DNA from: Deltaproteobacteria bacterium
GTDB lineage: Bacteria; Myxococcota; Myxococcia; Myxococcales; 40CM-4-68-19
NCBI GenBank assembly: GCA_005888115.1
Contig: VBKO01000059.1
Location: 1 to 32,021, forward strand
Direction: 5' to 3'
Length of the DNA: 32,021 bases
Shown here: positions 1-32,021 of the stretch, in pieces
Layout of the letters: each line of letters begins with the position of its first letter
How positions within the stretch are numbered: position 1 is the stretch's first letter
The notes under the pieces: generated by a model
Told to the model about the DNA's origin: nothing
What the model saw: only the letters and a program-made list of their open reading frames with translations
The model's database searches: none
Position numbers and translations under genes: made by a program

Positions 1-179
1 GCCACGGCGCGGAACCCGGCAGCCGCGAGCGCGGGCATCTGGTTGCGCCAAGTTACCCAGCACTCGGGGAAACCGTGCAGGAGCAGCACGAGCGGTCCCT
101 GCCCCATCTCGGCGCAGTGCAGCCGGACCTCGCCGATGTCGACGATGCGGTGAACCACGCCCGTCAGTCCCGATCCCAT
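1..179 (-). CDS. alpha/beta hydrolase (epoxide hydrolase-like), partial, N-terminus only, runs off the window
   Basis: Minus-strand translation from CAT at 177-179: [59 protein letters not shown]; the [10 protein letters not shown] motif is typical of alpha/beta hydrolase fold enzymes. Confidence 0.8.
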
Positions 180-556
180 CTCCCGTGGTTCCATCTCCGC
201 CCCCAACCCGGGTGGCCGTGGACCGCGAGGATCTCGCCGGACCATGCGTCCAGGTCGACCACCATATCGCTCTCGCGATGGCGCCACCCGGCCACGTCCA
301 GCCGCACGCGCCAGACGTTGCCCCGAGTCAACCGCGCCCCGTCGGGGCGACACGCGAGACCGCGGTCCCGGCAGTACCAGAGCGCTTCGGCCACCGCCCG
401 CCGCGGCGACAGCATGGCGGGAGGGGGTGGCGGTGGGGGGCGAGGTGGGGCGCCCCAAGCGGCGTGGAACGCGAAGACCTGCGCGAGCAGTGCAAGCACG
501 TTGTCCTCCGTCGTGGTTGTCGACGGATCGACGCGGCTCGCCCGGCCGGAATTCAA
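164..556 (-). CDS. hypothetical protein, 130 aa, proline tract, possibly a PepSY-like small domain
   Basis: ORF from a TTG start overlapping the stop of the preceding gene (TTGA); C-terminal half reads like a compact alpha/beta domain ([34 protein letters not shown]). Overlaps the start of the hydrolase gene. Confidence 0.6.
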
Positions 557-780
557 ACGCTCGGCGGCTCGCCTGCGGGGATGCAGCAGACCCGCTCCTC
601 ACCGCAGTCGCAGACGTGGACCAACCGGTCGTCCGGACCTGCCGGCGACATGGTCAGCAGGCACCAATAGATCGCGCTGGAGTCGTTGCGGATCGCCCAC
701 AGGGCGCCCGGGTCGCCGTGCACGCCGCTCGTCTTGGCGCGCAGGAACTTGCAGAGCCTCGGCGTCTCGTCCGAGCTCAT
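553..780 (-). CDS. small Cys-rich hypothetical protein, 75 aa
   Basis: [19 protein letters not shown]...[25 protein letters not shown] overlaps the FAD-subunit stop codon (ATGA), six Cys in 75 aa. Confidence 0.7.
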
Positions 781-1745
781 GCCAGCCCTCCCGCCGCGCG
801 CAACGAGCGCAGCACCGCCGCCTGCAGCGCGGCGAGCTTGTGGCCGTTCTTGTCCAGCGGAGTCGCCCCGGAGGTGGCGAGCTGCGCGGCGGCGCGAGCC
901 GAGGACTCGTCCAGCTTCTTGCCGACCAGCGCCTTTTCCACCGCGGACGCGCGCCAGGGCACCGGGGCGGCGGCACCGAGCACGACTCGCGCCTCGCGGA
1001 CCGTGCCTCCGTCGAGGTCCAGCACCACCGCGGCGTCCGCCAACGGCCAGTCGAAGGTTTGCTTCTGCATCAGCTTCACGTATCCGCCACGGCGGCCAGC
1101 GGGGACCCGCACCTCGACGATCAGCTCGCCCGGCTGCAGCACGTTCTCCCGCGTCACGTCTTGCTCCGGCCGGACGAAGAATTGCTCGATGGGCAGCGTG
1201 CGCTCTCCGCGCGGGCCCCTCAGCTTCAGGGAGGCTCCCAGCGCGACCAGCGCCGTCGCGACGCCGCTCGGGTGCACGATGGCGCACAGGTCGTTGCCGA
1301 ACACGGCGTGTTCCTGGTTCTCGCCCAGCATCGCGAAGCACTCCGTCCCGCCCTTCTTCCGGCAGTGGAACAGCTCGCTGCGGAAGTACGGACAGCGCGG
1401 CCTTTGCGCCAGGTTGCCGCCCAGCGTGGCCAGGTTGCGGATCTGCGGCGTGCCCGCCCAGCCGGCGGCGAGCGCAAGGGTGTTCGCGCCCTTCACCATC
1501 AGCGGGTCCTCCGAAAGCCGCGCCAGCGTGACCAGCGGCCCGATGACCAGCGCGCCCTTCTCCTCGCGAAGGAAGTCCATCTCCGAAACCCGGCGCAGGT
1601 TCACCAGCGCCGCCGGCTGCGCGATCCCCTCCTTCATCAGATCGGTCACGTCCACGCCGCCAGCCTTGAAGAGCGCGCCCTGCTGCGCGCCGGCGGCGAT
1701 GGCGCCCGGAATGTCGGCCGGCTCGATCCAGGTGAAGGAGTTCAT
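777..1745 (-). CDS. xanthine dehydrogenase family protein, FAD-binding (medium) subunit
   Basis: MNSFTWIEPADIPGAIAAG...AALAAGWAGTPQIRNLATLGGNLAQRPRCPYFR: FAD-binding subunit of the molybdenum hydroxylase family; ATGA overlap with the upstream Mo subunit. Confidence 0.92.
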   Translation of the reverse strand: MNSFTWIEPADIPGAIAAGAQQGALFKAGGVDVTDLMKEGIAQPAALVNLRRVSEMDFLREEKGALVIGPLVTLARLSEDPLMVKGANTLALAAGWAGTPQIRNLATLGGNLAQRPRCPYFRSELFHCRKKGGTECFAMLGENQEHAVFGNDLCAIVHPSGVATALVALGASLKLRGPRGERTLPIEQFFVRPEQDVTRENVLQPGELIVEVRVPAGRRGGYVKLMQKQTFDWPLADAAVVLDLDGGTVREARVVLGAAAPVPWRASAVEKALVGKKLDESSARAAAQLATSGATPLDKNGHKLAALQAAVLRSLRAAGGLA

Positions 1746-4700
1746 GCGGCACCTCCCAGCGCGGCGAGCACCACGGCCGGCGTCATCGGTGTGTGGCGCA
1801 CGCGTTTGCCCGTGGCGTGGAAGACCGCGTTCGCCACCGCCGCCGCCGTCGGCACCGTCGCAGGCTCGCCGATGCCGCTGACGTCGGTGTTCGTCCGGCC
1901 GAGGTAGCTCTCGATGATGGTCGACTCGATCCTGGGCACGTCCTTGCTGCCAGCGATGCGGTAACGCTCCAGGTCGGCGTTCACCATCCGGCCGGTGGAC
2001 TGGTCGAGTGCGCGTCGCTCGAAAAGCGCGAAGGAGATGCCCTGGATGATGCCGCCGTTGATCTGCGACTCGAGCGCCAGGCGGTTCACCGGGCGCCCGC
2101 AATCGTGCACGGCCACGACGCGAAGGACGCGCAAGAGGCCCGTCTCGGTGTCGACCTCCACTTCCGCGAACTGCGCGCCGCCGATGGTGGTCGTGTAGCG
2201 GTCCTCCTTCCAGCCGCCGTAATCCTTGGCGCGCTCGCCGGTTGCGCGGACCGAACGGCCCTTCAGCTTGCGCGCCGCCGACCGCAGCTCCTGCTCGCCG
2301 GGAACCAGCCGCAACAGCTCGTCCCGTGCGCGCTCCGCGGCCAGGCGCACCGCGGGTGTCAGCATCTGCGTGGTCATGCTGCCACCGGAGGGCGGTCCCA
2401 TGGGGAAGCTGGTGTCGCCGATGCGCACCAGCACTTCCGAAGGACGGATGCCGAGCACCTCCGCGACCACCTGCGCCGCCGCCGTCCGGATGCCGCCACC
2501 GATGTCCGCCACGCCGGAGCGGCACTCGACGCTGCCGTCGTCGTGGATGAGCACCTCGGCCACCGAGGGCGGACCGTCGAAGTTGTACCAGACGCCCTGC
2601 GCGAACCCGACGCCGCGCTTCACCGGCCCGGGCTGGGCCCCCGCTTTCACCTTGCGCGCCCCCGCCCAGCCGATCTTCTGCGCCCCGATGCGCCGCTCCT
2701 CGCGCCGCGCCGGATGCGGGTCGTTCCGGTCGCGCAGCTCGAGCGGATCCATCCCCAGCCGGTGCGCGAGCGCGTCGATGGCCTGCTCGAGCCCGAAGGC
2801 GCCCTGCGGGTGCCCTGGCGCGCGGAACGCCGCCGACGGTCCGGCATGCAGGAATACGTCGGACTCCTCGATGTGCACCACCTTGGCGGGGTAGATGTTC
2901 TTCACCGGCCCCGAGCAGCCGGCCCCCGCGGCGCAGCCCGCGCTGCCAAACGCGTCGAGGCGCAGCGCGGTGAGCTGTCCCTCCTTGGTCGCGCCGATGC
3001 GCAGCCGCTGGATGGAGCTGGGACGGTTCCCCACCGCGAGGTGCTCGCCGCGGCGATCGAGGAACAGGCGCACCGGCGCGCGCGCCTTGCGCGAGAGGTG
3101 GGCGGCGATGACGCCGTGGTTGCCGGCGCCGAACTTCGCCCCGAACCCGCCGCCGGTGAACTCGCAGACGACGCGCACCTTGCTCTTCGGCAAATCGAAG
3201 AGCGTCGCCAGCTCCTCCTGCACGCTATGGATGCCCTGGGTGCTCTCGTAGATGGTGAGCCCGTCGGGCTTCCAGTCCGCGACGGCCCCGTGAGTCTCGA
3301 TCGCGGAGTGGGTCTGCACCTCGGTCGAGAAGCGCTCGTCGACGGTCACCGCGCTCGCCGACAGCGCCTCGTCGACGTTCCCTTCCTTGGGAATGGTCTG
3401 GACGTTGGGGCCGCGCACGTTGCCCCGCTGCGGCAGCCCCTTGGGCGCTCCGCCGCCTCCCGCGGTCGAGGGCTGCTCGACCGGTCCCTCGAAGACGAGC
3501 GGCGCGTCGGGACGCTGCGCCGCCTCGATGTCGGAGGCGTGCGGCAGCACTTCGTAGTCGACCTTCACGCGGCGCGCGGCGTCTTCCGCGAGCGCGCGCG
3601 TCGAAGCGGCGACTGCCGCGACCGGCTGCCCCTCGTAGCGCACGATCGGGTACTTGCCGGGCGCCTTGGCCTTGATGCGCAGCTCGGCGGGACCGAGGAC
3701 GCGCTCCACCACGTACGTCGCCTTGACCCCCGGCATCTTCTCCGCTGCGCTCAGGTCCACGTTGCGGATGCGCGCATGCGCATGGGGCGAGCGCACCATG
3801 GCCGCGTGGAGCATGCCCGGGAGCCGCACGTCGTAGCAGTAGCGGGCGCGCCCGGTGACTTTCTCGGGACCCTCGATGCGCGGCGTGGGCCGTCCGACCA
3901 CGGACAGCCGCGTCTCGGCGTCCCAGGGTCGGGGCTCGCCCTCGGGGATCTTGCGCTCCGCCTGGCGTACCGCCGCCCCGAGGACGCCCACCGCGACCTG
4001 TCGGTCCTCCCCGCCGCCCGCGCCGCTCTTCGCCGTCGACGTCGTGTCCCCGGTCGTGGTGCCCTTGGCGGGGCTCTCGTTGGCGGAACGCGGATCGGGC
4101 TGCGGGACGGGGGCCGCTCCAGCGCCGGTACCGCCGGATCCAGCGGCCTCCGGCGCGAAAGCGACCTTCCCGGCGGCCACCGCGAGCGCCGCCTCGAACA
4201 CCTTCGGATACGTCCCGCAGCGGCACAGGTTGCCGGAAACCGCCTGGCGCACTTCCGCTTCCGACGGGTGCGCGTTGCGCTGCAAGAGCGCGTGGCAGCT
4301 CATCACCATGCCGGGCGTGCAGAAGCCGCACTGGAGGGCGTCGTGCGCGACGAACGCCGCCTGGATGGGCGCGAGCTGCTCGCCGTGCGCAAGGCCCTCA
4401 ATGGTGGTGACCGGCTGCCCGACCGCGTCGAGCGCGAAGACGCTGCAGGAGGGCACCGGCTGGTTGCCGAGCATCACGGTGCACGCGCCGCACGCTCCGC
4501 GGTCACAGCCGATCTTGGTCCCCGTGAGACCGAGATCGTCGCGCAGCGCGCTGGCCAGCGTGGTCCGCGGCTCGACCGCCACGCGGTGCCGTTCGCCGTT
4601 GACCGTCAGCTCGATCTGCACGGCGCCGGGCCCGAGCTTACTCGCCTGCCCCGCCGCAGCCGACGCTTCCATCGCATCTCCCAGCAGCGCCGCTGCCCCG

Positions 4701-4762
4701 GTGAGCACGCCCGCGCCCTTGACGAAACCGCGCCTGGTGATCTTCAGCTTGTCGCCGGACAT
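1742..4762 (-). CDS. fused 2Fe-2S / molybdopterin-binding xanthine dehydrogenase-family protein with Tat signal
   Basis: N-terminal ITRRGFVKGAGVLTGAAALLG (Tat RR motif); CDRGACGACTVMLGNQPVPSC and CGFCTPGMVMSC...NLCRCGTYPK (two 2Fe-2S motifs); a large Mo domain follows, ending with GIGEPATVPTAAAVANAV (conserved catalytic Glu region). Start chosen at MSGDKLKITRR; an upstream ATG at 4777 is possible. Confidence 0.92.
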   Translation of the reverse strand: MSGDKLKITRRGFVKGAGVLTGAAALLGDAMEASAAAGQASKLGPGAVQIELTVNGERHRVAVEPRTTLASALRDDLGLTGTKIGCDRGACGACTVMLGNQPVPSCSVFALDAVGQPVTTIEGLAHGEQLAPIQAAFVAHDALQCGFCTPGMVMSCHALLQRNAHPSEAEVRQAVSGNLCRCGTYPKVFEAALAVAAGKVAFAPEAAGSGGTGAGAAPVPQPDPRSANESPAKGTTTGDTTSTAKSGAGGGEDRQVAVGVLGAAVRQAERKIPEGEPRPWDAETRLSVVGRPTPRIEGPEKVTGRARYCYDVRLPGMLHAAMVRSPHAHARIRNVDLSAAEKMPGVKATYVVERVLGPAELRIKAKAPGKYPIVRYEGQPVAAVAASTRALAEDAARRVKVDYEVLPHASDIEAAQRPDAPLVFEGPVEQPSTAGGGGAPKGLPQRGNVRGPNVQTIPKEGNVDEALSASAVTVDERFSTEVQTHSAIETHGAVADWKPDGLTIYESTQGIHSVQEELATLFDLPKSKVRVVCEFTGGGFGAKFGAGNHGVIAAHLSRKARAPVRLFLDRRGEHLAVGNRPSSIQRLRIGATKEGQLTALRLDAFGSAGCAAGAGCSGPVKNIYPAKVVHIEESDVFLHAGPSAAFRAPGHPQGAFGLEQAIDALAHRLGMDPLELRDRNDPHPARREERRIGAQKIGWAGARKVKAGAQPGPVKRGVGFAQGVWYNFDGPPSVAEVLIHDDGSVECRSGVADIGGGIRTAAAQVVAEVLGIRPSEVLVRIGDTSFPMGPPSGGSMTTQMLTPAVRLAAERARDELLRLVPGEQELRSAARKLKGRSVRATGERAKDYGGWKEDRYTTTIGGAQFAEVEVDTETGLLRVLRVVAVHDCGRPVNRLALESQINGGIIQGISFALFERRALDQSTGRMVNADLERYRIAGSKDVPRIESTIIESYLGRTNTDVSGIGEPATVPTAAAVANAVFHATGKRVRHTPMTPAVVLAALGGAA

Positions 4763-4814
4763 CGGGACCTCCGCCAAAGAGGGCCCGCATTAGCACTTGA
4801 TCGGAGCGCGCGCC

Positions 4815-5333
4815 ATGGCCACGGGAACGGTGCTGATGCTGGTCGGACCGGAGTACGAGGACCTGGAGGTCTGGTACCCCAAGTTGCGCCTGGAAGAAGC
4901 GGGCTACGAGGTGCGGGTCGCCGGCCTGGGGGAGAAGGAGTACCGCGGCAAGCACGGGTACCCCTGCAAGCCGGACGGCACCGTACGCGACTTCCCCGCT
5001 GCCGGCCTCGCCGGGATCATCGCCCCTGGTGGCTGGGCTCCCGACAAGATCCGCCGCGACCCCGAGGTGCTGGAGCGCGTCCGCCAGGTCCACGCCGCGG
5101 GCAAGCTGGTGGGCACCATCTGCCACGGCCCGTGGGTGCTCATCTCCGCCGGCATCGTGCGCGGCCGCCGGCTAACCAGCACCGTGGGGATCCGCGACGA
5201 CGTGGTGAACGCCGGCGCCGAATGGGTGGATCAGCCGTCGGTGATCGACGGCAACCTGGTCTCCTCGCGGGTCCCGAACGACCTCCCGGCCTTCGGCGTC
5301 GCGCTGCTCGAGGTGTTGAAACGCCAGCGCTAA
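4815..5333 (+). CDS. DJ-1/PfpI family protein (type 1 glutamine amidotransferase-like)
   Basis: MATGTVLMLVGPEYEDLEVWYPKLRLEEAGYEVRVAG...LVGTICHGPWVLISAGIVRGRRLTS; the nucleophile elbow ICHGPW is typical of PfpI. An upstream ATG at 4797 is also possible. Confidence 0.9.
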   Translation: MATGTVLMLVGPEYEDLEVWYPKLRLEEAGYEVRVAGLGEKEYRGKHGYPCKPDGTVRDFPAAGLAGIIAPGGWAPDKIRRDPEVLERVRQVHAAGKLVGTICHGPWVLISAGIVRGRRLTSTVGIRDDVVNAGAEWVDQPSVIDGNLVSSRVPNDLPAFGVALLEVLKRQR

Positions 5334-5342
5334 GCGGGACGG

Positions 5343-6491
5343 CTACGAGGCGCGCGGCCCCTCGCGGAGGCGTCGCCAGAACGCCAGTGTCTCCTCGGCG
5401 GCGCGCGACGGCGTGAATTCCCCAGCGCGCTGCCGAGCCGCCTCGCCCATCTTCCGCGCGGCAGGCAGATCGCCGAGCAGCTCGGCCAGTGCCGTGGCGA
5501 TGCGCGCGGGATCGGCGGCATCCACCACGCGGCCGTGCTCGCCGTCCCGCACCAGCTCGGCGGGCGCGCCCTCGTTTCCCGCCACGACCGGCACGCCGCA
5601 CGCCATCGCTTCCAGCACCCCGCGGCAAGCGCCGTCGTTGCCTTCCCGCAGCCACACGGCCACGTCGAGAGCGCGATACGTCTCGACGAGCCCCGGACCG
5701 CGCAGGTACCCGCCGAAGTGGATGCGCCCCGGCGCGAGCCGGCCGGCCAGCTCGCGCAGCGCGGGCTCGTCCTCGCCGCGGCCTACGAGCACGAGGTGCG
5801 CCTCCGGCACCTGCCGCAGCGCCGCTGCGAACGCCTCCAGCAGGATGCGCTGGCCGCGGTCCGGCTTCATCCGCGCCACGATGCCCGCGAGCGGCGCCTC
5901 CTCCGGCACCCCCCAGCGGGCGCGCAGCTCCGGCGCGCGACCCGGCGTGAACCACTGCGCGTCCACGCCCGCCGCGACCACCGCCATACGCGCCGGGTCC
6001 AGGCCCTGCGCGAGCAGCCGGTCGCGGTACGCCATCGAGTGCACGAGCACGCCGTCGCTGCGCCGGAGCGCCCACCTGCGCAGCCCGAGGACGCCTGGCG
6101 TGACGTCCACGCTCCGCTGAGCAGCGCGAATCACCCGTAGATCCTCGCGCCGCGTCCGCGATGCGGCCCACAGGCAGAGATGGTGGTCGTGCGCGAACGT
6201 GGCGTGGAGCACGTCGAATCGCCCCGACCGCGCCCACTCCGCGAGCAGCCGTGCATCGTGCAACGCATCGCCGGGACGGACCTTGCGCGACAGGCGCAGA
6301 TCCCGCTCCCAGGGCACGCCGGCGTGGGCGAGATGCTCGCCGAGGTTTTCGCCGGGCCGCACGGTATCTCCGGCGAAGCGCGCGTCGATGTCTCGCGCCC
6401 GAGCCTCGCGCCCGAGCGAGATCAGCCCCTCGGCGGGCCCGGTACGGGACGAGCTCGAGACGAGGAGCAGCGCCGCCCGGGGCCAGCTCAT
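5343..6491 (-). CDS. glycosyltransferase family 4 (GT-B)
   Basis: MSWPRAALLLVSSSSRTGPAEGLISLGREARARD...GIVARMKPDRGQRILLEAFAAALRQVPEAHLVLVGRGEDEPALRELA...EAMACGVPVVAGNEGAPAELVRDGEHGRVVD. Confidence 0.9.
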   Translation of the reverse strand: MSWPRAALLLVSSSSRTGPAEGLISLGREARARDIDARFAGDTVRPGENLGEHLAHAGVPWERDLRLSRKVRPGDALHDARLLAEWARSGRFDVLHATFAHDHHLCLWAASRTRREDLRVIRAAQRSVDVTPGVLGLRRWALRRSDGVLVHSMAYRDRLLAQGLDPARMAVVAAGVDAQWFTPGRAPELRARWGVPEEAPLAGIVARMKPDRGQRILLEAFAAALRQVPEAHLVLVGRGEDEPALRELAGRLAPGRIHFGGYLRGPGLVETYRALDVAVWLREGNDGACRGVLEAMACGVPVVAGNEGAPAELVRDGEHGRVVDAADPARIATALAELLGDLPAARKMGEAARQRAGEFTPSRAAEETLAFWRRLREGPRAS

Positions 6492-7522
6492 GCCGAGAGG
6501 GGTAACCGCCGCCCGGCGCGCAGGAGAGGCGCGAGCGCCTCCCAGGCGCGCTCTTCGCTCAGGTCCAGCATGCAACGGAAGTGCCCCCGCGGACACCTCG
6601 ATCGTCCGAAGAACGAGCACGGCGCGCACTCGACGCCGGCGAAGAGCATCGCGTGCCCGGCGAAGTCGAACATCGCCGGGTCGGTCGAGCCGAAGATCGC
6701 CAGCGTGGGAACTCCCAGTGCCCGGGCCATGTGCATGGGACCGCTGTCGTTGGCCACGAAGGCCGTGCAGCGCGAGATGAACCCGCCCAGCCCCGGCAGG
6801 TCGAGCTTGCCGGTCAGATCCGCCGCTCCGGGCGCCTCGCGCGCGACGAGCTGCCCGAGCGGCGCTTCCGATTCGCTGCCCTGCACCGCGACCTGCAGGC
6901 CGGCCGCGAGCGCCCGGCGCGCGAGCGCGGCGAAGCGCTCCGCCGGCCAGCGCTTCGTCTCCCAGTTCGCTCCCGGCGAAATGCCGACGAGCGGCAGTCC
7001 CGGATCGATCCGGTGCGCGCGCAGCACGCCGTCGGCGAGCTCGCGGTCGTCCGGTCCGAGGAAGTAGCGCAGCGTGCCGCGCGGCAGCGGCCTCCCGACG
7101 AGCTCCTCGACGGCGGCGTGATAGCGATCGGTGAACCGCATGGACGCGCGGTAGGGACGGAGCGCGAGCTTCACCGGCAAGGTGTCGCGGAAATCGCGCT
7201 TGCGCCACACCACCGACCGCACTCCGGGCATCTGCCAGCGCAGCAGCTTGCTGCGGATCTTGTTGTGCAGGTCGAGCACCGCCCCGGGGCGCTTCTGCCG
7301 CAGCCTTCGCGCGAAGGAGACGGGCCCCTCGCCGCGCCGCAGCTCGAGCACCTCGTCGACGTTGGGGTTGTGCCGCAGGAGGTGCGCGAGCCGCTCCTTC
7401 ACCGCCACGACGATGCGCGTCCCAGGCCAGGCGAGCCGCAACGCTTCCAGCGCGGGCGCCGTCAGCACAACGTCCCCGACCGCGCTGAAGCGCAAAACCA
7501 GCACGCTGTCGGGGACGTTCAT
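6488..7522 (-). CDS. glycosyltransferase family 9 (heptosyltransferase-like)
   Basis: MNVPDSVLVLRFSAVGDVVLTAPALEALRLAWPGTRIVVAVKE...GISPGANWETKRWPAERFAALARRAL...FVANDSGPMHMARALGVPTLAIFGSTDPAMFDF; ATGA overlaps on both sides. Confidence 0.92.
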   Translation of the reverse strand: MNVPDSVLVLRFSAVGDVVLTAPALEALRLAWPGTRIVVAVKERLAHLLRHNPNVDEVLELRRGEGPVSFARRLRQKRPGAVLDLHNKIRSKLLRWQMPGVRSVVWRKRDFRDTLPVKLALRPYRASMRFTDRYHAAVEELVGRPLPRGTLRYFLGPDDRELADGVLRAHRIDPGLPLVGISPGANWETKRWPAERFAALARRALAAGLQVAVQGSESEAPLGQLVAREAPGAADLTGKLDLPGLGGFISRCTAFVANDSGPMHMARALGVPTLAIFGSTDPAMFDFAGHAMLFAGVECAPCSFFGRSRCPRGHFRCMLDLSEERAWEALAPLLRAGRRLPLSA

Positions 7523-8403
7523 GCGCGCGCGCCGGCCAGGATCCGGTACGGGGCCTCCGCCGGAAGGCGGCAATTGGCGAGCGGGACGAGGAAGGTGTCC
7601 ACCAGCGCGTGCTGGCCGCGGATGCACGCATGCGACACGCCGTCGGTCAGGACCATCCACGCCTGGAAGGGAGCGAACGAGATCTCCCGCAGGCCCTCCG
7701 TGCTCCGCTGGAAGGCCGGAGTGTCCTTCATCCAGTTGTGGAAGCGGCGCATCGCCCGATCGTACGGCGAGGTGTCGACGACGCGCAGCATGGGGACGGC
7801 CCTGCGGCCCGCGCGGAGGACCGCCGCCAGGGCCCGCCCGGCCACGCCGGACGCGACGTCCGCCCGGTCGACACCGGCATCGCGCGCGTGCCGGCGGTAC
7901 AGCTCGGCGAAGGTCCCCTTGGTCACCCACACCCGCTCGCGCTCCGCGTTCACGTTGATGAAGAAGCGCAGGATGCGATCGCCGTGCGTCGCGCCGTAGG
8001 CGCCGGCGTCGACGTGCACCAGCTCGTTGCTCGCATGCGCGGACAGGTTGCGCCCCTGCTCCTCGAGTGGACGAAAGCTGGAGGTGCCCGGCTGCCAGCC
8101 ACGCGTGAACCCCGGCATGGCGCGCTCGAGGAACCCGCGAACGCGCTTCGAGTGCTGCCGCAGGATCGCCTGCGCCCGTCGCCGCACCTCCGGCGCTCCG
8201 CGCAGCCCGGTCAGCCGATCGGCCTCCGGGTAGTAGCTGACGTTCTTGCGCTCGAGAAACGGCCAGAGGCCGTCGCGCAGGAACTGCAGGTCGGAAGCCG
8301 CCGGCAGCTCGATGGGAGGGCGCGAGAAGCGCACGATGCGCCCGCGCTCCAGCGCTTCCGCCCACAGCTCTCCCGAGTCGTGCTCGCCGGCCTCCACCAA
8401 CAT
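7519..8403 (-). CDS. Kdo hydroxylase family protein (KdoO-like Fe(II)/2-oxoglutarate oxygenase)
   Basis: HVDAGAYGATHGDRILRFFINVN carries HxD; the distal region WMVLTDGVSHACIRGQHALVDTFLVPL carries the second His and an Arg typical of KdoO. Located in an LPS-type glycosyltransferase operon. Confidence 0.8.
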   Translation of the reverse strand: MLVEAGEHDSGELWAEALERGRIVRFSRPPIELPAASDLQFLRDGLWPFLERKNVSYYPEADRLTGLRGAPEVRRRAQAILRQHSKRVRGFLERAMPGFTRGWQPGTSSFRPLEEQGRNLSAHASNELVHVDAGAYGATHGDRILRFFINVNAERERVWVTKGTFAELYRRHARDAGVDRADVASGVAGRALAAVLRAGRRAVPMLRVVDTSPYDRAMRRFHNWMKDTPAFQRSTEGLREISFAPFQAWMVLTDGVSHACIRGQHALVDTFLVPLANCRLPAEAPYRILAGARA

Positions 8404-8448
8404 GGGCCGCGAACCATAGCACCGGTGCAGCGACAGAGGACAAAAGGA

Positions 8449-10311
8449 TCACCGCGTCCAGGCGGATTGCCAGGCGCCGATGGATTCGGCGTACCGGAAG
8501 AAGCCGTCGTAGAAGGGATGCCGGCGGACCGTGGCGCCGTCTCCCACCACCACCAGCTTCTTGCGGGCGCGGGTCAGCGCCACGTTCATGCGGCGGATGT
8601 CCGCCAGGAACCCCAGGTCGCCCGCTTCGTTGCTGCGCGTCAGCGAGACGATCACCGCTTCCTTCTCGCGCCCCTGGAAGCCGTCCACGGTGTCCACCTC
8701 GAGGTCCTCGTATGCCGCGAGCCTGTGCCGCAAGAGCTGCACCTGCGCATCGTACGGCGCGATCACGGCCAGGTCCCGCGGCGACACGCGCGCGAGCAGG
8801 CGTTCCGCCTCGGCGGCGACCAGCTCGGCCTCTCCGGGATTCGCCTTGCTCTCCGAGCCCTCCGGCGTCGCCTCGTCGAAGCCGCGGCCCGCGGTGTCGA
8901 TCACCTCCAGCGGCGCATCGTCCAGCGAGTGCCGCGCGACCGCTGGATGCGCGCGCAGCATGCCGCCGTAGAGCGCATCGGACGGATACCGCATGATGCG
9001 CTCGTTCATCCGGTGCTGCTCGGCGAGCGTGACGATCGCGTCCGGCCGCGCCCGCGCCACGCGCTCGAACAGCGACACGGCCAGCCCGCCGCGCTGTGCG
9101 TCCTCGCTGAGCACCGTGGGCGGAAGCTGCAGGTGATCGCCGGCCAGCACCGCGCGATCGGCCTTGAGCAGGGCGAGATACGCGGCAGGCTCGACGGCCT
9201 GCGTCGCCTCGTCCACCACGGCCAGATCGAAGCTCCGCGCGCGCAGCGCGTTGGATTCGAGGCCGGTCAGGGTGGCCAGCACGACCTGCGCGCGCTCCAG
9301 CACGTCGGCCTCGGCGCGGTCCTCGCGCTCGCGCGCCTCGGCGAGCAGAGCGCGCGCCTCGCGCTCCTGCGCGCGCGACTCCGAGAACCGGCCCGGCCCG
9401 CGCCGGGAACGCTGCTTGCGCGCCGCGTGGCGGAGTTGGAGCGCGTCCTTGACCAGCCGCGCCGCCAGCTTCGCCTCGTCGTGCTCGCGCACGCGGGCCT
9501 CGAGCGTGTGCTCGAGCACGGCGGGAAGCACGCGCGCGGGATGGCCGATGCGGACCGGGTCCAGCCCTGCTGCCGCAAGCCGTTCGACCAGGTTGTCGAC
9601 GGCGAGGTTCGAGGGCGCGCTCGCCAGGACCGATTCGCCCCGCGCCGCCGCTCGCCGGATGACCTCTACCAGCACCGTCGTCTTGCCGGTGCCGGGCGGC
9701 CCGTGCACCAGCGCGAGGTCCTGCGCACGGTCGGCCAGATCCAGCGCCTGCGCCTGTTCCGGATTGAGTCCGGTCGCCAGCGCCGGGCCTCGCGCGGCGG
9801 GAAGGAAGCGGAGCGGCTCGCCTCGCAGGGTTCCGTGCCACCGCGACGCCTCGGACATCCGCCGCAGCGCGGCCGCGAGCCGCTCGTACGTGACCGGGCT
9901 GGGCAGCAGCTCCAGCGCGACGCGGCCCTCGGTCACCCAGTCGGGTGGAGGTTCGTCGAAGGCGACCGCGATGCGGCCGCGCGTGCGGCGCGCCACGATT
10001 CCGGAGGGGGCGTCCTCCGGGACTTCGCGCCGCTGGACGACGCGCACCGGCGAGCCGACGCCGATCTGGGCACCCCCCGGGTCACGCCCGACCGCCGCCG
10101 CGAAGGTGACGAGTGCGCGGCCGGCGAGCCCCTCCTCGTCGGCCGCTTGCAGATCCACCGCGGCCATTCCCCGCGTGGCGCGCTCGGCGAGCGACAGCTT
10201 CGCGGTTGCCTCCGCGAACCGGTCCCGCTCGGCTTCGCGCTCGGCGTCGAGGAGCGAACGCAGGCGGTCCAGGTGCGCCGGAAGATCCACGGGGCCGGTT
10301 CTACAGCGCAT
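8449..10311 (-). CDS. AAA-domain DNA/RNA helicase, SF1 UPF1/IGHMBP2-like
   Basis: GPPGTGKTTVLVEVIRR (Walker A), DLAVVDEATQAVEPAAYLALLKADRAVLAGDHLQLPPTV (motifs II/III), VDTVDGFQGREKEAVIVSLTRSN and RMNVALTRARKKLVVVGD (motifs V/VI). Exact start uncertain (ATG 10311 or GTG 10290). Confidence 0.9.
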   Translation of the reverse strand: MRCRTGPVDLPAHLDRLRSLLDAEREAERDRFAEATAKLSLAERATRGMAAVDLQAADEEGLAGRALVTFAAAVGRDPGGAQIGVGSPVRVVQRREVPEDAPSGIVARRTRGRIAVAFDEPPPDWVTEGRVALELLPSPVTYERLAAALRRMSEASRWHGTLRGEPLRFLPAARGPALATGLNPEQAQALDLADRAQDLALVHGPPGTGKTTVLVEVIRRAAARGESVLASAPSNLAVDNLVERLAAAGLDPVRIGHPARVLPAVLEHTLEARVREHDEAKLAARLVKDALQLRHAARKQRSRRGPGRFSESRAQEREARALLAEAREREDRAEADVLERAQVVLATLTGLESNALRARSFDLAVVDEATQAVEPAAYLALLKADRAVLAGDHLQLPPTVLSEDAQRGGLAVSLFERVARARPDAIVTLAEQHRMNERIMRYPSDALYGGMLRAHPAVARHSLDDAPLEVIDTAGRGFDEATPEGSESKANPGEAELVAAEAERLLARVSPRDLAVIAPYDAQVQLLRHRLAAYEDLEVDTVDGFQGREKEAVIVSLTRSNEAGDLGFLADIRRMNVALTRARKKLVVVGDGATVRRHPFYDGFFRYAESIGAWQSAWTR

Positions 10312-10402
10312 TCCTTGGCAGCCGTGCTGTGAAAAGCCCGGCGCCGCCGGATAGGGTCGGCGACTGCAAGCTGTCCACGAGCGCACGCACGCCCGGCCGG
10401 TC

Positions 10403-10433
10403 TTGACTCCGCGGCTCGCGCCGTCCCTACACT
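10403..10433 (+). promoter_or_regulatory. candidate sigma-70-type promoter, TTGACT-N19-TACACT, upstream of the CBS-domain gene
   Basis: -35 ttgact at 10403-10408, -10 tacact at 10428-10433, followed by a ggagg RBS-like site at ~10441 and ATG at 10452. The 19-bp spacer is longer than optimal. Confidence 0.4.
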
Positions 10434-10451
10434 CGTGGGACGGAGGCAGCC

Positions 10452-10871
10452 ATGGCCAGCATCGACAGGCACGTCACGCGCGACGTGATCGCGCTCGATT
10501 CCATGACGCCCTGCCGCGAGGCGGCGCGCCTGATGGCTGACCGCAAGGTCGGTTCCGTCGCGGTGCGCGAGGGCGGCCGCATCATCGGGCTGGTCACCGA
10601 GCGCGACCTGGTCGGGCGCGTGCTCGCCCGCGGCGACTCGGGCTCCATGCCCATCGGCGAGGCGATGCGGACCGACCTGCCCAGCATCTCCGCCAAGGCC
10701 AGCGAGGGCGAGTGCGCGAATTGCATGCGCGACCACTTCACGCGGCACCTCCTGGTCGAGGACGGCGGCAAGGTGGTCGGCATCGTCTCCATGCGCGACG
10801 TCATCCAGCTGATGCTCGACGAGAAGCAGTTCCTCATCGAGCAGCTGCAGGTGTACATCGACGGTCGCTGA
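10452..10871 (+). CDS. CBS domain-containing protein
   Basis: MASIDRHVTRDVIALDSMTPCREAARLMADRKVGSVAVREGGRIIGLVTERDLVGRVLA...MRDHFTRHLLVEDGGKVVGIVSMRDVIQLMLDEK: two CBS motifs. Confidence 0.93.
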   Translation: MASIDRHVTRDVIALDSMTPCREAARLMADRKVGSVAVREGGRIIGLVTERDLVGRVLARGDSGSMPIGEAMRTDLPSISAKASEGECANCMRDHFTRHLLVEDGGKVVGIVSMRDVIQLMLDEKQFLIEQLQVYIDGR

Positions 10872-10958
10872 GCGCCTCGTGCGGCGGTTCCGGAGCCGCC
10901 AGGCGGGCAGGCACAGCGGGAGAGCGCGACGCATCTTGAACGCCGAGGAGGTGCGCGC

Positions 10959-11114
10959 ATGCTCGCCATCATCGGCGTCATCTTGATCGTGCTGTGGCTC
11001 ATCGGTCTCGCGTTCAAGGTGACCTTCTGGGCGATCCACCTGGCGCTCATCGTCGGCCTGGTGATGATCGTCCTGAACTTCCTGACCGGCCGCCGCCCGA
11101 CCGCGGTGCCCTAG
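10959..11114 (+). CDS. small membrane protein, 51 aa, lmo0937-family-like (not listed in the ORF track)
   Basis: MLAIIGVILIVLWLIGLAFKVTFWAIHLALIVGLVMIVLNFLTGRRPTAVP: two hydrophobic helices, ends in GRRP; RBS gaggaggt just upstream. Confidence 0.8.
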   Translation: MLAIIGVILIVLWLIGLAFKVTFWAIHLALIVGLVMIVLNFLTGRRPTAVP

Positions 11115-12868
11115 CCGCCGCCCCGCAGCTCGAACCGGGCGGCCTCGCGCGCGGCAGCGACCGCGCCGGCGTCCTGCGCGTGCGGCGTCCGCCAGAGCAC
11201 CATCTCGTCCGGTTCCCACCGGTAGGGCTCGCCGCCGAGCAGCACCTGGCCCGAGGCGACCGCTGCTGTCGCCGCCGCCAGCGGGATGCCCGCGAGATCG
11301 CGCACCAGCGCCTCGAAGCGTCCCTGTCTCGCAGGATCGACGAAACGGAGCTGCCCCCGACCGGCATACGCCGTGTGGAACCCGGCGGGCCGGAAGGCGA
11401 CGCCCGAAAGCTCCAGCCGCTCGGCCATGCGCGTGAACAGCGCCGCCATCTCGCGCGCCAGGCCCAGACCCGGCACCTCCTGATCCGGCAGCCGCGGCCG
11501 GAGCGCCGAGAACTGCGCCAGCGGATGGCGCAGCGTGAGCCAGTGCACGTACAGGATCGGTTCGCCGGCCACCTCGCGCTTCTCCAGCACGCACTCGATG
11601 AGCAGGTGCTCGCCGCCGTCCTCGCCGCGGCCGAACAGCTGCGCGCGATCTCCGATGGCGGCGTTCGCCACCGACACCCGGAACGGCCCGTACCCCAGCC
11701 GGCGCAGCTCGCCGAGCAGACCGTAGCGCGCCAGCGCCAGCTCGAGCCCTTCCGCGCTGTAGAAGCCGAGCAAGAGCGGCCGCGCGCCGCGCTGCCCCAG
11801 CTCGGCGAGCAGCATCTCGTCCTCTCCGGCGGGCGGTCCCAGCTCGGCCGGGGTGAGCAGCGCGGCGATGCGCGAGTACCGCTGCGCGAGCGGATCGTAC
11901 CCATCCGGCACCTTCGCTCGCGAACGGGTCGCGAGCGCCAGCCCGGTCCCCGCCAACGCGCGCCACGCATCGGGAGTGTAGCCGCCCGCGGAGAGCCAGA
12001 CGCTCGGCACGCGCACGAGGGCATCCGCCACGCGGAGATCCCGTTCGCGCGCGCCCTCCAGCGACAGCGCCAGCTTGCCGAGCGGATCGCCCGCGAGCAC
12101 GTCGCCGCCCGCGAGCACGAAGGCGAGCCGCGCCTCGGGCATGCGCAAGAGCAGCGCCTCCAGCGCCGCGAGGTACTCGGCGTCGCCCGCGCGCTCCGGC
12201 AGCACCGTCTCGTCCACTCCCGGGAGCGATCCCCAGTCGGAACCCGAGATGGATCCGATCCACACCGCGCCGTCGCCGGCCAGGCAGTCCGCGATCCCGT
12301 CCGGCGGATGCGCGTCGAGGTCCAGCACCACCACGCGCCCGCCGAACCCGTCGTGCCGCAGCGCCGCGACCGCGACGGCGACGTCATTCACGGCGCAGAA
12401 GCCACCGTTGCGTGCGCGCCCCGCATGATGGAACCCGCCGAGGAGGTTCAGCTGGCGGCTCGCGATGCTTCGCGGCCGCGGCCGGAGGGCGGACCGCGCC
12501 GCCTGCAACGTCGCGCCGCAGGCGAGGCGGACGGTGGTCATCAGCTCCTCGGGCCGCACGTCACCCGGGTCGACGGAGTAGATGCGGGCGAGCGACTCGG
12601 GGCGCTCCAGCGACTCGAGCAGCTCGGGCGCGTGCACCCGCGCCAGGTCCTCGTAGCCGATGCGCACGGGCCTGCGAACGCGCGACTGGGGCACCGCCCG
12701 GCGGTCCAGCAGGAACCAGGCGACGAAGTCGGCCCGGCGGGCGTCGAATCCGGTGCGCGCCTCCAGGTTGGGCATGGGCAGCCGGTAACGCGGGTCGTAC
12801 CAGAGGGCGAAGTCGCGGCCGAACAGCCACCGCCGTACCTGGTTCTCGATCGTCTCGATGCGCTGCAT
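11111..12868 (-). CDS. histone deacetylase/acetylpolyamine amidohydrolase-like protein with an additional C-terminal domain
   Basis: LNLLGGFHHAGRARNGGFCAVNDVAVA, VVVLDLDAHPPDG, VLAGGDVLAGDPLG and SAGGYTP resemble HDAC His-His, DxH, Asp and GGY motifs; about 250 aa of a different domain follow. Start set at MQRIETIEN because the longer ORF runs into dinB. Confidence 0.82.
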   Translation of the reverse strand: MQRIETIENQVRRWLFGRDFALWYDPRYRLPMPNLEARTGFDARRADFVAWFLLDRRAVPQSRVRRPVRIGYEDLARVHAPELLESLERPESLARIYSVDPGDVRPEELMTTVRLACGATLQAARSALRPRPRSIASRQLNLLGGFHHAGRARNGGFCAVNDVAVAVAALRHDGFGGRVVVLDLDAHPPDGIADCLAGDGAVWIGSISGSDWGSLPGVDETVLPERAGDAEYLAALEALLLRMPEARLAFVLAGGDVLAGDPLGKLALSLEGARERDLRVADALVRVPSVWLSAGGYTPDAWRALAGTGLALATRSRAKVPDGYDPLAQRYSRIAALLTPAELGPPAGEDEMLLAELGQRGARPLLLGFYSAEGLELALARYGLLGELRRLGYGPFRVSVANAAIGDRAQLFGRGEDGGEHLLIECVLEKREVAGEPILYVHWLTLRHPLAQFSALRPRLPDQEVPGLGLAREMAALFTRMAERLELSGVAFRPAGFHTAYAGRGQLRFVDPARQGRFEALVRDLAGIPLAAATAAVASGQVLLGGEPYRWEPDEMVLWRTPHAQDAGAVAAAREAARFELRGGG

Positions 12869-12928
12869 CCGGGTCCGGGAAGCTAGCGCGGATCGTCCGG
12901 CGGGTGGCGCTCGCTCGGCGCTTTCGCG

Positions 12929-14098
12929 ATGATGCACGCCGTGCGGCGGGCCATCCTCCACGTCGACATGGACGCGTTCTACGCGTCCGTGGAGCAGCGC
13001 GACGACCCCGTCCTGCGCGGCAAGCCGCTGGTGGTGGGCGGCAGCGCGCGGCGGGGCGTGGTGCTCGCGGCGAGCTACGCGGTCCGTCCGTTCGGGATCC
13101 GCAGCGCCATGCCGATGGCGCGCGCGCTGCGCCTGTGCCCCGACCTGCTGGTGGTCCCGCCGCGGTTCGACCGCTACTCGGAGGTGAGCGAGGAGGTCTT
13201 CCGCATCTTCCACGCCTTCACGCCCGAGGTGGAGGGCCTCTCCCTCGACGAGGCGTTCCTCGACGTGACGCGCTCCATCGCGCTGCACGGCGAGCCCGTG
13301 GAGCAGGCGCGGCGGATCAAGGTCCGCATCCGCGACGAGCTGGGCCTCACCGCGTCGGTGGGAGTCGCGGAAGTGAAGTTCGCCGCGAAGATCGCTTCGG
13401 ACCTGCGCAAGCCCGACGGACTGGTCGTGGTGCCCGCGGGTGGCGTGCGCGAGTTCCTCGCCCCGCTGCCGGTCGCGCGGCTGTGGGGCGTGGGACCCAA
13501 GACCGAGGAGGTGCTGCTGCGGCGGGGGCTGAAGCGCATCGGCGACGTCGCGGCGGCCGACCGGGAGGACCTCGAACGCGAGCTAGGGAGCATCGGTCCC
13601 TGGTTGCACGACCTGGCCAACGGCGTCGACGACCGCGCGGTCGAGCCGGACCGCGAGGCGAAGAGCGTCGGCGCGGAAGAGACCTTCGAGGAGGACCTCG
13701 CCGGCGACGACCTCCTCCCCTTCATCCACGGGCAGGCGCTGCGGGTGGCCTCGCGGCTGCGTCGCGCCGGCCTGCGCGCCCGCTCGGTGCATCTCAAAAT
13801 AAAGTTCGCCGACTTCCGCATCGCCACCCGGCAGCAGACCCTGGCCGAGCCGACCGACGATGGCGGCGAGATCTATGCCGTCGCGCGGCGCCTCCTCGCC
13901 AAGGTGGACGGCCGCCCGGTCCGGCTCACGGGCGTGCACGCCGGCGACCTCGGCGCGCGCCCGCAGCTCGGGCTGTTCGACGAGTCGCAGCCCGCCGCGC
14001 GCAAGCGTGCGCGTCTCAACGCCTCGCTCGACCGCATCGCCGATCGCTTCGGTCCGGGCGCCGTGGTGCCGGCCGACCTACTCGCCCGCAAGAAGTAG
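12929..14098 (+). CDS. dinB: DNA polymerase IV (Y-family)
   Basis: RAILHVDMDAFYASVEQRDDPVLRGKPLVVGGSARRGVVLAASYAVRPFGIRSAMPMARALRLCP...SLDEAFLDVT...SVGVAEVKFAAKIASDLRKPDGL. Confidence 0.97.
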   Translation: MMHAVRRAILHVDMDAFYASVEQRDDPVLRGKPLVVGGSARRGVVLAASYAVRPFGIRSAMPMARALRLCPDLLVVPPRFDRYSEVSEEVFRIFHAFTPEVEGLSLDEAFLDVTRSIALHGEPVEQARRIKVRIRDELGLTASVGVAEVKFAAKIASDLRKPDGLVVVPAGGVREFLAPLPVARLWGVGPKTEEVLLRRGLKRIGDVAAADREDLERELGSIGPWLHDLANGVDDRAVEPDREAKSVGAEETFEEDLAGDDLLPFIHGQALRVASRLRRAGLRARSVHLKIKFADFRIATRQQTLAEPTDDGGEIYAVARRLLAKVDGRPVRLTGVHAGDLGARPQLGLFDESQPAARKRARLNASLDRIADRFGPGAVVPADLLARKK

Positions 14099-14157
14099 CA
14101 CCCGCACGCACGTCCGCGGACTTGCGGCCCGCGATCCGGGCAACGACAATCGTGCAC

Positions 14158-14658
14158 ATGGAACGGAAAACGGTCCGGCGCAGCGCGAGCCGCGGGTTCA
14201 CCATCATCGAGCTGATGATCGTCGTGTCGATCATCGGCGTGCTGGCCACGCTTGCCATCCCGTACTACCAGAAGTTCACCGCCCGGGCGCGCCGGTCCGA
14301 GATGAACCTGACGATCAGCAAGCTCCGCATGCAGTTCATCGCCACGTATAACGCAACCAGCACGTTCCCGCCCCCTACCAGTGGCACTGACAGCACCTGG
14401 AACCCTGCCGACCCGGTGACCGGAACTCCTCCTCTCGGCACCGCCGCGGTGTGGAACGCGACCGCTCCGGACTGGGTCAACCTCCCTTCCATGGATGGCG
14501 CTGTCCGCATGCGCTACCAGTACAGCGTCACCAACTCGAACAAGACGGTGACCCTCACCGCGCAGGGCAACTTCAGCGGCGTCGGGCTGTACACGTACTC
14601 CGAGTCGTGGAGCGGCTCCGATCCGGCCGGCCTCCCGACCGAGTTCCCCGCGTTCTAG
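14158..14658 (+). CDS. type IV pilin-like protein (prepilin)
   Basis: MERKTVRRSASRG|FTIIELMIVVSIIGVLATLAIPYYQKFTARARRSEMN: class III signal with Glu+5 and N-terminal hydrophobic helix. Confidence 0.92.
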   Translation: MERKTVRRSASRGFTIIELMIVVSIIGVLATLAIPYYQKFTARARRSEMNLTISKLRMQFIATYNATSTFPPPTSGTDSTWNPADPVTGTPPLGTAAVWNATAPDWVNLPSMDGAVRMRYQYSVTNSNKTVTLTAQGNFSGVGLYTYSESWSGSDPAGLPTEFPAF

Positions 14659-14800
14659 CATCGCTGGCCCGAAGGGTTCGGAGCGCATTCCGTGCCCGCG
14701 GAGAAACCACGCCGGGTCTCCGTGCTTTTCAGGTGGGACGTGGACTCGCGCTCCCGATCCGTGACGTGCATCGCCGCATCCGGCTCGAGCTACGAGCGCG

Positions 14801-14852
14801 CTGACGCGTTGCGTCCCGTCCCGGGATTCCCGGAGCGGGACGCATGCGTCAG
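14801..14852. repeat. strong 52-nt compound hairpin
   Basis: CTGACGC gtt GCGTCCCG tc CCGGGA t TCCCGG ag CGGGACGC at GCGTCAG: 7+8+6 paired positions, separated by small internal loops. Confidence 0.85.
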
Positions 14853-14912
14853 AAGCGCGGCTTCTCGGTGCAGACGCTCAGACCGCCGGTTCGGACCCGC
14901 GCGCTGTACAGC

Positions 14913-14932
14913 CAGTTCAGCCGGCTGAACTG
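14913..14932. repeat. 20-bp perfect palindrome CAGTTCAGCCGGCTGAACTG
   Basis: Exact self-reverse-complement read directly from the sequence; lies in non-coding DNA. Confidence 0.9.
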
Positions 14933-15089
14933 AATGTCCCCTTGTCGACGAATGCGCTGGGTGCGAGTCGAGATCCTCGTTGCGCTCGACATTCCCCCTG
15001 AAAAGCAAGGGAGACTCAGCGTGACGTGACCTCGGACGCGGAATGCACGCTCTGGGGCTCCGCGAACTCGGCTGACGCGCTCGATTCGG

Positions 15090-17297
15090 CTAGACCACGC
15101 TCAAGTGGGTCGCCAGGCGGTGGAACGAGAGGACGTCGTCCTCGTCGAGCAGCGCTACCGACATGTCGTCCGCGACGGCGGCGAGCTTGGGGGGCCCGGA
15201 GGCGAGCCGCGCCAGCTCGTGCCCCGAGGCGGTCTCGCAGAGCAGCACGCCTCCGCGGCGCAGCAGGGCCACCCCGCGCTGAAGGAGGGCGCGTTCCGCG
15301 GGAGAGTCTCCCTCCGGCTCGAGCTGCCAGGCGATGCGCCCGCGCTCGTCGATGCGCGCCGCCGCGCCGCCGGGGCCGGTCGCGATCAGCGCTTGTTCAT
15401 CCGCTACGAGCAGGGCGTGCCCGGGGAAGGGCAGAGCCGTGGAGAACCGGCGCGTGCCGTCGCCCAGCCGCGCCGCGGTCAGCTCGCGCCTCCGCTCCCC
15501 CGAGACGATCAGCGCCGAGTCGGTCCATACGCAGAGCGCCGCCTCGCTTCCCTGCGGCAGCGGGCGCTCCCACAGCACCCGGCCCGAGTGTGGATCGATG
15601 GCGATGAGCAGATTGGCGGGCCGGGCGCCGCCGCACAGGGCCACGAGCCGGCCCGGCGACGACGCGAGCGCCAGCACGCGGGCGCGGCGCTTCCACAGCG
15701 GCCGCCCGTCGGCCGCGTCGAGGGCGGTGAGCACTCCGCGGCCGGCGCAGGCGAGAACGCCCTCGGCGTGGATCGCTTCGGTCGGCGCCCCGCCGGGGAG
15801 CCGCGACCTCCACGCTTGCGTGCCGGCATCGGAGAAGCGCTCCAGGCCGGACGTCGAGGCCCTGATCACTCCTCCAGGCAGGGCCCACAGCTCGGCTGCG
15901 GCCGGCATGCGGCGCCGCCAGCGCGCAGCGCCGGTGAGGGGATCGATCCGCGCGAGCGAGTCGGCCCCGGAGACGAACAGGTCGTCGCCGTTCCACGCCC
16001 GCACGGCGAAGCGGCACGGCTCCTCGAACAGCGTGCGGCCCGAGGCGGCGTCGCGGCCGACCGCGTGGTGCAGCCCGACCGTGACCACAACGCCGGGAGA
16101 GGGCCAGATCGCTCCGGGCCGCTCCTCGGCCGGAGCGCGCCAGCCCTGGCGGTAGACCAGCCGGCGGATGCGCCCGTGCGAGAGCGGTGGCTGCGGCGCC
16201 CGCACGGCTTTCGGCGGGGGCGGCGCGGCGACCACCTCGGGCGAGCGGCGCAGCTCGCCGGAGGCCAGCTCGGCGCAGTGCCGGGCCAGGCGCGCCGCCG
16301 TGGCGCGCAAGTCCCGGAGCGGGTCGTCGGATTCCACGGGCCGGCCGGCGAGCTTTTGCGCCTTCTCGGCATAGGCCCGGGCCGCGCCGGCGAGGGCCAG
16401 CGCGAGCGCCGCCGGCGCGACGGCGGCCGGCGCGCGCCAGCCGGGAGCGCGCACCTCGTCTCTCGTCAGGTCGCAGGTCAGCTCGATCGAGGCGAAGCGG
16501 AGCTGGAACGCGGGCTCGCCCGCCTCCCACGCCCGCACCAGCGCCTCCGCCTCGCGCACCAGGTTCCTCAGCGCGAGATAGACCGGCCCTTCCGATTGCA
16601 GCGCGGGCGCGCCGGCGAACCGCAGCGCGACCGCGCCCGATCCGAGCAGAGGAGCCAGCTGGGCTTGCGGCACCTCGGTGCGATCCGCGAGCCGCGCCGC
16701 CGCCGCTGCCGGGACCTGCACCTCGCAGCGGACTGCGCCTCGCCCGGACCGCGCCACGAACGACCGCCCCTCCGCATGCGGCCACGCCGGCGCCCCGGTG
16801 CGGCCAGCGGGCGGCCGCGGTGAGGCCCCGCGCAGGCGCCGCAGGAGAGGCGAGTGGACGAGCGCGGGGCTGATGCGGACGAGGTCCGCCGCCAGGCTCC
16901 GCGCCGCGGCGGCCGCCGCGGACCACAGCCGTCCCGAGTCCAAGAGCAGGCCGGAGGCGAGCATCCGGGCCGGGGGCGCGAGCGTCACCAGCGAAAGCAG
17001 GACGTCGGGGCCGCGCGCCTCCAGCACCAGCTCGGTGGGTCCCCGGCCGACGGTCGCCTGCGCCGCCGCGCTTCCCTCGCCCAGGTGCCGTAGCGCCGCG
17101 AGGAGCTCGTCGACCGCCACCAGCACCTCGGCCTCTCCCACGCCGGCGGCGATGTCCACTCCGTCCACCTCGATGCCAACCACATCGAGGATTCCGCCGC
17201 CGTCGAAACTGCGGGCGCCTGGCGGCGACAGCGCCCGCAGCTCGTCGAGGTAGCCGGGGTTCAGGCGCCACGAGCGGCCGGGGCGGATGCGGATCAC
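15090..17297 (-). CDS. PQQ-binding-like beta-propeller repeat protein with a large uncharacterised N-terminal region
   Basis: C-terminal repeats LARIDPLTGAARWRRRMP, LTALDAADGRPLWKRRA, LIAIDPHSGRVLWERPL typical of PQQ-like propeller blades; N-terminal ~430 aa without recognised motif. Confidence 0.85.
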   Translation of the reverse strand: MIRIRPGRSWRLNPGYLDELRALSPPGARSFDGGGILDVVGIEVDGVDIAAGVGEAEVLVAVDELLAALRHLGEGSAAAQATVGRGPTELVLEARGPDVLLSLVTLAPPARMLASGLLLDSGRLWSAAAAAARSLAADLVRISPALVHSPLLRRLRGASPRPPAGRTGAPAWPHAEGRSFVARSGRGAVRCEVQVPAAAAARLADRTEVPQAQLAPLLGSGAVALRFAGAPALQSEGPVYLALRNLVREAEALVRAWEAGEPAFQLRFASIELTCDLTRDEVRAPGWRAPAAVAPAALALALAGAARAYAEKAQKLAGRPVESDDPLRDLRATAARLARHCAELASGELRRSPEVVAAPPPPKAVRAPQPPLSHGRIRRLVYRQGWRAPAEERPGAIWPSPGVVVTVGLHHAVGRDAASGRTLFEEPCRFAVRAWNGDDLFVSGADSLARIDPLTGAARWRRRMPAAAELWALPGGVIRASTSGLERFSDAGTQAWRSRLPGGAPTEAIHAEGVLACAGRGVLTALDAADGRPLWKRRARVLALASSPGRLVALCGGARPANLLIAIDPHSGRVLWERPLPQGSEAALCVWTDSALIVSGERRRELTAARLGDGTRRFSTALPFPGHALLVADEQALIATGPGGAAARIDERGRIAWQLEPEGDSPAERALLQRGVALLRRGGVLLCETASGHELARLASGPPKLAAVADDMSVALLDEDDVLSFHRLATHLSVV

Positions 17298-17374
17298 GGG
17301 CCGCTAGAGTACAGCCGAAGGCCGTTTGCGCCCTGAAAAACACAGGTCCGCCGGGTCCGGCGGCGGCTGTCGCG

Positions 17375-17403
17375 TTGACACCGGGGCGTAGAATCTTTAC
17401 AGT
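17375..17403 (+). promoter_or_regulatory. candidate sigma-70 promoter, TTGACA-N17-TACAGT
   Basis: Consensus -35 at 17375-17380, 17-bp spacer, tacagt at 17398-17403; 68 bp upstream of the ATG at 17471. A 7-bp dyad CCGCCGG-gt-CCGGCGG (17348-17363) lies just upstream of -35. Confidence 0.55.
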
Positions 17404-17470
17404 TCCGCGCCTTTTTCCACCGGCCCAAGGGAAGCTTCCATAGCCCCGCGGGCAACTGGAGCGGTTCGAC

Positions 17471-18979
17471 ATGACGTTCACGGAAGCCGCCGTCGAGGTG
17501 CTACGGCGCGCCGGAAAGCCCCTGCATTACAAGGACATCGCAGACGTCGCGGTCCGCGAGAACCTGCTCAGCCACGTCGGGCAGGATCCGGAGGTGACGA
17601 TGGGCCAGCGCCTGGCGGCGATGGCCAAGCGCGACGACGATCGCAAGGTGATTGCCGTGGCGCCCGAGGGGACCTTCGCGCTCATCGAGTGGAGCGTCCC
17701 CTTGGAGCAGGTGGTCGAGCCGGTCGCGCCGCCGCTCCATCCGATCGACGACGGCGTGACGCTCTACCGGCAGCGAGAGCGCGAGCCCCGGCCCATCAAT
17801 GCGCAGGCGCGCCGCCGGATCGAGGCGCTGCAGCCCGGCGCCGAGGATGAGGAGGAGGACAGGAAGCGCGGGCAGCGCCGCTTCCCGCCGCCGGCCGAGG
17901 TCGTCTTCGAGTGGCTCGCGCAGCGCCAGTCGGGCGCGCCCATCTCGGAGCTGTCGGACGCGCTGTTCAAGAAGAACCTGCTCAGCGAAGCCCTGGTACG
18001 CGATCACGCTTCCTTGATTCAGGCGCTGCTGGAGGACAACCGGCGGCGCACGGAAGCGGGGCGCAAGCCTGCCTTCATCGTCGACGGAGAGCGGGTGACG
18101 CTGGTCGAATTCCCGGCGCCGTCCGAGCTGCCCGATGAGGCGCGCACCTCGCACACCAGCCTCGGGCGCCCGATGTCCGCCGCGCAGCTGGTCGCCGAAG
18201 GGCGGCGCGCGGTGGTGCGCGCGCTCCGGCGCAGGCTGGCGGAGCTGGAGACCAGCTCGTTCGAGGCGCTCTGCAGCAGCCTGCTGGAGAAGATGGGCAT
18301 GCGCGACGTGCGCGTGGCCAAGCGGAGCAAGGAAGGGCCGCTCTACCTGGCGCGGCAGCGGCGCGGCGTCGAGGCCGGCCGCGATGCGCGCGCCGAAGCC
18401 TCGGCCGCGGGCCAGCCGCCCGTCGCGCTCTACGCGGGCGACGCGCTCGCCGAGGAGCTGGTGGCCCTGCGCGTGGGTGTCACGGTGCAGGTAGTGGAGC
18501 TCGCCGACGTGGACGAAGCCTTCTTCGCCTCGGCCGCCAAGGGCGTTCCGTCGCATCGCGACCGCCGCGAACGTTCCGAGGAGCGCATCGAACGGGCCGA
18601 ACCCGCGGAGCCCATTCCCGCGGAGAGGCCGGCGCCCGAGCCTGAAGCGCAGCCGGTCGCCGAGGCGGTCCCACCGGCGGAGACACCGCTTCCCCCCGCC
18701 GCGGCCGCAGTACCGCCCGCCGCCGGCGCGGAGGCGGCGCCGCAACCCCCGGAAGGTGAGGATCGCGAGGCACGGCGCCGCGCCCGCCGCGGCGACGATC
18801 GGCCCACGCGGGCGACCAGCGCGGCGGAACAGGCGTGGGGGCAGCCCATCGGCACGCCGCGGCTCACCCCTGCTCCCGCTCCTGTGGTGGTCGAGCCCAC
18901 TCCGGTCGCCGAGCCCACCACACCCGAGCCTGCTCCGCCCCCCGCCGGCGAGGACGAGCCGCCCGGCGAGCACGATTAG
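17471..18979 (+). CDS. HARE-HTH domain protein with a possible eroded Mrr-like (restriction endonuclease-fold) region and Pro/Ala/Glu-rich tail
   Basis: N-terminus MTFTEAAVEVLRRAGKPLHYKDIADVAVRENLLSHVGQDPEVTMGQRLAAMAKRDDDRKVIAVAPEGTFALIEW is a HARE-HTH winged helix; the middle ETSSFEALCSSLLEKMGMRDVRVAKRSKEGPL resembles the start of Mrr-type domains. Confidence 0.85.
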   Translation: MTFTEAAVEVLRRAGKPLHYKDIADVAVRENLLSHVGQDPEVTMGQRLAAMAKRDDDRKVIAVAPEGTFALIEWSVPLEQVVEPVAPPLHPIDDGVTLYRQREREPRPINAQARRRIEALQPGAEDEEEDRKRGQRRFPPPAEVVFEWLAQRQSGAPISELSDALFKKNLLSEALVRDHASLIQALLEDNRRRTEAGRKPAFIVDGERVTLVEFPAPSELPDEARTSHTSLGRPMSAAQLVAEGRRAVVRALRRRLAELETSSFEALCSSLLEKMGMRDVRVAKRSKEGPLYLARQRRGVEAGRDARAEASAAGQPPVALYAGDALAEELVALRVGVTVQVVELADVDEAFFASAAKGVPSHRDRRERSEERIERAEPAEPIPAERPAPEPEAQPVAEAVPPAETPLPPAAAAVPPAAGAEAAPQPPEGEDREARRRARRGDDRPTRATSAAEQAWGQPIGTPRLTPAPAPVVVEPTPVAEPTTPEPAPPPAGEDEPPGEHD

Positions 18980-19095
18980 TCGCCGCCGAAAGGGCGGCGC
19001 TACGCTTTTCACAGCGCGGACGGTATGCGAGGCGTCCTGACCGCTGCCGTGTCCTCTTTGACCCTGCGGGCATCACCCTCTAGCATCCGCGACGG

Positions 19096-20007
19096 ATGCT
19101 CCTCTCCCGCGCCAAGGTACTCGCGGCCTGCGCCGCTGCGCTGTCCTGCAACCGGCTGCCGCCGGGCGCGGTCGCCGTGGGGACGTTGTCGGTGTCCGAC
19201 GGCAATCTCGCCCGCGTCCCTGAGCTGGGCATGCCCGCGGACCAGGTGCGCAAGGAGATGAAAGCGGCGCTGGAGAGGACGCGGCACTTCGCCGTGCGCG
19301 AGGGCGCCACCGCACGCGTGCGGCTGGACCTCGAGTCAGCGCGCCGCCTGGCCGGGGGGGAAGGCGCCGCCGCCGACGTGCAGCTCGTCCTCGAGCTCAC
19401 CGCGGCCTCGCCGGAAGGAGAGCCGGAGCGGACCGTCTCCGAGGGCGCGGGCCGCGCCGCAAGCGCGGCGGACGCCGGAACGGAGGCCAATGCGCGGCTG
19501 GCTGCCTTCGAGAGCGCGCTGCGAGGCGCGCTGGACGACGCGGCCCGCGGGCTCGCCTGGCAGCTCGAGTCGCGGCGCAAGACGGACGACGAGCTGTCGC
19601 GGGACCTGGCCGACGTCGATCCGCGCGTGCGCGACTACGCCATCCGGGCGCTGGCCGACCGGCGCAGCCCCGCGGTCGTGCCGCAGCTCATCGCGCGGCT
19701 GGAAGACGACAACCCCGCCGTCGCGCTGCGCGCGGTGGGCGCGTTGGTGGCCATCGGCGATCGGCGCGCGGTGGAGCCGCTCATCGAGATGACGCGCAAG
19801 CGGCCGCCGCAGCTCGTTGCGCAGGTGCTCTACGCGCTGGCCAGCCTGGGAGGCCCCACCGCCGAGGCGTTCCTCTACACGCTGGAGAGCGGCGCGCCGG
19901 ACGACGAGGTGCGCCGCGCCGCGAACGAAGCGCTCGCGGAGCTGCGCCGCAAGCGCGACGAGGCCAGCGCCCACGACGCCAACCCGACGCGCCCGAGGTC
20001 CCATTGA
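19096..20007 (+). CDS. HEAT repeat domain-containing putative lipoprotein
   Basis: N-terminal MLLSRAKVLAACAAALSCNRLPPG with a lipobox-like LSC; HEAT-type repeats DPRVRDYAIRALADRRSPAVVPQLIARLEDDNPAVALRAVGALVAIGDRRAVEPLIEMT. Confidence 0.85.
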   Translation: MLLSRAKVLAACAAALSCNRLPPGAVAVGTLSVSDGNLARVPELGMPADQVRKEMKAALERTRHFAVREGATARVRLDLESARRLAGGEGAAADVQLVLELTAASPEGEPERTVSEGAGRAASAADAGTEANARLAAFESALRGALDDAARGLAWQLESRRKTDDELSRDLADVDPRVRDYAIRALADRRSPAVVPQLIARLEDDNPAVALRAVGALVAIGDRRAVEPLIEMTRKRPPQLVAQVLYALASLGGPTAEAFLYTLESGAPDDEVRRAANEALAELRRKRDEASAHDANPTRPRSH

Positions 20008-20558
20008 AGCGGTTCGTCCTCCTCCTGCTGGCGCTCGTCTCCTGCAAGACTGCCGAGACTCGCGACAAGCCCGCCGCATCGCCGGGCGTCGATCCGGCGA
20101 TCTACTATCCCCTCGCGGTGGGCAACTCCTGGACCTACGAGTACACGCCCGGCGCCCGGCGCGAGACCATCCAGATCGTCGCCCGCGACGGGCCCTGGTT
20201 CGTCGACGACCATCGGGGCCGCGTGCGGGCCGACTCGGAAGGCGTCCGCGACGCCGACCAGTATCTTCTCCATGCGCCGCTCACCGCGGGTGCCCACTGG
20301 ACCGCGGTGCAAAATCTGGTCGTCCAGCACTTCACCGTCTCCGCGGTCGACGCCACGGTGAAGACGCGCGCGGGAGCCTTCAGCAAGTGCGTGGTAGTGC
20401 GCAACGAGTCGCCGCTCCCGCAGGGGGCCGGCAAGTTCGTCACCGAATGGACCTACGCGCCGAACGTGGGGCTGGTGCAAGTCCGCACCCAGACCGTGTC
20501 GACCCGCGGCACGCAGGAGCAGTCGCGGCTGGACCTGGCGGCCTACCGCGTGCAGTGA
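20004..20558 (+). CDS. putative lipoprotein, 184 aa
   Basis: TTG start overlapping the upstream stop (TTGA); MKRFVLLLLALVSCKTAETRD lipoprotein signal; YYPLAVGNSWTYEY motif common to secreted hypothetical lipoproteins. Confidence 0.8.
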   Translation: MKRFVLLLLALVSCKTAETRDKPAASPGVDPAIYYPLAVGNSWTYEYTPGARRETIQIVARDGPWFVDDHRGRVRADSEGVRDADQYLLHAPLTAGAHWTAVQNLVVQHFTVSAVDATVKTRAGAFSKCVVVRNESPLPQGAGKFVTEWTYAPNVGLVQVRTQTVSTRGTQEQSRLDLAAYRVQ

Positions 20559-21745
20559 GCTCGGGAACGGACGTGGAGGCGCGAGCTGCGCGGGCGGTGG
20601 TGCTCGGTCTGGGGATCAACGGCCTTGGCGTCGTCCGCGCACTGGGCCGCGCGGGTATTCCGGTGTTGGGAGCGTGGACGGGACGGGACGAGGCAGGTCG
20701 TCTCTCCCGCTACTCCCGCCCGGTGCGGCTGACCGCCCAGCGCTCCGGCCTGGCTCTCGACGATCTGCTGCACGCGCTGGGCGGCGCCACCGATCGCCCG
20801 GCGTTGTTCGCGACCTGCGACGCCGACGCGGCCTGGATCAACGAGCAGCAGCAGTTGTTGCAGGGGCATTTCCGTTTCCACGCGATCGAGCGCGACCTGT
20901 TCCGGCGGCTCGAATCGAAGCGTGGAATCGTCGAGCTCCTCCGCGAGCAGCGGATCGAAGCGCCGCGCACCGAGCACTTCGAGTCCTTGCAACAGCTCGA
21001 GGAGCGGGCGTCGGCACTGCCGGTTCCCGTCCTGGTCAAGCCCGTCGACACGTACCGCCGGACGTTGCCGGCCGGCGCCAAGAACGAGCTGTTTTCCGAT
21101 CGCGTTTCGCTGCTCGCATTCGTCCGCTCGCATCCGGCGCATGTGCCCGACATGGTCTTCCAGGAAGTGGTCCCGAGCGGCGACGGCCACATCCACTTCT
21201 GCACCGTCCTGATGGACGCCTCGGGGAGCCCCGTGCTCCGCTACACCGGTCGGAAGCTGCGGCAATACAAGCCGGACTACGGCGTGACCTGCTTCGGTGT
21301 CAGCGAGTGGAACGCCGAGGTCGCCGACATCGCGACTCGCTTCCTGCAAGGGATCGGCTACCGCGGCCTCTGCACGCTCGAGTTCGCGCATCACCGCGGC
21401 ACCGGACGATACCTGCTCCTGGAAGCAAATCCGCGCAGCTACTACCCGAACGCGCTCGCCACCGCTAGCGGGCTCAACTTCCCGCTGGCGGAATACCGGC
21501 TCTTGATGGGTGAGGCCCTGCCGGCTCCTGCCCGCCAGAAAGACGGCGTGCACTGGATCGATTTTCCTCGCGATCTCGGCTCGTTCTACCGGAAGATGCG
21601 CGCGGGCCAGGTGACCACGGCCGCCTGGATGCGCTCGCTATCGAAGGCGCGGTCGTTCGCATCCTTCGCCATCGACGATCCCGCGCCCTGGCTCGACGAG
21701 TCGTTCGCGCTGCTCGCGCGGGTGCTCACGTTCCCCTTCCGCTGA
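20555..21745 (+). CDS. ATP-grasp domain protein (carboxylate-amine ligase-like)
   Basis: GTG start overlapping the upstream stop (GTGA); ARAVVLGLGINGLGVVRALGRAGIPVLG...PVPVLVKPVDTY...MVFQEVVPSGDGHIHFCTVLMD...GLCTLEFAHHRGTGRYLLLEANPRSYYPNALA. Confidence 0.88.
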   Translation: MSSGTDVEARAARAVVLGLGINGLGVVRALGRAGIPVLGAWTGRDEAGRLSRYSRPVRLTAQRSGLALDDLLHALGGATDRPALFATCDADAAWINEQQQLLQGHFRFHAIERDLFRRLESKRGIVELLREQRIEAPRTEHFESLQQLEERASALPVPVLVKPVDTYRRTLPAGAKNELFSDRVSLLAFVRSHPAHVPDMVFQEVVPSGDGHIHFCTVLMDASGSPVLRYTGRKLRQYKPDYGVTCFGVSEWNAEVADIATRFLQGIGYRGLCTLEFAHHRGTGRYLLLEANPRSYYPNALATASGLNFPLAEYRLLMGEALPAPARQKDGVHWIDFPRDLGSFYRKMRAGQVTTAAWMRSLSKARSFASFAIDDPAPWLDESFALLARVLTFPFR

Positions 21746-22856
21746 GCCGTCCGCGCAGGACCTCGTCGTAGACGGCAGCGTAGCGGGACACCATCTCGTC
21801 GCGCGAATAGAGCCGCGCCCGGTCTCGCGCGGCTCCACCCATCGCCGCACGCAGGCCGGCATCCGTGGCCAGGGAGCGGATGGCGCGCCCGAGCGCGTTG
21901 CGATCTCCGGGCGGAACCAGCACTCCGGCGCCAGATCCGGCGAGCACCTCGGGCACGCCACCGACCGAGGTGGCGACGACGGGCAGCCCGCAGCTCATCG
22001 CTTCGAGCAGCGCCAGGGGAAGGCCCTCGCCGGCGCTGGAGAGCACGAAGAGATCGGCCGCGCCGAGCCAGTCAGCCACGTCCTGCCGGTATCCCAGGAA
22101 GAAAACCCGCCGCTCGACGCCGAGCCGCGCGGCTTGCCTGCCCAGCTCCTGCGCCAGGCTGCCGCTGCCGAGGACCGCGGCGCAGACCGGGCGCGGCGTT
22201 CCGTCCAGGAGCGACAACGCGTCGATGAGCAGGGCGTGGTCCTTGATCGGCTCCAACCGGCCTACGGACACGACCAGGACCTCGTCCGTGAGGCCGAGGG
22301 CGGCGCGGACTTCTTCGCGCGAGCGCCTGCGGGCGGGAACGGGCGCGACGCCGTTGTGAATGACCTCGGGCGCCGTGCCCAGCGCCAGCAGGTTTCGGAG
22401 GTGCAGGGCGGCCGCGCCCGATACCGCGGTGACTCGCGCGGTCCGTCGCGCACACCACCGGTCCACGAACGTCCGCCAGCGCGGCTGCCGCGCGTGGCGC
22501 CCGTGCTCGGTGTACACGAGCGCGTCCGTGCGGAGGACGGCACAGGCCACCGCTGCCGGGCGCCAGGCGCCGCTGTGTGCATGGACGACGGCGGGGCCGA
22601 ATTCGCGGAGTCGGGCAATCAGCCGGACGGGGAGCCCGGGGACCCGAAGCGGCGCGTCGCGACAATTCGACACCGGGATTCCGGCGCGGCGCAGCTCGTC
22701 CGCGTGAATTCCGATCTTGGTCGTGCAAAAGACTGCGGGCTCATAGCGCCGCCCGGGAAGCGCCTGGGCCAGATCGGCCACCACGCGCTCCAGGCCACCG
22801 GGTCCGAGCCCGGGCAGCACCAAGGCGATGCGGGGGCTGCGAGGGAGCGCCGCCAC
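21726..22856 (-). CDS. glycosyltransferase family 4
   Basis: IALVLPGLGPGGLERVVADLAQALPGRRYEPAVFCTT...VSVGRLEPIKDHALLIDALSLL...LLEAMSCGLPVVATSVGGVPEVLAGSGAGVLVPPGD. Confidence 0.93.
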   Translation of the reverse strand: MAALPRSPRIALVLPGLGPGGLERVVADLAQALPGRRYEPAVFCTTKIGIHADELRRAGIPVSNCRDAPLRVPGLPVRLIARLREFGPAVVHAHSGAWRPAAVACAVLRTDALVYTEHGRHARQPRWRTFVDRWCARRTARVTAVSGAAALHLRNLLALGTAPEVIHNGVAPVPARRRSREEVRAALGLTDEVLVVSVGRLEPIKDHALLIDALSLLDGTPRPVCAAVLGSGSLAQELGRQAARLGVERRVFFLGYRQDVADWLGAADLFVLSSAGEGLPLALLEAMSCGLPVVATSVGGVPEVLAGSGAGVLVPPGDRNALGRAIRSLATDAGLRAAMGGAARDRARLYSRDEMVSRYAAVYDEVLRGRLSGRGT

Positions 22857-22884
22857 GTTCCCCGGAGCATAGCCGGTCGTCAGG

Positions 22885-22992
22885 TCACTTGAGCCAGACC
22901 GACGCCTTCTTCGTCCCCACGCTGTCCGGGTACTGACGCGTGAGCGCTTCCGCGGTGTGCGCGAGTGCGCTCAACGTCCGCGGACCGGTCAA
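22885..22992 (-). CDS. possible small ORF or remnant of a gene C-terminus (35 aa, TTG start)
   Basis: Reading frame LTGPRTLSALAHTAEALTRQYPDSVGTKKASVWLK* has strong GC3 bias; short, no ATG and no homology evidence. Confidence 0.25.
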   Translation of the reverse strand: MTGPRTLSALAHTAEALTRQYPDSVGTKKASVWLK

Positions 22993-23043
22993 TGAGTGCG
23001 GCTACGGCGATCCCATCGCCCACCTCTGTGCTACACCCGCCGG

Positions 23044-23475
23044 GTGGCTCCGTACCGGCATCGCGTGCTCTACGGCGACACGGATCAGATGGGGGTCGTG
23101 TACTACGCGACGTACCTGCGCTTCTTCGAGGGCGCCCGCGGCGAGTGGATCCGCGATCTGGGCCTGACGTATGCGCAGATCGAGGAGCGCGGCATCTACC
23201 TGCCGGTGCTGGAGGTGGGCGTGCGGTACTTGAAGCCGGCGCGGTACGACGACGTGCTCGAGATCCATCTCCGGGTCAGCCACACGCGCGTCAAGGTGCG
23301 ATTCGAGTACAAGGTGTACCGCCTGGGATCGACCGAGGTGCTGATCCTCGGGCACACGGTGCACGCCTGCATCAACAAGGACGGCCGTCCGACGCGCGCT
23401 CCCGATTGGCTGGTGGCGGCCATGAAGGGCGCGGCGACCAGCGGACCGACACTTCCGGAGGGGTACGAACCATGA
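23044..23475 (+). CDS. acyl-CoA thioesterase (YbgC / 4-hydroxybenzoyl-CoA thioesterase-like hotdog)
   Basis: VAPYRHRVLYGDTDQMGVVYYATYLRFFEGARGEWIRDLGLTYAQIEERGIYLPVLEVGVRYLKPARYDDVL: hotdog motif DTDQMGVVYYATY..; GTG start. Confidence 0.9.
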   Translation: MAPYRHRVLYGDTDQMGVVYYATYLRFFEGARGEWIRDLGLTYAQIEERGIYLPVLEVGVRYLKPARYDDVLEIHLRVSHTRVKVRFEYKVYRLGSTEVLILGHTVHACINKDGRPTRAPDWLVAAMKGAATSGPTLPEGYEP

Positions 23476-24440
23476 TGGATCGCAACATCGGTCTGGAGGC
23501 CGTGCGACTCACCGAGGCGGCGGCGATGGCGTCGGCGCGGCTGATGGGCCGCGGCGACGAGAAGGCGGCCGATCAGGCGGCGGTGGACGCGATGCGCAAG
23601 GCGTTCAATGCGCTGCACATCCGAGGCACCATCGTGATCGGCGAAGGCGAGCGGGACGAGGCGCCGATGCTGTACATCGGCGAGAAGGTGGGGCGGGGCG
23701 CCGCCGACGATCCCGAGGTGGACATCGCGCTCGATCCGCTCGAGGGCACCACCATCACGGCGACGGGCGGTCCGAACGCGCTGAGCGTCATCGCCATGTC
23801 GGACAAGGGCAACTTGCTCAATGCGCCCGACACGTACATGGACAAGATCGCGGTGGGCCCCAGCGGCGCGGGCGCGATCGATCTGCGCAAATCGCCCACC
23901 CAGAACCTGCGCGCGATCGCCGACCGCAAGGGCGTGTACGTCGAGGACTTGACCGTCATCATCCTGAACCGCCCGCGACACGAGAAGCTGATCGCGGAGG
24001 TCCGCCAGAGCGGCGCGCGCATCAAGCTGATCGGCGACGGCGACGTCTCCGCCGCCATCGCCACCTGCTTCATCGAGACGGGCGTCGACGTGCTGATGGG
24101 CATCGGCGGCGCGCCCGAGGGCGTGATCGCGGCCGCCGCGCTGCGCTGCTGCGGAGGCGACATGCAGGGCAGGCTCGCCTTCCGCAACGACAAGGAGATC
24201 GAGCGCGCGCGCAAGATGGGCATCGCGGACCCGAACCGGATCTACACGGTGGAGGAGATGGCGAAGGGTCCGGTGATCTTCGCGGCGACGGGCGTGACGA
24301 GCGGCGACTTCCTCAAGGGGGTGCGCTTCTTCAAGGGCGGCGCGGCGACGCAGTCCGTGGTGATGCGCTCCAAGAGTCACACCATTCGCTACCTGGAGAC
24401 CACGCACTTCTTCGAGCACAAGCCGAGCTTCGCGTTGTAG
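23472..24440 (+). CDS. glpX: class II fructose-1,6-bisphosphatase
   Basis: [74 protein letters not shown]...[12 protein letters not shown]: GlpX signature; ATGA overlap with the thioesterase. Confidence 0.96.
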   Translation: [322 protein letters not shown]

Positions 24441-24465
24441 ACGCCGCGGCAGAAAGCCGCCCGCT

Positions 24466-24948
24466 GTGTTGGCCGGTGTTACTCTTGGCACTTGGATGGC
24501 CAGCGCGCGGCGCAGCATTGACGTGGACGTACCGCCGGAGCGGTTCTTCGAGGTGGTGCGCGACTATGCGCGCTACCCGGAGTTCCTGCCCGAGGTGAAG
24601 GCCGTGTCGGTCGGCCCGCGCAACGGCGACTCGGTCGAGGTGACCTACCGGCTCGATGCGCGCATCAAGCTGATCGAGTTCACGCTGCTCCACGTCGAGA
24701 CGGCGCCGTCGCGCATCGAGTGGCGGCTGGTGCGCGGCGATCTGATGAAGCGCGACCAGGGCCGCTGGACCCTCGACCCGTCGGCGTCCGGCGGCACGAC
24801 CGCGACATACGCCATCGAGCTGGAGCTTCTTCCCCGCGTCCCCCGCGGGCTGGAGAAGGCGCTGGCCGAGCAGGGGCTCCCCGCGATGCTCACCAACTTC
24901 AAGGCGCGGGCCGAGGCGATGCACCGGGGTAGGACCTCGGCGCACTGA
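24466..24948 (+). CDS. SRPBCC family protein (COQ10/RatA-like polyketide cyclase/START fold)
   Basis: ARRSIDVDVPPERFFEVVRDYARYPEFLPEVKAVSVGPRNGDSVEVTYRLDARIKLIEFTLLH; true start may be the ATG at 24496. Confidence 0.88.
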   Translation: MLAGVTLGTWMASARRSIDVDVPPERFFEVVRDYARYPEFLPEVKAVSVGPRNGDSVEVTYRLDARIKLIEFTLLHVETAPSRIEWRLVRGDLMKRDQGRWTLDPSASGGTTATYAIELELLPRVPRGLEKALAEQGLPAMLTNFKARAEAMHRGRTSAH

Positions 24949-25036
24949 TGCGCCTGTCACGAATTGAATGGTCCGGGGACAGAAATCGTCACAAGGATGT
25001 GGGAACGGGTGGCTCGCGGACCGCTGGGTTCGTAAG

Positions 25037-25065
25037 TTGACCCTCGTGGAAGTTCTTGGTATTCG
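25037..25065 (+). promoter_or_regulatory. weak candidate sigma-70 promoter TTGACC-N17-TATTCG
   Basis: Located in the comparatively AT-rich 24949-25183 spacer upstream of the 62-aa ORF. Confidence 0.3.
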
Positions 25066-25183
25066 AGGAAAGAGGGCGAGCAGGCTCTCGTTGGCTCGGA
25101 ACCTCGGAGGTGGGGCGGAACCGATGGTGCCGGATTTGCATCGAACGTGACGTAGGCGACCGATGTGAACCTGGAGGTGGCTC

Positions 25184-25372
25184 ATGCTCGACGCGTTCAT
25201 CATCGAGGAGATCCGGAGACGCGAGCAGGAGCGTGAGAGCCACGGCCCCCGCCCGCAGCTGCCCATCCCGGAGCCGAGCGGCCCCGCGCAGCAGAACGAC
25301 ACGCACGACGAAGACGACGCTCCGCAGCGCGGCGTGGTGATCATCGATTACACGATTCCCGCCTCTCCCTAG
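25184..25372 (+). CDS. small hypothetical protein, 62 aa
   Basis: MLDAFIIEEIRRREQERESHGPRPQLPIPEPSGPAQQNDTHDEDDAPQRGVVIIDYTIPASP, preceded by RBS-like cctggaggtggctc; good GC3 and terminator-like hairpin downstream. Confidence 0.7.
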   Translation: MLDAFIIEEIRRREQERESHGPRPQLPIPEPSGPAQQNDTHDEDDAPQRGVVIIDYTIPASP

Positions 25373-25399
25373 AGGCGGTCGGCGGGCAAGTCCCGTCTC

Positions 25400-25431
25400 G
25401 CGGGGGCTCCGGCTTCAAGCCGGGCCCCCGC
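25400..25431. terminator. bidirectional terminator-like hairpin between convergent genes
   Basis: GCGGGGGC-t-CCGGCTT-c-AAGCCGG-GCCCCCGC: 8+7 bp stem with tiny loop; no clear T-tract. Confidence 0.6.
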
Positions 25432-25444
25432 AGTGCTTCGTAGG

Positions 25445-26293
25445 TCAGATCTTGCTGATCTCCGCCCAGCGTTCCTTGATTTCCGCCGGATTCCAGGGCC
25501 CGCCCTCGCGCGTTGCCCCCTCCGTCTCGACCATCTTGTAGACGAAGATCTTCGGGCCCTGCACGCCGACGATCGCGCCGGTGATGTCGGCGGCCAGGTC
25601 GGAGGCGAGGAAGGTGGCGACGGGAGCGACGTACTGCGGGCCGATCTGCTCGGCGCTCAGTCCCTTGAACATCTGCAGGTCCTGCGTCATCCGGGTGAGC
25701 GCGACGGGCGCGATGGCGTTCACCGTCACGCCCATGCGCTGGAACTCCATCGAGGCGGTGCGCGTGAGCGAGTAGATGCCGCCCTTGGCCGCCGCGTAGT
25801 TTCCCTGGCCGAAGTTTCCCAGGAGGCCCGAGAGCGAGGTGGTGTTGACGATCCGCCCGCCCTTGCCCTGGGCCTTGAACACGCGCCCGGCGGCCTGGGT
25901 GCACAGAAACGTGCCGCGCAGGTGCACGTCGATCACCAGGTCGAAATCCTGCTCGCTCATGTTGAGCAACGTCTTGTCGCGCAAGATGCCGGCGTTGTTC
26001 ACCAGCACGTCGATGCGCCCGTACTTGTTCAGGGCGGTCCATAGGATGCCGTCGGCGCCCTCGCGGGTGGCGACGCTGTCGTAGTTCGCGGTGGCCTCGC
26101 CACCGGCCGCCTTGATGTCGGCGACGGTCTTGTCGGCCAACTCCGCGCCCTTGCCGCCGCCGTGCCGGTCGGAGCCGAGATCGTTGACCACGACCTTCGC
26201 CCCTTCGCGCGCGAAGGTGAGAGCGTGCTCGCGGCCGATGCCGCCGCCCGCTCCGGTGACGACCGCGACCTTTCCTTCCAGCAGACCCGCCAT
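25445..26293 (-). CDS. SDR family NAD(P)-dependent oxidoreductase
   Basis: MAGLLEGKVAVVTGAGGGIGREHALTFAREGAKVVVNDLG...VLVNNAGILRDKTLLNMSEQDFDLVIDVHLRGTFLCTQAA...NYAAAKGGIYSLTR: TGxxxGIG, NNAG and YxxxK motifs. Confidence 0.95.
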   Translation of the reverse strand: MAGLLEGKVAVVTGAGGGIGREHALTFAREGAKVVVNDLGSDRHGGGKGAELADKTVADIKAAGGEATANYDSVATREGADGILWTALNKYGRIDVLVNNAGILRDKTLLNMSEQDFDLVIDVHLRGTFLCTQAAGRVFKAQGKGGRIVNTTSLSGLLGNFGQGNYAAAKGGIYSLTRTASMEFQRMGVTVNAIAPVALTRMTQDLQMFKGLSAEQIGPQYVAPVATFLASDLAADITGAIVGVQGPKIFVYKMVETEGATREGGPWNPAEIKERWAEISKI

Positions 26294-26411
26294 GAAAGCC
26301 TCCCTGGAAAGCGCTCTCTACAACACATCCGCTGACGTCCGCACTGAGAAAAACGGAGCGCCGGCGCGCACCGGAAGTGCTCGCTCCGGCATCACATCGG
26401 TCGAGGGATCG

Positions 26412-26768
26412 ATGGGACGCTTCCTGCCCCTGCTGGCGCTGTGCGCCGCCGCTGCTTGCGAGCCCGCCTGGAGCGTGCAGGGTCAAGTGCGCGCAGCGGG
26501 CCCGGAGCGGCGCGCCGTGCGCGGCGCGACGGTGGCGCTGCGCTGCCCCGGCAGCCAGCAAGAGCTCTCCGCCACCACCGACCACGATGGCGTCTTCGAG
26601 CTCGGCGGCCGCGGTCCGGGTCCCGGACTGGACTGCTCGGTCGTGGTCGCGGCGCCGGCCTTCGCTCCGGCACGGTTTTCTCTCGCCCAGGCGTGCGAGG
26701 ATGCGCGTGAGGACCCGCCGGGACGCTGCGAAGTCGCCATGGTGGACGTGGTGCTCTCCCGGCGGTGA
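26412..26768 (+). CDS. carboxypeptidase regulatory-like domain lipoprotein
   Basis: MGRFLPLLALCAAAACEPAWSVQGQVRAAGPERRAVRGATVALRCPGSQQELSATTDHDGVFELGG: lipobox AAAC and a CarboxypepD_reg-like beta domain. Confidence 0.75.
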   Translation: MGRFLPLLALCAAAACEPAWSVQGQVRAAGPERRAVRGATVALRCPGSQQELSATTDHDGVFELGGRGPGPGLDCSVVVAAPAFAPARFSLAQACEDAREDPPGRCEVAMVDVVLSRR

Positions 26769-28181
<1,413 letters not shown>

Positions 28182-28194
28182 GTCCCGGCGCGGC

Positions 28195-28725
28195 TCAGGA
28201 GTCGCGCGGGCGGATGAGATAGGCCTGCGTCTCCGAGCCGGAGCGCGGGATCCCGAAGGCGCCGTAGAACCAGGCGGCGGCGACCATCTCCGGGTGCTGG
28301 CGGAGGAGCCCCTCGGGGACGATGAACTCGGCCCGCCCCAGGGTGATGCCGAAATCGACGTGGACGCGATCCCCGCGCTGGTCGAGGGTGAAGGTGCGGG
28401 TTCCCAAGGGACCGTTGAGGCGGAAGGCCTTCACCGAGTCGGACTTTGCGCGCTGGTCCGGGACCGGACAGACCTCGATCGGGTTCCCGTTGATGGTGCC
28501 GCGCGCGCAGCCGTCCTGCTCCTCCTCCAGATCGACGTCCGCGTTCGCGTCGGGGCCGTGGGCGAACAGGTGTGGCCCGTCGACGCCGAGATACAGGGGC
28601 GTCACCGCCGGGTTGTAGAGCGGGCTCACGGCCAGGGCGCCCGCGCCGCGCTGCGGGGTCCGGCAGGCGAACAGCAGGCCGGCGGCGGCCAGCAAGAACA
28701 CCAATCTCGACGGGAGAGCAGGCAT
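28195..28725 (-). CDS. putative lipoprotein
   Basis: MPALPSRLVFLLAAAGLLFACRTPQRGAGAL: lipobox LFAC; the remainder is unknown. Confidence 0.75.
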   Translation of the reverse strand: MPALPSRLVFLLAAAGLLFACRTPQRGAGALAVSPLYNPAVTPLYLGVDGPHLFAHGPDANADVDLEEEQDGCARGTINGNPIEVCPVPDQRAKSDSVKAFRLNGPLGTRTFTLDQRGDRVHVDFGITLGRAEFIVPEGLLRQHPEMVAAAWFYGAFGIPRSGSETQAYLIRPRDS

Positions 28726-28789
28726 GGCGGCACCTCGTGCGGCAGACACGATGCCGCCACCCTTGGCTAAAGACGTCCGCAGGCGCGCG

Positions 28790-29692
28790 CTACGCGGATT
28801 CGGCCACCCGCAGGCGGTCCTCGCTGGGGAAGAGGTCTTCCATCAGCTCGCCGAGCTCCGCCTCGAGCTTGGCCTTGGCCCGGATCTCCAGCTGCCGCGC
28901 GCGCTCCCGCGAGAAGCCGAAGTGCTCGCCGAGCTCCTTCAGCGTCATCGGCTTGTCCTGCATGACGCGCATCTCGATGATGTAACGCTCACGCGGGTCG
29001 AGGCGCGAGAGGGCTTCCACCACGCGCTCCTGCACGATGTGGCGCTCCTCCTGCTCGGCCAGCTCCGCGTCGGGCAGGTCGGCGCCGTCCATCACGAAGT
29101 CCACGTGGCTGGAGCCGCCGTCCTCGCCCATCGGCGCGTCGAGGGAGAGGTCGCGGCCCTCCATCCGCTGCTGCATCTCGACCACTTCGCCGGGCTTGAC
29201 GCGCAGCTTGCGGGCGATGGCCTTCTCGTCGGCGCCCACCTGCTCGGTGCCGTCGAACCTCTCCAGCTCGCGCCGCGTGCGCGCCAGGCTGAAGAACAGC
29301 TTCCGCTGTGCTTGCGTGGTCCCGAGCTTGACCAGGGACCAGCTCTTCAAGATGTAGTTCTGGATGAAGGCGCGGATCCACCACACCGCGTAGCTGATCA
29401 GCCGGATGCCTTTGTCGGCGTCGAACTTCTGCACCGCCTTCATCAGGCCGATGTTTCCTTCCTGGATGAGGTCCGCCATCTTGATGCCGTACGAGCGATA
29501 CTCGTAGGCAACCTTCACCACGAAGCGGAGGTTCGAGGTGACGAGCTTGTGCGCCGCGTCGAGGTCTCCGTTCCTGGCGTACAGACGCGCGAGCCGCTGC
29601 TCTTCGTCCACGGTCAGCAGCGGGTAGCGGTTGATCTCCGCCAGGTACATCGCGAGCGAGCCGGCGCTCGATGGGACGGTGGACGGTTGCAT
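28790..29692 (-). CDS. RNA polymerase sigma factor, RpoH/sigma-32 type
   Basis: [26 protein letters not shown]...[81 protein letters not shown]...[28 protein letters not shown]. Confidence 0.95.
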
Positions 29693-29742
29693 GCGGTTCC
29701 TCCCTGGGTACTTGGGTGCCGTTGCGCGACGTAGCGACCATG

Positions 29743-29758
29743 AGCAAGCTGGATGCCA
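29743..29758 (-). promoter_or_regulatory. candidate sigma-54 (RpoN) -24/-12 promoter upstream of the RpoH-like gene
   Basis: Minus strand TGGCATCCAGCTTGCT matches TGGCAY-N5-TTGCW with the correct GG-to-GC spacing; about 50 bp upstream of the start codon at 29692. Confidence 0.6.
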
Positions 29759-29928
29759 GGATTGGCGCTCCGCGCAAATGTCCTCGGAGCACCGCCCCTT
29801 GCTGCCGCGCGCCGCGATGCAGGTCGGGGCCAAGGCGGTAGGAAGTTCAGGATCGGCAGGCAGGCGAGCCTGTAAAGCGCGCCGGCCGCCTCCTTGCGAG
29901 CGCCTGCCGACCGGACTACGTTGCGGGG

Positions 29929-30588
29929 ATGCCCCCTGCCGGCAATCGACGCGGCAAATACCTCGGGTTCGTCGCACACGAGATCAAGAATCCCCTCGCC
30001 ACCGCGCTGTGGTCTTGCGACCTGCTCAAGCGGATGGACACGGCGGACCGCTCGGGGCCGCGCGCCGAGAAGATGGTCGATGCGAGCCTCCGCGCGCTCC
30101 GACGGATGCGGAGGCTCGTCGACGACTTCTTCACCATCGAGCGGCTCAACGAGCACGGTTACGAGCTCCACATCGATACCCTCGAGCTGCGTTCGCTGGT
30201 CGACGGAGCGATCGCGACGCTCGCGGAGAAGGACGGCGTCTCCACCCAGGGCTGGACCGTGGACGTGCCCGGCCAGCTCCTCGTGAACGGAGACGGCGAG
30301 ATGCTCCGGCGCGGCGTACGCGCGGTGCTCGAGCACGTGACCAAGGGCGGCGGCGCTCAGGCGCGGCTGACGATCGTCGGGCGTGCGCTGCCCGCGGGCG
30401 GCGAGTTGATCGTGCGTTCCTCGGAGCCCCCGGATCCGCTGGTGCCGCCGGTCGCCGAGGAGCGACCTTCGGGAGATCCCTTGGGAACCGTCCTTGGATA
30501 CGCGCTGGCGGAAACGGTCTTCTCCGTGCACGGCGGAAAACTGCAAGAACGCGAAGGCGCGCTGGTGATCTCGTTTCCGAAGAGATGA
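29929..30588 (+). CDS. HisKA-domain protein / histidine kinase with degenerate ATPase domain
   Basis: [29 protein letters not shown] (H box) and [39 protein letters not shown] (HATPase C-terminal-like); N and G1 boxes not recognisable; no N-terminal sensor. Confidence 0.8.
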
Positions 30589-30663
30589 CGGGCCGCCGGC
30601 GTACACCGCCGGCCGCCGGCCGCCCGCCAGGATGAAGCTCGAAACCGTCGAAGCGCGAAACGG

Positions 30664-30885
30664 CTACGGGTTCTCGCCCTTGTTCTCGCCCTTGTTCTTG
30701 TCCAGCTCGTCGAGCTTGTCCTTGATGCCCTGGCGCAGGTTGCCCAGGCCTTCCTTCACCTTCCCCTTGACCTGGTCGAGCTTGCCTTCGGCTTCCAGGT
30801 CTCGGTTGTCGGTGGCGACGCCGCCCACCTCTTTGATCTTGCCGGTCACCTTGTCGAGCTTGCCTTCGAGATTCTTCTTGTCCAT
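30664..30885 (-). CDS. CsbD family stress-response-like protein
   Basis: MDKKNLEGKLDKVTGKIKEVGGVATDNRDLEAEGKLDQVKGKVKEGLGNLRQGIKDKLDELDKNKG: typical CsbD repeats. Confidence 0.9.
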   Translation of the reverse strand: MDKKNLEGKLDKVTGKIKEVGGVATDNRDLEAEGKLDQVKGKVKEGLGNLRQGIKDKLDELDKNKGENKGENP

Positions 30886-30988
30886 GCCGTCCTCCTCTGC
30901 GTTGACGCTGATGCGCGGACCCTCCGAATGCAGGCGGCGAGCGCACGCTTTCCCGTGCGTTTCCCGGCACGAGCAGCGGTCGGGAGGA

Positions 30989-31828
30989 CTACCGCTGGGC
31001 GAGGCGGGCGGGGCCCAGCTGCTGCGCGAGCAGCAGGTCGCGGTAGGCGGCGAGGACGGCGCGCGGATACGCCTGCAGGCGCCGGTACGACTTGCTGCCG
31101 TGGATCAGGGCGCGCGCGACCGACGGTCCCGCGTTGTACCCGATCAGTGCCCGGCGCAGATCGCCGTCGAAGCGGCGCAGGAGCTGGGCGATGTAGGCTG
31201 TGCCCAGCTCGATGTTCAGCACGGGGTTGAAGAGGTGCCCCCTCTTCAGCGAGCCCTTGCCGGTAAACAGCTCCTGGGCGGTCGGTGGCATCAACTGCAT
31301 GAGCCCGTAGGCTCCCGCCGGTGAGACGGCGAACGGGTCGAAGCCCGACTCGATCTCGATCACCGCAGCGACCATCACCGGATCGAGCCCCTGCCGGCGC
31401 GCCTCTCGCACCATCGCGGCGAGGACGCGGCGGCGGTCGTCGCCCCAGAGGGCACCGCGGACGCTCAGGGCGCGGTCGAGGCCCAAGCGCGTCGCCTCCT
31501 GCCAGTCGCGGATCTCCTGCGCCGCTCCGGCGGCCTCCAGTTGCTCGAGGCGCGAACGGGCTCCTGCGAGTGCCTCTTCGGCGTCTCGCGCCCGCTGCTC
31601 GGATCGCTGGGCAGTCTGCACCGCCGCAGCGGCGGTCCAGGCCAGGTTCGCGGTGGTGTGGTCGTCGCCCGGTCCCGGCGACGCGACGAGGCCCAGCGCG
31701 GCCCCCGCCGCTGCCGCGCCTAGCGCGAGCAGCACGCCCCATGCGAGGCCGCGCCCCCGCCTGGCGTCAGGCCGCCCCGGAACCGGAAGCGTGCTCCACC
31801 CCACCAGGTTTTGCGCCGTCGCAGCCAT
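30989..31828 (-). CDS. lytic transglycosylase domain protein (SLT), membrane-anchored
   Basis: TM segment GLAWGVLLALGAAAAGAALGLV; SLT core VAAVIEIESGFDPFAVSPAGAYGLMQLMPPTAQELF...NPVLNIELGTAYIAQLLRRFDGDLRRALIGYNAGPS. Confidence 0.93.
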   Translation of the reverse strand: MAATAQNLVGWSTLPVPGRPDARRGRGLAWGVLLALGAAAAGAALGLVASPGPGDDHTTANLAWTAAAAVQTAQRSEQRARDAEEALAGARSRLEQLEAAGAAQEIRDWQEATRLGLDRALSVRGALWGDDRRRVLAAMVREARRQGLDPVMVAAVIEIESGFDPFAVSPAGAYGLMQLMPPTAQELFTGKGSLKRGHLFNPVLNIELGTAYIAQLLRRFDGDLRRALIGYNAGPSVARALIHGSKSYRRLQAYPRAVLAAYRDLLLAQQLGPARLAQR

Positions 31829-32021
31829 CCCGACTCCCCCCGCACGCCACGCCTGCGCAGGCCGGCCCTCGCAGGCGGCGTGCCAGCGAGCGCCTGGGCG
31901 CACTGGCTGCGGATTGCGGCTGGGGTGGCCTTCAGGTGGGCAACGCGGTTCCCACACGGGCCAGCGGCGCGCCCCTGCTGCGCAGCTACGGCGGGCGGGC
32001 GACCGCCACTCGCCACCAAAC

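Follow-up and report, generated by a model that had tools for sequence, protein, structure and literature searches.

The window, by which we mean the whole stretch of 32,021 nucleotides that was analysed, carries a sigma factor gene on the minus strand, a kinase-like gene that diverges from it, and, in the intergenic region common to the two (29693 to 29928), a series of putative control elements. The features of the locus are as follows.

28790 to 29692, minus strand: RpoH-family (sigma-32-like) sigma factor gene, 300 amino acids, assigned by translation, the TIGR02392 model and the tree.
29696 to 29704, minus strand: Shine-Dalgarno sequence GGGAGGAAC, recognized in the sequence and kept in the family alignment.
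29732, minus strand: predicted transcription start, placed from the promoter geometry 12 nt past the C of the -12 GC.
29743 to 29758, minus strand: putative sigma-54 -24/-12 element TGGCAT-N5-TTGCT, identified by an exact consensus match and by conservation in relatives.
29835 to 29841, minus strand: enhancer-like element 2, CTACCGC, exactly 34 bp from element 1; relatives have TTACCGG or CTACCGG.
29869 to 29875, minus strand: enhancer-like element 1, TTACAGG, at a distance of 117 bp from the -24 box on its upstream side; it is in register in the family alignment and occurs in paralogues and other families as well.
29929 to 30588, plus strand: gene for a divergent histidine-kinase-like protein, assigned by Pfam, alignment and a structure model.

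Elsewhere in the window, a type IV pilin-like protein (GFTIIELMIVVSIIGVLATLAIPYYQKF) was noticed by eye in the list of open reading frames at 14050 to 14658 on the plus strand, directly following a gene that resembles the one for DNA polymerase IV (12929 to 14098).

Read on the minus strand from 29758 to 29743, the promoter element is TGGCATCCAGCTTGCT, which has 0 mismatches to TGGCAY-N5-TTGCW and a distance of 10 bp between GG and GC, as the criterion for sigma-54 promoters demands; 51 bp separate its 3' end from the ATG of the sigma gene at 29692. The original prediction, which placed a motif of this exact geometry about 50 bp upstream of the ATG, is accurate in sequence, coordinates, strand and spacing, and its expected transcription start at 29733 agrees with that of approximately 29732 derived from the geometry, both being predicted positions. 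With a start at 29732 the leader of the sigma transcript is predicted to be about 40 nt long. There is no other exact match to the consensus in the window. Taken alone the motif is nevertheless unconvincing, because the whole 4.7-Mb draft genome of the host contains 4 exact matches to the consensus and also 4 to a reversed control pattern. Furthermore, when 2 mismatches are allowed the window has fewer matches than its shuffles. Both counts favor the view that the resemblance to a short, degenerate consensus is due to chance, the genome being GC-rich, but the relatives of this locus speak against it.

We searched up to 300 bp upstream of the gene in 90 non-identical related loci; the alignment-based counts take in closely related species. 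With at most one mismatch the element is found in 89 of the 90 loci, at 50 to 170 bp from the start codon (52 exact matches, 37 with one mismatch, and a single locus with two), while Markov-1 simulation of these upstream sequences yields an expectation of 0.4% at this level of stringency. The GG and GC dinucleotides are invariant in 90 of 90 loci. In the alignment of the window's family the motif can be recognized as a conspicuous block kept within a diverged intergenic region, and the two closest homologues in Myxococcus xanthus have the -24/-12 elements TGGCATTTCTGTTGCT and TGGCACGTGGGTCGCA upstream. As controls, none of 17 upstream regions of a sigma paralogue of 45% identity from the same genomes has the element at up to one mismatch, and of 17 homologues that belong to other classes of the phylum none has it near the gene (one site with 1 mismatch occurs at -369). 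A search of 60 related genomes gave 486 exact matches to the consensus and 161 to the reversed control, an enrichment from which it follows that members of the order commonly use sigma-54 promoters of this kind. Since position and spacing are kept, the paralogue controls lack the element and the relatives are enriched genome-wide, a chance match has become so improbable that it can hardly be entertained. The count of motifs would have been insufficient for this purpose; it is because of conservation so far above expectation that we take the element, with near certainty, for a genuine sigma-54 promoter, and the proposal that such a promoter drives the sigma gene draws its support from these 90 loci.

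A domain search of the sigma gene product finds sigma-70 regions 1.2, 2 and 4. Its score with the TIGR02392 RpoH equivalog model, 325.9 bits, is a narrow pass over the cutoff of 323.1, under which the M. xanthus homologues fall with 315 to 318 bits. Start codon and Shine-Dalgarno sequence are kept in 10 genomes of the window's family. The host genome also encodes a sigma paralogue of 46% identity and a remoter homologue of the sigma-70 family; one more match is split. When 74 proteins are placed in a tree, in which some branches of the outgroup are long, the sigma factor of the window belongs to a clade with 99/98 support that comprises only Myxococcales, while the 45% paralogues and the proteins of other classes fall outside. 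Repeated duplications have occurred within the clade in Myxococcaceae and Anaeromyxobacteraceae; the genome of the window has a single copy. The two M. xanthus members (L080 and L114) are the closest M. xanthus homologues, and the gene order and map position seen in a close relative of that species make it probable that group A is SigB and group B is SigC. In that relative (G038) the first clade member is located 3.94 Mb into a genome of 8.97 Mb, close to where MXAN_3357 sigB is expected, and the second and a small hypothetical gene diverge from each other, an arrangement described for sigC/MXAN_6208 (PMC4320627). From the promoter geometry, the transcription starts of the M. xanthus homologues are predicted at about -70 (group A) and -55 (group B) relative to their ATGs. 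We refer to the members of the clade as SigB/SigC-type sigmas. When the presence of the promoter is mapped on the tree as a label, four state changes are required, versus 22 for shuffled labels; the members without the element are those of family f9 and part of family f3. This pattern is consistent with one gain and a few losses of the promoter. Seven genomes (G004, G006, G027, G030, G048, G052 and G053), several of them more than 97% complete, are without a SigB/SigC-type sigma, and can be useful as natural controls. According to the title of a paper by Ueki and Inouye (2001) in the references of PMC4320627, SigB, SigC and SigE of M. xanthus are needed for multicellular differentiation and are not required in heat shock; the label 'RpoH-type' given to the gene at the outset holds for the sequence, by the TIGR02392 score, but not for the role reported for the Myxococcus homologues, which is developmental.

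Upstream of the promoter, TTACAG or CTGTAA elements recur at about 70 to 135 bp from the -24 box across the related loci. Most members of the window's family have two (T/C)TAC(A/C)G(G/C) elements 34 bp apart, and these precede the -24 box by 69 to 117 bp. In Myxococcus an element at -80 is part of a palindrome, TGTAAC-N-GTTACA, and is accompanied by CTAC(A/C)GC at -125; in a second Myxococcus group the element is mostly at -89, and in Anaeromyxobacter there are elements at -134 and about -92. The counts of TTACAG/CTGTAA in four groups exceed those in shuffles (16 versus 2.6, 18 versus 2.5, 38 versus 9.4, and 37 versus 7.9), although by the strict pattern TTACAG is missing in one member of the window's family (L020) and in several Myxococcaceae. 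In the 60 genomes, the pattern TTACMG-N62-90-promoter has 19 matches, 18 of them at SigB/SigC-type sigma genes, and CTGTAA-N68-98-promoter has 7, all at such genes, so that jointly 25 of 26 matches fall on SigB/SigC-type sigma genes; as the gap ranges were picked from sigma loci (the locus of the window being outside them), the count at these loci is partly circular, while the near absence of matches elsewhere is not. By chance, about 3 (TTACMG) and 1 (CTGTAA) matches would be expected among the 486 sigma-54 sites. A direct repeat, TTACMGG-N26-28-YTACMG, was also tried as a regulon finder and was abandoned, as all that it retrieved, apart from two matches apparently due to chance, were sigma loci. 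None of the other exact sigma-54 sites of the host genome has the same enhancer pair. One of these sites (G000:C427:10862-10877; L146, L232) lies directly upstream of a gene on the same strand for an enhancer-binding protein (bEBP), with TTACCGG only about 30 bp upstream of the site, which suggests that the C427 bEBP may be an autoregulated or cascade-controlled activator.

Because the elements exceed the shuffles and the pattern matches are nearly confined to sigma genes, these observations suggest that the TTACAG elements may act as a dedicated enhancer of the promoters of SigB/SigC-type sigmas; their distances suit activator sites, for which the criterion is about 80 to 160 bp from the start. 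It could be argued that they serve some other regulator, or the kinase-like gene, rather than being bEBP sites for the sigma promoter: they lie 54 to 94 bp from the start of that gene, and palindromes such as the one of Myxococcus could suit many families of regulators. However, elements at a similar distance occur in Myxococcaceae, although there the neighbouring gene that was read runs in the same direction and a search revealed no kinase of this type, and they are almost exclusive to sigma-54 promoters of the SigB/SigC type, so that we regard this explanation as unlikely. Even less probable, in our judgment, is that RpoN holoenzyme bound at the element is for the most part poised or repressive, and that the working promoter, dependent on sigma-A or autoregulatory, is elsewhere. 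There are precedents for such a situation, since E. coli has repressive RpoN sites and its rpoH has several promoters (PMC8743547, PMC3844500), and several transcription starts are common for M. xanthus genes (PMC8844925). Here, though, no good sigma-70-like site directed towards the sigma gene can be recognized in the intergenic region, the best having 4 mismatches out of 12, and the co-conserved enhancer-like sites are at distances suited to activation. The leader of the sigma gene could still have a second, unrecognised promoter.

The divergent gene encodes a protein with a HisKA domain (PF00512), whose phospho-accepting histidine (His17) is invariant in 20 sequences. None of the 11 proteins scanned has a HATPase_c domain that reaches the cutoff, and the N and G boxes have not been preserved. 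The structure model (pLDDT 93) matches kinase cores, with DivL (4q20) as the best match in the PDB (E 5.7e-13, TM 0.78). This gene is the kept divergent neighbour of the sigma gene in the window's family, in Anaeromyxobacteraceae, including further copies of the sigma (L108, L112), and in family f5. More tentatively, the protein is probably a phosphotransfer or docking partner in the same pathway rather than an ATP-using kinase. Like the enhancer-like elements, it goes beyond what had originally been predicted for this locus.

The host genome encodes RpoN and about 29 bEBPs, which together with the conservation of the promoter makes the sigma cascade controlled by an enhancer-binding protein, as first proposed, very likely. 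In M. xanthus RpoN is reported to be essential. In Anaeromyxobacteraceae, genes for a sensor kinase and a bEBP are convergent to the sigma gene. In favor of this bEBP as the activator in that family, the adjacency is kept in 12 loci and the protein has response-regulator/AAA/Fis-type domains, the accompanying kinase being a full one; but orthologues are lacking from the window's genome, from most of the window's family and from Myxococcaceae, while two genomes without the sigma clade do have the protein, and we consider the idea rather doubtful. As a universal activator it is ruled out, its distribution not following that of the sigma clade. In one of these kinase and bEBP operons (L220:121-3040) the reading frame of the bEBP appears to shift near 1890, at the receiver/AAA junction. 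We also compared the 29 bEBPs of the host with two genomes in which the sigma is present (G003 and G017) and one in which it is absent (G004). Only L227 (G000:C155, 484 amino acids) is kept in both of the former and missing in the latter, but of 9 bEBPs so conserved 1 could be absent from G004 by accident; L227 is a lead, a candidate activator. In G003 the adjacent upstream gene seems, as judged by eye, to encode a further kinase with no evident ATPase domain, and at L255 the bEBP is preceded by another HisKA gene apparently devoid of ATPase boxes. L227, L255 and L298 are the loci of the bEBP that matches the distribution of the sigma gene.

Overall, we consider it highly probable that a working sigma-54 promoter switches on a SigB/SigC-type sigma, and through it the regulon of that sigma, and that this arrangement arose once and was kept through duplications. 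In such a pathway, a signal would bring a bEBP to the TTACAG sites, RpoN holoenzyme would open the DNA at 29743-29758, and the SigB/SigC-type sigma so made would transcribe its own regulon; the arrangement would have arisen at the base of the Myxococcales sigma clade and persisted through the later duplications. The motif, its deep conservation, its restriction to one clade and the co-conserved elements upstream, which occur almost only at these genes, are observed, whereas RpoN dependence, bEBP binding at TTACAG, the identity of the bEBP and the regulon are all features that we infer. A more ambitious form of the proposal, which we advance tentatively and with rather less than even confidence, is that of a dedicated, vertically inherited switch of Myxococcales, in which one bEBP, acting through TTACAG enhancers that virtually no other sigma-54 promoter shares, would control only SigB/SigC-type sigmas. 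Its partner would be the ATPase-less kinase-like protein, in a phosphotransferase or docking role (compare Spo0B, ChpT and DivL), and the switch would predate fruiting-body development and have been used for sporulation later.

Enhancer-binding proteins are active early in the development of M. xanthus, while SigB and SigC have their role in differentiation. The literature searched does not state how sigB and sigC are switched on, and no described sigma-54 promoter of either gene was found in it. An RpoN promoter that is conserved and has enhancer sites of its own would directly link these two layers, and its presence in relatives of the SigB and SigC of spore development offers a testable answer to what may switch them on. 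Neither Anaeromyxobacter nor the uncultured soil lineages are known to fruit, and neither fruiting nor sporulation is known in the lineage of the window; the same arrangement in Anaeromyxobacter and the soil lineages would mean that the cascade is older than fruiting, or independent of it.

These results can be compared with several known systems. The closest is that of M. xanthus SigB and SigC, of the same sigma clade, where the two closest M. xanthus homologues likewise have a -24/-12 element upstream, with the difference that Myxococcus has two copies of the clade and the window one. During glycerol sporulation of M. xanthus rpoN is raised early (class I), and sigB and sigC later (class II), 50-fold and 140-fold respectively (PMC2875238), an order that fits the proposed pathway. 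The divergent protein has its best structural likeness in DivL of Caulobacter. The latter is a case of a kinase fold used without the ordinary role of a kinase; it carries a tyrosine in place of the histidine, whereas in the myxobacterial protein the histidine is invariant and it is the ATP-binding domain that is degenerate. Among genes of the RpoH family, a sigma-54 site is found upstream of rpoH in E. coli (CTGGCACAGTTGTTGCT; PMC4591121) and in Salmonella, where the effect is small, 1.7-fold in an array (PMC3844500). The enterobacterial site belongs to a different lineage and is one among several promoters. Since the myxobacterial promoter is confined to one clade of Myxococcales and absent in other classes, the two are probably of independent origin; the 'recurring design' suggested by the original prediction is real in that both groups have such a site, but the two promoters look like independent arrivals. 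In the Rrp2-RpoN-RpoS cascade of Borrelia, RpoN and a bEBP likewise switch on a second sigma gene (PMC2940757, PMC11109971), although the target there is RpoS, not a member of the RpoH family, and the phylum is another. In view of enterobacterial rpoH and of Borrelia, this kind of arrangement is already known; what is apparently new, as far as the literature searched extends, is a conserved promoter with a seemingly dedicated enhancer for the SigB/SigC clade.
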